Assembly: GCF_001955535.1 (NCBI RefSeq)
Contig: NZ_MPVN01000003.1
Span: forward strand, 310,001 to 374,000
Length of the DNA stretch: 64,000 nucleotides
Reading direction: 5' to 3'
DNA from: Paenibacillus sp. FSL H7-0326
GTDB taxonomy: Bacteria > Bacillota > Bacilli > Paenibacillales > Paenibacillaceae
In this document: positions 1 through 64,000 of the stretch, one piece after another
Numbering within the stretch: position 1 is the stretch's first letter
Layout of the letters: each line of letters begins with the position of its first letter
Translations under genes and position numbers: made by a program
The notes under the pieces: model-generated
What the model was told of the DNA's origin: nothing
The model's input: the letters and a program-made list of their open reading frames with translations, nothing else
Database searches by the model: none

Positions 1-2039
1 TGCCTTTCTTGAGACAAACGGGCAATCCAGAGACAGTGCATATGATTGAATTAGTACGTAAGACACATGTTCGCCTTACAGAAAGCTATGGCCCAAACGT
101 CATGCTGTCTGATCGTGAGGCCGAGGAAGAGTTATGGATTAAAGAACTGGAGGGAATCCAGAACCAGGTTGTCATTCAGGTCTTTTACATGAAAAAAATG
201 ATGCTGTCTTATCTATCAGGAGACTATGAAGCCGCGTATGACATGTCACGAAGATCAAAGGGAGCGCTGGCCGCTTCGTTCGGCTTGTTTCATAAGGTCG
301 AACATGAATTATACACGGCGTTAACGATATATTCGCTGATTGAGGAGGTTTCGAAGGAGCGGAAGAAGCCCCTGCTCCAGGAAGCGCGTCAGTGCGAACG
401 CAAATTGTATCGCTGGGCGCGAGAAGCACCTGAGAACTATCAGCACCTCTATTTGCTGATCAAAGCAGAAAGATATCGTGCTGAAAGTAAGTTGAAGCAG
501 GCTGAGAGATGCTATGAGCAGGCGGTAGAGGGAGCTAGAGCTAACGGGTTTTATCATTTTAACGCGATTGCCGCTGAACGCATGGCAGACTTCTGTTTGG
601 CTGAAGGCCGGATGACGGCAGGCCGTCTGTACATGGCGGAGGCTTACAATTTATATGAGCAGTGGGGTGTCGTGAACAAGGTGAGAAGAATCGGAGATAT
701 TTATCCGGAATTTAAATCAGGCTCGTATAATACAACCACGACGATATCAACAGATTTTCTGGATCTGGAAGCCATAATGGGCGTCTCACAAGCTCTGTCT
801 CAGGAAATTGTGCTTCAAACACTACTCGAGAAAATTATGACAATCCTGATTCAGATATCAGGTGCAACCAGAGGTGTACTCGTTGTTAAACAAGCAGAGG
901 GTCTCTATGTAGAAGCCGAAGGAGAAGGCGGGGGCAAGGTTGGAGACGGTACAGCCAGACACACAGCAGCTGAAGAGATCCATACCTATAAGGAAGTTCC
1001 GTTGTCTATAGTACAGTATACAGCGAGAACTAGTGAAGACGTAGTGCTTGATGATGCTTCAAGACAAGGATTGTTTGTCAAAGACCCTTATATACAAAAT
1101 AATGAAGTGCGCTCCATCCTGTGTATTCCGATTTTGCATCAGGGTACATTGAATGCGATTGTTTACTTGGAGAACCGGTTTACTTCTCATGTATTTAACG
1201 ATGAGCGTAGAATGGTTGTGCATATGCTGGCAGGCCAGGCTGCAATATCCATCGAGCATGCGAAATTGATATCAACACTGGAGCATAAGGTCAAAGAACG
1301 AACAGAAGAATTGATGCAGATGGAGAATGATCGGCGGAAGCTCCTCGCTAATATATCGCATGATCTTGGAACACCACTGACCTCGATTCAAGGCTATGTC
1401 GAAGCCATCCTGGACCGTGTCGTGACAGAAGAGGAACAACAGCGCAAATATTTAAAGGTGATTCATTCCAGAGTTCTCAGTATACAGAGATTATTCAAAG
1501 ATTTGGTGCAGCTGAGCCGAATGGAGGCCAAGCAGTTAACGATGACCAAGACTCCAATGCATGCGGGAGTATTCGTACAATGGTTATCACAGAAATATGA
1601 GCTCGATATTGAGCAGGCGGGAATTGAGTACATGGTGAGTCTTGACCCTACTATGATGGATGCAGCCCCTGGGGAAGACATGCACATCTTGGTGGATCGG
1701 GAGCGGATGGGACAAGTATTTACGAATCTGATCAGCAACGCCATCAATCATACATCTCAGGAAGGTTCGATTGCTTTGTCGGCGGTCATTAGCGATGAAG
1801 GTCCCCATTTAGTTGTACAGGTGAAGGATACGGGGGTAGGGATTTCGGAAGAGGATATACCTTATGTATTTGAAAGGTTCTATCGCGCTTCGAAATCCCG
1901 CAATTCAAAGTATGGTGGAAGTGGACTGGGTCTTGCTATAGCCAAAGAAATTGTTCAATTGCATGACGGTGAAATCTGGGTAGAGAGCACATTGGGTCAA
2001 GGCAGTGCGTTCTATGTTAAACTTCCTTTTATTTCTTGA
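1..2039 (+). CDS. Sensor histidine kinase with GAF domain, C-terminal part (5' end outside window)
   Basis: The frame is open through the left edge (complete codons from base 3), so this is the C-terminal part of a longer protein; at least 676 residues are visible. Residues about 1-235 are alpha-helical and TPR-like, resembling the helical linker of very large kinases that carry a protein kinase/AAA-ATPase head (head not visible, inferred). A GAF-like domain follows at about 255-415, then a coiled coil, a HisKA domain with phospho-acceptor His near residue 451 in SHDLGTPLTSIQGY, and a HATPase domain with N box (NLISNAINH), G1 (DTGVGI), F box (FERFYR) and G2 (GGSGLGLAIA). It should be a cytoplasmic ATP-dependent autokinase. 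HDLG replaces the usual HDLR after the His. The last 28 bases overlap the end of the convergent response regulator, its probable partner. Kinase call firm; signal unknown. Confidence 0.88.
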   Translation, partial: PFLRQTGNPETVHMIELVRKTHVRLTESYGPNVMLSDREAEEELWIKELEGIQNQVVIQVFYMKKMMLSYLSGDYEAAYDMSRRSKGALAASFGLFHKVEHELYTALTIYSLIEEVSKERKKPLLQEARQCERKLYRWAREAPENYQHLYLLIKAERYRAESKLKQAERCYEQAVEGARANGFYHFNAIAAERMADFCLAEGRMTAGRLYMAEAYNLYEQWGVVNKVRRIGDIYPEFKSGSYNTTTTISTDFLDLEAIMGVSQALSQEIVLQTLLEKIMTILIQISGATRGVLVVKQAEGLYVEAEGEGGGKVGDGTARHTAAEEIHTYKEVPLSIVQYTARTSEDVVLDDASRQGLFVKDPYIQNNEVRSILCIPILHQGTLNAIVYLENRFTSHVFNDERRMVVHMLAGQAAISIEHAKLISTLEHKVKERTEELMQMENDRRKLLANISHDLGTPLTSIQGYVEAILDRVVTEEEQQRKYLKVIHSRVLSIQRLFKDLVQLSRMEAKQLTMTKTPMHAGVFVQWLSQKYELDIEQAGIEYMVSLDPTMMDAAPGEDMHILVDRERMGQVFTNLISNAINHTSQEGSIALSAVISDEGPHLVVQVKDTGVGISEEDIPYVFERFYRASKSRNSKYGGSGLGLAIAKEIVQLHDGEIWVESTLGQGSAFYVKLPFIS

Positions 2040-2770
2040 GCACCTGAAGCAGCCGGCTGTGCGTGGAATTTATAACCTACTCCGCGTACAGTCTGGATAT
2101 ATTGCGGCATCGATGGATTGGCTTCGATTTTTTTGCGTAAATTGCTGATGTGAACCATTACGGTTCTGGTGTCACCGTAGTGGTCTGCGCCCCATATAAA
2201 GTCAAATAGCTGCTCAGTTGGAAAAACACGTCCCGGCTGGCATGCTAGCTTATGCAGGATATTGAATTCCGTAGCAGACAGCTGCACGGCTGTTCCGCGA
2301 ATATGTACTTCATGCGTCGTTTCATTAATTAACAAATCTCCGAAGTCTAGAATATGACGATCATAGATTACCTCATTGCTAGTGACTACAGGCTGAGGCT
2401 GTCGATGGACCCGGCGAAGATGTGCCTTAACTCTGGCAACCAACTCTCCCGGACTAAACGGCTTCGTCATATAATCATCAGCTCCTACACTTAATCCACT
2501 AATCTTATCCCAGTCCTCACCTTTGCAGCTCAAGAAAAGAATGGGGGCAGGGGTATGATCTCTAATCTGTCGGCAAATTTCTAATCCGTCCATGTCAGGA
2601 AGCAGAATATCAAGAATAATCAAATCAGGCTGCAGCTCGTAAACGGCTTGAATCGCTGCCTGCCCTGTACTTACCGTGGTTACATGATACTGTTCTCTTT
2701 CCAGGTATAATCGGATAAGTTCACTAATTTCGAGCTCGTCATCCAGAACGAGAATGGATTCATGGGACAT
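2012..2770 (-). CDS. OmpR/PhoB-family response regulator
   Basis: A 252-residue regulator with an N-terminal receiver domain (acidic pair in VLDDE, phospho-Asp in LIILDILLPDMDGLE, conserved Lys in DDYMTKPFSPGEL) and a C-terminal winged helix of the Trans_reg_C type (ATEFNILHKLACQPGRVF, then the recognition-helix region TVMVHISNLRKKIE and the wing RGVGYKF). I start it at the ATG at 2770, 8 bases after an AGAAGGTG ribosome binding site; a longer version from 2791 would put that site inside the gene. It should bind DNA as a phosphorylated dimer. Its 3' end overlaps the histidine kinase gene by 28 bases in convergent orientation, an unusual layout for a probable cognate pair. Target genes are unknown; the CPBP gene is divergent. 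Confidence 0.93.
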   Translation of the reverse strand: MSHESILVLDDELEISELIRLYLEREQYHVTTVSTGQAAIQAVYELQPDLIILDILLPDMDGLEICRQIRDHTPAPILFLSCKGEDWDKISGLSVGADDYMTKPFSPGELVARVKAHLRRVHRQPQPVVTSNEVIYDRHILDFGDLLINETTHEVHIRGTAVQLSATEFNILHKLACQPGRVFPTEQLFDFIWGADHYGDTRTVMVHISNLRKKIEANPSMPQYIQTVRGVGYKFHAQPAASGAQEIKGSLT

Positions 2771-3010
2771 GCTAATTTCACCTTCTTGCAATATTTAATA
2801 GTCAAATTATACCTGACCTGCGTCAGATGCGAAATAACTTCTGGATAAAATGACCTATGAAATTTGACGTGCTTCAATCCATTCAAGTATAGTTTGATGG
2901 TGATAAGGTATGGTAGAGAGGGGTTTTCACTGCAGTTTTGCTTTATCTTATGAAGAAGAAACTGTCATGCAGACGTAGAATATTGTCGAAATCGGGTTAG
3001 GAGATCTAAA

Positions 3011-3691
3011 ATGTTAAACTCAAGGAAAAATTGGGTGAGTATAATACTCATTGTGGTATTCAGCTGTGTCATCATGGGCTATGTCGATGCGGTACTTAAA
3101 CCGGATTATGCTGTTAAATCCATCATCAAAATCATGCTGTTTCTCACCTTACCGGCGCTGTACGCCTATTTTAGCAGGGAGATTTCTTTTCGGGCCTTAT
3201 TCAAATTCGATAAGAAGAGTCTAAAGTTTGCCATGCTGCTAGGCATCGGAGTATTTATATTCATTTTGGGAAGCTACTTTCTCATAGGACCTTACTTTGA
3301 TTTTACCCAAGTTACGGGAGCACTGCAGAATAATATGGGGGTTAATGCGGGAAATTTTGTATTCGTAGCCATCTATATATCAATTATAAATTCATTGCTC
3401 GAAGAGTTCTTCTTCAGAGGATTTGCGTTCTTAACTTTGAAAAAACTCGCCGGCCGCAGGCTTGCTTATCTGTTCAGCGCAGGAGCGTTTGCAGTCTATC
3501 ACATCGCGATGATGACAAGCTGGTTTACGATTCCTTTGTTCGTCTTACTGATTGTCAGTCTCTTCGTTGCAGGTGTGCTCTTCAACTGGTTGAATGAAAG
3601 AAACGGGAATATCTATGCTTCCTGGATGGTACATATGTGTGCCAACCTTGCTATCAATACCATCGGTTTCATCCTGTTTGGGATCATATAA
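3011..3691 (+). CDS. CPBP-family intramembrane protease
   Basis: A 226-residue, very hydrophobic protein with about six to eight predicted membrane segments. The CPBP (CAAX protease/Abi) signature is present: motif 1 LLEEFFFRGF (Glu-Glu...Arg) near residue 136, then a conserved His in AVYHIAMM and an asparagine-rich C-terminal motif (NWLNERNGNIYASWMVHM, His present). The family comprises membrane-embedded glutamate-type proteases; in bacilli members serve in bacteriocin self-immunity or unknown roles. The AGGAG site lies 8 bases upstream of the ATG. It stands alone, divergent from the response regulator and followed by a strong terminator. Substrate unknown. Confidence 0.85.
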   Translation: MLNSRKNWVSIILIVVFSCVIMGYVDAVLKPDYAVKSIIKIMLFLTLPALYAYFSREISFRALFKFDKKSLKFAMLLGIGVFIFILGSYFLIGPYFDFTQVTGALQNNMGVNAGNFVFVAIYISIINSLLEEFFFRGFAFLTLKKLAGRRLAYLFSAGAFAVYHIAMMTSWFTIPLFVLLIVSLFVAGVLFNWLNERNGNIYASWMVHMCANLAINTIGFILFGII

Positions 3692-3700
3692 AATGAATTG

Positions 3701-3754
3701 AATTACAAGAAAGACCTTGGGATACTGTATATTCCCAAGGTCTTTCTTGTAATT
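3701..3754. terminator. Bidirectional intrinsic terminator
   Basis: Perfect 22-bp inverted repeat (3701-3722 with 3733-3754, 10-base loop) lying between the convergent CPBP and ABM-domain genes. The outer parts of the arms supply A/T tracts for both directions, so it probably ends transcripts from both sides. Confidence 0.88.
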
Positions 3755-3791
3755 TAGGTGTAATAGGTGATATATACCTATATACGTTAGA

Positions 3792-4088
3792 TTAAACTTC
3801 TAGAGGTTCGCCGCTGAATATTTTGAGTTCCATGGGTGCAGACAGAAGCTCTTTGGCTTTGTGAGTGAAGGCAGTGAAGTGTGCACTTGCATTATGTGCT
3901 CCTGCTGCCTCCATATCCTTCCACAGCTCAACCATGGTGTACTTATGTTCTTGCTCCGTTGATTTCATGAGTTCATAGCTGATGTTTCCTTCCTCAGCTC
4001 GCGTTGCTGCAAGAAGAGAATTGACTTCTTCAAGAAATACAGCTTCCTGGTCCGGTTTAATAAATAAATTAGCATGAACGATGATCAT
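3792..4088 (-). CDS. Putative quinol monooxygenase (ABM domain)
   Basis: A 98-residue single-domain protein of the antibiotic-biosynthesis-monooxygenase (ABM) fold, similar to YgiN-type quinol monooxygenases. Typical features are the N-terminal strand MIIVHANLFIKPDQEAVFLEEV, a central NISYELMKS strand, and TMVELWKDMEA followed by a conserved His (SAHFTAF). Such proteins act as small dimers on quinols without cofactor or serve uncharacterised roles. It lies 29 bases downstream of the marR gene on the same strand, so the two probably form an operon. With the adjacent nitroreductase this suggests quinone or electrophile detoxification (inference). Confidence 0.85.
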   Translation of the reverse strand: MIIVHANLFIKPDQEAVFLEEVNSLLAATRAEEGNISYELMKSTEQEHKYTMVELWKDMEAAGAHNASAHFTAFTHKAKELLSAPMELKIFSGEPLEV

Positions 4089-4117
4089 TATGATGACCTG
4101 CCTTTTCTAGTAGTCAT

Positions 4118-4546
4118 TTAGTATTCACTAATATTGCTCTGCATGCGTTGCAGCATATCATTGAGAACGTCGACTTCTTCCTTGCTGAAATCCATCAGCA
4201 TTTGATTCACGAAAGTTGTCTTTTCTTTCTTGTAATTGACGATATGCTTCCGACCATCTTCGGTCAGTCGAACAAAGGTTACTCTTTGATCAGAAGGGTT
4301 GCGTCTTCTGGCGACCATGCCGTCTGCTTCCAGTTGTTTCAGATGACGAGTAATGGCGGCACTGTCAATATTGATCGCTTTCTGCAGGTGGGTCTGGTTG
4401 ACCTCATCTGCAAGATACAGCTGATATAATAAGTCATAACGAGATGAGCTGATTCCCGTGCATCTTTCAAACTTGGGGCTGATCTGATTATTCAGATTTT
4501 TAAGCAGATGCAGAATTTGCTCCTGCTCTGAGAATGAACATTCCAT
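4118..4546 (-). CDS. MarR-family transcriptional regulator
   Basis: A 142-residue winged-helix regulator of the MarR family: N-terminal dimerisation helix, HTH at about residues 50-75 (QTHLQKAINIDSAAITRHLK), a wing with the classical Asp-x-Arg motif (RRRNPSDQRVTFVRLTEDG) and a C-terminal dimerisation helix. I start it at the ATG at 4546, six to seven bases after GGAGGT; the longer GTG version would overlap that site. It has one Cys near the start (MECSF) and one in FERCTGISS, so redox sensing is possible but not shown. The palindromes in its own promoter and in that of the nitroreductase are its probable operators, implying autorepression and control of both units. Confidence 0.93.
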   Translation of the reverse strand: MECSFSEQEQILHLLKNLNNQISPKFERCTGISSSRYDLLYQLYLADEVNQTHLQKAINIDSAAITRHLKQLEADGMVARRRNPSDQRVTFVRLTEDGRKHIVNYKKEKTTFVNQMLMDFSKEEVDVLNDMLQRMQSNISEY

Positions 4547-4560
4547 ATCATTGACCTCCA

Positions 4561-4611
4561 CTCATTATTTGAGCTATCAATTAATATAATGCAAATCCCC
4601 AAAGAGTGCAA
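4561..4611 (-). promoter_or_regulatory. Promoter and operator of the marR operon
   Basis: Reading leftwards: -35 TTGCAC (4606-4611), 17-base spacer, -10 TATATT (4583-4588), then the palindrome CTCAAATAATGAG (4561-4573) just downstream of the -10. The same arrangement, down to the 3-base gap between the core TGCATTATATTAATTGA and the palindrome, occurs in front of the nitroreductase gene, which identifies a shared operator. Confidence 0.8.
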
Positions 4612-4645
4612 GGTAACCATACCGCATATTCCATCTGCTTGTCGA

Positions 4646-5284
4646 TTATTTCCACACAGCGACTTTGTCTGCAGGCAAACGATAAGAGGTGAATCCTTCA
4701 CTTGCTGCTTTACCGATGGTAACTAGCATGACCGGTACATAACGGTCTTTGTCTAGGCCAAATGCTTCAGCAATCTGATCCTTCTCAAATCCGCCGATTG
4801 GGTTAGTATCATAGCCATGGGCACGTGCTACAAGCATGAGCTGCATCGATACCAAACCGGAATCCAGTAGAAGAATTTCACGCATAGCTTCATCCGACAT
4901 GTTTTCATACATCGGTTTAAAAGCACCAAGCTGCATGTCTTTGACTTCCTGAGGCATATAGCCAAGCTCTACGGCTTTACCATAGATTTCTTCAGCGTAA
5001 TCAAAATTATTCATGTCCCCGAAGACCGCAATCACTGCAGAAGCGGAAAGTACTTTGTCTTTATTGAATTTTGCAAGTGGAGCAAGTGTAGCTTTGGCCT
5101 CATCACTTTCGATGACCACAAAACGCCACGGCTGCATATTAATTGACGAAGGAGCTGTAACCGCCTCTTCCAATATCTCGGTCATTTCTTCTTTGCTGAT
5201 CTTTACAGCAGGGTCATATACTTTGATGGAACGACGTCCATATACAATCTCGTTAAAATCATTGGTTTGTTGATATTTGCGCAT
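4646..5284 (-). CDS. Nitroreductase-family NAD(P)H-dependent FMN oxidoreductase
   Basis: A 212-residue nitroreductase-fold protein. Hallmarks are the FMN-contacting RRSIKVYD near the N terminus, APSSINMQPWRFVVIES (FMN phosphate/ring contacts) and a C-terminal PVMLVTIGKA strand followed by a basic segment. Family members are homodimeric flavoproteins that transfer hydride from NAD(P)H to quinones or nitro-aromatics. I start it at the ATG at 5284, 12 bases after AAGGAG; the upstream GTG abuts that site and is unlikely. Its promoter carries two copies of the MarR operator, so it is probably the main target of the adjacent regulator. True substrate unknown. Confidence 0.9.
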   Translation of the reverse strand: MRKYQQTNDFNEIVYGRRSIKVYDPAVKISKEEMTEILEEAVTAPSSINMQPWRFVVIESDEAKATLAPLAKFNKDKVLSASAVIAVFGDMNNFDYAEEIYGKAVELGYMPQEVKDMQLGAFKPMYENMSDEAMREILLLDSGLVSMQLMLVARAHGYDTNPIGGFEKDQIAEAFGLDKDRYVPVMLVTIGKAASEGFTSYRLPADKVAVWK

Positions 5285-5321
5285 GTCACTAGACACTCCT
5301 TAATAAAAAATTAGTTGATGA

Positions 5322-5387
5322 CTCAATATTTGAGTAGTCAATATTTGATACGTCAATTAATATAATGCACTTCTGCAGAATTTGCAA
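5322..5387 (-). promoter_or_regulatory. Nitroreductase promoter with two MarR operators
   Basis: Reading leftwards: -35 TTGCAA (5382-5387), 17-base spacer, -10 TATATT (5359-5364), then palindromes at 5337-5349 (GTCAATATTTGAT) and 5322-5334 (CTCAATATTTGAG), 15 bases apart centre to centre. The proximal copy has exactly the same spacing to the -10 core as in the marR promoter. Confidence 0.82.
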
Positions 5388-5458
5388 CACCTAATTTTCA
5401 GCAATAACAGATGAACCGAGGGAAATCCTATGCTCTTCAAGGACTTGATATATCAAAT

Positions 5459-5483
5459 AAGCCGATCCACACGGGATCGGCTT
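5459..5483 (-). terminator. Intrinsic terminator after the 5.5-kb small gene
   Basis: Perfect 10-bp stem (AAGCCGATCC with GGATCGGCTT, 5-base loop) just past the stop of the small leftward gene at 5506. The following T-run is weak (ATTTGAT), so efficiency is uncertain. Confidence 0.6.
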
Positions 5484-5505
5484 GGTTACTCGGGTCAAGA
5501 TATAG

Positions 5506-5694
5506 TCAAGCTCTTTTATTTTCGACCGATTTCATGCGGTTCTGATCATCAAGCTTGCGGTCCGTACTGAATTCCTGTCCTGCTTCTAGTTCCGTATGAC
5601 CTGATGCACTGCGCGCAAATTTGGTAAACTGTTCTTTCTGCTCATCCAGCTTGTGCTTTTGCTGCAGCAGCTCCTGTGGATCCTGTTTTGTCAT
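5506..5694 (-). CDS. Small hydrophilic protein, unrecognised
   Basis: A 62-residue, highly charged, probably helical protein rich in Lys, Gln and Glu (DPQELLQQKHKLDEQKEQF). I start it at the ATG at 5694, nine bases after GAGGAGGT, which argues that it is translated. It follows tlp on the same strand with a 39-base gap, so it may be made in the forespore with it. I do not recognise the family. No signal peptide or membrane segment is seen. Confidence 0.62.
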   Translation of the reverse strand: MTKQDPQELLQQKHKLDEQKEQFTKFARSASGHTELEAGQEFSTDRKLDDQNRMKSVENKRA

Positions 5695-5733
5695 ATGAAG
5701 CAAACCTCCTCTGGAGTCAAAGTGCAAAATACC

Positions 5734-5961
5734 TTAAGAATGTGACTGATGATCGGCTTCATCCTTAATTTCCTCACGGAAACCGGAAATGCTATGCTTG
5801 CGGCGTTCATTTTTCTCTTGAATTTGGGCTTTTTCCTGAGCAGGAATCTCATCTCCGAACTCTTCGAGATAGCCCTCAGCTTCACGGTAGTTCTCTATGG
5901 TGTTTTGTACTGCATTTTGCAAATGCTCAACATTATCCTTGCGATTATCCGGCTTAGCCAT
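5734..5961 (-). CDS. tlp: Small acid-soluble spore protein Tlp
   Basis: A 75-residue acidic/basic helical protein that matches the Tlp (thioredoxin-like small spore protein) family along its length: N terminus MAKPDNRKDNVEHLQ, the conserved NTIENYREAEG block, and the QIQEKNERR...FREEIKDEA block near the C terminus. Tlp accumulates in the developing spore core of Bacillus and is made from a forespore sigma-G promoter; I could not identify a sigma-G promoter here. GGGAGG lies about 8 bases before the ATG. Its presence shows that the organism is an endospore former. Confidence 0.93.
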   Translation of the reverse strand: MAKPDNRKDNVEHLQNAVQNTIENYREAEGYLEEFGDEIPAQEKAQIQEKNERRKHSISGFREEIKDEADHQSHS

Positions 5962-6263
5962 ACGAAATACCTCCCATAAATGATGATATTGGATTGAGAT
6001 TTGTAGTTAAATCCTTACGTAGGAAGTTTTCCTTAAGACAGAGATGCTTATGCATTCAAGCCTTATTTTTATCATGTACATGTGGAAGGATGAGCTTAAG
6101 CGCAATGTGTAATAATAAGCAGGATACAGGAGGATAAGCCCATATAGTTATCATATTCGTTCCATTTACCTATGTAATTGAGAGCTGAAGCAAGTATGAT
6201 ATAAAAACGGGAGATTGAGCTGTCAACCGAATTGACACCAGAGAAAGAGAGTGAAGCTAACCC
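5962..6263. other. Intergenic region, no gene seen
   Basis: About 300 bases between the divergent tlp and amino-acid permease genes. It must hold both promoters. I see no convincing ORF, long repeat or RNA motif. Confidence 0.5.
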
Positions 6264-7616
6264 ATGGTACAGGATGAGAATTTGACAAGAGGGTTAAAAA
6301 ACAGACATGTGCAGCTTATCGCCATAGGTGGAGCAATTGGTACCGGCTTGTTTCTGGGTGCTGGCAAATCCATTCATTTAGCAGGTCCCTCGATCCTATT
6401 TGCTTACATAATAACGGGCATCATATTATTTTTCATTATGCGGGCTCTCGGCGAATTGTTATTAAGCAATCTGAATTACCACTCGTTCGTTGATTTTGTT
6501 AAAGATTATATGGGAAATGGAGCCGCCTTTGTCACAGGCTGGACCTACTGGTTCTGCTGGATTTCGATTGCCATGGCAGACTTAACGGCCGTCGGTCTAT
6601 ATACTCAATTCTGGTTTCCAGAGATCCCTCAATGGATGCCGGGACTTATTGCACTTGTGATCCTGCTGATTATGAATTTGGCAACCGTGAAGCTGTTTGG
6701 TGAAATGGAATTCTGGTTTGCCTTAATTAAAGTTATCGCAATACTAGCCCTCATCGTCATTGGAATCGTGATGATTGTGAGAGGGTTCTCTACAGATCAG
6801 GGTCCTTCCAGCTTCACGAATTTGTGGGCGCATGGAGGCATGTTTCCGAATGGAATGCACGGCTTTTTACTATCCTTTCAAATGGTAGTATTTGCTTTTG
6901 TAGGGATTGAGCTTGTCGGTCTGACAGCGGGCGAGACGGAGAATCCGGAAAAGGTCATTCCGCAGGCAATCAACAATATCCCCATTAGAATATTGATCTT
7001 CTATGTGGGTGCACTGCTGATCATTATGAGTATCTATCCATGGAATGCGATTAATCCGGATGAAAGTCCATTCGTTCAAGTATTTCTGGCTGTAGGTATT
7101 ACTGCAGCAGCAGCAGTCGTTAATTTTGTCGTGCTGACATCTGCGGCCTCAGCCTGTAACAGCGCTATTTTTAGTACGAGCCGTATGGTGTATTCCTTGG
7201 CCAAGGACGAGAATGCTCCTGAAAGTCTAAGTAAACTGAACAGGAGAAGCGTGCCTTCAAATGCTTTGTATTTCTCTTGTGCGGTCATATTAATCGTCGT
7301 TATCTTGAACTATGTGATGCCGGAGGGAGTATTTACATTAATTACGAGCATTTCGACCGTGTGTTTTCTTTTCGTCTGGGCGATGATCATTATCAGTCAT
7401 TTGAGGTACCGTAAGATGAAACCGGAATTGGCACGCAGCAATAAGTTCAAGCTGCCGCTGTATCCGTTCTCTAACTATTTGGTCTTGGCCTTTCTTGCCT
7501 TTGTGCTTGTCATCTTGGGGCTGGCCGAAGATACGAGAGTCGCTTTGTTTGTAACTCCGGTCTGGTTTATCATCGTCATCGCAATTTATCACATTCTTAA
7601 GAAGAAAATAGCATAA
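6264..7616 (+). CDS. APC-family amino-acid permease (AAT type)
   Basis: A 450-residue integral membrane protein with about 12 membrane helices. The N-terminal LKNRHVQLIAIGGAIGTGLF motif (helix 1 with the unwound GGAIGTG substrate site) and FVGIELVGLTAGETENP in helix 6 are diagnostic of the amino-acid transporter (AAT) branch of the APC superfamily, which includes D-serine/alanine/glycine and proline permeases (CycA, AapA, YtnA). It should be a proton-coupled importer. Its upstream ribosome binding site is weak. It ends at a clear terminator and is transcribed alone; whether it serves the next cluster is unknown. Substrate cannot be read from sequence. Confidence 0.9.
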   Translation: MVQDENLTRGLKNRHVQLIAIGGAIGTGLFLGAGKSIHLAGPSILFAYIITGIILFFIMRALGELLLSNLNYHSFVDFVKDYMGNGAAFVTGWTYWFCWISIAMADLTAVGLYTQFWFPEIPQWMPGLIALVILLIMNLATVKLFGEMEFWFALIKVIAILALIVIGIVMIVRGFSTDQGPSSFTNLWAHGGMFPNGMHGFLLSFQMVVFAFVGIELVGLTAGETENPEKVIPQAINNIPIRILIFYVGALLIIMSIYPWNAINPDESPFVQVFLAVGITAAAAVVNFVVLTSAASACNSAIFSTSRMVYSLAKDENAPESLSKLNRRSVPSNALYFSCAVILIVVILNYVMPEGVFTLITSISTVCFLFVWAMIIISHLRYRKMKPELARSNKFKLPLYPFSNYLVLAFLAFVLVILGLAEDTRVALFVTPVWFIIVIAIYHILKKKIA

Positions 7617-7630
7617 CGATATTCTTCACG

Positions 7631-7663
7631 AGAGCCGAGGCTATATTTGCCTTGGCTCTTTTT
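7631..7663 (+). terminator. Intrinsic terminator after the permease
   Basis: Stem AGAGCCGAGGC with GCCTTGGCTCT (7631-7641 and 7649-7659, one G-T pair) followed by TTTTTG. Confidence 0.85.
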
Positions 7664-7892
7664 GTGGTTCCATTCTATCTGATTAGAATAGCAGCATATA
7701 CGAATAAATCGTTACTTTTCAGTTTTAATGTTATATTAAATTACTTATAAAGTTATATACATGAATATATTTGTACTAATCCAATAAAAATGCACCCTTA
7801 TTTTGTATTCATGATCTAAAGACGTGAAGAAATATAACATTTATAATTGCTTCAAGGTACAGATCAATTCCAGAGAAAAGGGTGGAGAATAT

Positions 7893-8879
7893 ATGGGAAT
7901 CAAGTGGCTGGGTAAAAAAGTAACGGGTTTACTGGCAAGTGTGGCTGTCGTCACGGCTTTAAGCGGCTGCGGAGGGACAAATGCTTCTGGAGTCCAAGAA
8001 GTAAAGGTCGTGTTGAATTGGTTTGCTGCTCCAGGGCATGGAGGGATCTACGCTGCCAAAGATCAAGGATATTTCGAAGAGAAAGGACTGGATGTGACGA
8101 TTGAGCCCGGCGGTCCTCAAGTATCTTCCATTCAGATTGTTGCTTCTGGCAAAGCAGAGTTTGGTCTTGCCCATGGAGATCAGGTGCTCATCGCACGTAA
8201 TCAAGGAATTGATCTGGTCGCACTGGCTGCTCTTAATCAGCGAAGCCCGCAAGCATTTATGTTTCATAAGGGGCATGGGATTGAGAGCTTCGAAGAGCTG
8301 AATGGACGAACCGCCTATATTCAGACCGGAATACCGTACTGGGATTACTTGAAGTCACAATATGATCTCAGCAACGTGAGAGAGCTTCCTTACTTAGGCG
8401 ATTCTACGAATTTTATCAATGACAAGGAGTCCGCTGAACAGGTATATATCTCAGGTGAACCGTATTTCATGAAGGAGCAGGGGATTGAAACGGAAGTTAA
8501 GTTTATTTCGGATTCAGGCTATGATCCATATAATTATGTGCTCTACACGACGAGAGAATATTTGGATAAGAATGAAGAAACGGTGCGCGATTTCGTGTCT
8601 TCCATGGTAGAAGGCTGGTCTTACTACAAGGATTCTCCTGACGATATTCTTAAGATCATTAATGAGTTCAATCCGGATATGACCTTCGATTCGCTGAAGT
8701 TTCAAGAACAAACGTTAAAAGAGTATATTTATGGATTTGACGCCGCAGAGCATGGGGTAGGTTACATGACTGAGGAACGGTGGAATACACTTATAGATCA
8801 GCTGCATACCGCTGGCCTGCTGAAGGAAAAATTTGATGCTTCTGAAATGTTCACGACAGAATACTTAGATGCAGAATAA
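7893..8879 (+). CDS. NMT1/THI5-type ABC substrate-binding lipoprotein
   Basis: A 328-residue periplasmic-binding-type protein. I start it at the ATG at 7893, preceded by GGTGGAG; the signal peptide ends in the lipobox LSGC (LTALSGC-type), so the mature protein is a membrane-anchored lipoprotein. The body matches the NMT1/THI5/SsuA fold: VKVVLNWFAAPGHGGIYAA at the start (the LNW motif is typical of ThiY-like pyrimidine binders), then GYFEEKGLDVTIEPGG and GKAEFGLAHGDQV. It starts an apparent operon with three cytosine-deaminase-like hydrolases, so a pyrimidine or other cyclic N-compound is a plausible ligand (inference). No ABC permease or ATPase gene lies nearby; the partner must be encoded elsewhere. 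Confidence 0.87.
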   Translation: MGIKWLGKKVTGLLASVAVVTALSGCGGTNASGVQEVKVVLNWFAAPGHGGIYAAKDQGYFEEKGLDVTIEPGGPQVSSIQIVASGKAEFGLAHGDQVLIARNQGIDLVALAALNQRSPQAFMFHKGHGIESFEELNGRTAYIQTGIPYWDYLKSQYDLSNVRELPYLGDSTNFINDKESAEQVYISGEPYFMKEQGIETEVKFISDSGYDPYNYVLYTTREYLDKNEETVRDFVSSMVEGWSYYKDSPDDILKIINEFNPDMTFDSLKFQEQTLKEYIYGFDAAEHGVGYMTEERWNTLIDQLHTAGLLKEKFDASEMFTTEYLDAE

Positions 8880-8911
8880 ACGAGGACAGAGCAGATAGGA
8901 GAATAGAACAG

Positions 8912-10147
8912 ATGCATAAAGCCTATTGGTTAGTCAACATCAGACTTGAAGATGGATATGAGGTGGAGGACAGCACTCCTGTCAGAACGTTAACGAAGCA
9001 ATATCATTTATTCGTCGAAAATGGAAAGATCGCAAAAATTGTTTCGGCGGAAGAGCAGATCAAAGATCATCACGACAAGATAGAGGGGGGTGGAATGCTA
9101 GCTCTACCGCCTATCGCTGACAGCCATTTTCATCTGGATAAATCATATTATGGAGAGGAATGGAAGGCAGCAAAGCCGGCGGCTCATTTACTTGATCGAC
9201 TCGAAGAGGAAGCGAAGATTCTGCCCGGCAAGCTAAATACGGTAGAAGTGACTGCCCGGCTGCTGATAGACAAAATCATGGAGGCCGGTACGACTCATAT
9301 TCGAACTCATGTGAACATTGATCCGTATGTAGGACTGAGACACCTCGAGATTGTGCGGGAGGTTCTAGACGATTATCGTGATCGTCTTACGTATGAGATT
9401 GTGGCTTTTCCACAGCAAGGACTACTGAGGACAAATGCAGCAGCGCTCATGCGTGAAGCAATGAGGAATGGTGCTACTCATGTTGGGGGCTTGGATCCTG
9501 GCGGCATCGATCGAAACATCGAGCGCTCCCTGGCCGATATGATGGATATTGCGGTAGAAGCGAATGCAGACATTGATATTCATCTGCACGATCCCGACTA
9601 TTTGGGACTATACACGATAAATAAGCTGCTTTCACTTACAGAGGAAGCAGGGTGGATAGATCGGGTCGCTATTAGTCATGGGTTCGCCTTAGGAGGAGTC
9701 ACGCTGTCGGAAGCTCAAGAAACGGCAGAACGGATGGCCTCATGTGGGGTTCGTCTAATCTCAGCTGCTACGATGCGAGCAAGAACGACGCTCCCGCCTC
9801 TGGAGGAATTGAAGGCGAGGGGAGTGCAGGTAGATCTAGGCTGTGACAGTATATTCGATTGGTGGGGTCCTTTTGGAAATGCAAGCATTATTGATCGTCT
9901 TAGCCGGCTTGCCGAATATAACAGCTGGATTGATGAGCGCTCTCTAGCAGAATCACTAGGTTACATTACGAGAGGTATCACGCCGCTCAGCGCCGCGGGC
10001 GATAGAGTATGGCCGCAGGCAGGTGATGATGCGAGTATGATTCTGACAGAGGCACGGTGTTCTCCTGAATTTATAGCCAGAAGATCACAAGCTGTGAAGA
10101 TCATTCATCAAGGCGTGCTTCAGAATAAGAGGGGGGAATCTGCTTGA
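8912..10147 (+). CDS. Cytosine-deaminase-like amidohydrolase 1
   Basis: A 411-residue metal-dependent hydrolase of the amidohydrolase superfamily, CodA/AtzC-like branch. Metal and catalytic motifs appear in order: DSHFHLDKS (HxH), IRTHVNID, VAFPQQGLL, DIHLHDPD (metal His, with Asp where E. coli CodA has its proton-shuttle Glu), AISHGFALGG (His) and LGCDSIFDWWGPFG (metal Asp). A complete site suggests an active deaminase or amide hydrolase of a ring compound; the substrate is not certain. AGGAG lies 10 bases before the ATG. It follows the binding protein by 32 bases and overlaps the next gene by 4 bases, so the group is an operon. Confidence 0.87.
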   Translation: MHKAYWLVNIRLEDGYEVEDSTPVRTLTKQYHLFVENGKIAKIVSAEEQIKDHHDKIEGGGMLALPPIADSHFHLDKSYYGEEWKAAKPAAHLLDRLEEEAKILPGKLNTVEVTARLLIDKIMEAGTTHIRTHVNIDPYVGLRHLEIVREVLDDYRDRLTYEIVAFPQQGLLRTNAAALMREAMRNGATHVGGLDPGGIDRNIERSLADMMDIAVEANADIDIHLHDPDYLGLYTINKLLSLTEEAGWIDRVAISHGFALGGVTLSEAQETAERMASCGVRLISAATMRARTTLPPLEELKARGVQVDLGCDSIFDWWGPFGNASIIDRLSRLAEYNSWIDERSLAESLGYITRGITPLSAAGDRVWPQAGDDASMILTEARCSPEFIARRSQAVKIIHQGVLQNKRGESA

Positions 10148-11340
10148 TATCAACTTGGAATAGAGTAAGAGTAGGCAGCCGGCTGTATAATTTGGAGATA
10201 GAGAATGGCTGTTTCTCCGCGATCACTCCTTATCATCACGAACAAGCATCAGCAGGATCTTCGAGAGGAAATACTCATGATGCAGAAGGTTTATTATACA
10301 TTCCCGCTATGAAGGATATGCACTGTCATCTGGATAAGCATTTTTTGAATGAACCGAAATGGTACTCGCGTCAAACCATTGATACACTGCCTAATCAATT
10401 GAGACGGGAAAAAGAACTGCTCGGGCAGCTGACCCAGAGCGTCGAAGAACGGGCCAGAGTCATGCTGGATACCATGCTTCAGTTAGGTACGACCCAGATT
10501 CGAACCCATGTTGATGTAGATCATGAGGTTGGACTCAAATCACTGGAGGCCGTACTCAAAGTTCGAGAGGAATATGAAGGCACCATTGATATCGAAATTG
10601 TCGCCTTTCCCCAGCAGGGGCTCATTCGTTCACATGCCCTGCCGCTGATGCGGGAAGCGATGCAGATGGGTGCTGACCTTGTCGGAGCCGTGGACCCTGG
10701 CGGACTGGATGAGGCAATTGATCCTTGTTTAGAAGAAGTCTTCGGTCTCGCGGTCGACTATCAGGCCGGTGTAGACATTCATTTGCATGATCCAGGTCAC
10801 CTAGGTGTATATACCATTGAGCGAATGACAGAGTTTACGGCACAAGCCGGACTTAAGGATCGAGTAGCGGTAAGTCACGCCTGGGGTTTGGGTCATATCT
10901 CGGATGTGGAGCTTAGCAGGCTTGCTGACAAATTAAGAGAGCAGGGTGTAGCCATTATCAGCAGCGTTCCCATTGACCGTCCGATGCCGAATTTGCCCTT
11001 GCTTCGTTCACTTGGCGTAGCAACAATGATCGGTACCGATAATGTACTCGATGCTTGGTCTCCATATGGTAATGGAGATATGCTTCAGCGTACCTCCAGA
11101 CTGGCTGAACGATATCATTGGGTCGAGGATGAGCAATTATTGGGAGCATTTAACTACACAGCAGTTGGAGCAATAGAGCCCAAATTAGGTGAACGCGCCG
11201 ATTTCATGCTTGTGAATGACGCTATTAATGCAGAGCACGCCTTGTGTAAAGTACCAGAAAGAGAGTGGGTAGTGTCCCATGGCAAGATTGCAGGCGGGAT
11301 AAGGGCAGGTACAAGGCAGAAGAGAGCGTTAAGCCGATGA
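10144..11340 (+). CDS. Cytosine-deaminase-like amidohydrolase 2
   Basis: A 398-residue paralogue of the preceding protein, TTG start overlapping its stop (TTGA). All active-site motifs are kept: KDMHCHLDKHF (HxH), IRTHVDVDHE, VAFPQQGLI, DIHLHDPGHLG (metal His; Asp at the Glu position), AVSHAWGLGH and MIGTDNVLDAWSPYG (metal Asp). The close similarity of FPQQG...MREAM...DPGG blocks in genes 1 and 2 points to tandem duplication. The two may act on successive or alternative ring substrates. Translational coupling with both neighbours is likely. Confidence 0.86.
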   Translation: MISTWNRVRVGSRLYNLEIENGCFSAITPYHHEQASAGSSRGNTHDAEGLLYIPAMKDMHCHLDKHFLNEPKWYSRQTIDTLPNQLRREKELLGQLTQSVEERARVMLDTMLQLGTTQIRTHVDVDHEVGLKSLEAVLKVREEYEGTIDIEIVAFPQQGLIRSHALPLMREAMQMGADLVGAVDPGGLDEAIDPCLEEVFGLAVDYQAGVDIHLHDPGHLGVYTIERMTEFTAQAGLKDRVAVSHAWGLGHISDVELSRLADKLREQGVAIISSVPIDRPMPNLPLLRSLGVATMIGTDNVLDAWSPYGNGDMLQRTSRLAERYHWVEDEQLLGAFNYTAVGAIEPKLGERADFMLVNDAINAEHALCKVPEREWVVSHGKIAGGIRAGTRQKRALSR

Positions 11341-12623
11341 TAATGAATGATCGGAGCGAGCACAATAAGGTTCAAATCATTTATAATTGCCGACTTCCAG
11401 AGCAAACCGGTTTTTTTGACGTTACCTTACGTGGAGAGCATATTGAACAAGTAAGTTCACGGGTAGGTGAAGACATAGCATTAGAGTCCGTATTAGAAGA
11501 AGATCTGATCTCCAATGAAAGGAAGATCGATGCTAGAGGCAGACTGCTGATCCCTGGATTAATAGAACCTCATATTCATATGGAAAAAGCAATGCTTCTC
11601 CATCGGATGCCAAAGGAAGCTGCCTCGCTGCAGGAAGCTATTGCGATGACGGTCAAGCTAAAGGAAGGCTTTACCAAGCAAGACATGATTGCACGTTCCT
11701 TGGATGTAGCTTATAGAATAAACTCTTATGGAGTAACAACTGCCAGATGTCATGTTGAGGTAGATCCCGTCCTCGGTCTATCGGCAATAGAGAGCTTGCT
11801 GGAGGTAAAAGACAGGGTAAGTGACCGCATGGACTTAAACATCGTGGCCTTTCCACAAGAAGGCATCTATGCTGCACCAGGAACTGCTGAGTTAATGAAG
11901 GAGGCAGTCAAGCTCGGGGCTGATGCTGTCGGTGGAATTACGTATATGGATCCTGATCTGGACGAACACTTAAGCTTTGTATTCAGATTGGCTGCCGAAT
12001 ATGATCTCCCGCTTGATTTTCATGCCGACTTTTCACTAGATCCTTGTGACCGCGGGATCATGCAAATCGCCCGTAGAACGAAGGAATTCGGATATGAAGG
12101 CCGTGTAGCGGCAGGCCATGTTACCTCTCTCGGAGCGATGCCTAGAGAAGAGGCTGTACTCTGTGCACAGCAAATCGCTGAGTCAGGTGTTCACATCATT
12201 ACCTTGCCTGCTACAGATCTCTATATGAACGGAAGGCAGGATACAGATAATGTCCGCCGCGGACTAACTCCGGTAAGACTCCTGCTAGAACAAGGAGTGA
12301 ATGTCCTCTATGGCGCTAACAATATCCGTAATGCCTTTACGCCGTTCGGAACCGGTAACGTGATGGATATTGCCTGGCTTCTGGCTCATACGGCATATAT
12401 GGGAAGTGAGAATGATGCCAAGCTGCTGGTCAAAATGGGGACAACACTGGCAGCACAGGTACTCGGAATGTTTAATTACCGCATTACAGCTGGACAGACT
12501 GCAGATCTTGCGCTGTTTCCTGTCGCTTCTGAGAGAGAACTGCTGATTGAACGACCTAAACCCTTAGCGGTCTGGAAGAATGGAAAGATGCTGAGGCCTA
12601 TCAAAACGGCTGAGGATTACTAG
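11337..12623 (+). CDS. Amidohydrolase-like protein 3 with altered active site
   Basis: A 428-residue third paralogue, starting at the ATG of an ATGA overlap with gene 2 (a longer upstream frame is unlikely). It keeps HxH (EPHIHMEKAM), ARCHVEVDP, VAFPQEGIY, a metal His in LDFHADFS and AGHVTSLGA. However, where genes 1 and 2 have Asp of the metal/catalytic site (GCDSIFD, GTDNVLD) it has Asn (YGANNIRNAFTPFG), and the Glu/Asp beside the metal His is Phe (HADF). The C-terminal region DLALFPVASERELL is typical of amidohydrolases. It may be catalytically altered, bind without hydrolysis, or form heteromers with its paralogues (inference). A strong terminator follows. Confidence 0.83.
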   Translation: MIMNDRSEHNKVQIIYNCRLPEQTGFFDVTLRGEHIEQVSSRVGEDIALESVLEEDLISNERKIDARGRLLIPGLIEPHIHMEKAMLLHRMPKEAASLQEAIAMTVKLKEGFTKQDMIARSLDVAYRINSYGVTTARCHVEVDPVLGLSAIESLLEVKDRVSDRMDLNIVAFPQEGIYAAPGTAELMKEAVKLGADAVGGITYMDPDLDEHLSFVFRLAAEYDLPLDFHADFSLDPCDRGIMQIARRTKEFGYEGRVAAGHVTSLGAMPREEAVLCAQQIAESGVHIITLPATDLYMNGRQDTDNVRRGLTPVRLLLEQGVNVLYGANNIRNAFTPFGTGNVMDIAWLLAHTAYMGSENDAKLLVKMGTTLAAQVLGMFNYRITAGQTADLALFPVASERELLIERPKPLAVWKNGKMLRPIKTAEDY

Positions 12624-12646
12624 TATACATGAATAATGAGTGTGAC

Positions 12647-12680
12647 AAGAAACCCGCCTGCCAGGCGGGTTTCTTACGCA
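12647..12680. terminator. Intrinsic terminator of the amidohydrolase operon
   Basis: Perfect 14-bp inverted repeat AAGAAACCCGCCTG (12647-12660) with CAGGCGGGTTTCTT (12662-12675). It may also serve the convergent pucR-like gene from the other side. Confidence 0.85.
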
Positions 12681-12756
12681 GTCCCATGTTGTTTCCTGTA
12701 GCATGAGCGCGCACTTCTTCTTTTGCTTTGTTGATCAGTTCTTCCTAACATGCTCC

Positions 12757-14418
12757 TTATAAACCACCTTGAGGAAATATCATGGATTCTATGGCAAATG
12801 CCATTCGAAAGCGGAGGCTGGTCGAAGGGTCCTTCAAACGGAGTCCGGTGATCTTCTCACATTTATCCAATCGGTATACGACGGTGTTTCGATGAACATA
12901 TAGCTGCTTGGAAGTTTCCACGAGCTGGCACTGGGTATCATAGAAAACCCTTAAAGTACGTAGTAATTCTTCGCGCTCCTGCGGGTCCACCTGATAGAAT
13001 GAGCGCAATGTGTCCTCATAGAATTGGCGCAGCTCATCATGAGGCAGCATCCGGAACAGGTAGGCTGTGTCCTTGGATTGAAATGATTCGACGAATCGAT
13101 ACATGTTCATCTGATAGCCATACTGCAATGCTTTGACTGCCTCGTTATAAGAAAGTCCGATATCCAGCACACTTGTAACGAGATTCCCTATTCCGATGGA
13201 TATGCTGATCCCAGCATCATTGAATAAGGCATCAACTCTCCCTCTCAGCTCTTCGATTAGAAGGGGCTCATTCCATGTGATCTCGTCAATCGCAAGCAGG
13301 ATTGCAAAATTGTCATTCTTGGTGAACATCTTAAATGGATATCGAAGCCCTTGAAGCTGCCATTTAATGAATTCGTACTGCACGTCTCTTTCTGATATGG
13401 ACAGCTCATTCAGATTCGAACCACGCTTGTGTAAGGAGCGGGTGCGATCAGGCTCGTCTATTCTGGCAGTTACTACAACCCAGTTCACATTAGGAGTTAA
13501 TCCAAATTTCTTCCCAGAATGAAACACTTCAGCTTCTGTACTATAGTAACCTTCAATTAGATCAGAGAAGAATTCGTTCTTGTATCTCCTGGAGCGTTCC
13601 TTCACGGCCTGTGCTTTAGTCAGCTCCATCCCGATGACATTCACTGCCTGCTCCATCGTTAGACCATAACGGCTTGAAGGCGACGGGGATCCGTGAAATG
13701 ACAGAAGATACCCTTCAAGTCGGTAAGTATGGACAGGATAGAGAAGTACATGTGAATAATGACGGAACCTGGTTTCCAATAAACAAAACGTACTAGAAGC
13801 AGTACCAAACTGAGTAGAATCGAGCGCAGATCCGATCATCCTGGTTATTTCCTCAAGCTGGGAAGAAGGGAGATTCGAGCTTGCGATCAGCTGGCGTTTG
13901 TCGTTCAGCAGCACGATTGGGGAGGATAACAGCTTTGCGAGTGCGGCAACGAGGTCAGCAATGCTCTTGCCCTGCATTGACATATCACAGAAGCGCTTGT
14001 GAATATGCAGCGCATATTGTAATTCCTCATTTTTGTTGTCGAGTATAAGACTCGTGGACCGCTGCAATATCTCGCCCAGGGATAATTTGGATTCAGAGAT
14101 CTCAATGATAGGGAACTGCAGCCGTTCTGCTTCAGCAATGACGTCATCCGGAATCGTGATGCCGAAACGTTTTGTTTTGATGGCGATTCCCGAGCACTTC
14201 AACTGCTGCATATCGCTGATCAGCTTGGGTAACGTATCCGGCGCAGCCTTAAAAAAGAACCCATTGGTGAGCAGCAGTTCATTTGGCTTCAGGAAATGTA
14301 TGATATCCGGTGTGTCCATAATATTGACGGTTTCAACCTGACGAGACATGCCTTCTGCTCCGGCAAGAATTTGTGAGCTGTCATAAATATCACTGCGAAT
14401 TAGTTCATCTAAATGCAT
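12757..14418 (-). CDS. PucR-family transcriptional regulator
   Basis: A 553-residue regulator with the PucR layout: N-terminal PucR domain (about residues 5-125, including NELLLTNGFFF and FPIIEIS), a middle GGDEF-like sensory domain with ISIGIGNLV...GLSYNEAVKAL (about 390-430), and a C-terminal HTH_30 (about 480-540) with the marker sequence QLYVHRNTVVYRLDKCEKI. In B. subtilis PucR controls purine/allantoin catabolism, and family members often control nucleobase or amine use genes. Its position facing the amidohydrolase operon suggests it controls that operon. GAGGTGA precedes the ATG by about 4 bases. Confidence 0.9.
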   Translation of the reverse strand: MHLDELIRSDIYDSSQILAGAEGMSRQVETVNIMDTPDIIHFLKPNELLLTNGFFFKAAPDTLPKLISDMQQLKCSGIAIKTKRFGITIPDDVIAEAERLQFPIIEISESKLSLGEILQRSTSLILDNKNEELQYALHIHKRFCDMSMQGKSIADLVAALAKLLSSPIVLLNDKRQLIASSNLPSSQLEEITRMIGSALDSTQFGTASSTFCLLETRFRHYSHVLLYPVHTYRLEGYLLSFHGSPSPSSRYGLTMEQAVNVIGMELTKAQAVKERSRRYKNEFFSDLIEGYYSTEAEVFHSGKKFGLTPNVNWVVVTARIDEPDRTRSLHKRGSNLNELSISERDVQYEFIKWQLQGLRYPFKMFTKNDNFAILLAIDEITWNEPLLIEELRGRVDALFNDAGISISIGIGNLVTSVLDIGLSYNEAVKALQYGYQMNMYRFVESFQSKDTAYLFRMLPHDELRQFYEDTLRSFYQVDPQEREELLRTLRVFYDTQCQLVETSKQLYVHRNTVVYRLDKCEKITGLRLKDPSTSLRFRMAFAIESMIFPQGGL

Positions 14419-14573
14419 AACTCACCTCTATTCCAACGATGCTTCTGTTATCAAAGCTAGCACTATGCTCTGAAGTAGTAAATACATATGTTAGATATCA
14501 ATTTAGAACGGAACGAAATTGCAGATTATGTAGTCTATACTTTATAACGGAGATCATGATGAAGGAGGTAAGT

Positions 14574-15056
14574 ATGCATAAGATCATATGTCTTATATTA
14601 TTCAGTGTAGCGCTCATGACGGGATGTGAAAAAGGGGGTTCAAGTCATTCTCCGCTTACAGGGAACAAGCCTCCTGGAGTGCAGATCAAAATAGCAGATC
14701 AATTCTACGATACGAAGCTAGGTACATATTGCTGGTCCAGCAATAATCAGGGAATCTGTGTAGATACAGCGGGACCTGTAGATCTGCTGCAAGATGTAAC
14801 ACCGCTTAGGGTATCACCGGAAGCCGCGATACAGTTTGTAATGAACTATGAGCCTAAGCCCAATCAGTGTTCGCTGCAGCAATATAGCGGGGAGAATATT
14901 CATAAGGAAGTAAGTATTGAAAATAACGCCTTTACTGCTCCGACTCAAGAAGGCACTTATTATTATTCATATGGAGTCTGGTGGATGGATGAGGAGAATG
15001 AGCAAGTATCTCATGGGGATGCATTTTATCATTTTGTAATAGAGGTTGAAAAATAA
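14574..15056 (+). CDS. Small lipoprotein, unrecognised
   Basis: A 160-residue protein beginning at the ATG at 14574, four bases after AAGGAGGT. The signal peptide MHKIICLILFSVALMTGC ends in a lipobox with the Cys at residue 18. The mature part has paired Cys (TYCWSSNNQGICVD) that could form a disulphide, and ends in a beta-rich segment (FTAPTQEGTYYYSYGVWWMD). No family is recognised. It stands alone, divergent from pucR, and is followed by a terminator. Confidence 0.78.
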   Translation: MHKIICLILFSVALMTGCEKGGSSHSPLTGNKPPGVQIKIADQFYDTKLGTYCWSSNNQGICVDTAGPVDLLQDVTPLRVSPEAAIQFVMNYEPKPNQCSLQQYSGENIHKEVSIENNAFTAPTQEGTYYYSYGVWWMDEENEQVSHGDAFYHFVIEVEK

Positions 15057-15099
15057 ACGTTTATTACTACTAAACACAGCTATAAATGTGAGGTTGACG

Positions 15100-15133
15100 G
15101 ACCATTCGATTAGGTGATCGAAAGGTCTTTTTT
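15100..15133 (+). terminator. Intrinsic terminator after the lipoprotein gene
   Basis: Stem GACCATTCGAT with ATCGAAAGGTC (one mismatch) followed by TTTTTT. Confidence 0.82.
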
Positions 15134-15235
15134 ATTATAATAGAACAAACCACTGCCAGCGAGAATATGTGACATCGTGGATCTAGTGGTCTGACAGATT
15201 ATATGCGATGATGATGTCGAAGGGGCTGCTGAGAA

Positions 15236-16699
15236 ATGTATTCGGATTTTGTACTTGCAAATGAGAGACCGGCTTATATACAGGTCAAAGATTATATGAG
15301 ACGGCTAATAACGACAGGGGCGCTGCAAGGTGATCAGAAGATGCCTTCTACCCGTGAACTATGCGGACTCCTCCATGTTAGCCGTAATACCGTCATAAAT
15401 GCTTACTCGGGGCTTGAAGAGGATGGTTTTATTTATACTGTGAAAGGTCAGGGGCATTTCGTTACTCTGTCAGCTGCACCTTCGGATTCTCTATTTCAGT
15501 CACACGATGTGAAGATTAACTGGAGTACGAAATTAAATGACTATGCCAGGCTGGCCGAAGAACATGATCTAATGAAGCATGGTATTCGCGGACAGAAACA
15601 TGCCATTTCTTTTACCAGTATTGCACCTGATGAGAAGCTGTTTGATCTGCAAAATGTAAAAAGGGCCTTTATGGACCGAATGTCATTAGAGGGAGACGTG
15701 CTTCTGAATTACGGCTACGCCAAAGGCTACAAACCGCTGATCGAATATCTGCTGAGCTACATGGAGAACAAAGGCGTGGACCTAGCGGGTAAGGATCTGC
15801 TCGTGACGAGTGGTTTCACGGAGGGACTCAGTCTGGTATTGTCTAGCTTCAAGCAAGGAAGCGGGCGGATTCTGTGCGAGAACCCTACTCATCATACAGC
15901 GATCAAAGCTTTTAAGATGCATGGATACAAGATTACAGGAGTGCCTATGGAGAGGGATGGTATTAATCTCAAGGAGCTTTCACGCGAGCTTGCCTCACAA
16001 GCTTATGATTTGGCTTATCTTATACCCTCTTATCATAATCCGACAGGTATCGTCATGTCTCATCCAAAAAGAAGAGAAGCGCTGCGGCTTCTTCATCAAT
16101 ATCACGTTCCCATTATCGAGGACGGATTTAATGAGGAGCTCCGATATTCAGGATCGCATATTGCACCGCTTGTCGTGAGTGCGGGTAGTGGAAACAACAG
16201 TGTAATCTATATAGGGAGCTTCTCTAAAATACTATTTCCCGGTTTACGTGTCGGGTGGATTCTTGCTGATCAATCTTTGATTGATTATCTGGAGAGCGTG
16301 AAGCGTGCACGAACTATCCACACATCAACGCTCGATCAATCCTTGCTGTATCAGTATTTATATAACGGCAATTTTGAGAAGTATCTTAGACGAGCGAAGG
16401 CGGAGTACAAGCGAAAATACGAGCTGGTCGTCAGAAGCTGCAAAGAGTGGCTGCCTGCACATCAGCTGTCAAGTGATGGAGGGCTTCACGTATTTATTGA
16501 GTTTGCAGCCGGCTTTGATACAAGGGAGCTGTTGAAGCTCTGCTCAGAACAAGGGGTTTTATTTACACCGGGTGATATTTTTTATACAGACGGCAGGGGT
16601 CAGAATACACTTCGGCTTGGGTTCTCACGTGTATCGGAAAGGGATATTCAGAAGGGAATCCAAATCATTGGTTACTGTGCGGAGAAACTGCTGTCATAA
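15236..16699 (+). CDS. MocR/GabR-type PLP-binding regulator, DdlR-like
   Basis: A 487-residue fusion: N-terminal GntR-type winged helix (about residues 10-78; QGDQKMPSTRELCGLLHVSR, NTVINAYSGLEEDGFI) and a C-terminal type-I aminotransferase fold. The PLP-binding Lys is in YIGSFSKILFPGLRVGW, and the cofactor Asp and Asn regions (PSYHNPTGIVMS, IIEDGFNEEL) are retained. MocR proteins use PLP or its adduct to regulate genes. The next gene, 32 bases downstream, encodes D-Ala-D-Ala ligase, as for DdlR of Brevibacillus brevis, so I infer control of ddl in response to D-alanine. Confidence 0.9.
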   Translation: MYSDFVLANERPAYIQVKDYMRRLITTGALQGDQKMPSTRELCGLLHVSRNTVINAYSGLEEDGFIYTVKGQGHFVTLSAAPSDSLFQSHDVKINWSTKLNDYARLAEEHDLMKHGIRGQKHAISFTSIAPDEKLFDLQNVKRAFMDRMSLEGDVLLNYGYAKGYKPLIEYLLSYMENKGVDLAGKDLLVTSGFTEGLSLVLSSFKQGSGRILCENPTHHTAIKAFKMHGYKITGVPMERDGINLKELSRELASQAYDLAYLIPSYHNPTGIVMSHPKRREALRLLHQYHVPIIEDGFNEELRYSGSHIAPLVVSAGSGNNSVIYIGSFSKILFPGLRVGWILADQSLIDYLESVKRARTIHTSTLDQSLLYQYLYNGNFEKYLRRAKAEYKRKYELVVRSCKEWLPAHQLSSDGGLHVFIEFAAGFDTRELLKLCSEQGVLFTPGDIFYTDGRGQNTLRLGFSRVSERDIQKGIQIIGYCAEKLLS

Positions 16700-16731
16700 C
16701 CGCACCGTATGAATTCAAGGGAGGTATTGTT

Positions 16732-17676
16732 GTGAAGGTTGGCATTTTGATGGGCGGAGTATCTTCCGAAAGAGAAGTTTCACTCCAAACAGGCAAGCAA
16801 ATGATGGTTCATCTGGACCAATCCAAATATAGTCCGATATCAATTGAGATTAGGGATAAGCGTGACATGATCACGAAGACAGAAGGGATTGACGTCGCTC
16901 TGCTCGCACTTCATGGAGCTTTTGGTGAGGATGGAAGAGTGCAGGCCACCCTGGATACATTGGGGATTCCATATACAGGAAGCAGCGTTCTCTCCAGCAG
17001 TATTTGTATGGATAAAGACATGAGCAAGAAGCTGCTGAGGCAAGAAGGTGTTCGTACACCGGACTGGATGAATGTTAGCAGCTTGGAAGAGCTGGCGACC
17101 GTAGATTTCGAAACTATTGCATTTCCGGTCGTCGTCAAGCCGAATAGCGGCGGGTCGAGCATCGGAACTCAAATTGTTCGCTCGGCTGAGCTTCTCGAGG
17201 AAGCAGTAGCAACAGCATTGAAGTGGGACCGTCATGTCATGATAGAGCAGTATATAGAAGGAGAGGAGCTAACTTGCTCTATATTAGACGGTGAGCTTCT
17301 GCCGATCATATCGATTAAACCCAAAGCCGATTTTTTTGACTATGTGTCTAAATATGAGGCAGGGGAAGCGGAGGAGCAGGTCATTCAACTCACAGATGTG
17401 CTGCAAAACGAGGTGAATGAAGTGGCATTAAAGTGCTACTTGACCTTAAAATGCAGTGCATATGCCAGGGTGGACCTTATGCTGAAGGACGGTTCGGTCT
17501 ATGTGTTAGAAGTAAATACGCTTCCTGGAATGACTCCAACGAGTCTGTTTCCGCAGAGCGCCAGAGCAGCTGGCATAGAGTACGAAGAGCTGCTGGATCG
17601 AATCATTACAGCCTCCTTGAAGGAAAGAAGCAAAGAGAATGTACGTATTGGGGGGACCGATGATAATGAATCTTAA
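16732..17676 (+). CDS. ddl: D-alanine--D-alanine ligase
   Basis: A 314-residue ATP-grasp enzyme that joins two D-alanines for peptidoglycan synthesis. Motifs: GILMGGVSSEREVSLQTGK at the start, LALHGAFGEDGRVQ, the ATP-binding loop VVKPNSGGSSIGTQI, FFDYVSKYEAG (family YDYEAKY position) and the C-terminal metal/ATP segment YVLEVNTLPGMTPTSL. GTG start 7 bases after GGGAGGT. The length fits the short DdlB type. It may be a second, regulated ligase; the window cannot show whether another ddl exists. It overlaps the next gene by 17 bases. Confidence 0.93.
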   Translation: MKVGILMGGVSSEREVSLQTGKQMMVHLDQSKYSPISIEIRDKRDMITKTEGIDVALLALHGAFGEDGRVQATLDTLGIPYTGSSVLSSSICMDKDMSKKLLRQEGVRTPDWMNVSSLEELATVDFETIAFPVVVKPNSGGSSIGTQIVRSAELLEEAVATALKWDRHVMIEQYIEGEELTCSILDGELLPIISIKPKADFFDYVSKYEAGEAEEQVIQLTDVLQNEVNEVALKCYLTLKCSAYARVDLMLKDGSVYVLEVNTLPGMTPTSLFPQSARAAGIEYEELLDRIITASLKERSKENVRIGGTDDNES

Positions 17677-18844
17677 GAACCGATTCCTATCCCCTGTCGT
17701 ACAGACGATGCCTCCGTCGGGAATACGCCAATTTTTTAACGCAGCCGAAGCAGATCCAGAGGTGATCTCTCTAGGTGTTGGAGAACCTGATTTCGTTACA
17801 CCTAAGCGAGCAATAGAAGCATGTGTTAAGGCACTTAACAATGGAAAAACCATGTATACACCCAATGAGGGACTCATGGAGCTTCGGGAAGAAATTGCTG
17901 AATATTTGAACGAGTATTTTAACATGAGCTACGATCCTATAGATGAGATTCTCGTCACCGTTGGCGGTAGTGAAGCAATTGATCTGGCACTGCGCGCACT
18001 TATAACACCGGGTGATGAGGTTGTCATACCTGTGCCAGGTTACGTGGCTTATTCACCGCTTGTACGTTTAAACGGTGGCGTTCCGATTGAGCTGGAGCTG
18101 CTCTATAAGCACGATTTTAAACTGAACGAAGAGTTACTAGAGCAGGCCATTACTTCAAGAACGAAAGCCTTGATCGTCAATTTTCCTAGTAATCCCACAG
18201 GTGCAGTGATGAAGAAAGAAGATTGGCTGCCGATTGTACGCTTGGCAATACAGCATAACCTCATCGTAATTACGGACGAAATGTATGCTGAACTCACGTA
18301 TGATGGTCATCATGAGAGTATCGCATCAATGCCTGGTATGAGAGAACGGACGCTGGTGGTCAGCGGCTTCTCCAAAGCATTCGCGATGACAGGATGGCGA
18401 GTAGGTTATTTATGCGGACCTAAGCAGCTCCTGCAGGAAATGGTTAAGATTCACCAATATACGACCTTATGTGCACCTATTATGGGGCAAATTGCCGCAA
18501 TGGAATGTCTAAGGAACGGACATGAAGAAAAAGAAGAAATGAAGCGTGCTTATAATGAGCGGCGAAAAATGTTCATTCAGAGCTTAAGTGAAATGGGTCT
18601 GTCCTGCCGGCAACCGAAGGGAGCCTTCTATGCCTTTCCAGACATTACGTTGACAGGAATGAGTTCTCAGGAGTTTGCAGGCAGGCTGCTCCACGAGGGT
18701 AAAGTAGCCGTGGTCCCTGGTCAAGTGTTTGGCAGTGGCGGCGAGGGTTTCGTCCGATGCTCATATGCCTCTTCATTCGCTCAGCTGGAGGAAGCATTGG
18801 AAAGAATCAGCCGCTGGCTCAGATTAACACAGGGAATTCATTGA
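17660..18844 (+). CDS. PLP-dependent aminotransferase, class I/II (PatA-like)
   Basis: A fold-type I aminotransferase of 394 residues from the ATG at 17660 (an ATG at 17666 is equally possible). Family blocks: [60 protein letters not shown] (PLP Asn), [13 protein letters not shown] (Asp), [18 protein letters not shown] (PLP Lys) and FVRCSYASS (carboxylate Arg). It resembles PatA/YugH-type enzymes that act on aspartate, alanine or diaminopimelate precursors. Being coupled to ddl, it may supply or recycle an amino acid for that step (inference). Its end overlaps the convergent PhzF gene by 26 bases. Confidence 0.9.
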
Positions 18845-19700
18845 CATAAACCGCACTGCCCGTGATCTCGATCGTGTCGCCGCCGGTCACATTTACTCTT
18901 ACTCGGCCATCCTTACCTAACTCCTGTCCTTGTTCTATGAGCAGCTCGAACGTTGAAGCTAATTCCTTCTTGATATACTTTGCATAGTAAGCCCCTAATA
19001 CACCAGAAGCTGTGCCTGTAACCGGGTCCTCGATCGTACCTGAATACGGGGATGAGAAATGCCGGGCATGGATATGAGCAGCTTCATCATAGGTCTGTAA
19101 GCAAAACGGATGGATAGAAGCACGAGGCATTTCCTTGAGTACGTTTGGAAAAAGATTGTTCTCAGGCTTCATCCGCCTGAACGCATCCAGGGTTTTTACC
19201 GGGACTATTAAGGTCCATGTTCCCGTGCTGCCATAGACGATGGGGATATCTGTATCGATATCGCTGACTTTAATTCCGATCGAATTCACCAGTTCTTGAA
19301 GGGAGCCATGAAAGGTGTGGAATTTGGGAGCTGCCTGCTTCATCGTAATATATAACTGCTGCTGTTCCAGATTAAGTCTGATCGGCAGGACGCCGGCTTT
19401 TGTTTCAATCGTAAAATTCTTCTTATTCCCTAGCATGCCTGATGAATGCAGCGCATATATGGATGCCATGGTGGCATGACCGCATAGATTGATTTCATGT
19501 CCAGGTGTAAAATAACGAATTCTCAGATCAGCGATTTCCGACTTCATCGGGAACGCGGTCTCATTGAATCCTACCTGCTCAGCCACCTGTCGCATTTGCT
19601 CCTCCGTCAGATCAGCACTGTCCAGTACAACCCCGGCTGGATTCCCCATACCAGGAATATGGCTAAATGCATCGTAATGATAAACTTTTATATTTCCCAT
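18819..19700 (-). CDS. PhzF-family isomerase/epimerase-like protein
   Basis: A 293-residue PhzF-fold protein with diagnostic motifs [27 protein letters not shown] (catalytic Glu), [18 protein letters not shown] (conserved His in CGHAT) and [15 protein letters not shown] near the C terminus. PhzF isomerises a cyclohexadiene in phenazine synthesis; most relatives are stand-alone proteins of unknown role, and no phenazine gene is present here. GGAGG lies 6 to 7 bases upstream of the ATG. It runs against the ddl operon with overlapping 3' ends. Confidence 0.9.
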
Positions 19701-19815
19701 ATAACCTCCAGTAATTTGTAAGACGTCCGTTATAATCGTTTGAGATCCTAATAATCTACATTTAGCTTAGAGTACCTTTACTACTATGCTCGCTGTCCAG
19801 CATGTCAATGGATTT

Positions 19816-20060
19816 TTGACAGGAGTAATGAATTAGTGTAAAGTGATGTCTGCACACACGGTTTAACGCTTAAAAGCATTTTAGCATTTTAGTGATAAAA
19901 GTGGATAATGAAATTTGTCGTCAACCGATGGATTTATTTCGCACCTAGACGGTAACAAGCTTACAGAGAGCAGGAGTTCTAAGTTATTCATCCGCGATAA
20001 GAGCGGAGCCTAATGAGTCCTTTCGTCACTAAAGCGAAGGGGCTTTTTTATGTTGATGTG
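19816..20060 (+). promoter_or_regulatory. nhaC promoter and attenuator-like leader
   Basis: A promoter TTGACA (19816-19821), 17-base spacer, TAAAGT (19839-19844) would give a leader of about 240 bases before nhaC. The leader holds a hairpin TCCGC/GCGGA (19991-20007), an outer pairing GGA...TTCA with TGAGTCC, and an overlapping terminator stem GTCCTTTCG with CGAAGGGGC followed by TTTTTT (about 20017-20050). The two structures share TCC and are mutually exclusive, as in attenuators. ACAGAGAGC recalls T-box stem I, but no TGGNACC antiterminator motif is present. Ligand unknown. Confidence 0.5.
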
Positions 20061-20087
20061 CATTACGATTTTGATATGGAGGCAAAT

Positions 20088-21485
20088 ATGAATCAAGAAA
20101 ATAAGGTATTAAAGATCCATCCCATAGAAGCGGTAGTGATAACGGCTCTGTTAATGGGACTGCTTGGGTACCTGATTATTGGAGTTAAAGCAGTTCCTCA
20201 TATGGCAGTGATATCCGGTATTGTACTTCTGTTAATTTACGGTGCTATAAAGAGGGTGGGGTTCAAAGAATTGGAAGGAGCCATGGCAGATGGGGCTAAA
20301 TCCGGGATTGGTGCTGTCATGATCTTCTTTTTCATCGGGATGCTGATCAGCAGCTGGATGGCTAGTGGGACGATTCCGACCTTCATCTATTTATCTGTTG
20401 AGCTGGTGTCGGGTAGATTCTTCTATGCGATCGTCTTCCTAGTTACCGCTATTATCGGAGTTAGTCTTGGCAGCTCACTAACGACGGCAGCAACCTTGGG
20501 TGTTGGGTTCATAGGTGCGAGTACGGCACTGGATATGTCACCGGTAATCACGGCAGGAGCCATTGTTTCAGGAGCATTTTTTGGGGATAAGATGTCACCT
20601 CTATCAGATACAACAAACCTTGCTGCTACGGTAGCGGGTGCGGATCTATTTGATCATATTAAAAATATGGCCTGGACGACAATTCCGGCATTTATTATAT
20701 CATTCATCGTATTCCTAGTGCTGTCTCCTGAACAAACGAGTACAAGTATAGAACAGATTGAGCTGGTAAAAGAGACCTTGATCCAGTTGAATCTTGTTAA
20801 CGGATATGCACTTCTTCCATTTGTCATCCTTGCGTTGCTTGCTTTTATGAAGGTGCCTGTTACCGCTGCCTTGCTGGGAGGTACGTTGTCGGCATTAATC
20901 ATCTCCATCTGGACGGGTAATGGCATGGAAATGAAAGGAATGCTGGAGCTGCTCTATTCTGGTTACCAATCTGCCAGTGGTGTGGAGGATGTGGATTCCA
21001 TGCTGACTAGAGGCGGAATAGAAAGTATGATGTTCAGTGTGTCTGTTATACTGCTCGCGTTAAGTATGGGAGGCTTGCTGTTCAGACTTGGAATTATACC
21101 TGCGTTATTGTCTATCGTACAGCGGTTCTTAAATCGTGTTTCGATCCTCATTTGCTCTACCGCAGGAATGGCTGTAGCCGTCAATTTTATTATTGGAGAG
21201 CAGTATTTGTCGGTCTTACTGCCCGGAAATGCGTTTAAAGATTACTATAAGAAGGCAGGGCTTGAACCAAAGCATTTGTCACGTGTGCTTGAGGATGCGG
21301 GAACGGTAGTGAATCCCCTTGTTCCATGGAGTGTATGTGGTGTGTTTATTGCTTCTGTGCTGGGAGTTTCCGTTGTGGAATATGCACCATTTGCTCTGTT
21401 CTGCTTGCTATGTCCATTAATAACTGTTTTCTATGGATTTACAGGCATCTCTTTGCCGAAATCCATCAAAGATACACAGAAATAA
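20088..21485 (+). CDS. nhaC: NhaC-family Na+/H+ antiporter
   Basis: A 465-residue membrane protein with about 11-12 helices, starting at the ATG at 20088 right after GGAGG. The NhaC/arsenite-permease-like core is visible: GVSLGSSLTTAATLGVGFIG, SGAFFGDKMSPLSDTTNLAAT (charged Asp/Lys segment) and EDAGTVVNPLVPWSVCG in the C-terminal half. Family members exchange Na+ for H+ or carry organic solutes (malate-lactate, lysine). A longer N-terminal frame from 20013 passes through the leader terminator and is rejected. Expression is probably controlled by the leader. Confidence 0.9.
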   Translation: MNQENKVLKIHPIEAVVITALLMGLLGYLIIGVKAVPHMAVISGIVLLLIYGAIKRVGFKELEGAMADGAKSGIGAVMIFFFIGMLISSWMASGTIPTFIYLSVELVSGRFFYAIVFLVTAIIGVSLGSSLTTAATLGVGFIGASTALDMSPVITAGAIVSGAFFGDKMSPLSDTTNLAATVAGADLFDHIKNMAWTTIPAFIISFIVFLVLSPEQTSTSIEQIELVKETLIQLNLVNGYALLPFVILALLAFMKVPVTAALLGGTLSALIISIWTGNGMEMKGMLELLYSGYQSASGVEDVDSMLTRGGIESMMFSVSVILLALSMGGLLFRLGIIPALLSIVQRFLNRVSILICSTAGMAVAVNFIIGEQYLSVLLPGNAFKDYYKKAGLEPKHLSRVLEDAGTVVNPLVPWSVCGVFIASVLGVSVVEYAPFALFCLLCPLITVFYGFTGISLPKSIKDTQK

Positions 21486-21505
21486 GGAAGTCGTCTAATG
21501 GTTAA

Positions 21506-21598
21506 TATATAAGCAGCCGAATACAGAGCACTATTATCTGTTGTGAGGGAATCTACAGCAACGAATAATTAGTGGCTCTTTGCGGCTGCATATATATT
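21506..21598. repeat. Long imperfect inverted repeat after nhaC
   Basis: AAGCAGCCG...ACAGAGC pairs with GGCTCTTTGCGGCTGC and flanking ATATAT blocks, giving a hairpin over about 90 bases between two convergent genes. There is no T-run, so terminator function is uncertain. Confidence 0.5.
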
Positions 21599-21635
21599 AG
21601 TAATGTTGAGCTAGTTTACGCGTTGTCTGTTTGAC

Positions 21636-22151
21636 TCAATCCCAATACTTTACGGAGCCGGAGCCGCTGAAGCTTTCGTATACATAAAATTCTGCCTTTT
21701 TGTTGTCACCATCTACATAGCTTCCGATTCCCCTATAGATAAGCGTGTCGCCAGGGTACAACAAGTACTCGTAACCAGTTACAAGCTCGTCAGCATTACT
21801 GCCTGGATCATATTCACGTAACTGATACCAAGTGCCACCACTTGGACCGCTGGCAACTTGGAATTTGAAATCACCACCACCAGAGTGGACATAGTTTGTA
21901 GGGTTTTGAGAGGATACGGTAGATCGCTGACCGAGATAATCCCATTCGCCTTCTGCCATAGGAGAAATAACTTCACCGTTGGCCCGAATAATGGTCACGT
22001 TAGGTGCTGCAACAGCAGATTTATCTACCTGTCTGACTTCAGCTGCAGAATCCTCAGCCATAACCGATGAAATGGGAATAGCCACTGTTAATGTTAGAGC
22101 TGCAACCGCAGCAATCAACCACTTCGACTTCGATTGGTTCAAATACTTCAC
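21636..22151 (-). CDS. Secreted protein, unrecognised
   Basis: A 171-residue protein beginning at GTG (22151), eight bases after GGAGG; longer versions lack a site. The N terminus has basic residues and a hydrophobic core ending near ISSVMAED, a typical signal peptide with cleavage after VMA. The mature domain is about 140 residues, beta-rich and aromatic, with GEWDYLGQR and Tyr/Gly-rich strands up to SGSGSVKYWD. No catalytic motif is recognised. It may be an extracellular or wall-associated protein. No cysteine is seen in the mature part. Confidence 0.72.
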   Translation of the reverse strand: MKYLNQSKSKWLIAAVAALTLTVAIPISSVMAEDSAAEVRQVDKSAVAAPNVTIIRANGEVISPMAEGEWDYLGQRSTVSSQNPTNYVHSGGGDFKFQVASGPSGGTWYQLREYDPGSNADELVTGYEYLLYPGDTLIYRGIGSYVDGDNKKAEFYVYESFSGSGSVKYWD

Positions 22152-22363
22152 ATCATCATCCTCCATATCGTAATTTATATTTAAAACCAGAGATAATGTA
22201 GCATGTATCGAGTGTCGAAGTAAGTAGAAAATAGCAAAATAATTCCATAAAAACAAAAATAATACTTTAGTCTTATTCTATACTCTAATAGTCTTATGAT
22301 ACAGAGCTTTTCGCAGGAATGACTTGATGTATAGATCACTAATTTCATACCAACAACATGCAA

Positions 22364-22395
22364 ACAACCATAGTCCAGACCTGGACTATGGTTGT
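22364..22395 (-). terminator. Terminator after the catalase gene
   Basis: Perfect 15-bp arms ACAACCATAGTCCAG (22364-22378) and its complement (22381-22395), with a T-rich stretch on the leftward side. It lies downstream of the leftward catalase gene. Confidence 0.72.
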
Positions 22396-22430
22396 AGTCA
22401 AACTAAATTTTACACAGAAAAAAGTAGTCT

Positions 22431-23849
22431 CTATTTAATTTGTGATTGAATTAGCCTTGCGACACGTTCACCTAGCTCAGGAGAGGCTTGATAGAGATAG
22501 CCAAGAACGATGCTCGTCGTTTCTTGAGATACAGCTTCAAGATCCGCGGCGAGATTATCTGCTAAATGTTCTTGCTGTACAGGAGGCAGGCTTAGATAGT
22601 ATTGACCTGCTTGGGTAAAATCATCTTGCTTCGGTATATCAGACCTCGTCAAATGACCCTCAACAAATCTGCCATTGCCGCTCGTAATAAGCTCATCGGT
22701 GGTCCAGTTCTGCTGATGGTTAACAGGAACACTGCGGAAATCAGGACCGATCCTTCGGCGTTGTGAATCCCAATAAATATTCGCACGACCTTGCAGCATT
22801 TTATCATCTGAGAGTTCGACGCCTTCAAGCAAGTTTGAAGGGGAGAACGCGATTTTTTCAACCTGTTCCATGTAATTATCTGGATTGCGGTTCAATACCA
22901 TCCTGCCGACTGGTATCAAAGGATATTGCCGTTCATCCCACACCTTCGTGTCGTCAAGGGGATCAAAAGGCAGGATCGCTTCATCTGCAGGATTCATCAG
23001 CTGAACGTACAATCCATACTCTATTGTTTTTCCTGCGGCTAAGGTATCATAGAGGTCTTTCCCTGCATAATCTGGATTTTCACATGCAATTCGAGCTGCT
23101 TCTTGACGATCGATATATTGCACGCCTGCTAAAGGAATCCAGCAGTATTTAACATAAGTACGTACACCGTGTGCATTTCTCCAAACATATGTATTCACAC
23201 TGTTTCCCGGTATATGACGGAGACTCTTTACCGTACCGGCGTCGGAGTAGAGCCAAACCAGGAAGTTCATCGACTCCGGCGCCCTTGCTACAAAACTCCA
23301 GAATCGTTCAGGATCAATTAGATTGTTAACTGGTGAAGGAAGAAACGCTTTGATTGATTCTGGGAAGCGGATAGCATCTCGCACGGAGAAGACAGGGATA
23401 TGGTTGCAAATAAGATCAAAGACACCCTCCTCTGTGTAAAATTTAGTTGAAAAGCCTCTTACATTACGGGAAGTGTCAGGAGTTCCTTTGTTACTGACAG
23501 CGAGCGAGAATCTGACCGTGACTGGGACTTGCTGCCCAGGCTGCTGTAAAAAATGCAGCTTAGTATATGCCGACATCGAATTTACCGTCTGAAAGTATCC
23601 GAAAGCACCGTAGCCTTTGACGTGTACAGGCCTTTCAATAATTTTAGTATGTACGAAGGTTTCCAGAGTTTCATGTAATACATTGTCCTGCTCCAGTACG
23701 GGTCCCCGGCTGCCGACTGTTTGAGAATGGAGCTCGGCGGGAATGTCGCCAGCCCATTTCGAGCCTGCTCCTGTATTCTGATATCCTTGATTTTCGTTTG
23801 TAGAAGGATTTCGAGAGAAATTTGATTTAGTAGAGTTTTCGTCCATCAT
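22431..23849 (-). CDS. Haem catalase, divergent
   Basis: A 472-residue monofunctional catalase. Recognisable blocks: ERPVHVKGYGAFGYF (catalytic His), VTVRFSLAVSNKGTPDTSRNVRGFSTKFYTEEG split across the haem pocket, DLICNHIPVFSVRDAI (catalytic Asn in the position of the usual GNNTPVF), ERFWSFVARAPES, and MLQGRANIYWDSQRRR where the Tyr is the proximal haem ligand (canonical RLFSYPDTHRHR). The substitutions make it clearly divergent from KatA/KatE. It disproportionates hydrogen peroxide. GGAGG lies 5 bases before the first ATG. No PerR box was found. Confidence 0.9.
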   Translation of the reverse strand: MMDENSTKSNFSRNPSTNENQGYQNTGAGSKWAGDIPAELHSQTVGSRGPVLEQDNVLHETLETFVHTKIIERPVHVKGYGAFGYFQTVNSMSAYTKLHFLQQPGQQVPVTVRFSLAVSNKGTPDTSRNVRGFSTKFYTEEGVFDLICNHIPVFSVRDAIRFPESIKAFLPSPVNNLIDPERFWSFVARAPESMNFLVWLYSDAGTVKSLRHIPGNSVNTYVWRNAHGVRTYVKYCWIPLAGVQYIDRQEAARIACENPDYAGKDLYDTLAAGKTIEYGLYVQLMNPADEAILPFDPLDDTKVWDERQYPLIPVGRMVLNRNPDNYMEQVEKIAFSPSNLLEGVELSDDKMLQGRANIYWDSQRRRIGPDFRSVPVNHQQNWTTDELITSGNGRFVEGHLTRSDIPKQDDFTQAGQYYLSLPPVQQEHLADNLAADLEAVSQETTSIVLGYLYQASPELGERVARLIQSQIK

Positions 23850-24113
23850 TCAAGCCTCCTAATCAAAAGTTGACAAGTGAATAACGAAATAGCGTTGATA
23901 TATTATGCTTAAATGCAGATTGTCGTTCTTTCATCCTTATTCTTTCATGGATAGAAATAGTACTGCAGATCGGACTCTGCTTACAAAATAATTCGATCTC
24001 AATCCAGAAAATATAACGACGATATTATTACAATGAGAAAACGTTTAGAAAATATAGAGTTAATACTTCAGCTTTATATTTTAATAGATTTGATAATTAA
24101 AGGAGGAATAATA

Positions 24114-25427
24114 GTGAACAAATTTAAAAAAAAGGCAATAACGATTACGGCAGCATCTGCAATCACTCTTGGCACAATAACTGCCGGAAGTAACTTACCC
24201 ATCTTAGATGCAAAGGGGAATCAGAATAATAATAGAAAAGCCGATAATGTCATCTTTATGGTTCCGGATGGTTTCTCTGCTTCTTATGCAACGAATTACC
24301 GTTGGTATAAAGGAGAAGAAACAGCACTGGATTCGATATTAGTTGGCATGCATCGTACATACTCTGCAAACTCTGAGATTACAGATTCAGCTGCAGCAGG
24401 CACCGCTTTTGCAACAGGTGTAAAAACAAATAACGGCATGATCAGCACTTCCCCTGATGGCAAAGAGCTCAAAACCATCCTGGAAGCAGCTGAGGAAAAG
24501 GGCAAGTCTTCTGGTTTAGTTGCGACTTCAACCATTACACACGCTACACCGGCTGTATTTGCCTCTCACGTAGCCAGTCGGGCAGATGAATCGGCCATTG
24601 CTCCACAGCTTATTGATAACGATGTTGATGTAATTTTGGGCGGAGGTAAAAAATACTTCCCTGACTCACTTATCAATGAAGCAAAAGAGGATGGATATCA
24701 GTACATCTCAAGCAAAGCTGATTTGAAGCGTGTTGAAAGATCGGACAAAGTGATTGGTTTATTTGCAGAAGCTGGCATGGCCCCGGAGTTGGACCGCGAA
24801 ACGACGAATGAGCCTAGCCTGCAAGAAATGACAGAAACGGCATTGAAAGTTCTCGACAAGGACAAAGACGGATTTTTCCTTATGGTAGAGGGAAGTCAGA
24901 TTGACTGGGCAGGTCATGATCATGATGCAGCCTGGGCTATGAAGGATTCAGAAGCATTTGAGAAGGCTCTGGAGTCTGTATTGGAATTTGCCAAGAAGGA
25001 CAAGAACACACTGGTTATCGTCGCAGGGGATCATGATACAGGAGGGATGTCCGTTGGAGGAAACGGCCCAGGGGATGTAGATCTTGAGGTGATTCGTAAT
25101 GTAACGGCTACCGGTGATTATATGGTTACCAAGCTGAATTCCACACGCAGTAATGTCAAAGAGATTGTGAAGGAATATACTGCACTTGAACTTACAGATG
25201 AAGAGGCTCAATTGATCAAGACCTCAGAACAACCGGCGATTACGATAAATGAAGTTGTATCTGCCCGGGCAAATATTGGGTGGACAAGTCTTAATCATAC
25301 AGGTGTAGACGTACCGCTGTATGCATATGGCCCGGGTGCAGAGCTATTCTACGGACTTCATGAGAATACAGATTTGCCTGTGTTAATGGCAGAAGCGTTC
25401 AAGATTAAGTTTACACCAGGAAAATAA
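24114..25427 (+). CDS. Secreted alkaline phosphatase
   Basis: A 437-residue protein starting at GTG (24114), seven bases after AAAGGAGG. A signal peptide (KKKAITITAASAITLGTITA) is followed by the alkaline phosphatase fold: FMVPDGFSA (metal Asp), ITDSAAAGTAFATG (phosphorylated Ser), THATPAVFASHVASR, EGSQIDWAGHDHD and VIVAGDHDTGGMS (zinc ligands), and WTSLNHTGVDVP (last His). It hydrolyses phosphomonoesters outside the cell and is usually phosphate-starvation induced; no clear PhoP box was found upstream. It ends at a strong terminator. Confidence 0.93.
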   Translation: MNKFKKKAITITAASAITLGTITAGSNLPILDAKGNQNNNRKADNVIFMVPDGFSASYATNYRWYKGEETALDSILVGMHRTYSANSEITDSAAAGTAFATGVKTNNGMISTSPDGKELKTILEAAEEKGKSSGLVATSTITHATPAVFASHVASRADESAIAPQLIDNDVDVILGGGKKYFPDSLINEAKEDGYQYISSKADLKRVERSDKVIGLFAEAGMAPELDRETTNEPSLQEMTETALKVLDKDKDGFFLMVEGSQIDWAGHDHDAAWAMKDSEAFEKALESVLEFAKKDKNTLVIVAGDHDTGGMSVGGNGPGDVDLEVIRNVTATGDYMVTKLNSTRSNVKEIVKEYTALELTDEEAQLIKTSEQPAITINEVVSARANIGWTSLNHTGVDVPLYAYGPGAELFYGLHENTDLPVLMAEAFKIKFTPGK

Positions 25428-25457
25428 ACCAGCTGTAATTTCCATTGCTCTGAAAGT

Positions 25458-25508
25458 AAAAGATCACTTGGGAGGTGAGAAGATACCAATCCCAAGTGAT
25501 CTTTTTCA
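25458..25508 (+). terminator. Intrinsic terminator after alkaline phosphatase
   Basis: Perfect 15-bp arms at 25458-25472 and 25491-25505 (AAAAGATCACTTGGG and its complement) ending in a T-run. Confidence 0.87.
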
Positions 25509-25543
25509 ATGAAGAGCAGACTATCATCCATTGTAAATAGAAA

Positions 25544-25587
25544 AATGGCTATTCACAGCACGTAAAATATAAGCGTGAATAGCCATT
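25544..25587 (-). terminator. Intrinsic terminator after the pro-peptide gene
   Basis: Perfect 13-bp arms AATGGCTATTCAC (25544-25556) and its complement (25575-25587); read leftwards the stem is followed by TTTTT. It closes the receptor/pro-peptide unit. Confidence 0.83.
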
Positions 25588-25624
25588 ACATTATGTAGTT
25601 CATTGTTGGCAAGGAGATCGTTAA

Positions 25625-25747
25625 TTATTTAGGTCTAAACTCAGAACCGTGATCTAGAAGCTGGATTGAATTTGGTACAAAGTCAGGATAAACTACGAAG
25701 ATGAACAGACCCAACACTGTCAGAGCGGCTAGAATACCTTTTTTCAT
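25625..25747 (-). CDS. Candidate secreted quorum-sensing pro-peptide (40 aa)
   Basis: A 40-codon ORF read directly from the sequence. It begins with ATG at 25747, preceded by GAGGAGA eight to nine bases upstream. The N terminus is MKKGILAALTVLGLFIFVV, an export-type signal (Lys-Lys then a hydrophobic core), and the C terminus is polar, QLLDHGSEFRPK, from which a short mature peptide could be cut. Its first 65 bases overlap the 3' end of the receptor gene in another frame, and a terminator follows. This is the layout of Phr, NprX, AimP and Paenibacillus Alo pro-peptides. The mature sequence is unknown. Confidence 0.75.
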   Translation of the reverse strand: MKKGILAALTVLGLFIFVVYPDFVPNSIQLLDHGSEFRPK

Positions 25748-26558
25748 TAGGGAGATCTCCTCTCATAAGAATTTTATTGAGTATATCATAACACGTTTTG
25801 AGCTGAGAAACAGTACCAAATTTCCTAAGAATTTCAAACAAAGAAATTGCCTTTTTGAAATACTTGTCATTTCTCATTTCATCGGCAGCATCCAGAATAT
25901 GAAGGGTAATATCAATAGCGGTTGAATGTTCCTCATTCATATTTCGGTATAGTGCGAGCTGGTACTGGTAGGACAAGTAATGTGCTGCTTTTACTTTATC
26001 ATTGTAATGCTTGTAATCTTCTACGTAGTTTGATAGGTGTGTTATGATCGAGTCCACGTCATAATTAAATTGATTCGCAGAACGAAGGATATTGATTAAG
26101 CCTTGAAGTACTTGATCGGGGTTAGCGTCTAGGAATTGTACATATTCGGGAAGCCTGTCCTTCTTGCCATCCAGAATATCCAGCTGTAGCTCATTGGCAG
26201 AAGAAAAGAATTTAAAGTGTTCGATCAGATATTTGCCGGTTTCTGTGGAATCATCAAGCCAGTCCAGATTGGCATAGAAGGAGATATACTCTCTTGATTT
26301 GGTGAAATCACCCAGCTTCTGATAGGAGAGACCACTCATTAGATGACTGTATCCAAAGTAATAGATGATATGGTCTTTATAAACATGTGACGTGGAGTCT
26401 GTCTCTATAAGCTCTTGATGAACTTCCTTAGCTAGCTGCATGAGCTGATCGGATAAGGATAGAACCTCTTCCCAATTCTCGATTGTATAATTTGATTGGA
26501 TCAAATTTACTAGAGAGTCCAAGTCCAGAGGCTCATCGTAAGGAAAATGTACACTCAT
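25683..26558 (-). CDS. RRNPP-type peptide-receptor protein (TPR-like, no HTH)
   Basis: A 291-residue, all-helical protein with repeated helix pairs that fit a degenerate TPR solenoid (for example YFGYSHLMSGLSYQKLGDFTKSREYISFYANL and the ALYRNMNEEHSTAIDITLHIL region, described here by position about 65-100 and 200-225). There is no N-terminal helix-turn-helix, so it would act like Rap proteins through protein binding rather than directly on DNA. It strongly recalls the receptors paired with pro-peptides in Paenibacillus (Alo systems). A 40-residue exported peptide gene overlaps its 3' end, supporting a receptor role. The far C terminus (RYSSRSDSVGSVHLRSLS) is low in order, perhaps a consequence of that overlap. 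Confidence 0.78.
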   Translation of the reverse strand: MSVHFPYDEPLDLDSLVNLIQSNYTIENWEEVLSLSDQLMQLAKEVHQELIETDSTSHVYKDHIIYYFGYSHLMSGLSYQKLGDFTKSREYISFYANLDWLDDSTETGKYLIEHFKFFSSANELQLDILDGKKDRLPEYVQFLDANPDQVLQGLINILRSANQFNYDVDSIITHLSNYVEDYKHYNDKVKAAHYLSYQYQLALYRNMNEEHSTAIDITLHILDAADEMRNDKYFKKAISLFEILRKFGTVSQLKTCYDILNKILMRGDLPNEKRYSSRSDSVGSVHLRSLS

Positions 26559-26802
26559 TTATTCCTCTCCTCGCCATAATTTTCATAATATTTACTTTAT
26601 ATTACAGGAGAAGAATTAGGAGGTCAATAAAGCTTTCGTAGGGGAAAATTACTTCTTAAAGATTGTGCTCCATAGATTTAACACGGATTTGATTATGATC
26701 ATGTACTGGATACATAAAGGCATTGTAAGATGGTGCATGTTGAGCAATAATTTGATGTTATCCGCACTATAACGATGCGAACCACCCTTCTCAAAATAAT
26801 GC
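26559..26802. other. Intergenic region, no gene seen
   Basis: Divergent spacer between the receptor and lmrA-like genes. It is A+T rich and must hold the receptor promoter; a 64-codon frame on the minus strand lacks a ribosome binding site and looks non-coding. Confidence 0.5.
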
Positions 26803-26851
26803 TTGACAGTAAGCAATGATATGGTTTTAATTATATAGACCAATCGTTATA
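26803..26851 (+). promoter_or_regulatory. lmrAB promoter and LmrA-type operator
   Basis: -35 TTGACA (26803-26808), 17-base spacer, -10 TTTAAT (26826-26831), then ATAGACCAATCGTTAT (26835-26850). That element closely resembles, from memory, the ATAGACCARTCWCTAT box bound by LmrA/YxaF in B. subtilis, and sits over the start point, as expected for a repressor. Confidence 0.72.
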
Positions 26852-26873
26852 ATGCTTAAGGATGTGACTCTGC

Positions 26874-27452
26874 TTGAGTGAGAAGTCTAATGCGAAGGAA
26901 TGCATCGTAAATACAGCAGCAAGACTGTTTTTTTCACAGGGATATCACGCGACCGGGCTGAATCAGATTATTAAGGAAAGCAATACACCCAAAGGCTCGT
27001 TGTATCACTACTTCCCGCATGGCAAGGAAGAGCTCGCCCATGTATGTATCCAAAAAGCGAATGAGGATATTTTGCAGAAATTTGAAGCTTGCTTTGCAGC
27101 CAGCGACAATACCGGAGACGCTATACAACTCTTCGTTCATAAGCTTGCCGATGAGACTGAAGCAGCTGGATTTACAGGTTTTTTGCCATTCAGCTTCTGG
27201 GCTGCTGTCGAAACATCGTGCATCAGTCATCAGCTGCGAGAAGCTTGTCAAAGCGTATTTGCAGATTGGCAGCAAGTGATTGCCAAGAATCTCATTAAGG
27301 ATGGCATTAGTGAACAGAAGGCACGAGAAACAGGGTTATTGGTCATTTCCTTGCTCGAGGGAGCACTCATTATAAGCCTCACCAACCAAGACAAACAGCC
27401 GATGCTGACGGCTGCAGATTATTTGTCGGTTGTTGCAAAGAACGCGAGGTAG
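26874..27452 (+). CDS. lmrA: TetR-family repressor, LmrA/YxaF-like
   Basis: A 192-residue TetR-type regulator with the N-terminal HTH (IVNTAARLFFSQGYHATG, then LNQIIKESNTPKGSLYHYFP and GKEEL) characteristic of the LmrA/YxaF branch; GLNQIIKES-PKGSLYHYFP-GKE is almost identical to B. subtilis LmrA as I recall it. TTG start at 26874, with AAGGA about 11 bases upstream. Ligand binding by the C-terminal helical domain would relieve repression of the following efflux gene. A matching operator lies in its promoter, implying autoregulation of an lmrAB operon. Confidence 0.88.
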   Translation: MSEKSNAKECIVNTAARLFFSQGYHATGLNQIIKESNTPKGSLYHYFPHGKEELAHVCIQKANEDILQKFEACFAASDNTGDAIQLFVHKLADETEAAGFTGFLPFSFWAAVETSCISHQLREACQSVFADWQQVIAKNLIKDGISEQKARETGLLVISLLEGALIISLTNQDKQPMLTAADYLSVVAKNAR

Positions 27453-27498
27453 ATTTAGAGAGAGATAAATGATTATAGATTAAGAGGAGGATGGAACC

Positions 27499-28992
27499 GT
27501 GGAGGTTACCATGAAAGCTGATACTGTACAAGAGAGGCAGGAACAAAAACAATATAAGGTACTGCCCATTTTGTTCGCCATGCTGCTCAGCGGATTTATC
27601 GGTCTATTTGGAGAAACGGCACTTAATGTAGCGATGACTCCGCTGATGGATCTGTTAGAAGTAGGGCCTACAACCATTCAATGGCTGACTACTGGTTATT
27701 TGCTGATATTGGGTATTTTAGTACCTGTGTCTGGATTGCTGCTGCAATGGTTTACGACGAGACAATTGTTTACAACTTCATTAATTTTTTCAATTGCAGG
27801 TACTCTGGTAGCTGCGTTGGCACCAACCTTTGAAATGCTATTAATTGCAAGGGTGCTTCAAGCAGTGGGTACAGCTTTGTTGCTGCCGCTGATGTTTAAC
27901 ACCATATTGATTATTTTCCCGATTGAGAAGCGGGGTTCTGCGATGGGTCTGATCGGACTGGTTATTATGTTTGCGCCAGCGAGCGGCCCGAGTATTTCCG
28001 GTTTGATTCTTGCGAATCTGACCTGGCATTGGATCTTCTGGATTTCCTTGCCGTTCTTTATCATTTCGCTGGTGTGCGGCTTAATGTTCCTGCCGAACAT
28101 CTCGAAATTGACGAAACCCAAAATTGATGTACCTTCCATTGTCCTATCCACACTTGGTTTTGGGGGCATCGTTTACGGATTTAGTAGTGCGGGCGGACAC
28201 GGAGAAACCGGCAGTGGCTGGGGCAGCCCCGTTGTTATCGGTACACTGTTAGTCGGAGTATTGTCTTTGCTCATCTTCAGCATCCGACAGCTCAGAATGA
28301 AGCAGCCGATGCTGGATCTGCGGGCATTCAAGTATCCAATGTTTACAATTGGGCTCATTCTCATCTTCTTCTGTATGATGATGATGTTATCGTCCATGCT
28401 GATATTGCCAATGTATTTACAGCAGGGACTTGCGGTTACTGCCCTGACAGCTGGATTGGTACTATTGCCGGGCAGCTTGCTGAATGGATTTTTGTCTCCC
28501 GTGATGGGTCGTTTGTTTGACAAATTTGGTCCTAAATGGCTTGTTCGTATTGGACTCGTTGTAGTGGCTGCTGTCCTGTTTATGTATTCTGGCATTGAGC
28601 CAACTACACCGCTGGCTATGATTATTACAATGCATTTATTCATGATGATCGGTATTTCCATGATTATGATGCCTGCACAGACGAATGGACTTAATCAGCT
28701 TCCACCGGAGTATTATCCGCACGGAACAGCTATTATGAATACACTGCAGCAGGTGTCTGGAGCGATCGGAACTGCGGTCGCAGTAAGCATTCTGAGTGCA
28801 GGTCAGGCAAGCTACTTGAGTGGAGTGACGAATCCGGAAAGTCCGGAGAATCAACTCGCTGCATTTACAAGCGGCGTACAAAATGCCTTTGTATTCGCAT
28901 TAATCTTGGCTGTCATTGGTCTAGTCATCTCTTTCTTCGTTAAGCGGGTGCAGGTTACTGGACAACAAAGTGGTCAAGGTCCTATGCATTAA
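27499..28992 (+). CDS. lmrB: DHA2-family (14-TMS) drug efflux transporter, LmrB-like
   Basis: A 497-residue MFS protein with about 14 membrane helices. DHA2 signatures: NVAMTPLMDLLEVGPTTIQW after helix 1, GYLLILGILVPVSGLLLQWF, RVLQAVGTALLLPLMFN (motif C region) and GSAMGLIGLVIMFAPASGPS. It exports drugs in exchange for protons; the B. subtilis homologue gives lincomycin and puromycin resistance. GTG (27499) and ATG (27511) both have a good ribosome binding site (GAGGAGG, GGAGG), so the start is ambiguous. It lies 46 bases after lmrA in the same operon. Confidence 0.9.
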   Translation: MEVTMKADTVQERQEQKQYKVLPILFAMLLSGFIGLFGETALNVAMTPLMDLLEVGPTTIQWLTTGYLLILGILVPVSGLLLQWFTTRQLFTTSLIFSIAGTLVAALAPTFEMLLIARVLQAVGTALLLPLMFNTILIIFPIEKRGSAMGLIGLVIMFAPASGPSISGLILANLTWHWIFWISLPFFIISLVCGLMFLPNISKLTKPKIDVPSIVLSTLGFGGIVYGFSSAGGHGETGSGWGSPVVIGTLLVGVLSLLIFSIRQLRMKQPMLDLRAFKYPMFTIGLILIFFCMMMMLSSMLILPMYLQQGLAVTALTAGLVLLPGSLLNGFLSPVMGRLFDKFGPKWLVRIGLVVVAAVLFMYSGIEPTTPLAMIITMHLFMMIGISMIMMPAQTNGLNQLPPEYYPHGTAIMNTLQQVSGAIGTAVAVSILSAGQASYLSGVTNPESPENQLAAFTSGVQNAFVFALILAVIGLVISFFVKRVQVTGQQSGQGPMH

Positions 28993-29010
28993 TCATATAA
29001 GTTATATAGA

Positions 29011-29049
29011 AAGGGAGGCTTCCCGCAGTACTGGAAGCCTCCCTTTTTT
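29011..29049 (+). terminator. Intrinsic terminator of lmrAB
   Basis: Perfect arms AAGGGAGGCTTCC (29011-29023) and GGAAGCCTCCCTT (29033-29045) followed by TTTTTTG. Confidence 0.88.
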
Positions 29050-29440
29050 GTATAGTTTAGGTTGATTCCATTTCATAATGTTCTTTGGTTTCTGCAAACA
29101 AGAGGATGACGATGTGATTATTCCAAGTGAATGATAATGCAGAATATTTTTAAAAAATAGGATTGACTTATTGAATGATATTTCATACACTGAATGCAAT
29201 GAAAGCACTTACATTTAGGTTCGAAAACGTTACCTCATTTGATTTCCCGAAATGCTTCCTCTTTTTCTCTAGTACACTGCACTGCAATGAGCAATGCTCT
29301 ATTCATCAATTTCATTATGTTCCTAAAGCGCTTTATTTCAAGGCTTACAAGGGTATGTATGTTTCCTTGCTTTTCAATTCGGTATAGACAGGGATGCCTG
29401 TTATACATATAAAAAAGCTATCTAAGGGGGATTACAGCAA
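29050..29440. other. Intergenic region, no gene seen
   Basis: About 390 bases of A+T-rich DNA before a solute-binding protein gene. It presumably holds that gene's promoter and a regulatory leader. I see no ORF with a ribosome binding site and no recognisable RNA motif. Confidence 0.5.
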
Positions 29441-31150
29441 ATGAAACACAAAGCGCCAAAAACGGTTGCCATGCTTCTACTTGCAAGCACAATGTTGTTT
29501 ACTGCTGCCTGTGGAAATACGAATGATGGAGCAAGTACTGGAAATGAAGGGGCTTCATCGGAATCGAATTCGACAGAACCAATCACCTTTACGTTCTTTG
29601 GAGCGGACGCAAGTCCGAACTGGAACAAGATGCAGGATGCAATAGGCCAGAAGATTATTGAAGAGACAGGTGTAACGATCAATGCCGAGTATGATGTATC
29701 AAGCGGGGGCGGAGATGAGAAGATCCCTCTGATGGCAGCAAGCGGTGATTATCCTGATCTCATCTATCCTAAAGGTAACTTGTCCAAACTGGTTGATGCA
29801 GGTGCGATGATTGATCTTACGGATCTCATTGAAGAGCATGCACCGAATCTGAAGAAGGTTTACGGAGATCAAATGAATCGCCTTAAATACAGTAATGAAG
29901 ATCAATCCATATATTGGCTTCCAACGAATGCGGGAGTTGGAGAGACCTTGTTCGATGCAGGAGGCGGTTTCTCAATACAGCATCAAGTGGTGAAGGAGCT
30001 GGGTTATCCAGAGATCAAAACCCTTGAAGATTTTGAGAATGCGATTCGTGCATATTATGAAAAGCATCCAACAACAGAAGATGGACAGCCAACGATTCCG
30101 ATCTCACTCAGTGCAGATGGATGGAGAATTATGATAACGGTTACAAATCCAGCCTTCGGTGTAACTGGAGCTCCGGATGATGGCGAATATTACATTAATC
30201 CTGAAACCTACGAAGCGATGTTACATTACAAGCGTCCAGAGGAGAAAGAGTTTTTCCGCTGGTTGAACAAAATATACAACGAAGGCTTGCTTGATAAAGA
30301 GAGCTTCATTCAAAAGGATGATCAGTACAAGGCTAAAATTGCAAGTGGACGCGTACTTGGGTTACTTGACCAGGATTGGGGATACAGTGACGCAGAGAAT
30401 GCTTTGAAATCTGCCGGAAAGTATGAACAGACCTATGGTCACTACCCTGTATCTTTGGACGAAACATATAAACGTGCCGATTTCCAAAGCATCGGTCTGG
30501 ATGCATACGGTATCGGAATCACAACGAGCTGTGAAGATCCGGTTCGTGCCATTAAATTCCTTGACTGGCTCGCTTCTGACGAAGGCCAGGTGCTTCGTAA
30601 TTGGGGTATTGAAGGAGAACATTACGTTGTAGAAGACGGAGTTCGTAAGATACCGGCAGAGGTTCAAGAGAAAAAGAACAACGACAATGCAAACTTTACG
30701 AAGGAATCCGGAATTGGCCTGTATAACATCTTCAGCGCGCGTTATGGTGATGGGGTAAAAGATTCAACAGGTAATTACTATACAACGAACTTCCCTGAGG
30801 AAATCATTAAGAACTATAACCCAGTTGAGAAAGAAACCCTTGCAGCATATGGGGTAGATACTTGGAAAGGCTTGTTCCCGACGGAAGAGGATTTCCCTGT
30901 GAAAGAGTGGGGGGCAGCATACAATATGCCGGTTCCATCGGATACAGAATACAATGTTATATTCCAGAAAACACAAGATATTATTCGCAAGCGAATTCCA
31001 GAAGCGATTGTCTCATCACCGGATCAATTTGATCAAATTTATGACAGCATGCTGGCGGAGATTGATAAAGCGGGTGCGGTTGAGATGGAGCAGCAATACA
31101 CAGAATGGCTTAAAGAGCGTATTAAATTATGGACAGGAAAAGATGTGTAG
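29441..31150 (+). CDS. Extracellular solute-binding lipoprotein, family 1
   Basis: A 569-residue lipoprotein (lipobox LFTAACGN, Cys at about residue 24) with a Ser/Thr/Glu-rich linker and a large binding domain of the LplA/LipO-type common in Paenibacillus: FTFFGADASPNWNKMQD, EKIPLMAASGDYPDLIY, SIYWLPTNAG, AIKFLDWLASDEGQVLRNWGIEG. Such proteins deliver oligosaccharides to ABC importers. No permease or ATPase gene follows; a terminator does. It must therefore share a transporter encoded elsewhere or act as a sensor (inference). AGGGGG is 10 or more bases before the ATG. Confidence 0.88.
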   Translation: MKHKAPKTVAMLLLASTMLFTAACGNTNDGASTGNEGASSESNSTEPITFTFFGADASPNWNKMQDAIGQKIIEETGVTINAEYDVSSGGGDEKIPLMAASGDYPDLIYPKGNLSKLVDAGAMIDLTDLIEEHAPNLKKVYGDQMNRLKYSNEDQSIYWLPTNAGVGETLFDAGGGFSIQHQVVKELGYPEIKTLEDFENAIRAYYEKHPTTEDGQPTIPISLSADGWRIMITVTNPAFGVTGAPDDGEYYINPETYEAMLHYKRPEEKEFFRWLNKIYNEGLLDKESFIQKDDQYKAKIASGRVLGLLDQDWGYSDAENALKSAGKYEQTYGHYPVSLDETYKRADFQSIGLDAYGIGITTSCEDPVRAIKFLDWLASDEGQVLRNWGIEGEHYVVEDGVRKIPAEVQEKKNNDNANFTKESGIGLYNIFSARYGDGVKDSTGNYYTTNFPEEIIKNYNPVEKETLAAYGVDTWKGLFPTEEDFPVKEWGAAYNMPVPSDTEYNVIFQKTQDIIRKRIPEAIVSSPDQFDQIYDSMLAEIDKAGAVEMEQQYTEWLKERIKLWTGKDV

Positions 31151-31190
31151 TTATATCAAATCTTTGAAGGATATTTATAACGGGAACGAA

Positions 31191-31227
31191 GAAGACAGCC
31201 GAATGTTGATGCTCGGCTGTCTTCTGT
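31191..31227. terminator. Terminator between solute-binding protein and ypdA
   Basis: Perfect 12-bp arms GAAGACAGCCGA (31191-31202) and TCGGCTGTCTTC (31213-31224), suited to both convergent genes. Confidence 0.82.
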
Positions 31228-31247
31228 TGTATTCATCCCAATAGCTG

Positions 31248-32228
31248 TTACACGGATACAAGCAGTCTCTTTTGTACCTCGTCCGCAATCTTTCCCCCAT
31301 GAAATCTGCCGTCCTCGATATATACACGATTCGTCGTTCCACCTGTAACAACCCCAGCCAGAAACAAGTTGGGAACGTTGGACTCATACGTATCAGCTCG
31401 ATAGGAGGGCACAGAGGTCAACGCATCCACTTGAACACCGGCTTGACTGAGCAGACTAAAGTCTGGCCGATAGCCTATTAATGAAAATACGATGTCATTA
31501 GGTATGCTGACCAGCTCTTCTGGAGTGCGTATAGAGACTGTACTGTGGGTGATTTCTTCCACATGGGACAAGGGATAAAATTTAATTTTTTCCTTCTCTA
31601 CAAGATTGCGAATGTCAGGAATTAGATAAGGCTTTATGCCGACATGTGCGGATTCTCCTCGATGAACGAGTGTAACATGGGCTCCAGAGCGATAGAGATC
31701 AATAGCGGCTTCAATAGCTGAATTCTTACCACCAATCACCGTAACCTGTCGTCGGTAATATGAATGCCCTTCCGTATAGTAGTATTTTACTTTGTTCAGA
31801 TCCTCACCTGGTATATGCAGCTTTCTTGGATTATCATAGATGCCTGTGGCAACGACAAGAAATTTACTATGGTATGTATGCTGGTTTCCTTTATCATCCA
31901 CCGCTTGTACAGTGAATAAGTCAGGGCTTGAAGTTATACCGACCACATTCTGATAACAGTGTACGTTTAGCTCCTCGCGCTCTGTTACAAGTCGGTAATA
32001 TTTCAGCAGCTCCGATCGGGTTGGACGTGCTTCCTGTGTAAGAAATGGAGTTCTGCCGATTTCCAAACGATCCGAAGTACTGTAGAACCGCATATCGGCT
32101 GGGCAATTGACAATGGAGTTAACAATCGCTTCTTTTTCGAGAATGAGATAGGAAGTCCCTTTTTCCTGCAATGCTAAACCCGCTGCTAACCCGCAAGGTC
32201 CTCCGCCAATAATAATTACATCCACCAT
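31248..32228 (-). CDS. ypdA: YpdA-family bacillithiol disulfide reductase
   Basis: A 326-residue FAD/NAD(P)H flavoprotein with two dinucleotide folds: VDVIIIGGGPCGLAAGLAL at the N terminus (the GGGPCGLAA Cys typical of YpdA/Bdr) and VTVIGGKNSAIEAAIDLYRSG (about residue 170; NADPH). NCPADMRFYSTSDRLEIG and a C-terminal LFLAGVVTGG are also family features. In Staphylococcus and Bacillus YpdA reduces oxidised bacillithiol. Start at 32228 chosen from GGGAGG seven bases upstream. It is a single gene; bacillithiol synthesis genes are not in the window. Confidence 0.9.
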   Translation of the reverse strand: MVDVIIIGGGPCGLAAGLALQEKGTSYLILEKEAIVNSIVNCPADMRFYSTSDRLEIGRTPFLTQEARPTRSELLKYYRLVTEREELNVHCYQNVVGITSSPDLFTVQAVDDKGNQHTYHSKFLVVATGIYDNPRKLHIPGEDLNKVKYYYTEGHSYYRRQVTVIGGKNSAIEAAIDLYRSGAHVTLVHRGESAHVGIKPYLIPDIRNLVEKEKIKFYPLSHVEEITHSTVSIRTPEELVSIPNDIVFSLIGYRPDFSLLSQAGVQVDALTSVPSYRADTYESNVPNLFLAGVVTGGTTNRVYIEDGRFHGGKIADEVQKRLLVSV

Positions 32229-32397
32229 GTATATTGCCTCCCTTAACTCAAATGCTGATTTATTGAACTTGCCTTCACTCATATCGTGTTACCTATTCTA
32301 TCATACGTGCTACTTTTTAGCTCTATTTTTATAAAAAATGGGATGTGAGATCGGTCTGATGTCATAATTAATACCGCAAACGTTTTGGAAATCAACA

Positions 32398-32443
32398 AAA
32401 AAAGAAGATGGACAGCAACAATGGCTGATCTCATCTTCCTCCA
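32398..32443 (-). terminator. Terminator after the second DHA2 transporter
   Basis: Leftward imperfect stem GAAGATGAGATCAGC with GCTGTCCATCTTC followed by TTTTTTT. Confidence 0.72.
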
Positions 32444-32459
32444 TTTTTATGAAAAAATG

Positions 32460-33938
32460 CTATTTAGATAACACCGTCTCTTTGTTCCCTACAGCTTGCT
32501 CCGTTATCTGCTTTTGTGCCTTTTTGCCAGGCATGAGCAGCGTCAGTACAAGTGCAAGGATCCCTATAATCATCATAAAATAGTATGCGTCGCCTGAGCC
32601 TAATATGGAGGACAAGGTCGCGATGAATTCAGATGAAGCGGTGGGATTCTGACTCTGAACTTCAATCGAATGACTTGCTGCTTGAGCGGTATAGATGGTG
32701 ATCACAACAGCTGTACCAATTGCTCCTGCAATTTGCCGAACCGTATTGTTCACTGCGGAGCCATGTGTGCCCAATTGTCTTGGCAAGGCATTCAAACCGG
32801 CCGTGTTAAGCGGCATCGTAATAAAGCTGAGACCAATACGCAAACAAATGGTTCTGATCATTAAATACATATAAGAAGTGTCACCGGATAAGTCAGTCAC
32901 AGCCCACATGGATGGGATAATGAAGAGAAGACCTGTAACAAACAGTGGTTTTGCACCGAATTTGTCATACAGCTTGCCTGTAACTGGAGATAGCAGGGCA
33001 TTAATCACTGCACCAGGCAGTAATAACAGTCCAGCTTCAAAGGCGGTAAAGCCTTTGCCGCTTTGGAGATACATCGGCAGCAGGATCAAATCCGCATACA
33101 TCAGCATAGTAACGAGAACATTGATGATAGATGTGAAGGTAAAGATCTTATTCTTAAATACATCAAGGTTCAGCAAAGGATCAGGGGACTTGATTTGCCG
33201 CATACAAAATAGAGACGTAAATACGAGTCCGATGATTAAAGATAGGATTACACTTAAGGAATCCCAGCCTTTACTCCCAGCGGTACTAAATCCATATAAT
33301 ATAAAGCCGAAGCCGATCGTAGACAATACAACACTCACGACATCAAGCTTGGCTTTGACGGTTTGAGAAACGTTAGCCAAGAATTTTAATGATAGTAAAA
33401 TGACAATGGCCGCAAAAGGCACCAATCCAATAAAGAGCCATCTCCAGGAAACGTATTCGATGATAAATCCCGCCAGCGTAGGGGCAATTGCAGGTGCAAA
33501 TATAATGGCAAACCCGATTAAGCCCATGACACTGCCTCGTTTTTCAATAGGGAAGACAATGAGGATAACACTCATCATGAGTGGTGTAATTATTCCTGTA
33601 CCTGCAGCTTGGATCATTCTCCCTGTAAGCAGAATACTAAAATTAGGAGATATTGCACATATGACGCTTCCGATTAACAGCAGCAGCATGGAGCTCACAA
33701 ATAATTGTCTGGTGGTGAAACGCTTCATGAGGTAGGCCGTGGCGGGAATCAACACACCGTTAACCAGCATAAAGCCAGTTGCAAGCCACTGTATGGTTGT
33801 AGCCGACACTTTGAATACATCCATCAGATCATTTAGAGCTACATTGAGCAAGGTTTGATTCAAGGTCGATAAAAAACAACCTAAAATTAAAATAAATAAT
33901 AGTATTCCTTTTTTTACTTCTGGTTTCTCTTGTTCCAT
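32460..33938 (-). CDS. DHA2-family (14-TMS) MFS efflux transporter
   Basis: A 492-residue paralogue of LmrB with about 14 membrane helices. It carries LNVALNDLMDVFKVSATTIQW, TGFMLVNGVLIPATAYLMKRF, RMIQAAGTGIITPLMMSVIL (motif C type) and GSVMGLIGFAIIFAPAIAPT. Start at 33938, seven bases after AAGGAG. It is a proton-driven exporter of hydrophobic compounds; substrate unknown. The divergently transcribed TetR-type gene at 34106 is its probable repressor. Confidence 0.9.
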   Translation of the reverse strand: MEQEKPEVKKGILLFILILGCFLSTLNQTLLNVALNDLMDVFKVSATTIQWLATGFMLVNGVLIPATAYLMKRFTTRQLFVSSMLLLLIGSVICAISPNFSILLTGRMIQAAGTGIITPLMMSVILIVFPIEKRGSVMGLIGFAIIFAPAIAPTLAGFIIEYVSWRWLFIGLVPFAAIVILLSLKFLANVSQTVKAKLDVVSVVLSTIGFGFILYGFSTAGSKGWDSLSVILSLIIGLVFTSLFCMRQIKSPDPLLNLDVFKNKIFTFTSIINVLVTMLMYADLILLPMYLQSGKGFTAFEAGLLLLPGAVINALLSPVTGKLYDKFGAKPLFVTGLLFIIPSMWAVTDLSGDTSYMYLMIRTICLRIGLSFITMPLNTAGLNALPRQLGTHGSAVNNTVRQIAGAIGTAVVITIYTAQAASHSIEVQSQNPTASSEFIATLSSILGSGDAYYFMMIIGILALVLTLLMPGKKAQKQITEQAVGNKETVLSK

Positions 33939-34078
33939 TAAGATACTCCTTCCAAGCATTGCTTTATCAACACCGTATCAATAAAATAGATAGTACCACA
34001 ATGAAAATGAATTGACTATTTGGAAAATTTTTCAAACCGTCGTTTAATCAGCAGGGAAGGGGAAACCGATTATAATCA

Positions 34079-34091
34079 TCGATTTAATCGA
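34079..34091. promoter_or_regulatory. Candidate TetR operator
   Basis: Palindrome TCGATTTAATCGA immediately upstream of the TetR-type gene, in the spacer it shares with the divergent MFS gene. One copy only; assignment is inferred from symmetry and position. Confidence 0.4.
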
Positions 34092-34105
34092 CAAAGGAGA
34101 AGGAA

Positions 34106-34669
34106 ATGTCTATGAGGAAAAAGGAAGATCCACGAGCGATTCGCTCTAAAAATATGTTTAAACAAGCTGCGCTTTCGCTTCTGATCGAGGAATCATCTAT
34201 GACACAGGTCACGGTACAGAAGGTAGCCGACCGTGCTGAATTAAATAGAGCCACATTTTATTTGCATTATGAAGATATTCATGATCTGATCACCAAGGTA
34301 ACTAATGAAATCTTTGACGAGCTGTCAATAAAGATAGAACCGCTTGTCCAGTCGGAAATCATGGATAACGAAGAGGACCTTACACGATTTTTGGATTATA
34401 TATACGATAATAGGAAGCTCTTCGCTGTACTGTTTGAGCATAAAAGCTATGAATCGAGGTTATTTAATCTGTTCAAGAATTTGATTGAAACGAGAAGAGA
34501 TAAAGCATTGATCACGAGAGGGTTACCAGAACACTTGGTATCGATCGAGATTCTGACAGCTTCCATTATTGGGGTGATCATGTGGTGGATTCGAGACGGA
34601 ATACACTTTAGCTCAGAGCATATAGCGAATCAAATTTCAATGATTTACAAAAGGTCACCTATAAGTTAG
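34106..34669 (+). CDS. TetR/AcrR-family transcriptional regulator
   Basis: A 187-residue regulator whose N-terminal HTH (MTQVTVQKVADRAELNRATFYLHYEDIHDL, about residues 32-60) is of the DhaS/Firmicute TetR type, with a helical C-terminal domain typical of that group (LFAVLFEHKSYESRLFNLF). AAAGGAG lies about six bases before the first ATG. It diverges from the DHA2 efflux gene across 167 bases and probably represses it. Ligand unknown. Confidence 0.88.
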   Translation: MSMRKKEDPRAIRSKNMFKQAALSLLIEESSMTQVTVQKVADRAELNRATFYLHYEDIHDLITKVTNEIFDELSIKIEPLVQSEIMDNEEDLTRFLDYIYDNRKLFAVLFEHKSYESRLFNLFKNLIETRRDKALITRGLPEHLVSIEILTASIIGVIMWWIRDGIHFSSEHIANQISMIYKRSPIS

Positions 34670-34704
34670 CCATAAATTCAATATTGAACATGAAAATAAA
34701 TGAA

Positions 34705-34733
34705 CATAAAAAAGAACCCTCCATTAAGGAGGG
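34705..34733 (-). terminator. Intrinsic terminator after ldh
   Basis: Leftward stem CCCTCC/GGAGGG (5-base loop) followed by TTCTTTTTT. Confidence 0.78.
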
Positions 34734-34742
34734 ATATATGAT

Positions 34743-35711
<969 letters not shown>

Positions 35712-35849
35712 TTATATGTTTTATTAACCATATCATAGAAGTCTGTTTCATTTTATCAGCTGATGAACATTCATGAAAGCTTGTCATGCATAGTACAATC
35801 CAGAATCGTCATCATAAGGAAAACGAAGGGCGAAGGAGACAGAAATAAT

Positions 35850-36011
35850 TTGCTATGCCTTGTTCAAAAGAGCAGCCGAGAGGGAGGAGGGATCGCAGAA
35901 GGGCAGAGACAGTCAAGGAATCAGCAGGATGCGTTATTTCATGGTTCGGTTTCTGGGCGAAACTTTCAGGTTATTGTTATAGATAAGGAGCTGTTGAATA
36001 AATTGAAATGA
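35850..36011 (+). CDS. Possible small protein (53 aa), weak
   Basis: A TTG-started frame 11 bases after AAGGAG, ending in a sequence with protein-like composition (LFHGSVSGRNFQVIVIDK then KELLNKLK). The frame is open farther upstream without a ribosome binding site. It lies alone in the 760-base gap between ldh and terC. It may be real or a decayed gene; I do not recognise it. Confidence 0.3.
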   Translation: MLCLVQKSSREGGGIAEGQRQSRNQQDALFHGSVSGRNFQVIVIDKELLNKLK

Positions 36012-36029
36012 TAGTAACTGCAATCATAA

Positions 36030-36060
36030 AAGACTGCCGACGATACATGCCAGCAGTCTT
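36030..36060 (-). terminator. Terminator after the 34-residue small gene
   Basis: Leftward stem AAGACTGC/GCAGTCTT (36030-36037 and 36053-36060) followed by TTATG, 28 bases past the stop of the small leftward gene. Confidence 0.65.
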
Positions 36061-36087
36061 CTTCATTAATCGCAGTAAGTCCATCTC

Positions 36088-36192
36088 TTACTCGCTTGAC
36101 AATTCCTTGAGCGATTTTACTTTACCATGTGGATGCTGTTCTTGCTTTCGTGACTTCCAGGCAGCTTCTTTTCGTCTCTTCTGGTTGGTCAT
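36088..36192 (-). CDS. Very small basic protein (34 aa), DUF6254-like
   Basis: A 34-residue protein, too short for usual ORF lists, starting with ATG at 36192 nine bases after AAGGAGG. It is rich in Lys, Arg, Glu and Gln and ends HPHGKVKSLKELSSE, which I recall as the signature of a small Bacilli family (DUF6254); that assignment is from memory. A terminator follows. The strong ribosome binding site, the family-like motif and its own terminator together support a real gene. Function unknown. Confidence 0.66.
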   Translation of the reverse strand: MTNQKRRKEAAWKSRKQEQHPHGKVKSLKELSSE

Positions 36193-36468
36193 AACAGTAA
36201 TCCTCCTTAGGCAAATGAGATGTATACTACTTCTTTAGGGTGTCATTGCGCGGTGAATTTCATTCGTCTATATCAAGTTAGGCAGCTCCAATATAACGAA
36301 GTTTGTTAAATTTTTTCTGATAACGAAACGAAATGGGACTTAATGTCGTACATAAAAAAGGAAATAAGTGAAATCATGTAAGTATTCATTTCCTGTCATG
36401 ATGAGAATCATGAGGTATGTACTAGAGTCATCAGCAAGAACATTCTAAATGGAGAGAGGGTAACACGA
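36193..36468. other. terC upstream region with hairpins
   Basis: A 276-base gap. Two adjacent hairpins lie before terC: AGGAAAT/ATTTCCT (about 36359-36394) and CATGAT/ATCATG (36397-36412, loop GAGA). I looked for a yybP-ykoY manganese riboswitch, common before TerC genes, and did not recognise one. Confidence 0.4.
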
Positions 36469-37245
36469 TTGGAGTCTATTTGGCTGGAGTATGCATGGGC
36501 GCTGCTAATTCTTATTGGATTGGAAGGATTGTTATCAGCGGATAATGCCCTTGTTCTGGCGGTAATTGCGAAGCACTTGCCGGAAGAGCAGAAGAAGAAA
36601 GCGATCAATTATGGAATTATGATGGCCTTTGTGTTTCGTTTTGGTGCCTTATTCGCCATCTCGTTTATTGCAAACGTTTGGCAAATACAGGCCATCGGTG
36701 CAGCGTATCTTCTATACCTCGGATTAAAGCATGTTATCAAAGCAAAATTCGGGAAGAAAAACGAGAAAATTCGTGAGGACGTCAAGGAAAAAGCTGCCGG
36801 AAAAAGCTACTGGGCCACTGTTGGTAAAATCGCGCTTGCCGATATCGCCTTTGCGATTGACTCTATACTGGCTGCAGTAGCTCTTGCCCTCGGACTTCCG
36901 GATTCACCGCTTGGCAATTTCGGAGGAATGGACGGTGGTAAATTTATCGTTGTAGTGCTCGGTGGTATCGCTGGACTGGTACTCATTAAGTTTGCTGCCA
37001 CATGGTTTGTGAAGCTGCTTGTTGACCGCCCGGCACTGGAAACGACAGCCTATGCAATCGTTGCATGGGTTGGTGTGAAGCTGGCTGTAATTACCCTTGC
37101 CCACGAGGACATCGGAGTGCTGGATCATCACTTTCCACACAGCACAGGCTGGACGCTTGTATTCTATGGGGTGTTGGTTGCTATTGCACTGTGGGGCTGG
37201 TTTGCTCCAGCGAACAAGAAGCAAGCGGCAGAAGATATTGTATAG
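36469..37245 (+). CDS. TerC-family membrane protein (metal ion exporter type)
   Basis: A 258-residue membrane protein with about seven helices. TerC hallmarks: LEGLLSADNALVLAVIAKHLP (helix 2 acidic site), FRFGALFAI, and the second acidic repeat LADIAFAIDSILAAVALAL. Bacillus homologues (MeeF/YceF, MeeY/YkoY) export Mn2+ that metalates secreted enzymes; tellurite resistance is the historical name. TTG start at 36469 with a GGAGAGAGGG site. Single gene with its own terminator. Confidence 0.88.
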   Translation: MESIWLEYAWALLILIGLEGLLSADNALVLAVIAKHLPEEQKKKAINYGIMMAFVFRFGALFAISFIANVWQIQAIGAAYLLYLGLKHVIKAKFGKKNEKIREDVKEKAAGKSYWATVGKIALADIAFAIDSILAAVALALGLPDSPLGNFGGMDGGKFIVVVLGGIAGLVLIKFAATWFVKLLVDRPALETTAYAIVAWVGVKLAVITLAHEDIGVLDHHFPHSTGWTLVFYGVLVAIALWGWFAPANKKQAAEDIV

Positions 37246-37308
37246 TTTCAACCTGCTGTCAGCAGAGAAATATAACTTGTCGTTGACAATATGAGCATGG
37301 AATTCCAG

Positions 37309-37335
37309 GAGCTGCGAATGACGCGGCTCTTTTTA
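37309..37335 (+). terminator. Intrinsic terminator after terC
   Basis: Stem GAGCTGCG with CGCGGCTC (one G-T pair), 5-base loop, then TTTTTATATTTT. Confidence 0.78.
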
Positions 37336-37448
37336 TATTTTATATCCGCTTGTTCTTACCCTATGTAGGGCTGATTTGATATTATACATAGTGAAACAAT
37401 TAATAACTCAACAGCAATTCACTTCATTTTTTCTATAGTATTGTGAAA

Positions 37449-37480
37449 TTAACTCAGCCTTAATAGAAATTGGGTATCAT
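37449..37480 (+). promoter_or_regulatory. Possible PhoP box and -10 before the sulfolipid genes
   Basis: TTAACT (37449-37454), five bases, TTAATA (37460-37465): two PhoP-type hexamers with the 11-base periodicity of Pho promoters, followed ten bases later by TATCAT (37475-37480) as a -10, with no good -35. Only two repeats are seen, so this is tentative. Confidence 0.35.
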
Positions 37481-37512
37481 TAGAGTTGGATCAACTAAGG
37501 AGGAAGTGTACT

Positions 37513-38661
37513 ATGAAAATTGCGATCATAACAGAAACATTTCTGCCTTCTACTGACGGAATAGTGACCCGATTAACAGCGTCGATTCGCCATTTTCTCG
37601 CCGAAGGTCATGAAGTGATCGTTATTGCGCCGGATCTGGGAGTCACAAGCTTTGGTGAAGCGAGAATTTATGGCATCCCAGCACGTCCACTTCCGTTATA
37701 CAGAACGAAAAACTTTGCAATGCCGAGCCCTAAAGTAGGTAAGCTGCTGAAAGAGTATGACCCTGATGTTGTGCATGTTGTCAATCCGGCTCTACTTGGG
37801 GCTGCCGGAATCTATTACTCGAGAAAGTATGGTTACCCATTACTGGCGTCGTATCATACCAACCTGTCGCAGTATCTTGATTATTACAAGCTCTCTTATT
37901 TAAAAGGATTGATGTGGTCCTATATACGATCACTTCACAACCGGGCAGCCGTCAATCTGTGCACTTCCCATACTGTACAGGAAGAACTAACGTCGCGGCA
38001 GTTTCGGAATGTACTGCTCTGGAAACGCGGTGTCGATACCGAATTGTTCAGCCCGACTCAATACAGTCCGGTTATGCGTGAACGGCTGTCTCAAGGACAA
38101 GAAGGCAAGAAGATATTGCTCTATGTAGGCAGATTGGCAGTAGAGAAGGAAATAGAGAAGCTTAGAGATCTGTTTGATGCTTCTGATCAATTTGTTCTGG
38201 CCATTATCGGAGATGGACCGCATCGACAGGCACTGGAGAATCATTTTAAGGGTACTCCGACACTCTTTACGGGCTTCCTGTATGATCAAGAGCTGGCACA
38301 GGCGTTTGCATCCTCCGATGTATTTGTTTTCCCATCAACGACGGAAACGCTGGGACTTGTCCTCCTGGAAGCCATGGCGTCCGGTCTTCCTGTTGTTGCT
38401 GCAAGAAGCGGGCCAACAGTTGAACAGATTAGACACGAGCATTCAGGATTATTGTATGATGCTAACGATCACAACGATTTTATCTCCGCTGTCTGTCGGT
38501 TTGAAGATGAAGCTGTAAGAAAAAGGATGGCAGAGGCTGCTTATCAAGAAAGTATAGGCAAGGGGTGGTCAGAGGCGGCAGAGCAGGTGCTTGGCTATTA
38601 CAAACAGACGATCTTAGAAAGGAAGCTCAAGCATAACGAGGAAATCTTGAATTCCAATTAG
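37513..38661 (+). CDS. Glycosyltransferase family 4, SQD2-like
   Basis: A 382-residue GT-B fold enzyme. Start at 37513, seven bases or so after AAGGAGG. The N-terminal acceptor domain begins KIAIITETFLPSTDGIVTRL, the pattern of plant SQD2/MgtA/PimB-type lipid glycosyltransferases, with SYHTNLSQYL; the donor domain has LLYVGRLAVEKEIEKL and the EX7E motif in PSTTETLGLVLLEAMASGLPVV. SQD2 adds sulfoquinovose to diacylglycerol. The presence of an SQD1-like gene two genes on makes that role likely here (inference). It probably acts at the inner face of the membrane. Confidence 0.85.
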   Translation: MKIAIITETFLPSTDGIVTRLTASIRHFLAEGHEVIVIAPDLGVTSFGEARIYGIPARPLPLYRTKNFAMPSPKVGKLLKEYDPDVVHVVNPALLGAAGIYYSRKYGYPLLASYHTNLSQYLDYYKLSYLKGLMWSYIRSLHNRAAVNLCTSHTVQEELTSRQFRNVLLWKRGVDTELFSPTQYSPVMRERLSQGQEGKKILLYVGRLAVEKEIEKLRDLFDASDQFVLAIIGDGPHRQALENHFKGTPTLFTGFLYDQELAQAFASSDVFVFPSTTETLGLVLLEAMASGLPVVAARSGPTVEQIRHEHSGLLYDANDHNDFISAVCRFEDEAVRKRMAEAAYQESIGKGWSEAAEQVLGYYKQTILERKLKHNEEILNSN

Positions 38662-38677
38662 AAGGAGAGATGACGGC

Positions 38678-39568
38678 TTGAATTCAGCGGTGAATGATAT
38701 TGGACTTATCCTGGAAGGCGGGGGAATGAGGGGGTTATACACGGCAGGTGTATTGGATTGCTTAAGCGATTGGGGCATCGAATTTCCGATTGTTGTATCT
38801 TCATCCTCCAGCGCGCTCATTGGAAGTTATTATATTTCGAATCAGAAAGGGAAGATATACAAGGCCTTTAATCAACTGCTGGATGGTCGTAGTCTTGTTT
38901 CACTGAAGCGGATGCTGACCCATCAGGAGCTTTTTCATATGGATCTGATATTTAATATTCTGCCGACGCAGCTGGCACCCTTTGATTATAATACCTTTTC
39001 TCAATCGAATGCATTGTTCCTGATCACGACGACGGATATGGCAACGGGATCTGCAATGTATCATGATCAATATGATTCGGCGGAGCATCTGTTCAACCTG
39101 GTCCGTGCTTCAAGCAGTCTACCTGTACTCTCTCCAAGTGTATTGTTCCAGGGTAGACGTCTTCTTGACGGCGGCGTAGCAGATCCAATTCCGATTCAGC
39201 CTTCCATTGATCGAGGCTACAAACGTCATCTTGTCGTTCTAACCCGAAATAAAGGGTATATAAAAAAGCCCGAGCCTTACGGCTGGATGTATTATGGATT
39301 GTTCAGACAATTCCCTCATCTCCAGCATCAGCTGAAGAAAAGACATCATTACTATAACCAGACAACAAAGCGATTGATCCGAATGGAGAAGGATGAAGAA
39401 GTATTCATCATCCAGCCTGAACACCCTTTGATTGCAGGGAGAACGGAGCGCAACAAGCGAGTGCTTATGCAGCTATACTGGCAGGGCTACCGTGAAACAG
39501 AGCAGCAGAAGGATGCCCTCTTCCGATTTTTGTTTAATTCACATAATAAGAACAGATTGAATGCGTAA
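38678..39568 (+). CDS. Patatin-like phospholipase-family protein with altered nucleophile motif
   Basis: A 296-residue patatin-fold protein (YjjU/RssA-like), TTG start, GGAGAG upstream, 16 bases after the glycosyltransferase. The oxyanion motif EGGGMRGLYTAGVLD and the catalytic Asp motif RRLLDGGVADPIPI (DGG) are intact. At the nucleophile elbow the usual GxSxG reads SSSSS (VVSSSSSALIGSYY): the central Ser is kept but both Gly are Ser. It may be a slow or specialised acyl hydrolase, perhaps supplying or trimming the lipid acceptor (inference). Confidence 0.82.
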   Translation: MNSAVNDIGLILEGGGMRGLYTAGVLDCLSDWGIEFPIVVSSSSSALIGSYYISNQKGKIYKAFNQLLDGRSLVSLKRMLTHQELFHMDLIFNILPTQLAPFDYNTFSQSNALFLITTTDMATGSAMYHDQYDSAEHLFNLVRASSSLPVLSPSVLFQGRRLLDGGVADPIPIQPSIDRGYKRHLVVLTRNKGYIKKPEPYGWMYYGLFRQFPHLQHQLKKRHHYYNQTTKRLIRMEKDEEVFIIQPEHPLIAGRTERNKRVLMQLYWQGYRETEQQKDALFRFLFNSHNKNRLNA

Positions 39569-39582
39569 AGGATGGGTTAAAG

Positions 39583-40788
39583 ATGACAAACATGGATGTA
39601 CATAAAAAAATAATTGTATTTGGCGGCGATGGCTTCTGTGGTTGGCCGACCAGCCTTCACTTGTCCAGTTTAGGACATGAAGTGATTATAATTGATAACC
39701 TATCCAGAAGAAGAATTGATGAGGAGTGCCAGACCAATTCTCTTACACCAATTCAGTCCATGGAAAATCGTCTTGAAGCCTGGAAGGAAGTATCAGGCAA
39801 GCACATCCAGCATTATCTTCTAAATGTCGCCGAGGATTACGATGACCTGTTAAATGTCATAGTGGAGGAAAAGCCGGATGTAATGATCCATTTTGCAGAG
39901 CAGCGATCTGCGCCTTATTCTATGAAGTCCTCTCGTTTGAAGCGTTATACAGTGAACAACAATATTAATGCTACTCATAACATACTCAGCGCAATCGTGG
40001 AGAGCGGCTTAGATATTCACTTGATTCATTTAGGAACGATGGGTGTCTATGGCTATGGTACGGCAGGGATTCCGATACCTGAGGGGTACCTAGATATTGA
40101 GGTAGTTACTGAAGCCGGAGATCGTGTGCAGCAGCAAATTTTGTACCCTACCCATCCGGGATCTATCTACCATATGACAAAATCTCAGGATCAGCTGTTG
40201 TTTGCTTTTTATAACAAAAATGATAAGCTTCGCATTACTGATCTTCACCAGGGAATTGTATGGGGAACGCATACCCGAGAGACTCAATTAGACGAAAGAC
40301 TGATTAATCGCTTCGATTATGACGGAGATTATGGTACAGTTCTCAATCGATTCCTCATGCAGGCAGCGATTGGGCATCCGATTACCGTACATGGGACCGG
40401 TGGTCAAACGAGAGCCTTCATTCATATTCAAGATACCGTACGATGTATACAGCTTGCGGTTGAACATCCTCCTGCAACAGGTGATCGAGTGCTCATCATG
40501 AATCAAATGACCGAGACACATCGAGTTATTGATCTGGCTGAGATAGTGAGTCGGTTGACCGGCACTGAAATTGCTTTTGTTCCGAATCCAAGACAAGAGG
40601 CGGCTGAGAATGATCTCCATGTCGAGAATGGTCTCTTTCTATCCAAGGGACTGGTTCCGATTACGCTCAATGAGGGGCTGTTGTCGGAAATCACGGAGAT
40701 TGCGAAGAAGTATGCCAATCGTGCCGATCATTCGAAAATTCCTGCCATGAGTACGTGGACGAAGCAGCAGAAGCCGGGATTGCTGTAA
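39583..40788 (+). CDS. sqdB: UDP-sulfoquinovose synthase (SQD1/SqdB-like)
   Basis: A 401-residue SDR-type NAD-dependent enzyme. It has the SQD1-specific blocks: VFGGDGFCGWPTSLHLS (NAD-binding GxxGxxG variant), DNLSRRRID, HFAEQRSAPYSM, LGTMGVYGYG (catalytic Thr), YHMTKSQD (YxxxK with adjacent His), LNRFLMQAAIGHPITV and HGTGGQTRAFIHIQDT. These match plant SQD1 almost motif for motif and not ordinary UDP-glucose epimerases. SQD1 makes UDP-sulfoquinovose from UDP-glucose and sulfite, the head-group donor of sulfolipid SQDG. It lies 14 bases after the patatin gene in the same operon. Confidence 0.86.
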   Translation: MTNMDVHKKIIVFGGDGFCGWPTSLHLSSLGHEVIIIDNLSRRRIDEECQTNSLTPIQSMENRLEAWKEVSGKHIQHYLLNVAEDYDDLLNVIVEEKPDVMIHFAEQRSAPYSMKSSRLKRYTVNNNINATHNILSAIVESGLDIHLIHLGTMGVYGYGTAGIPIPEGYLDIEVVTEAGDRVQQQILYPTHPGSIYHMTKSQDQLLFAFYNKNDKLRITDLHQGIVWGTHTRETQLDERLINRFDYDGDYGTVLNRFLMQAAIGHPITVHGTGGQTRAFIHIQDTVRCIQLAVEHPPATGDRVLIMNQMTETHRVIDLAEIVSRLTGTEIAFVPNPRQEAAENDLHVENGLFLSKGLVPITLNEGLLSEITEIAKKYANRADHSKIPAMSTWTKQQKPGLL

Positions 40789-40821
40789 TCTATTGATTTA
40801 TAGTCTATAGAACATGGGTAG

Positions 40822-40860
40822 AAAAGGAGCAGCAGCCGTTCGTGCAGACGCTCCTTTTTG
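40822..40860 (+). terminator. Intrinsic terminator of the sulfolipid operon
   Basis: Arms AAAAGGAGC (40822-40830) and GCTCCTTTT (40850-40858) followed by TTGG; it separates the operon from the MFS gene. Confidence 0.75.
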
Positions 40861-41012
40861 GCTTAAAAGAAATTTTAAGTTCCTTATTTTTATATGCAAC
40901 AGTATTAATCTTATATTTATAACTCGAGCGGTTCGGTCTAATATATAGCAGCGAAGGATATTGTCTAACTCGTGCAATATCGCAAAGTGAGTACATAAGG
41001 AGACTTCTTAGA

Positions 41013-42251
41013 GTGAATAAACGTACAGGAACATTCAACAAAATTTATGCGATGCAGCTGGCAACGATATTTATTGGCTTCATCATATTCGGCTTGTCAG
41101 AGAACATTAAAGGTCCCGCCATCCCCCGCATTCAATATGACTTCATGCTGGATGAATCTCAGCTCGGTACATTGTTATCTCTAAATGCGCTTGGCTATTT
41201 AATTGCCTGCTCATTCACTGCTTATCTAACAAGATTATGGGGGATCAAGGTCATAACGGTGTTATCCTTTGCTGCTATGGCGATCTCGGGAATATTTATA
41301 TTCCTATCACAGCAGTATGCCTTATTCTCAGCCTCCTATTTCTTGATGTATATCGGTAACGGCATGCTGGAGATTGGGCTCGCCATTCTTGGTGCTCGTA
41401 TATTTGTGAAGAACACGGGAACGATGATGAATTTGACCCATGGATTCTATGGCCTGAGCTCGACAGTGGCTCCTCTAATTGCAACAGGACTTATGGAGGT
41501 TACAATTAACGGATATACGCTGGATTGGCGAGGAATGTACCTTGTCATGCTGCTTTTGTCTGTTATTCCTATCATTTTTGCCCTGTTCAGTTCTTTTCCT
41601 GGTGATGATGTCGCACAGGAGGATCGTTTGCCGCTAAAAGTTCTCCTGAAGGACCCCGTGCTATGGCTTATGGTGCTGGTGTTATCATTCGGAGTTGTAT
41701 CTGAATTGGCTGTCGGAGGGTGGCTCGTTAACTTCCTTGAGAAGGCTTACGGCTGGGATACTGTGTCGGCTTCAGGTATGTTATCAACCTTCTTCCTATG
41801 CTTCGCTCTGGCGAGATTGATCTTAGGTCCTGTTACAGACAGAATCGGATTTACCCTATCTTTAATTATTTTCTCTGGAGTATCTGCAATCTGTACATTT
41901 ATTGCTATATTTGGCGGAGAACAGCTTGCATTTCTATTTGCGGCTTCAGGGATCGGTATTGCGATGATCTATCCAACGGTGATGGCCTTCATCGCTAGAC
42001 GATATCCAAACGGAAGTGATACCGCCATTACGTTTACCGTCACGCTTATGGGAGTAGGCAGTGTGATCGGGAACTATCTTATTGGAGCTATTACAGAGTG
42101 GACGAAGAGCTTCTTTGGCGCAGATACCCAGCTCGGGCTATTCCGGGGACTGCAGGCGGGTTATGGATTCATCGGATTATGTGCCGCATTATGTGCAATT
42201 ACAGGGGTCATTCTATATATTTATTTGTCCAAACGTAAGCAAGTCATATAA
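41013..42251 (+). CDS. MFS transporter, FucP/TsgA-like
   Basis: A 412-residue protein with about 12 membrane helices. GTG start 10 bases after AAGGAGA. The N-terminal part (FIGFIIFGLSENIKGPAIP, then DESQLGTLLSLNALGYL) and the small-residue helix GNGMLEIGLAILGARIF are of the sugar-porter-like FucP/TsgA branch rather than drug DHA families. Substrate unknown. It follows the sulfolipid operon, separated by a terminator, so a link to sulfoquinovose is only a possibility. Confidence 0.82.
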   Translation: MNKRTGTFNKIYAMQLATIFIGFIIFGLSENIKGPAIPRIQYDFMLDESQLGTLLSLNALGYLIACSFTAYLTRLWGIKVITVLSFAAMAISGIFIFLSQQYALFSASYFLMYIGNGMLEIGLAILGARIFVKNTGTMMNLTHGFYGLSSTVAPLIATGLMEVTINGYTLDWRGMYLVMLLLSVIPIIFALFSSFPGDDVAQEDRLPLKVLLKDPVLWLMVLVLSFGVVSELAVGGWLVNFLEKAYGWDTVSASGMLSTFFLCFALARLILGPVTDRIGFTLSLIIFSGVSAICTFIAIFGGEQLAFLFAASGIGIAMIYPTVMAFIARRYPNGSDTAITFTVTLMGVGSVIGNYLIGAITEWTKSFFGADTQLGLFRGLQAGYGFIGLCAALCAITGVILYIYLSKRKQVI

Positions 42252-42288
42252 TGAGATCATACTCTTTGATGAAAGGATCGTAATTTAC

Positions 42289-42465
42289 ATGTATTACAAA
42301 GGTGCGCTTCCAGGAGTTGATAATTTGATCTATTTCAAGAGCGACGTTCAATTGAAAGAAAATGACGTCGTTGTCTTGAATGATCAGAAATATTTCATTC
42401 AAAGTATAGAGAATGGATTGCTGCTGCTTCTGAGAGTTGGTTCGATTGTTACGGTAAGTGTGTAA
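42289..42465 (+). CDS. Small protein (58 aa), unrecognised
   Basis: A 58-residue protein from the ATG at 42289, ten bases after AAAGGA, directly after the MFS gene and before a terminator. Predicted beta-rich (LKENDVVVLNDQKYFIQSI, then LLLLLRVGSIVTVSV). No membrane helix of normal length and no family recognised. The longer frame that includes it overlaps the MFS gene and is not plausible. Confidence 0.5.
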   Translation: MYYKGALPGVDNLIYFKSDVQLKENDVVVLNDQKYFIQSIENGLLLLLRVGSIVTVSV

Positions 42466-42490
42466 CAGCATGTGATAGATATTAAGACTA

Positions 42491-42515
42491 AGTCGCCTGA
42501 TTTGGCGGCTTTTTT
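42491..42515 (+). terminator. Intrinsic terminator after the MFS/small gene
   Basis: Stem AGTCGCC/GGCGGCT (6-base loop) followed by a T-run. Confidence 0.8.
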
Positions 42516-42543
42516 CGTATGATTTGGTTATCGGTGATTCACG

Positions 42544-42592
42544 TTGACATGACCTGATTGGAGTCTTATAATCGTTTCGTCAACAAACGGTT
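42544..42592 (+). promoter_or_regulatory. Consensus sigma-A promoter of uvrA2
   Basis: TTGACA (42544-42549), 17 bases, TATAAT (42567-42572): a perfect consensus. It is followed at the start point by the short inverted repeat CGTTT...AAACG and a T7 tract, a possible operator. Confidence 0.82.
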
Positions 42593-42645
42593 TTTTTAGA
42601 TGTAAAGTGTGCATATATCGAAAATGATGATAAAGGAGTGTAGGC

Positions 42646-44901
42646 ATGGCAGAATGGAATCAAGAGTACATTGTACTCTCCGGGGCAAGGGAGAATAATT
42701 TGAATGATGTGTCCCTGCGCATCCCGAAGCGAAAGATTACCATCTTCACCGGCGTGTCGGGATCGGGCAAGTCATCTATTGTATTTGATACAATCGCCGC
42801 AGAATCTACTCGCTTGCTGAATGAAAATTTCAGTATGTTTGTACGCAATTTTCTCCCGCGTGTGCCGCAGCCGGATACGGATTCGATTGAGAATCTAAGC
42901 ATGGCCGTTATTGTGGATCAGAAACGACTGGGGGGAGGGTCGCATTCCACGATGGGTACAATTACCGATATTTCTCCGATCCTGCGCCTTCTGTTCTCTC
43001 GAGTCGGTCAGCCGCATGTTGGGGCAGCGCATATGTTCTCTTTTAACGATCCGCAAGGGATGTGTCCGGAGTGCAGTGGCTTGGGACGGAAGCTGGGTGT
43101 TAACATGAATAAGGCCATCGACATGTCCAAGTCCCTCTCGGAAGGAGCTATTATGCTGCCTGACTATTCGGTGAACGGCTGGGAATGGAACATGCTGATG
43201 CAGTCTGGAGACTATGATCCAGATAAGAAGCTGAGTGATTATTCGGAGGAAGAGCTGGATCATCTGCTCTATTCCAAAGCACGGAAAGTGAAGATGGATT
43301 TTGCCGGAAAGCCAACAAATGTGACGGTAGAAGGTGTCATTGAGAAGTTTACCAACAAATACATCAAGCAGGATGTAAAGACCAAATCCGAACGGACACA
43401 AAAAACAGTCGCACCCTATATCTCTGAAGGCCCTTGCTCGAGTTGTCATGGTGCGAGACTCAGTCAAGCCACTTTAAGCTGCAAAATTAATGGGCTTAAC
43501 ATTGCGGATCTGTCCTCTATGGAAGTGGGAGAGCTGCTTAATGTGATTCAAAATATTGACGAGCCGATTGCAGCTCCCATTGTTAAATCGCTGACAGAGC
43601 GGCTTCAGCATCTTGTCGATATTGGACTCGACTATTTGACACTGGATCGTGAAACAGATACCTTGTCCGGTGGTGAGTCTCAGCGGGTCAAGATGGTCAA
43701 GCATTTAAGCGGGAGTCTGGTTGACGTAACTTATATTTTTGATGAGCCCAGTGTGGGTCTTCATCCAAGGGACGTGCATAGACTGAATGAATTACTGCAG
43801 AAGCTGCGCGATAAGGGCAATACGGTGATCGTAGTTGAACATGATCCTGATGTCATCAAGGTCGCGGATCATATTGTGGATGTAGGTCCTTATGCCGGAA
43901 GTCGCGGCGGGAATATCGTATATGAAGGCAGCTACCAAGGTCTGCTTGAGTCGAATACGCTCACGGGCAACCATATGAAGCTTCCGCTTCAATTGAAGCA
44001 GGAATCGAGACGCCCCTCAGGACATCTCTCGATCAAGGATGCATCGCTGCATAATTTGAAGAACGTGAGTGTTGATATTCCAGCAGGCATTCTGACCGTT
44101 GTTACAGGAGTTGCTGGTTCGGGCAAAAGTACGCTGATTAACGATATATTTCTCAGCGAGCACCCTGATGCAATCGTGATCGATCAATCCGCAGTTGGTG
44201 TCTCAACACGTTCAAATCCGGCTACCTACACGGGGATTATGGATGATGTGCGCAAAGCGTTTGCTTCCGCAAACAAAGTAAACCAAGGCTTATTCAGCTT
44301 TAACTCCAAAGGGGCTTGTGAGAATTGCCAGGGGCTGGGGGTTGTATATACGGACCTTGCATTCCTTGACAGTGTGAAGCTGCCGTGTGATGTGTGTGGA
44401 GGCAAACGCTTTAAGGAAGAGGTGCTGGAGTACAAGCTGAACGGCAAATCGATTGCCGATGTACTGGCAATGACGGTAGAGCAGGCCCTGGAATTCTTTG
44501 AGCTTAAGGAAGTCGTCCGTAAGCTGCAGGCGATGAGTGATGTAGGACTAAACTACGTTACACTGGGACAACCCCTCAGCACATTGTCTGGCGGAGAATG
44601 TCAGCGTATCAAGCTGGCAAGCGAGCTGCACAAGAAGGGCAGCATCTACGTTATGGACGAGCCGACAACGGGTCTCCATATGTCCGATATTGGCCACCTG
44701 CTAGCGATCATGAACCGACTCGTAGATGCTGGCAATACGGTCATTGTCATTGAGCATAACCTTGAAGTAATCAGTCAAGCGGATTGGATTATTGATCTGG
44801 GGCCTGATGGAGGAAGCAAGGGCGGTCAAATCGTGTATGAAGGTCCCCCAGCACAGATTCTTCATGCGGAATCGTCGATTACCGGACGGTACCTAAGGTA
44901 A
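42646..44901 (+). CDS. UvrA-like ABC ATPase (UvrA2 type)
   Basis: A 751-residue UvrA homologue, about 200 residues shorter than repair UvrA. It has two ABC domains: Walker A GVSGSGKSSIVFD near residue 35 and GVAGSGKSTLIND near residue 490; signatures LSGGESQRVKM and LSGGECQRIKL; Walker B IFDEPSVGLHP and VMDEPTTGLHM; and zinc-finger Cys pairs (CPECSGLG, CSSCHGARL, CENCQGLG, CDVCGGKRF). The UvrB-binding region appears absent. UvrA2-type proteins occur in stress tolerance and antibiotic self-resistance. AAAGGAG precedes the ATG. Confidence 0.9.
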   Translation: MAEWNQEYIVLSGARENNLNDVSLRIPKRKITIFTGVSGSGKSSIVFDTIAAESTRLLNENFSMFVRNFLPRVPQPDTDSIENLSMAVIVDQKRLGGGSHSTMGTITDISPILRLLFSRVGQPHVGAAHMFSFNDPQGMCPECSGLGRKLGVNMNKAIDMSKSLSEGAIMLPDYSVNGWEWNMLMQSGDYDPDKKLSDYSEEELDHLLYSKARKVKMDFAGKPTNVTVEGVIEKFTNKYIKQDVKTKSERTQKTVAPYISEGPCSSCHGARLSQATLSCKINGLNIADLSSMEVGELLNVIQNIDEPIAAPIVKSLTERLQHLVDIGLDYLTLDRETDTLSGGESQRVKMVKHLSGSLVDVTYIFDEPSVGLHPRDVHRLNELLQKLRDKGNTVIVVEHDPDVIKVADHIVDVGPYAGSRGGNIVYEGSYQGLLESNTLTGNHMKLPLQLKQESRRPSGHLSIKDASLHNLKNVSVDIPAGILTVVTGVAGSGKSTLINDIFLSEHPDAIVIDQSAVGVSTRSNPATYTGIMDDVRKAFASANKVNQGLFSFNSKGACENCQGLGVVYTDLAFLDSVKLPCDVCGGKRFKEEVLEYKLNGKSIADVLAMTVEQALEFFELKEVVRKLQAMSDVGLNYVTLGQPLSTLSGGECQRIKLASELHKKGSIYVMDEPTTGLHMSDIGHLLAIMNRLVDAGNTVIVIEHNLEVISQADWIIDLGPDGGSKGGQIVYEGPPAQILHAESSITGRYLR

Positions 44902-44974
44902 AGGTGGTACTTTCTTCGATTATTGAACGATGTATGTTAGAATAACAGCTTAACTTACTTCTGGAGGATATAGA

Positions 44975-45283
44975 ATGAATCAACGATTTCGAATTACAAG
45001 ATCGATGCAAGATGCTGCGGAAGCTCTTGAAATTTCATTAGATGAGTGCAAAGCCTATTTTGCAGAGAAGGATGATTTTACTTATGAGACTGTACTGACT
45101 GTCAAAGGTCCGGAGAGCACGATGTCAATTAAGGGTGATTTCTTCATGTGGGAGCTGGGAGAGATGCGGATTCCGTTCCGGCATTATAATGGGGATATTT
45201 ATGTAGCCATTTCTCAAGAAGAGGTTGTACCTAAGATGATGGAAGTCGCGTCAGATCTACGTGCAGACATTGTGGAAGGTTAA
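44975..45283 (+). CDS. Hypothetical protein (102 aa)
   Basis: A 102-residue soluble protein, well translated (GGAGG 7-8 bases before ATG). The N terminus looks like a small helical or HTH-like segment (MQDAAEALEISLDECKAYF), followed by a beta-rich part (YETVLTVKGPESTMSIKG, RHYNGDIYVAIS) and a C-terminal helix. Not recognised. A terminator follows. It lies 73 bases after uvrA2 and might be cotranscribed. Confidence 0.68.
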   Translation: MNQRFRITRSMQDAAEALEISLDECKAYFAEKDDFTYETVLTVKGPESTMSIKGDFFMWELGEMRIPFRHYNGDIYVAISQEEVVPKMMEVASDLRADIVEG

Positions 45284-45333
45284 TGAAGTTCACATCAGGG
45301 GTTAATGAGTAAATAATAAATACTTTGAATCAG

Positions 45334-45356
45334 AGCCACCTAACAGGGTGGCTTTA
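45334..45356 (+). terminator. Intrinsic terminator
   Basis: Stem AGCCACC/GGTGGCT (6-base loop) with a TTATGTTTT tail after the 102-residue gene. Confidence 0.72.
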
Positions 45357-45407
45357 TGTTTTATAAAGGGAGCGTGTTAGACACAGCAGAAGCTGGAGTA
45401 TACAAAA

Positions 45408-45438
45408 AAACAGACCCGACTGGCTGCCGAGTCTGTTT
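45408..45438 (-). repeat. Inverted repeat with leftward T-run
   Basis: AAACAGAC...GTCTGTTT with one internal mismatch; read leftwards it is followed by TTTTTTT like a terminator, yet no leftward gene ends here. It may block antisense reading or be part of the helD control region. Confidence 0.45.
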
Positions 45439-45454
45439 ATAAATAAAAAATGAT

Positions 45455-45569
45455 TTGCACACAAAAAAGCAATGTGATACTATGTTGAAACGAATGTCTC
45501 AATACATTGTCACAAGGCATAATGAACCTATTTTTTATCTCATACTATTATCTTATCATATGCCTTGTG
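45455..45569 (+). promoter_or_regulatory. helD promoter and hairpin leader
   Basis: Promoter TTGCAC (45455-45460), 17 bases, TACTAT (45478-45483). The roughly 120-base leader holds a long inverted repeat, CACAAGGCATAATG (45511-45524) against CATATGCCTTGTG (about 45557-45569), enclosing a T-rich loop. This could be a regulated leader; no T-run follows the stem. Confidence 0.55.
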
Positions 45570-45607
45570 GATTGTCAAATCTCGAATGAAGGGCGGATCT
45601 GCAAGTG

Positions 45608-48031
45608 ATGAATACTAAAGAATGGAACCTAGAGCAGGAACGGTTAAATCAGGTTGTACGGGAGCTGGAAGCGAGAATCATTGAATTGGAACCGGAGGTT
45701 ACTGGGCTGCATGATCAGGTAACAGGTATTCGCCGTCGTTTCTGGGAAGAAGTGACCGTCAACACCAATACGCATGAGGACTTTGAAGAAACGTTTTACA
45801 GCATAAGGCAGCAGGAGGCGCTATTGTCAGAGCGGGAGAGAAGCCACAAGCTTCGCTTGCAGCAGTTGAGGAATATGAAGCGATTACTGAAATCGCCTTA
45901 TTTCGGCAGGATTGATTTCAAGGAAAAAGGGATGAGCGTCACGGAGAAGGTTTATATTGGCGTTTCTTCCTTTGTAGATTCGGAAGGGATGGATTTCTTG
46001 GTTTATGACTGGCGCACGCCCATAGCAAGCATGTATTACGATTATGAGCCTGGAGCGGCCAGCTATGATACACCCAGCGGACAGATCGCGGGTATGATGA
46101 CGCTTAAGAGACAGTATCAAATTCGGCAAGGTGAGCTGTGCAATGTGTTTGACACAAGTCTGACGATCGGGGACGAACTATTACAACAGGTGCTTGGTCA
46201 AGGTGCAGACCATCAGATGAGGAGTATAGTAGCCACAATACAGAAGGAACAGAACGCAATTATTCGTAACGATACCAGTCGAATGCTGATCGTTCAGGGT
46301 GCAGCAGGCAGCGGCAAAACTTCAGCAGCGCTTCAGCGGGTTGCATATCTTCTCTACAAGCATCGGGAGAGATTAAACGCAGATCAAGTCGTTCTATTTT
46401 CGCCCAATCCGATGTTCAACAGCTACGTGTCGACTGTACTGCCTGAGCTCGGCGAAGAGAATATGCAGCAGGTGACCTTTCAGGAATATCTTGATTATTC
46501 GCTCAGCGACACATTTCATCTCGAGGATCCGTTCGATCAAATGGAATATGTATTGACAGCACAACGATCTCATGAAGAAGAGTACGCAGCAAGGTTAAGC
46601 GGTATAAAATACAAAGCTTCCGAGGGATTTCTAAATGTGATACAAAATTATGCAAATTGGCTTACGCACGAAGGGATGCAATTTAGAGCCATTCGGTTTC
46701 GTGGACGTGATCTAATCTCAGCAGAGCAAATAGAATCTAAATTCTACAGCTATGATGCTTCCATTCGACTTGCCAATCGGATTGCTCTGTTGAAGGAGTG
46801 GCTGCTAAGTGAACTTCGTATTCTTGAGAAAAAAGAGCTGGAAGCTTCTTGGGTACGAGATGAGCTTGATTATCTTGATCAGGATGCATATGCCGAAGTA
46901 TATCGTGAATTGCATAACGAGAGGGCGGTCTTTGACTTTGCCGAACAATATGAAGAGGTCAGAGAGAGATTAAATAACCGGCGCAGGGCGGATGAAGGGG
47001 ATTTTGATTTCGCCGATCGAGAGGAAGAGCTGCTGCGAGTAATGGTTGTGAAAGAGAACTTCTCACCTGTAAAACAAAGTGTAAAGCGGTTGTCATTCAT
47101 TGATCTAGCTCAGATATATTCGAATTTATTTGAGGAAGAGCGTGTGTTTGGGCAGATGGGAGATCAAGCAGATATGCCGTCATTATGGCCGCAGATTTGT
47201 CAGCAGACGAGGGATAAGCTCGGGCAGCTTGAATTATTTTACGAAGATGCTACACCCTATTTGTTTTTAAAAGAGCTCATTGAAGGCGTGCGGACAAATA
47301 CCCAGGTGCGGCATGTGTTCGTTGACGAAGGACAGGATTATTCGATGTTCCAATATGAGTACCTCAAAAAAATGTTTCCTCGTGCTCGAATGACGATTTT
47401 GGGTGATTTCAGCCAGGCCATCTACACGCAGGCAACGGAGCTGCATGGTGTGGACTCCCCCCTCATTCGGCTATATGGTGAAGCAGACACAAGTGTATTT
47501 CACCTGGTTCGGAGTTATCGTTCGACGAGAGAAATTGTTGAATTTACCAAAGCGTTGCTGCCCGAAGCCAAAGAGGTCATCCCTTTTGATCGCAGTGGCA
47601 GGAAGCCTGACCTATATAGAGTTGAAAATGGAGAGAATCGGATCATTCGTATTGCTGAGCACCTCACTTCTCTTAGGGAAGAAGGACTCACCTCGATTGG
47701 TATCATTACAAAGACGGCAGCCGAGAGTAAAGAGGCATATGAGCTGCTAACTGCAAGTGGCTGCCAAGATGTGAAGCTGGTAACGAAGGGTACGCTCACC
47801 TTTGAAGCGGGTGTGTCGATCATCCCTGTCTACTTGGCAAAGGGTGTGGAATTCGATGCTGTCCTTATCTATGATGCGTCTGCTGATAGTTATCAACAGG
47901 AGAGTGAGCGTAAGTTATTTTATACAGCCTGTACACGTGCGATGCATCGGCTGCTGCTCTATTCAACAGGAGAATGGACACCATTCGTCCAATCACTGAA
48001 TGCAGATTTGTTTGTGGTGACCCAGTCATAA
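45608..48031 (+). CDS. helD: RNA polymerase recycling factor HelD
   Basis: A 807-residue UvrD-like ATPase that binds RNA polymerase and removes stalled complexes or bound DNA. N-terminal coiled coil (about residues 5-95) inserts in the polymerase channel; Walker A in VQGAAGSGKTSAALQRV (about residue 235), a large insert, then FVDEGQDYSMFQYEYLK (Walker B), ILGDFSQAIY, RSYRSTREIVEF and C-terminal YDASADSYQQESERKLFYTACTRAM. Close to B. subtilis HelD in design. The GTG at 45605 is an alternative start. The actinobacterial relative HelR protects from rifampicin; here the leader hairpin suggests regulation. Confidence 0.92.
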   Translation: MNTKEWNLEQERLNQVVRELEARIIELEPEVTGLHDQVTGIRRRFWEEVTVNTNTHEDFEETFYSIRQQEALLSERERSHKLRLQQLRNMKRLLKSPYFGRIDFKEKGMSVTEKVYIGVSSFVDSEGMDFLVYDWRTPIASMYYDYEPGAASYDTPSGQIAGMMTLKRQYQIRQGELCNVFDTSLTIGDELLQQVLGQGADHQMRSIVATIQKEQNAIIRNDTSRMLIVQGAAGSGKTSAALQRVAYLLYKHRERLNADQVVLFSPNPMFNSYVSTVLPELGEENMQQVTFQEYLDYSLSDTFHLEDPFDQMEYVLTAQRSHEEEYAARLSGIKYKASEGFLNVIQNYANWLTHEGMQFRAIRFRGRDLISAEQIESKFYSYDASIRLANRIALLKEWLLSELRILEKKELEASWVRDELDYLDQDAYAEVYRELHNERAVFDFAEQYEEVRERLNNRRRADEGDFDFADREEELLRVMVVKENFSPVKQSVKRLSFIDLAQIYSNLFEEERVFGQMGDQADMPSLWPQICQQTRDKLGQLELFYEDATPYLFLKELIEGVRTNTQVRHVFVDEGQDYSMFQYEYLKKMFPRARMTILGDFSQAIYTQATELHGVDSPLIRLYGEADTSVFHLVRSYRSTREIVEFTKALLPEAKEVIPFDRSGRKPDLYRVENGENRIIRIAEHLTSLREEGLTSIGIITKTAAESKEAYELLTASGCQDVKLVTKGTLTFEAGVSIIPVYLAKGVEFDAVLIYDASADSYQQESERKLFYTACTRAMHRLLLYSTGEWTPFVQSLNADLFVVTQS

Positions 48032-48176
48032 CGAGTGCTGTTCGTAGCTGCTTTGAGCCATCCCAAAAGATGACTTAGCCTTAAAAAATGACCACTTACC
48101 GTAGAACGGCATCTATTTTCCAATTTACGGATTAGATTATGTATATAAATACATGAATCGAAAGGTGGTTCACACG

Positions 48177-49361
48177 TTGAGAATTGTCATTAGCATTTTG
48201 GCAGGAATCGTCATTATTGCTGTATTAGGATGGGTCATATTAGCTGTGATGAATAGGCCGTTGTCAGAGGAAGAAGCCAGTGAACAGATCCGCAGCCATT
48301 TATCCAAAATCGTCAATAACAACCGTGACTTATCGAGTGTCTTACTAACGATTTACTCCAACCAAACGGGATACCATGGACAATTTGCGGTAGGAACAAT
48401 AAACCGTTCTTCACAAAAACCTGTTCATGCTGACAGTCCGTATCATTCTGCCAGTATCGGTAAAACGATGTGCGCTGCTGTCTTTGGTTTACTGGTGGAT
48501 GAAGGCAAGCTTGAATATGAAGATAAGATCAATAATTGGCTCGATCAGGATATACTTGAGAGATTATTTGTGATAGACGGCATAGATTATAGTGATCAAG
48601 TAACGATTAGACATCTCTTGAACCATACTTCAGGAGCTGCAGATTACTTTGAGGGTCCCGTACTGCACGGGGAACCGATGCTGACAAGAATCTCATCAGA
48701 TCCAGATCTTGCCTTCACTCCCCAGGAACTCATCTCATTCACAAGAGATTATCAAGAACCCGTGGGAATTCCGGGTCAACAATTTTATTATTCGGATACG
48801 GGCTATATTTTGCTTGGACTTATCCTGGAAGCGGTGGAAGGTCGGCCTTACTCGACAATTTTAGAAGAAAAAGTATTTAAACCATTAGGCATGGATCATA
48901 GTTATTTGTTCACTAAGGATCGACCGGCGGCGGCTGAATTACTTGGAATCTACATCAATGATATTGACTTTAGCAGAAGAGATGCATTATCGGTTGACTG
49001 GGCAGGCGGAGGAGTGGTCACGACGATGAATGACTTATTAAAGTTCATGCGAGCACTGGAGGATGGAGAATGGTTGTCTGATGAGGTATACCGTCAGATG
49101 ACGAGCTTTGATCAGCAATATGAAAAAGGGATTCATTACAGCATGGGCATGATGTTATTTGATTTTAGTGAGCTGTCATTTCTGCTGGGCTCAATGACCG
49201 ATCTGTATGGCGGTGTCGGCGCTACTGGGACTTATATGCTCTATGATAAACAAAAGGATACGTATTTTATTGCGAATTTCGGTTCTCTGGAATACAAGAA
49301 AAAAGGGATTGAGGAGTTAATAAAAATCAGGATGATCTATGATAGGATGGTTGTAGAATAA
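48177..49361 (+). CDS. Membrane-anchored serine hydrolase (beta-lactamase/PBP4* family)
   Basis: A 394-residue protein from the TTG at 48177, eight bases after AAAGGTGG; the ATG at 48153 has no site. One N-terminal membrane segment (about residues 3-22) then an extracellular penicillin-binding fold: SASIGKTM (SxxK nucleophile), YYSDTGY (YxN position, Asn replaced by Asp), and GGVGATGTYM in the KTG/HxG position. Such proteins act on D-Ala peptides or esters. It is 33 bases before a LytTR regulator, with which it may form an operon. Confidence 0.85.
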   Translation: MRIVISILAGIVIIAVLGWVILAVMNRPLSEEEASEQIRSHLSKIVNNNRDLSSVLLTIYSNQTGYHGQFAVGTINRSSQKPVHADSPYHSASIGKTMCAAVFGLLVDEGKLEYEDKINNWLDQDILERLFVIDGIDYSDQVTIRHLLNHTSGAADYFEGPVLHGEPMLTRISSDPDLAFTPQELISFTRDYQEPVGIPGQQFYYSDTGYILLGLILEAVEGRPYSTILEEKVFKPLGMDHSYLFTKDRPAAAELLGIYINDIDFSRRDALSVDWAGGGVVTTMNDLLKFMRALEDGEWLSDEVYRQMTSFDQQYEKGIHYSMGMMLFDFSELSFLLGSMTDLYGGVGATGTYMLYDKQKDTYFIANFGSLEYKKKGIEELIKIRMIYDRMVVE

Positions 49362-49394
49362 CGAATTTTGTATGCTGTCAATAGGAGACTTCGG

Positions 49395-49934
49395 ATGGTT
49401 CAATTGATATGTTCAGATAAGGTTCGGGATAAATTAAGGCAAGAATTGATCAAGTATCAGATAGAAGTCTCGCAGGACAGCAGTATTGCACTCGTAGAAC
49501 GAGGTCATGATCTGCCCAAGGAGAAGCTCAGTATTGTTTTTGATGCACTGGATTATATGGATGTAATTAAGCTGCTCGTGTCCGGTATTCGTGATGATCA
49601 TCAGATCAGGAATACACTAACCGGATTTCTGGATAATAAATTTGCAGTCATCGATCCAACAGATGTCTTATATCTAGAAGCGGGATCGGAGGGGATTATG
49701 GCCTATACGGTCAAAAATCAATATAGTATCAAAGAGACGCTGCAGTATTACGAGAACCTGTGGGCAGCAAAAGGATTTGTCCGGATCAATAAATCCCAGC
49801 TTGTGAATCTGCTGCATGTCAAAGAGATTATTCCTTGGTTTAACTCCAGATATGTCATTCGTATGGACAACAACACAGAACTAGAAGTATCTAAGATGTT
49901 CTCGAAGAAGCTTAGGAACACACTTAAAATATAG
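49395..49934 (+). CDS. LytTR-domain transcriptional regulator
   Basis: A 179-residue protein without receiver domain, starting at the ATG at 49395 seven bases after AGGAG. Its C-terminal LytTR DNA-binding domain (about residues 85-179) has VLYLEAGSEGIMAYTVKN, the typical RINKSQLVNLLHVKEIIPWFNSRY and LEVSKMFSKKLRN. Small LytTR proteins often pair with a DUF3021 membrane protein that controls them, and that gene follows 10 bases later. Confidence 0.9.
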   Translation: MVQLICSDKVRDKLRQELIKYQIEVSQDSSIALVERGHDLPKEKLSIVFDALDYMDVIKLLVSGIRDDHQIRNTLTGFLDNKFAVIDPTDVLYLEAGSEGIMAYTVKNQYSIKETLQYYENLWAAKGFVRINKSQLVNLLHVKEIIPWFNSRYVIRMDNNTELEVSKMFSKKLRNTLKI

Positions 49935-49944
49935 GAGAATCACG

Positions 49945-50382
49945 ATGGAAAAGATTCATTATGCAAACATTATAAAGTCATTTTTTCTGGGCCTCTTCAT
50001 GGGTGTGATTCTCCAGTTTCTAGACACATCAGATACAGCGTTCACCTATAGAGCAATGGTTGTACTGGCCAGCGGAAGTATAGGGCTCATCATTGGGTTC
50101 CTTACGGAATGGGTCACAGCTCTTCTTCCGATTAACATTGCAAATCCTCGAACCTACTTTTTCATTAACAATTTGATTGCCCTGCTGGTGACGGCATGCA
50201 TAATGATTACTTTTTATATGTTAAGCAGAGGCGAAATAGAGAACAGAGGAGAATTCACCACGTCCCTGCTGATAGTGCTTGCCATCATTTGTATTGCGAA
50301 TGTATTGGATTATGTAATGTACCGACGAGCGCAGAAAAGGTTGGAGAGGTTTAAGAATGTAGTTAAGAGGAATAACCTGTAG
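49945..50382 (+). CDS. DUF3021-family membrane protein
   Basis: A 145-residue protein with four predicted membrane helices and a basic C-terminal tail (YRRAQKRLERFKNVVKR). This size and pattern next to a LytTR gene fit DUF3021, a partner that probably holds LytTR regulators inactive at the membrane (by analogy with known LytTR regulatory systems). The family assignment relies on context and layout. Confidence 0.78.
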   Translation: MEKIHYANIIKSFFLGLFMGVILQFLDTSDTAFTYRAMVVLASGSIGLIIGFLTEWVTALLPINIANPRTYFFINNLIALLVTACIMITFYMLSRGEIENRGEFTTSLLIVLAIICIANVLDYVMYRRAQKRLERFKNVVKRNNL

Positions 50383-50475
50383 CTGAGAAGCGTTATGTCA
50401 TAAATAGGGCATGGATCGACAGCCCACTTCACTAAAGGATATCTAGTGGTTTGTTTTTGTATTGAGCATTACAAC

Positions 50476-50503
50476 AAAACAGCAGCTTTTGGCTGCTGTT
50501 TTT
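50476..50503. terminator. Bidirectional intrinsic terminator
   Basis: Stem AACAGCAGC/GCTGCTGTT with T-runs suited to both the LytTR operon and the facing permease gene. Confidence 0.86.
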
Positions 50504-50524
50504 ACTTTATATCAGGAATACAAC

Positions 50525-51856
50525 CTATACTGCCTTTTCAATCTCGCCTAAGACCACGCCTTCTTTTACCGATCTCGCTCTGTTAATGGTATACAATATG
50601 AGTCCAAGTATGATCCAGCCAGATCCGAGCAGAAGAGAAGAAAGCTCAAGCAAGGTGATCAGATAGAATACAAATCCAGCACCAATAAGCGGGAATGCAA
50701 GGCGGAATACGAGGTCTTTAGATTCTCGCTGCTTATTCCGGATTATGTAATGGAATATGACAGATAAGTTTACGAACAGGAAGGCGGTTAGTGCTCCGAA
50801 GCTGACAAACATGATGGCAGTTTCAAGACTGATAAATATAGCGAACAAGGAAATGATGCTGACGAGTACGATGTTAAACACCGGAGTCCGGAATTTGGGA
50901 TGAATGGAGCTGAATTTGCTTGGAAGCAGGGAGGATCTGCCCATGACCAAGAGAAGGCGTGACACCGTAGTCATGGAGGCCATTCCTTGCGCAAGTATGG
51001 AGAAGATAATAACAAAAGTGAAAATTGATGCAAGTAAACCCCCGCCAATCATCTGCATGAGTTCGAATCCGGCAGCGTCGATATGACTAAATGTGAGGGA
51101 GGGATATAGCTGCTGAATGAGGTATGCTGTCACAAAATACATGATTCCTGCAGCGATCACAATAATCATGATGGCACGAGGAATGGTCTTCTTGGGGTCT
51201 TTGGTTTCTTCCGCCATTGTTGTAATCGAATCGAAGCCAAGAAATGAAAAGCAGACAAGGGAAGCACCGGCCAAAATAGAGGAGAAAGAAACTCCCGTCG
51301 TGCTGCTCAGTGGATTCAATCCGGCAGTAAATCCTTCAGTTACTGCTTTGTAGGCAAGAAATGCGCAGAAGCTGGCGATAAACAAAATTTGCATCATTAC
51401 AAAAATCTTGTTTATGTTGGCAGAGGTCTTTATCCCGATTATATTAATGGTCATGACGACAAGCGTCAGCAGGATGATCCATACATAAGAGGGTACAGTC
51501 GGGAACTGGGCATGTAGATTAATGCCAAACATCAGAACCGCGACAATACAGGAGAACAAGTAATCCAGCAATATGACCCAGCCGACGATGAAGCCCATAA
51601 AAGGGTTCATTGCTTTACTTACATAGGTATAGGCAGAACCGGATACAGGAAATGCCCTTGCCATCTGACCATAGCTTGCTGCGGTAAATAAAATCGCTGC
51701 AAAGGCCAGAACATAGGCTGCCAGCAGCATCCCTCCTGAACCTTCATGAAGCACGCCGAAGCTTGTGAAGAAAATCATGGGGGACATCCAGGCAAGTCCC
51801 ATGGTCACAACATGAGTGAGTGATAGGTCTCTTTTTAGTGTTATGGTTTGTGACAT
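50525..51856 (-). CDS. APC-family permease (PuuP/YveA-like)
   Basis: A 443-residue membrane protein with about 12 helices. I use the second ATG (51856), six bases after GGAGGAGG. APC motifs: VTMGLAWMSPMIFFTSFG (helix 1 region), SYGQMARAFPVSGSAYTYVSKAMNPFMGF, and ASLVCFSFLGFDSITTMAEETKDPKKTIPRA in helix 6-7. It belongs to the polyamine/amino-acid branch. It diverges from the guanidine operon; transport of guanidine, a guanidino compound or an unrelated amino acid are all possible. It has no riboswitch. Confidence 0.88.
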   Translation of the reverse strand: MSQTITLKRDLSLTHVVTMGLAWMSPMIFFTSFGVLHEGSGGMLLAAYVLAFAAILFTAASYGQMARAFPVSGSAYTYVSKAMNPFMGFIVGWVILLDYLFSCIVAVLMFGINLHAQFPTVPSYVWIILLTLVVMTINIIGIKTSANINKIFVMMQILFIASFCAFLAYKAVTEGFTAGLNPLSSTTGVSFSSILAGASLVCFSFLGFDSITTMAEETKDPKKTIPRAIMIIVIAAGIMYFVTAYLIQQLYPSLTFSHIDAAGFELMQMIGGGLLASIFTFVIIFSILAQGMASMTTVSRLLLVMGRSSLLPSKFSSIHPKFRTPVFNIVLVSIISLFAIFISLETAIMFVSFGALTAFLFVNLSVIFHYIIRNKQRESKDLVFRLAFPLIGAGFVFYLITLLELSSLLLGSGWIILGLILYTINRARSVKEGVVLGEIEKAV

Positions 51857-52059
51857 ATACATCCTCCTCCAATAGCTTATTTATCCGCAAATTCTCGCAT
51901 GTCATTTCTCCTCACATTGTTTCAGGGTTTTTTTCAAAAATCAAGCATTATTTTTGATGATAATAGAATCATATGTTCTGATTTAGTGGAAAACACAAGA
52001 ATAATAGTACTTTAATGCAAATAAATTTGAGGTATTTCTTTATTTTCCGGAAATATATA

Positions 52060-52088
52060 TTGCATTATCGGATATTTAGAGTTAGTAT
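52060..52088 (+). promoter_or_regulatory. Promoter of the guanidine catabolic operon
   Basis: TTGCAT (52060-52065), 17-base spacer, TAGTAT (52083-52088), placing the start about 25 bases before the riboswitch aptamer. Confidence 0.65.
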
Positions 52089-52112
52089 TTATGACATCAA
52101 CAATTACATACC

Positions 52113-52259
52113 AAAGTTTTCTAGGGTTCCGGGTCGTATAATCGACTGGCTGGTCCGAGAGAAAACGCATCAGCAGCTTATCTACTGATGTACACGGCGG
52201 GAAAAAAGCCCGGGAGAATCCATCAAAGTGTTCTTTGATGTTTCTCCCGGGCTTTTTTA
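52113..52259 (+). ncRNA. Guanidine-I (ykkC-yxkD) riboswitch with terminator
   Basis: The conserved aptamer blocks are all present: CTAGGGTTCCG (52121-52131), CTGGCTGGTCCGAGAGA, ACACGGCGGGA and AAAAGCCCGGGAGA. The last block is shared with a strong terminator, AAGCCCGGGAGA...TCTCCCGGGCTT plus TTTTT (52207-52259). Guanidine binding should keep CCCGGGAGA in the aptamer and block the terminator, so guanidine turns the operon on. Confidence 0.93.
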
Positions 52260-52289
52260 TATTTATTTGCACATAGGAGGAATGAGATC

Positions 52290-53015
52290 ATGACAGCATT
52301 ATTCTCAATTACAGTAGAGCCGGGCGGCAAATGGTCGGCGTATGTGGGCAGAGGTAAATCCATTACCTTTACAGCGCAAAGTGACAGAGCCAATCTGTCC
52401 GCGTTATTATTTCACGCACCTTATCCATCGGAAAGATACAATATGCCAGATACGCTAAAAGCTCAGCATACTGCATTTTTGACACAAGGACATGTGTTAA
52501 TGAGTGATCAGGGCAGAGTACTGGCCTCGATTACTGAGGATTCGGTTGGTTGGCATGATCCGCTCTCCGGATATACAACAAAGCAAATGACGGATGACAA
52601 GTATGGTGTCACAAGTTATCAGAAGAATCGGAACCAGCGGCTGCGAAATGGGGAAGAGAATTTGATTGTGGAAATGTACAGTCACCATTTGTCTCCGCGG
52701 GATTTGAGCTCCCCCATCAACTTCTTCTCGAAAGTCATCTGTGAGCTGGACGGAACGATGAAGTATGTCTCTCAATCCACGGCAGGTAGATCGGTGACCC
52801 TTCGAACGGAAATGGATGTGCTGCTGGTCTTGTCTAACACGCCTAATCCATTAGATCCTACGACAAAGTATCCTGCATCGAGTGTTCAAGTGGATGTCGC
52901 GGATGCGGCGCCTGTTACTGAAACCGATCCATGTGTAACGCTTTGTGATGAGAACAGACGAGCGTTTGAGAATACCTGGAATGCTTACGCATTGATGAAG
53001 GGAGCGAACGAATGA
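52290..53015 (+). CDS. cgdA: Carboxyguanidine deiminase subunit (DUF1989, UAAP1)
   Basis: A 241-residue protein of the DUF1989/urea-amidolyase-associated family (UAAP1). It begins [21 protein letters not shown] and has the family blocks [26 protein letters not shown] and [15 protein letters not shown]. In the guanidine pathway the two UAAP proteins form a heteromeric deiminase converting carboxyguanidine to allophanate and ammonia (CgdAB). GGAGG nine bases before ATG, first gene after a guanidine riboswitch, 4-base overlap with the next gene. The A/B naming is by gene order. Confidence 0.88.
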
Positions 53016-53689
53016 TGAGTACAATTAATCCTAATCCCGTAACAAGCAGTCTCAAGCCAGAAGATGCAGTATACAAACAGATCATTCCGGCAGGTGAGGG
53101 CTGGCTCTATGATCTGAAGCAGGGGCAGGTGCTGCGAATCGTTGATGTGGAAGGGAATCAGGCCGTGGACACCCTTTTTTATTCAAGTGAGAATCCAACC
53201 GATCATTATAGTGCTGTACGCACCATATCAAATCAGGGCAATATTTATCTAACAACAGGCTCCACATTGCTGGCTGAATCCGGACAGGAGCTGCTTCGCA
53301 TTACGGCTGATACTTGCGGCAGACATGATACGATCGGAGGAGCTTGTTCGGCGCAGAGCAATACGGTACGTTACGCACACGACAAGCTGCCGATGCATAA
53401 CTGCAGAGACACCTTCATGCTGATGTTATCTGAGCGGAGTGAGTACACCAAGCGGGATCTGGCTCCTAACGTAAATTTCTTTATGAACGTACCTGTTACA
53501 CCGGAAGGTGAGCTGACTTTTGCAGATGGAATCTCTGGTCCAGGGCGATATGTAGAGCTCATTGCTCTTGTGCCCGTAACCGTGCTGATCAGCAATTGTC
53601 CGCAGCTGAACAATCCGTGCAATGGCTATAATCCTACTCCGGCGGAGGTTCTAATCTGGGAAGCGAAAGGGGAGCAATTCGATGTTTAA
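53012..53689 (+). CDS. cgdB: Carboxyguanidine deiminase subunit (DUF1989, UAAP2)
   Basis: A 225-residue second DUF1989 protein. Features: [52 protein letters not shown] (Cys and His likely at a metal or catalytic site), [10 protein letters not shown] and [15 protein letters not shown]-type motif ([11 protein letters not shown]), with [11 protein letters not shown] near the end. It works with the preceding subunit. ATG overlaps the cgdA stop and its own stop overlaps the carboxylase start by 8 bases, so the three are translationally coupled. Confidence 0.88.
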
Positions 53690-56600
53690 AAAAGTACTTG
53701 TTGCCAATCGCGGTGCTATTGCGGTTCGAATTATTCGCACATTGAAAAAGATGGGGATTTCATCTGTTGCTGTCTATACGAAGGCAGATCGCGACAGCCT
53801 TCATGTCGAGCACGCGGATGAAGCGGTTCTTATCGGGGATGGACCCGCTAAGGAAAGCTATGTGAATGCAGAGCTCATATTGAATACGGCTCTAGAGTCA
53901 GGTGCGGACGCCATCCATCCGGGATATGGGTTCCTGAGCGAGAATGCGTCCTTTGCCCAAGCCTGTTCGGATCATGGGATTGTCTTTATCGGCCCATCTG
54001 CAGAGCATATTGAGCTCTTCGGACTAAAGCATACAGCACGTGCCATGGCGGAGGAAGCGGGTGTTCCGCTTCTTCCAGGAACCGGGCTGATCGATACAAT
54101 TGAAGCAGCCGTACAGCAGGCAGCAGCGATCGGTTATCCTGTCATGCTGAAATCAACAGCAGGCGGTGGAGGAATCGGAATGCGGATCTGTGAGGATGAG
54201 TTTGTTCTCCGAGCGGCCTTTGATTCGGTAACTCGCCTCGCGATAAGCAACTTTAATGATGGCGGCGTTTTTCTCGAGAAGTACATTGCCAGAGCGCGTC
54301 ATGTGGAGGTACAGATCTTCGGAAGCTCGAGCGGTGAAGCAGCAGCTCTTGGCGAACGAGATTGCTCTGTACAGCGACGAAATCAAAAAATCATTGAAGA
54401 AACTCCGGCACCACAGCTTCCTGAACATGTGCGGTCAGCGATGCTGGACAGTTCACGCAGGCTTGCTGTGACAGCAGGTTATCGGAATGCGGGTACGGTT
54501 GAATTTTTGTACGATCCAGAGCATGAACAATATTATTTTCTCGAAGTGAACACTCGTCTTCAGGTAGAACACGGCGTCACGGAAGAAGTGCTGGGTATAG
54601 ATCTGGTGGAATGGATGGTAAAAGAGGCAGCGAATGAGCTTGAATTATTAAATACAGATATGCCTCAGTCCAAGGGTCACAGCCTTCAGGTTCGTTTATA
54701 TGCCGAGGATTGTGTCCATGATTTTCGTCCAAGTGATGGCCTGATTGATGCGATTCATTGGCCGGAGGGTGTACGTGTGGAATCCTGGATTCAAAAAGGT
54801 GTGGAGATCACGACGCTGTATGATCCGATGCTGGCCAAGATTATCGTCCATGCAGATACAAGATCTGAAGCCATTGCGAGAATGACAGAGGCTTTACAAC
54901 GTCTTCGTATATATGGAATCACTACAAATCAATCTTATATTGAGGCATTCCTCCAAACCGAGCTCTTTCAAAAAGGTGAAGTCTACACGCGCATGCTCGG
55001 CGGATTCATGCCTGAAGAACGTGCGATCGAAGTGTTGGACGGTGGTGTGCAGACGACGGTACAGGATGTTCCGGGGAGAACGGGATATTGGGATATTGGT
55101 GTACCCCCTTCAGGGCCGATGGACCGCCTTGCTTTTCGGATCGGCAACAAGCTCCTTGGTAACAAGGAAGAAGCGCCAGGTCTTGAGCTGACTCTTCGAG
55201 GCGGAGAATATCTGTTCAGGGAGAAGATTACATTCTGTATCACGGGTGCTGATATGGGGGCAGAATTAAATGGTGTGCCTATAGAATTGTACACACCGAC
55301 GGCAGCACCTGCAGGGGCGATTCTTAAATTTGGTGAAGCTAAGAAGGGGATGCGAGCTTATCTGCTCGTAGCAGGCGGTCTTGATATGCCTCTCACATTA
55401 GGTAGTGCATCGACCTTTACACTAGGCGGCTTCGGAGGACATACGGGGAGCGCTCTGAGAGCCGGCGCTGTTATTCGTGTATCCAGCCAGACCGATGGAG
55501 GAACGCTGCAGCCACTTGCTGAAGGTTCGCGTCCGATGTACACAAGAGAATGGACCATTGGAGTTATACCGGGACCGCATTGTACGTCAGAGTATCTGCT
55601 TCCTGCATATTTGAACCAGTTGACAGGAACAGAGTGGGAGGTTCATTTTAACAGCTCAAGAACAGGTGTGAGATTGATAGGCCCTGCGCCGCTGTGGGCG
55701 AGAGAAGACGGGGGAGATGCAGGACTGCATCCTTCAAATATCCATGACAATGCTTATGCGGTTGGTGCGCTGGATCTAACGGGTGATATGCCTATATTAC
55801 TCGGACCGGATGGCCCAAGTCTAGGTGGATTCGTCTGCCCGGTAACAACGGCATCGGCAGAGCTGTGGAAGATCGGCCAATTAAGTCCAGGGGATAAGGT
55901 ACGATTCCAGCTGATTACGGTAGAAGAAGCAGAGCAGCTAAGATATGAGCAGGAGCAGTACTTGAATTCTCTATCACGAGACTCCGTATTGCCATTGCTG
56001 CCAGAGCATTCTACGGGAGAATACATGCCTGTACTGGCATTTGATGAGGAGCATAGACGGTTTCCAATTACCGTCCGTTGTTCCGGGGATGAGAACATTC
56101 TGATTGAATATGGAGATCGTGAACTAAATCTTCTCTACCGCTTCCAGGTGTATGTGCTCATGCAAGCACTGCAAGAAAACGGAGAAATTCCTTATATTGA
56201 AATGACACCTGGCATTCGTTCCTTGCAGGTTCATCTGGATGCTTCAAGGATGACCGTCAAAGAAGCTGCAGCTCGAATCATGGAGATTGATCTGCAGCTT
56301 CCGGAATTAGAGTCCATTGAAGTGCCTTCTCGGATCGTGAAGCTTCCTTTATCCTGGGATGATCCGGCGACGAGGCTGGCCATTGAACGTTATCAGCAAA
56401 ATGTTAGACCGGATGCACCTTGGTGTCCGAGCAACCTAGAATTCATTCGCAGAATGAATGGACTTGGTTCCTTGGAGGAGGTTACGGAGATCGTATTTAA
56501 TGCTTCTTATCTGGTGATGGGACTTGGCGATGTTTACTTGGGAGCCCCTGTTGCCGTACCGCTAGATCCAAGACACCGGCTAGTCACGACGAAATATAAC

Positions 56601-57299
56601 CCGGCGAGAACATGGACACCGGAGAATGCGGTAGGAATCGGTGGAGCTTACCTCTGTGTGTACGGTATGGAAGGCCCTGGAGGATATCAATTTGTCGGTC
56701 GAACCGTTCAAATGTGGAACAAATTCCGGGAAACAGACAATTTTGAACAAGGCAAGCCATGGCTGCTTCGTTTCTTTGACCAGCTTCGCTTCTATCCTGT
56801 ATCCGAGGAAGAGCTGCTGCAGATGAGAGAGGATTTCCCGAGAGGCGAGTTCAAAGTAGAGGTTGAGGAGACGACCTTCAAACTGGGTGAATATTTGCAC
56901 TGGATCGAGAGCATCGAGAATGAGTCAGGTGAATTCCGTCATCAGCAGCAATCGGCCTTCCAGGCAGAGAGAGCTTATTGGAAGGAGCTTGGTATTGCTG
57001 AGTATGTAGCTGAGCCTGAGGTGCATGCTTCATTTGGAGAGGAGGAACTGCCCGAAGGGAGTCTCGGAGTTAACAGCTCGATGTCGGGTAGTGTATGGAA
57101 GGTATTAGTGGAAGAAGGGCAGCAGGTTAAGAAAGGCGATACTATTATAATAGAAGAAAGTATGAAAATGGAGTTTCCACAGACGGCTCCATTTGACGGA
57201 ATCATCTCATCTATTTACGTAACCTCCGGTGACCAGGTTCGCTCCGGTGACTGTATTGCTGCAATTACACCGATTGAACAGGAGGCGACAGCATCATGA
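53682..57299 (+). CDS. Guanidine (urea-type) carboxylase, biotin-dependent
   Basis: A 1205-residue enzyme with the urea carboxylase layout: biotin carboxylase (about residues 1-450; [24 protein letters not shown]-binding [31 protein letters not shown]), a KipA-like domain (about 465-770; [19 protein letters not shown]), a KipI-like domain (about 785-1070) and a C-terminal biotinyl domain with [11 protein letters not shown], the Lys being biotinylated. Urea carboxylases next to UAAP genes and under guanidine riboswitches prefer guanidine, giving carboxyguanidine. The specificity residue of the carboxyltransferase site was not checked. Overlaps the next gene by 4 bases (ATGA). Confidence 0.9.
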
Positions 57300-59029
57300 C
57301 ATGGAATGCCGTACCGTTTAACATGACATTGGAATCCTTACGGACAGGGTATTTGAACCAGCAGTTTACACCGCTTGAGGTTATTGAGGTCATTATTCAA
57401 AGAGCGGAAGAAGACAAAGACAAAAATATATGGATCTTGCCGCCATCCATTGAACGGATATCTTCATATATACAGCAGCTGCAGCATTTAGATGTGGCGG
57501 AACACCCTTTATGGGGAATCCCCTTTGCCATAAAGGACAATATCGAGGTTGCCGGCTGGCCTGTGACGGCCGGGTGTCCGGACTACTCCTATACTCCAGC
57601 TGAGCATAGCGAAGTCGTTGCGAGATTGATTGCAGCCGGAGCTGTTCCTGTCGGCAAGACGAATCTGGACCAATTTGCGACCGGTCTCGTCGGTACAAGA
57701 AGTCCCTATGGAGAAACACATAACGCACTGAGGAAGGAATTGATTAGCGGCGGCTCCAGCTCAGGATCGGCTGTAGCTGCTGCACGGGGGCAATGTGCTT
57801 TTTCACTTGGAACAGATACGGCTGGATCGGGTAGAGTTCCAGCAGCATTAAATGGATTGGTAGGCTATAAGCCGGCTGTAGGTGCATGGCCGTCTGCAGG
57901 CTTGATTCCGGCTTGCCGAAGTATTGATTGCATAACCGTGTTTGCCCACAGTGTTGAAGATGCTGAGAAGATCGATCACTTGGTTCGCGGTAAAAAACAA
58001 GGTGATGCGTATTCCAGAGATCTTCCGCTTGGAAATGCTGTGCTGCCTGAGAAATGGCTGCTTCCCCGAGGAGAGCTTACCTTCTATGGCCCTTTTGCTG
58101 CTGCGTATAAGAAAGGATGGGAGGAAGTAAGATGCAGCATCACTTCATCCGGGCTCCAAGTGGAGGAAGTCGATATTTCCATCTTGCAGGAAGCAGCAGC
58201 ACTGCTCTATGAAGGACCCTTGGTTGCAGAGAGATGGTCTGATCTTGAGTCATTTATTGAAGCCAATCCAGACGCTGCCTTCCCCGTAACAGAGCAAATT
58301 CTTAGGTCTGGAGCCAGAGAAGATTTTACTGCCGCCGCATTGTTCCGTGCACAGCATAGATTGGCTGAAATGAAAGAAATAACTAGGGAAATGATGACAA
58401 ATGGTGTCTTGGTTCTTCCTACATGCGGAGGCACGTGGACACGTGAGCAGGTTCGTATCGATCCGATTCATACTAATAGTCAAATGGGACTTTATACGAA
58501 TCATTGCAACCTATTGGATCTGAGTGCAGTTGCTATTCCAGCAGGGAAGGCGGAGGAGGATTTACCGTTTGGAATTACGTTGTTCTCACTGCCCGAAGAG
58601 GAATCAAGGATGGTCGAGGCAGCGAAATGGTATCAGCAGCAAGAGGAGCACGTTACGATTGCCGTGTGTGGACTTCATATGAAAGGTATGCCGCTGGAGA
58701 AGCAAATGACCGCACTTCGTGCCGAGTTTATTGAAGAGACCTATACCTCTTCACATTATCAGCTGTATAAGCTGGATACATTGCCTCCGAAACCGGGTCT
58801 GGTTCGAGTGAATCATAACGGAGCGGCGATTCAGCTTGAGCTGTGGAAAATGCCTGTGGCCTCGTTCGGTCGATTTACGGCTTCTATTCCATCTCCCCTT
58901 GGAATTAGCAAGATCGAACTCGAGGATGGGAGATGGGTATCTGGATTCATATGTGAAGCAGCGGCAGTTCAACATGCGCTGAATATAACAGCTTCCGGCG
59001 GCTGGAGACATGCTGTCGTTCATAACTAA
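57296..59029 (+). CDS. atzF: Allophanate hydrolase (AtzF/DUR1-type)
   Basis: A 577-residue two-domain enzyme. N-terminal amidase-signature domain (about residues 1-440) with Lys in PFAIKDNIEVAGWPVTAG, cis-Ser in SGGSSSGSAVAAARG and nucleophile Ser in GTDTAGSGRVPAALNG; C-terminal domain (about 450-577; CGLHMKGMPLEKQ, GLVRVNHNGAAIQLELW) that completes conversion of allophanate to two ammonia and two CO2. AGGAGG 10 bases before ATG, overlapping the carboxylase stop. Last gene of the operon, followed by a terminator. Confidence 0.92.
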   Translation: MTWNAVPFNMTLESLRTGYLNQQFTPLEVIEVIIQRAEEDKDKNIWILPPSIERISSYIQQLQHLDVAEHPLWGIPFAIKDNIEVAGWPVTAGCPDYSYTPAEHSEVVARLIAAGAVPVGKTNLDQFATGLVGTRSPYGETHNALRKELISGGSSSGSAVAAARGQCAFSLGTDTAGSGRVPAALNGLVGYKPAVGAWPSAGLIPACRSIDCITVFAHSVEDAEKIDHLVRGKKQGDAYSRDLPLGNAVLPEKWLLPRGELTFYGPFAAAYKKGWEEVRCSITSSGLQVEEVDISILQEAAALLYEGPLVAERWSDLESFIEANPDAAFPVTEQILRSGAREDFTAAALFRAQHRLAEMKEITREMMTNGVLVLPTCGGTWTREQVRIDPIHTNSQMGLYTNHCNLLDLSAVAIPAGKAEEDLPFGITLFSLPEEESRMVEAAKWYQQQEEHVTIAVCGLHMKGMPLEKQMTALRAEFIEETYTSSHYQLYKLDTLPPKPGLVRVNHNGAAIQLELWKMPVASFGRFTASIPSPLGISKIELEDGRWVSGFICEAAAVQHALNITASGGWRHAVVHN

Positions 59030-59049
59030 CCTAATGTATTGGAAATAAT

Positions 59050-59090
59050 GCCTATACTCCTGATGATTTCATGAGTATAGGCCATTTTCA
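59050..59090 (+). terminator. Intrinsic terminator of the guanidine operon
   Basis: Arms GCCTATACTC and GAGTATAGGC (about 59051-59083) followed by CATTTTCAT. Confidence 0.75.
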
Positions 59091-59146
59091 TATTGATTAT
59101 TACGACTGATGCGTCTTCATTGTTATAAATTGTAAATAAATATTTA

Positions 59147-59174
59147 TTGAATTTTATTATAAAGTGTGTATAAT
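59147..59174 (+). promoter_or_regulatory. Promoter of the SMR exporter operon
   Basis: TTGAAT (59147-59152), 16-base spacer, TATAAT (59169-59174), about 25 bases before the second riboswitch. Confidence 0.65.
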
Positions 59175-59195
59175 TCTAACCATAAGTTAATAACC

Positions 59196-59331
59196 AAATG
59201 TTATCTAGGGTTCCGCGATGATGTATCGGCTGGTCCGAGAGATAACTCACAGCCTTACGGCTGTGTCACGGAGGGATAAAAGCCTGGGAGATAAACTGTC
59301 TGAATGACAGTTTGTTTCCCAGGCTTTTTCA
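59196..59331 (+). ncRNA. Guanidine-I (ykkC-yxkD) riboswitch with terminator, second copy
   Basis: All aptamer blocks: CTAGGGTTCCG (from 59205), CGGCTGGTCCGAGAGA, TCACGGAGGGATAAA and AGCCTGGGAGATAAA. Terminator stem AGCCTGGGA...TCCCAGGCT plus TTTTT (59281-59331) shares the last block. It should switch on the SMR genes when guanidine is present, as for ykkCD in B. subtilis. Confidence 0.94.
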
Positions 59332-59393
59332 TATTTTAGCTGCATTTGAAAAATAATACATGCAGTGTAATTTTAAAAAGGAGTGTGATACAC

Positions 59394-59726
59394 ATGAACA
59401 AAACGTGGTTGTCTGTTATTATCGCCGCAGTGTTTGAAGTAGGTTGGGTTATTGGGTTGAAGCATGCGAGCGGGATCCTCGAATGGGGGGCTACCGTGAT
59501 TGCCATCATCGTAAGTTTTACCTTGATGATCAGAGCTTCCCGCTTCCTGCCAGTAGGTACGGTATACGCCGTATTCGTTGGATTGGGCACCGCAGGTACC
59601 GTGCTGGCTGAAATTATACTGTTCGGCTCTCCTGTGCAACTGGAGAAGATGGCGCTGATTGTATTGCTGCTGCTAGGTGTCATTGGACTTAAAATGCTGA
59701 GTAAAGAAAAGAAGGAGGCAGCGTAA
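59394..59726 (+). CDS. ykkC: Paired SMR exporter subunit 1 (YkkC-like)
   Basis: A 110-residue protein with four membrane helices, small multidrug resistance (SMR) family. The essential Glu is in the first helix ([15 protein letters not shown]), with [23 protein letters not shown] in helix 3. AAGGAG lies 10 bases before the ATG at 59394. It is followed 3 bases after its stop by a second SMR gene, the arrangement of heterodimeric SMR pumps. Behind a guanidine riboswitch it most likely exports guanidinium in exchange for protons (Gdx-type). Confidence 0.92.
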
Positions 59727-59729
59727 ATC

Positions 59730-60044
59730 ATGGATTGGTTTTATCTTATATTAGCGGGTCTCTTCGAAATGTTCGGTGTTCTTATGATTAACAAGCTCAA
59801 CAAAGATCGGAATGTCGTCTCATTTCTACTGCTGGTCGCTGGATTTGGACTGAGCTTCTTGTTCTTATCTCTTGCTATGAAAACTCTGCCGATGGGAACA
59901 GCATATGCGGTATGGACAGGAATAGGGGCATCGGGTGGAGCCATTTTGGGTATGATTTTTTACGGTGAGCCAAGGAATATTTTAAGAATTGTGTTCATTG
60001 CCATGGTACTGGGATCAGCAGTTGGATTAAAGCTGGTCAGCTGA
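59730..60044 (+). CDS. ykkD: Paired SMR exporter subunit 2 (YkkD-like)
   Basis: A 104-residue four-helix SMR protein with Glu in helix 1 (AGLFEMFGVLMINKLNK) and the helix-3 motif MKTLPMGTAYAVWTGIGASGGAILG typical of guanidinium-type SMR members. It pairs with the upstream subunit. A terminator follows (60068-60095). Confidence 0.92.
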   Translation: MDWFYLILAGLFEMFGVLMINKLNKDRNVVSFLLLVAGFGLSFLFLSLAMKTLPMGTAYAVWTGIGASGGAILGMIFYGEPRNILRIVFIAMVLGSAVGLKLVS

Positions 60045-60067
60045 CCCGATTTCAGATTCTGATCTAG

Positions 60068-60097
60068 AAGCGGCCCATTCTTGGGTCGCTTACTTTT
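60068..60097 (+). terminator. Intrinsic terminator of the SMR operon
   Basis: Arms AAGCGGCCCA/TGGGTCGCTT (one G-T pair, 4-base loop) followed by ACTTTTTG. Confidence 0.83.
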
Positions 60098-60402
60098 TGT
60101 ACCTATTAGGTTTTGAAACCAAATCAACGCATGATTATTTCAACATATGAAAAATTCATAATAGTAAAACGCAAAATATCTATCACATTTACATATTACC
60201 AAACTTATATCGAATCTATATCCTTATCATTAGAAAAAGGGATTGCACAAGGTCTAGATAAAATGCAACTGTAATTTTGCAGCGAAGTACGTAAGTTTAC
60301 ATAATATTTACTATGTGTCTACTTAAGCAGCTGCAATAATGTACTATAGGCTCAATAATCCAAGATGTATGATATGAGGACCACATATGGAGAGAGGTTC
60401 TT
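60098..60402. other. Intergenic region, no gene seen
   Basis: About 300 bases of A+T-rich DNA before the LysE-type gene, presumably its promoter region. No ORF, repeat or RNA motif recognised. Confidence 0.5.
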
Positions 60403-60978
60403 GTGAATATGACATCTTTTCTGATCTATTGCATCATCGCGACATTTACTCCGGGGCCTACCAATATCGTCATTATGTCGACGGTACAGCAATACGGAAC
60501 CAAAAGAGCAATCCAATATACGTATGGGGCGACGATAGGTTTTGCCTTATTACTGCTCTTATCTGCTATATTAAATTCAGTGCTGACAACAATACTGCCT
60601 AAAATATTGATTGTCATGCAAATCATTGGAAGCTTGTATATGGTGTATCTTGCTTATCTGATCTGTATGAAGAAGTCATCTGACGCAGGTCCCAGGCAGC
60701 TGGCTACGTTTTGGTCCGGCTTACTTATGCAATTTCTCAATCCTAAGGTAGTGCTGTTCACACTGACAGTTATACCGACTTTTATCATGCCCTATAATAA
60801 CTCAGCAGCGGTAATGATGTTTGGTATTATGGTTATTACACTCGTCGGATTTGCGGCATTTATGACATGGGTTATCTTCGGAACTTTGTTTAAAGCATTT
60901 CTGCAGAAACATCAGAAGCTCGTTAACTTGATCATGGGGATCTGTCTCATGTATGCAGCATTCATGATATGGATATAA
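60403..60978 (+). CDS. LysE/RhtB-family amino-acid exporter
   Basis: A 191-residue membrane protein with about six helices. The LysE/RhtB signature sits in helix 1 (YCIIATFTPGPTNIVIMST) and in FWSGLLMQFLNPKVVLFTLTVIPTF. It resembles cysteine or neutral amino-acid exporters (EamB-like). GTG start (or ATG at 60409), site GAGAGG. It is 21 bases before an AraC-type regulator transcribed in the same direction, with which it forms an apparent operon. Confidence 0.9.
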   Translation: MNMTSFLIYCIIATFTPGPTNIVIMSTVQQYGTKRAIQYTYGATIGFALLLLLSAILNSVLTTILPKILIVMQIIGSLYMVYLAYLICMKKSSDAGPRQLATFWSGLLMQFLNPKVVLFTLTVIPTFIMPYNNSAAVMMFGIMVITLVGFAAFMTWVIFGTLFKAFLQKHQKLVNLIMGICLMYAAFMIWI

Positions 60979-60999
60979 GCAAGTGAGGAGGTATGACGA

Positions 61000-61785
61000 A
61001 TGGATCAGTTTATATATAAAAAATCAGCAGGCATTATAGTCTTATCAGCGAATATGACCGAGTTTAAATATAAAAAACATGCACATGAGGAGTATGCCAT
61101 TGGTGTTACGTTGCGAGGTATACAGCATTATACTTTGGATGGAGGCTTACAATTATCGTATCCGAACGGGGTCATGATATTTAATCCGGAACAGGCTCAT
61201 GACGGGATGGCTCATGATCATTCGGGACTGGAATATGTGATGCTCTATGTGGAGCCCCATTTATTTTTGGAGGCCGCTCATCAAAAAGATGTTGTACAGT
61301 TCTCACAGCCTATTGTGTATGATCGCATGCTAAAGCAGCAAATATTAAGCCTGTCTTATCACGTGTTAAATGAGAAGGATGAGGCACTGTGTAATGAATT
61401 GTTTCTCTCCCTTACAGATCGTCTATTTCAAGTCGATTCTATCGCTATCGCTGATGCCAAACAAGACAACAGGTTCATCTCCATTGCAAAGGATATGCTT
61501 CGTGCCAATCTAGATCAGGTTCTCATGCTGGATGATATATGCAGGGAACTGGAGTGCTCCAAATTTCAGTTTATTCGGATGTTCAAAGCCCATACTGGCA
61601 TTTCACCGTATCAATATTTTCTGAACTGTAAAGTAGAACGTGCGAAGCAGATCATTGAAGCGAGCAGAGATATTTATCTCGCCGTAGCTGCCTGCGGATT
61701 CGTTGATCTCACCCATTTGAACAGGCATTTCAAAAGTGTGTATGGCTTAACCGCATATGAATATATGACTCATATACATAGGTGA
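61000..61785 (+). CDS. AraC-family transcriptional regulator
   Basis: A 261-residue regulator: N-terminal cupin sensing domain (about residues 15-95; HAHEEYAIGVTLRG, MIFNPEQAHDGMAH) and C-terminal AraC DNA-binding domain (about 165-261) with LDDICRELECSKFQFIRMF and VAACGFVDLTHLNRHFKSVYG. AraC proteins next to LysE-type exporters usually activate the exporter on sensing its substrate. Ligand unknown. Confidence 0.93.
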   Translation: MDQFIYKKSAGIIVLSANMTEFKYKKHAHEEYAIGVTLRGIQHYTLDGGLQLSYPNGVMIFNPEQAHDGMAHDHSGLEYVMLYVEPHLFLEAAHQKDVVQFSQPIVYDRMLKQQILSLSYHVLNEKDEALCNELFLSLTDRLFQVDSIAIADAKQDNRFISIAKDMLRANLDQVLMLDDICRELECSKFQFIRMFKAHTGISPYQYFLNCKVERAKQIIEASRDIYLAVAACGFVDLTHLNRHFKSVYGLTAYEYMTHIHR

Positions 61786-61836
61786 TGGCCTAATAACTAT
61801 AGCTTAGCTTGAAAGCTGTGCATTAATGAACATGAT

Positions 61837-62799
61837 CTATATGCGGTATATTCCTAGCCTTTCCTCTATCTCGATTGAAATTGCAGCAGGCACTTCACGC
61901 AGCTTAATATCCTTACCTAAGAAGAGCAGCCAATCTGTTATCTCAGTGAGCTCTTCCGGGTGATGAGTATTTACGAACATCTTAAGCAAGGCCGTGGTTT
62001 GATATGGATTGGTATAGGATATGGAGACTTGGAGCGGATGATATTTTTTATATTGCGTAATTGCCTTAGGACCAAGCTCAACAACAAGATTATTGACTTC
62101 CTCCTGCTTATTTAATTTCCCAAGGATTTTTTTCTTGCTTTCTCTTCTCTTCACAGGGTAGGTCACCACGTCAAGCAGATGATCGACAGGGATGATCTGC
62201 CTATTTTCTTCCTCTAAATTAAACCCTTCGATTAGCCACACACTTTTCTCACGGTACAAATGCAAGAGATATATAGGGTAGGATCTTATTTCCGTCGCTT
62301 CCTTAACGGTAACCAGCAAATAACAATCGGACAGCAATATTTGAATCAGCTTCTCTAATACAGGATGCGGCAGATCCGACAGATCAAGCAGGTCAGGATT
62401 ATGAGGGTTCGTACCTTCAAATCGCAGTATTTGATTCAGAACAACAAGATCCTCCTGCAGGTTCTGGGAGAGGAGACCGAGTAATTTTTCAGTTAAAGAG
62501 TGGCGGCTCTTTAGATAAGGAAGCTGTTGGTTTCTTGTTGCCATAAATGCGATAAATAGAGCTTTGATCTCATTATCAGTAAAGCGAACCGTAGGAAGCA
62601 CGGAGTTATTCATTACATAATATCCCCCGTCTCTTCCAACCTCGGCGACAAGCGGCATGCCCATGGCTTCAATCTCTTTAATGTCCCGAATCGCGGTTGA
62701 ACGAGAAATATTAAATTCTCGAATGATTTCCGAAATCGTAAATTGGGCACGGTTGTTGATATATCGCATGATGATGTTTATTCGTTCTACTTTTTTCAT
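61837..62799 (-). CDS. HTH/WYL-domain transcriptional regulator (YafY type)
   Basis: A 320-residue regulator. N-terminal helix-turn-helix of the HTH_11 type (QFTISEIIREFNISRSTAIR, about residues 18-38) with wing YYVMNNSVLP, then a WYL-type ligand domain (LYREKSVWLIEGFNLEEE, about residue 190). It diverges from a GyrI-like protein gene, the usual arrangement for this group, and probably controls it. Ligand unknown. Confidence 0.88.
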   Translation of the reverse strand: MKKVERINIIMRYINNRAQFTISEIIREFNISRSTAIRDIKEIEAMGMPLVAEVGRDGGYYVMNNSVLPTVRFTDNEIKALFIAFMATRNQQLPYLKSRHSLTEKLLGLLSQNLQEDLVVLNQILRFEGTNPHNPDLLDLSDLPHPVLEKLIQILLSDCYLLVTVKEATEIRSYPIYLLHLYREKSVWLIEGFNLEEENRQIIPVDHLLDVVTYPVKRRESKKKILGKLNKQEEVNNLVVELGPKAITQYKKYHPLQVSISYTNPYQTTALLKMFVNTHHPEELTEITDWLLFLGKDIKLREVPAAISIEIEERLGIYRI

Positions 62800-62905
62800 C
62801 CGGCACCTCTAAACAGTATCATTTTTTGACATGATTAAAGTTTATTATAAACCCATCAAGTGAAAACTCAAATTATAACAAAAAAAGAAGAGGAAGGTGC
62901 TTAAC

Positions 62906-63385
62906 ATGAGCAACTATGTAATCGAGGAAAAAGAAAGCTTTATCGTATTGGGAATTGGCACTGAGCTAAAGAGTGACTATACGGATTATGCTGGTATTCA
63001 TAAGGAGAAGACGGAATTCTGGAGCACGATTGAGCAGGATGGCAGATTTGAACGTTTAAAATCAGTGGCCGAGAATGAGTATGTATTCGCTGTAAACGAA
63101 GCCGTAAATAACAAAATGATGTACTATGCAGGTGTAATGACAGAGGCAACGCTGCCAGAACAGACTCGAATCATCCAATTTCCTGAAGGTGAATATCTGG
63201 TTGTCAGAGGAGAAGCGAACACACCCGGAGAACTCAGCAGCATGCTCACAGGCATTGCCTTCGGTCAAGTACTGCCGGAAGTGAACGAAGTTGCTTATGT
63301 CGGAGGCCCTAATGCTACGGTTGAAATGGGAGAACGAGATGGCCATGTTTATGGAGAGATGTGGATTCCTGTCGTTAGAAAATAA
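62906..63385 (+). CDS. GyrI-like small-molecule-binding protein
   Basis: A 159-residue single-domain protein from the ATG at 62906, six bases after GGAAGGTG. It resembles the GyrI-like/SOUL-type effector-binding domain found in BmrR and Rob: VIEEKESFIVLGIGTEL at the N terminus, YYAGVMTEATLPEQTRIIQFPEGEYLVVRG in the middle and EMWIPVV at the end. Such proteins bind or hydrolyse small cytotoxic molecules. It is probably the target of the divergent WYL regulator. Confidence 0.83.
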   Translation: MSNYVIEEKESFIVLGIGTELKSDYTDYAGIHKEKTEFWSTIEQDGRFERLKSVAENEYVFAVNEAVNNKMMYYAGVMTEATLPEQTRIIQFPEGEYLVVRGEANTPGELSSMLTGIAFGQVLPEVNEVAYVGGPNATVEMGERDGHVYGEMWIPVVRK

Positions 63386-63404
63386 ATAAAGTGAGGTGGA
63401 ATAA

Positions 63405-63884
63405 ATGTCCTATATTGTAGACTATACCTGTGTGTCCAAAGCTGGCTTGGAGTCTTCAACCGCAGCTGAAGCGCTTGCCGGGCTGCGCGCCAATGAAGCT
63501 CGATATTTTATGAACAAGTATAAGCACGTGTTTACGGTGATTCCTGCCAGCGAGAGCCAAGACACACTGGATTATGTGAACCGTATAATGCGTGAAGAAC
63601 GTGACATTCGCTTTGCAGCTAAGCCTTTGGAAACCTCGCGATTCCAGGTGGAAAATATGAAGTTTGCTTATGTATTTTACGACAACGGTCTCTCGGTCAA
63701 TGTAATGTATGCAGTCGATGATCCCAAGAAGCGTGCGGTTGGATTCAAGCTGTCGGAAGGAATTGAAGTGCCAGAGGAGCTGGAAGGGAAGTTCAAGTTC
63801 GCGAGGCAAAAATCGAAACTGGCCGGCACCATTCGCGGATCATTCTTCGTCATCAAGGGAGAGTATGAGATAGAGAATAGATAA
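63405..63884 (+). CDS. Hypothetical protein (159 aa), unrecognised
   Basis: A 159-residue soluble protein 19 bases after the GyrI-like gene, AGGTGG site upstream. It starts SYIVDYTCVSKAGLESSTAAE, has a central strand-rich part (FAYVFYDNGLSVNVMYAVDD) and a basic C terminus (FKFARQKSKLAGTIRGSFFV). No motif I know. It probably shares the GyrI-like gene's transcript; a terminator follows. Confidence 0.75.
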   Translation: MSYIVDYTCVSKAGLESSTAAEALAGLRANEARYFMNKYKHVFTVIPASESQDTLDYVNRIMREERDIRFAAKPLETSRFQVENMKFAYVFYDNGLSVNVMYAVDDPKKRAVGFKLSEGIEVPEELEGKFKFARQKSKLAGTIRGSFFVIKGEYEIENR

Positions 63885-63900
63885 GGTGCATGATTAGATC

Positions 63901-63955
63901 AGCTCAGCTCAAAGTCTGCTTCCTTGCAGAGCAATTGGGTCTGGGCTGTTTTTTA
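63901..63955 (+). terminator. Intrinsic terminator
   Basis: Compound hairpin: outer AGCTCAG/CTGGGCT, inner TCTGC/GCAGA, followed by GTTTTTT. Confidence 0.78.
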
Positions 63956-64000
63956 TTACTTTGGTTTTGATAGGTGTTTAATCATTTTACAATAAGTGTA

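Follow-up and report, generated by a model that had tools for sequence, protein, structure and literature searches.

Does the window, the 64,000-nt stretch of Paenibacillus DNA analysed here, encode a self-contained peptide signalling unit, and how would a receptor without an HTH pass the signal on? The locus consists of a TPR-type receptor gene overlapped at its 3′ end by a small ORF. All coordinates below are positions within the window, and the term clade is used for the receptors closest to the window's receptor (12 loci from eight genomes).

Organization of the locus

25683–26558, minus strand: receptor gene, encoding an all-helical TPR-type protein of 291 aa without an HTH (from translation, homology to AloR13 and the structure model)
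25625–25747, minus strand: pro-peptide gene, 40 aa, with a hydrophobic start and the polar end DHGSEFRPK (from translation and conservation in 12/12 clade loci)
25683–25747, minus strand: overlap of the two genes, 65 nt in different frames, encoding the C-terminal tail of the receptor (residues 270–291, pLDDT <50)
25756–25762, minus strand: pro-peptide ribosome-binding site GAGGAGA, inside the receptor gene and at the same position in the 12 clade loci
25637–25654, minus strand: codons for DHGSEF, residues 32–37 of the peptide and predicted core of the pheromone (from the xHGxxx layout and AloP13 SHGRGG as given in the text of PMC7425212)
26082–26084, minus strand: codon of receptor residue R159, which covaries with the D preceding HG
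25544–25587, minus strand: intrinsic terminator hairpin with a T-rich run behind it (fold z −5.6)

The receptor, the overlapping 40-codon ORF, the GAGGAGA site and the terminator described in a first-pass annotation, which gave no strand, were all present and all lie on the minus strand. The codon preceding the receptor ATG is TAA, and the receptor therefore has no in-frame N-terminal extension. At the other end of the gene, the receptor terminus RGDL-NEK results from reading, in the receptor frame, the ribosome site and the start of the pro-peptide gene. The terminator folds at −20.2 kcal/mol compared with −7.5 (sd 2.25) for shuffled sequences, a value equalled by 0/200 shuffles. A consensus terminator scan listed none at the locus because the hairpin loop, at 13 nt, is outside the 3–8 nt that the scan permits.

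The receptor belongs to a short branch related to AloR

As a stand-in for AloR13 we used L039 (467 aa, genome G025), located via the published Alo13 primer. A start resembling this primer was found in 13/15 genomes; in L035, L039 and L042 it leads to a pro-peptide with SHGRGG at its end, and the other starts carry different HG peptides. The L039 pro-peptide ends in SYFHNITIGNGSQITVSSHGRGG, as published in the text of PMC7425212. With AloR13 as the query, the window's receptor was matched across AloR13 residues 185–442 with 31% identity (E 2.8e-38). At the level of sequence, this confirmed a kinship between the pair and the Alo (AloR-AloP) quorum-sensing systems known from Paenibacillaceae. The original reading of the locus as an RRNPP-type receptor with an exported-looking pro-peptide, akin to Paenibacillus Alo, was thus borne out, both by this homology and by the conserved pro-peptide described below.

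Relatives of the receptor were detected in 75/75 genomes of a genus search and, among the matches listed, in 147/295 genomes and 5/19 genera of a family sample. Paenibacillus sp. TCA20 has a receptor that is 99% identical to that of the window. We collected 109 loci and removed L032–L034 (the same places as L004, L008 and L003), L053 and L060 (which overlap the stretch of L039) and the fragments L058 and L059. The remaining set, our first sample, held 79 short (<340 aa) and 23 long (≥390 aa) receptors; 40 of the loci were hand-picked and mostly short, so that 79 versus 23 is not a frequency. Intermediate lengths occur among the relatives (L137, 331 aa; L139, 346 aa; L095, 397 aa, counted as long). 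After 32 further rows, mostly near-copies, had been removed by hand, a tree of the shared region in the remaining 70 rows separated 54 short from 16 long receptors by a single branch (100/100). The tree is unrooted and does not distinguish loss from gain of the N-terminal part; its long rows are from presumed P. polymyxa group genomes, and long receptors of other genera are not in it. A second sample comprised 80 rows from the same genera, picked among the matches listed (75 from the family sample and five from the genus search).

The two receptor types can occur together. In G025, AloR13 found 13 long frames (448–564 aa), one interrupted 341-aa frame and three short ones (295, 310 and 257 aa). 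We also searched nine genomes, the eight of the clade including the window's own plus G014, with two long AloR queries. Matches began at AloR13 residues 175–204, or at residues 171–191 of the second long query, in frames of ≤316 aa; the exception was a weak 53-residue HTH-region match in G024 (E 5.6e-4). No long AloR was found in the window's own genome with these two queries, and one Alo-type TPR gene was found in each of G009 and G024. From these searches, the short receptor seems to have no Alo partner that carries an HTH.

The only other AloR13 match in the own genome was a 266-aa paralogue (L002, 1459–2259 of contig C18), with no pro-peptide by the criteria used. Together with L052, L054 and L055 it is sister to the clade, and it ends at about the point where the overlap would begin. 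A further type of short receptor (266–283 aa), with KSLKPDI near the start, was seen at L012, L013, L026, L027, L070, L075–L078, L086 and similar loci; no HG pro-peptide was found beside the examined members of this orphan branch.

The receptor lacks the region that holds the published HTH

The first-pass annotation had described the receptor as HTH-less. This was upheld by the AloR13 alignment, which starts at residue 185 and so omits the ~184 N-terminal residues that contain the HTH in the published receptor, and by the in-frame stop before the ATG. Pfam also shows no HTH in the receptor, a weak test, as AloR13 itself scores none. Searches of Pfam and NCBIfam gave the receptor no RRNPP family name.

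All Alo receptors are stated to have an N-terminal HTH in the text of PMC7425212, and a published statement, likewise taken from running text, has Rap as the only receptors without one. The short-receptor branch contradicts both statements. We found no mention of an HTH-less Alo branch in the text of published work. Short receptors may be among the 16 AloR of PMC7425212, given that its text sets 250 aa as the lower limit for the homologues retained. We therefore file the receptor as an HTH-less sister branch of AloR rather than as an AloR in the published sense. One short plasmid relative is listed as a ‘DNA-binding protein’, a name that was probably inherited.

The receptor is predicted to fold as a TPR clamp

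A structure model built from seven sequences, of which two lie at contig ends, was all-helical (pLDDT 82, pTM 0.74), with 12 residues preceding the first predicted helix and residues 270–291 unstructured. No PDB match reached E ≤ 0.001 in Foldseek, which gave one BFVD match, S5MC02, an entry without a name; a sequence search of solved structures returned only two unrelated matches (E about 1). When the Foldseek candidates were re-ranked, peptide-bound NprR (4gpk) came first (Z 14.4, 4.0 Å over 230 residues, from residue 130), and the AimR row 5zw6 had Z 11.5. LGN TPR domains matched the model equally (Z 14.2). The fold is thus consistent with a TPR clamp for a peptide but is not specific for RRNPP proteins, as LGN TPR domains match as well as Rap and NprR do. 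It is the homology to AloR13 that suggests that the TPR region is an RRNPP-type peptide-binding domain, with binding itself a prediction.

The expectation that the receptor would act ‘as Rap does’ found no support. No RapH_N match was found in the receptor or in its own genome, with a positive B. subtilis control and profiles that are weak in this family. The phi3T Rap and RapJ alignments (Z 14.1–14.2) start at residues 78–82 and that of RapF at residue 83, all past the three-helix bundle; those of pLS20 Rap start at receptor residue 9–10, so that a remnant of the bundle may be present.

The pro-peptide is conserved and under selection

To judge how often such an ORF arises by chance, we used 156 control genes, the other genes of the window and of loci L110–L121, with criteria nearly but not exactly those applied to the receptors. 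An SD-preceded hydrophobic ORF of 26–65 aa was present at the 3′ end of 10/156 controls, and none of the 156 had one with HG near its C terminus. HG pro-peptides, in contrast, lay beside 48/79 short and 14/23 long receptors; by the criteria used, they were absent beside the other 31 short receptors.

Conservation of the small ORF among relatives (its start, site and coding pattern) had been set from the outset as a test of the proposal. The ORF, the ribosome site and a [DN]HG core were kept in all 12 clade loci. In the part of the pro-peptide past the receptor stop, the three closest loci showed nine synonymous and two non-synonymous differences (pN/pS 0.06), summed across three non-independent pairs. 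The same part gave pN/pS 0.15 in a second close trio and a weaker 0.52 across all 12 loci, distant pairs included. For the receptor, pN was 0.007–0.017 and pS 0.24–0.37 among the three closest loci, values indicating that strong purifying selection acts on it.

The predicted signals are mostly C-terminal HG hexapeptides

The mature AloP13 peptide is SHGRGG according to the text of PMC7425212. In the second sample, 44 of the 49 distinct HG pro-peptides ended three residues past the last HG, giving a hexapeptide xHGxxx; in the first sample 44/76 ended at this distance and 15/76 had six residues after HG. From the xHGxxx layout of Alo-type pro-peptides, the predicted core in the window is DHGSEF, followed by RPK. 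Other peptide ends in the clade include DHGSEY-TGR, DHGADF-RPR, DHGADY-EGR and NHGADY-EG, and DHG[SA][ED][FY] is common to 10/12 clade loci. The earlier description of the signal as ‘private’ was therefore too narrow. As for the variable C-terminal core of 5–8 residues that had been anticipated, a hexapeptide core with variable positions was indeed found, but the HG inside it is invariant.

Several variants of this layout were seen. The pro-peptides of L073, L089, L123 and L124, and of L038 and L041, carry two HG cores per chain (e.g. NNHGANSFQPNNHGANY and FGHGNGNYSTYGHGNGH). NG replaces HG in those of L197, L212, L214 and L223, and also of L211 and L216 (ENGVGG, NGVGG, NGSGG). In related genomes, near-identical signals end in FYHGANH beside short receptors (the L014 family) and in FYHGAGG beside long ones (L044 and L046). 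Judged by these sequences, cross-talk between the short and the long systems is possible.

In short receptors, R at residue 159 goes with D at the first position of the signal

All 11 short receptors of the first sample with a DHG peptide have R159. They represent two lineages: ten belong to the window's clade, and the other, on a P. polymyxa SC2 plasmid, has 32% identity and is an independent case. At 159, E is found in L050 and L051, the closest relatives with an NHG peptide, and in the same sample none of the 70 receptors with a non-acidic residue before HG was basic there; K, D and E occupy the position in the three EHG receptors. This link came from a scan of many columns. Position 265 outscored 159 when acidic and non-acidic signals were compared, and may be no more than a clade marker; when D was compared with N, the two columns showing a single residue throughout the 11 were 156 and 159.

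A general charge rule was tried and rejected. Among the 80 loci of the second sample, of which 49 have an HG pro-peptide, 0/13 EHG receptors were basic at 159 and both DHG receptors, which are long, have G; R, K and K went with L, F and I before HG. Two G-labelled rows of that sample are EHGVGHG peptides read at the last HG. All 18 of its NHG receptors have E at 159. What is left is a D–R link in short receptors, for which the covariation is suggestive of, and would fit, a contact with the pheromone. The orphan paralogue L002 carries E at 159 and possibly listens for N-type signals.

Genomic surroundings and mobile elements

The genes adjoining the window's pair are common to the two nearest genomes only. 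This setting includes two genes that diverge from the receptor gene, 26874–27452 (plus strand) and 27499–28992 (plus strand), which we take to be a TetR-like regulator and an MFS-like transporter; another neighbour gene in the window is presumably an alkaline phosphatase. At the other nine clade loci, the receptor alone matches in place, with distant transporter matches farther off in three. Judged by eye from the ORFs, four of these nine (L111, L112, L118 and L120) have several neighbour genes in common, and part of the clade thus has a common setting of its own. No neighbour gene of the window's pair or of the clade loci stands out as a target of the receptor, and none of the own genome's four SpoOE-like matches is on the window's contig. 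In favour of a signalling pair, the genome gave 18 matches for oligopeptide-binding proteins, 17 of them above the cut-off. Elsewhere in the window, at 52110–52218 and 59194–59292 (plus strand), are two guanidine-I riboswitches (RF00442; 92.8 and 82.3 bits) ~7 kb apart.

Receptor relatives were found on 30 plasmid records. Five of these loci were compared: L122, L123 and L124 are short with an HG pro-peptide, L125 has a pro-peptide without HG and L126 is long. Three viral contigs carry pairs; L127 is certainly short, and L128 and L129 begin at contig ends, so that their class is not readable. A search of viral contigs for long AloR found none. One phage relative is listed.

Proposed function and alternative explanations

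We consider it probable that the pair forms a self-contained cell–cell signalling unit of the Alo (RRNPP) kind. By analogy with Alo13, the 40-aa pro-peptide would be exported, cut and re-imported in a short form. This form is most likely DHGSEF, either alone or still carrying RPK, within limits that are themselves predicted, and it would bind in the TPR groove of the receptor (291 aa). With no DNA-binding domain in the receptor, the most likely output is direct binding of a partner protein: the peptide would most likely reshape the clamp and thereby switch its hold on a partner not encoded next door. More tentatively, at somewhat less than even odds, such receptors may constitute a third RRNPP output class. 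These would be TPR-clamp-only proteins of an old Alo branch with peptide-gated partner binding, alone in some genomes and also found on plasmids, in which a switch of the first signal residue from N to D was accompanied by one from E to R at receptor residue 159. The pLS20 Rap alignments from residue 9–10 led us to give this class less weight and a Rap-like mode more.

In that Rap-like mode the receptor would hold Spo0F or a response regulator until released by the peptide. The absence of an HTH, as in Rap, and the presence of Rap among the best structural matches, with pLS20 Rap aligning almost from the start, speak for it; with no RapH_N match in a search whose control was positive, the other Rap alignments starting only at 78–83 and a mere 12 residues before the first predicted helix, we regard it as unlikely. 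It is less likely again that the short receptor is a decoy or inhibitor, soaking up peptide or pairing with and blocking an HTH-bearing AloR. It does correspond to the C-terminal part of AloR, and in related genomes similar signals (YHGAGG and YHGANH) accompany long and short receptors, but searches of the own genome and of the nine short-receptor genomes yielded no long AloR, bar the HTH-region match in G024.

Two further explanations question whether there is a signal or a working receptor at all. Half the length of the small ORF lies within receptor sequence and its hydrophobic part varies freely, as might be expected if it were a membrane peptide with no link to the receptor, or simply a consequence of the overlap. 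The HG core and C-terminal layout that it has in common with AloP13, the selection past the overlap in the three closest loci and the 0/156 controls make this reading very improbable. Least credible of all is a decayed, functionless AloR: 184 N-terminal residues are missing and some relatives have stop codons, but the receptor is under strong purifying selection and the short receptors form an old, separate branch.

A signalling unit with direct partner binding is thus the reading we favour. A branch that has cognate pro-peptides but neither an HTH nor any Rap bundle that we could detect implies either that the TPR clamp itself signals or that an undescribed effector exists. G009 and G024, which have one pair and in which no other Alo-type TPR gene was found, make the question of signalling testable, and the predicted hexapeptide is a synthetic ligand to start from.

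Comparison with known systems

The nearest known system is Alo of Paenibacillus polymyxa (PMC7425212), for which secretion, processing and a response to the peptide have been shown experimentally with Alo13, according to the text of that study. The window's pair resembles Alo in its homologous TPR region (31% to AloR13 residues 185–442), in a pro-peptide that overlaps the receptor 3′ end and carries a C-terminal HG hexapeptide, and in dimensions: a receptor of at least 250 aa (here 291 aa) with a 30–50 aa ORF with a hydrophobic N terminus at its 3′ end (here 40 aa). It differs in that the receptor is without the N-terminal ~184 residues and hence without an HTH, that the hexapeptide is followed by a three-residue tail, unlike in AloP13, and that the contig has no SpoOE-like gene, whereas Spo0E adjoins Alo13.

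Like Rap-Phr, the pair combines an HTH-less TPR receptor with a small pro-peptide predicted to be exported, and the folds match (Z 14); unlike Rap, the receptor has no RapH_N match and no sequence kinship was found, with phi3T Rap, RapJ and RapF aligning past the bundle. NprR of NprR-NprX is the best structural row (4gpk), but it has an HTH and a three-helix bundle (text of PMC9765709), and its match begins at residue 130. With AimR-AimP (arbitrium) the pair has in common a TPR receptor and a peptide signal, and viral contigs carry some of the short Alo pairs; AimR has an HTH (text of PMC9765709), whereas the window's receptor has no DNA-binding part. As in RRNPP systems generally, the pro-peptide gene adjoins the receptor gene.
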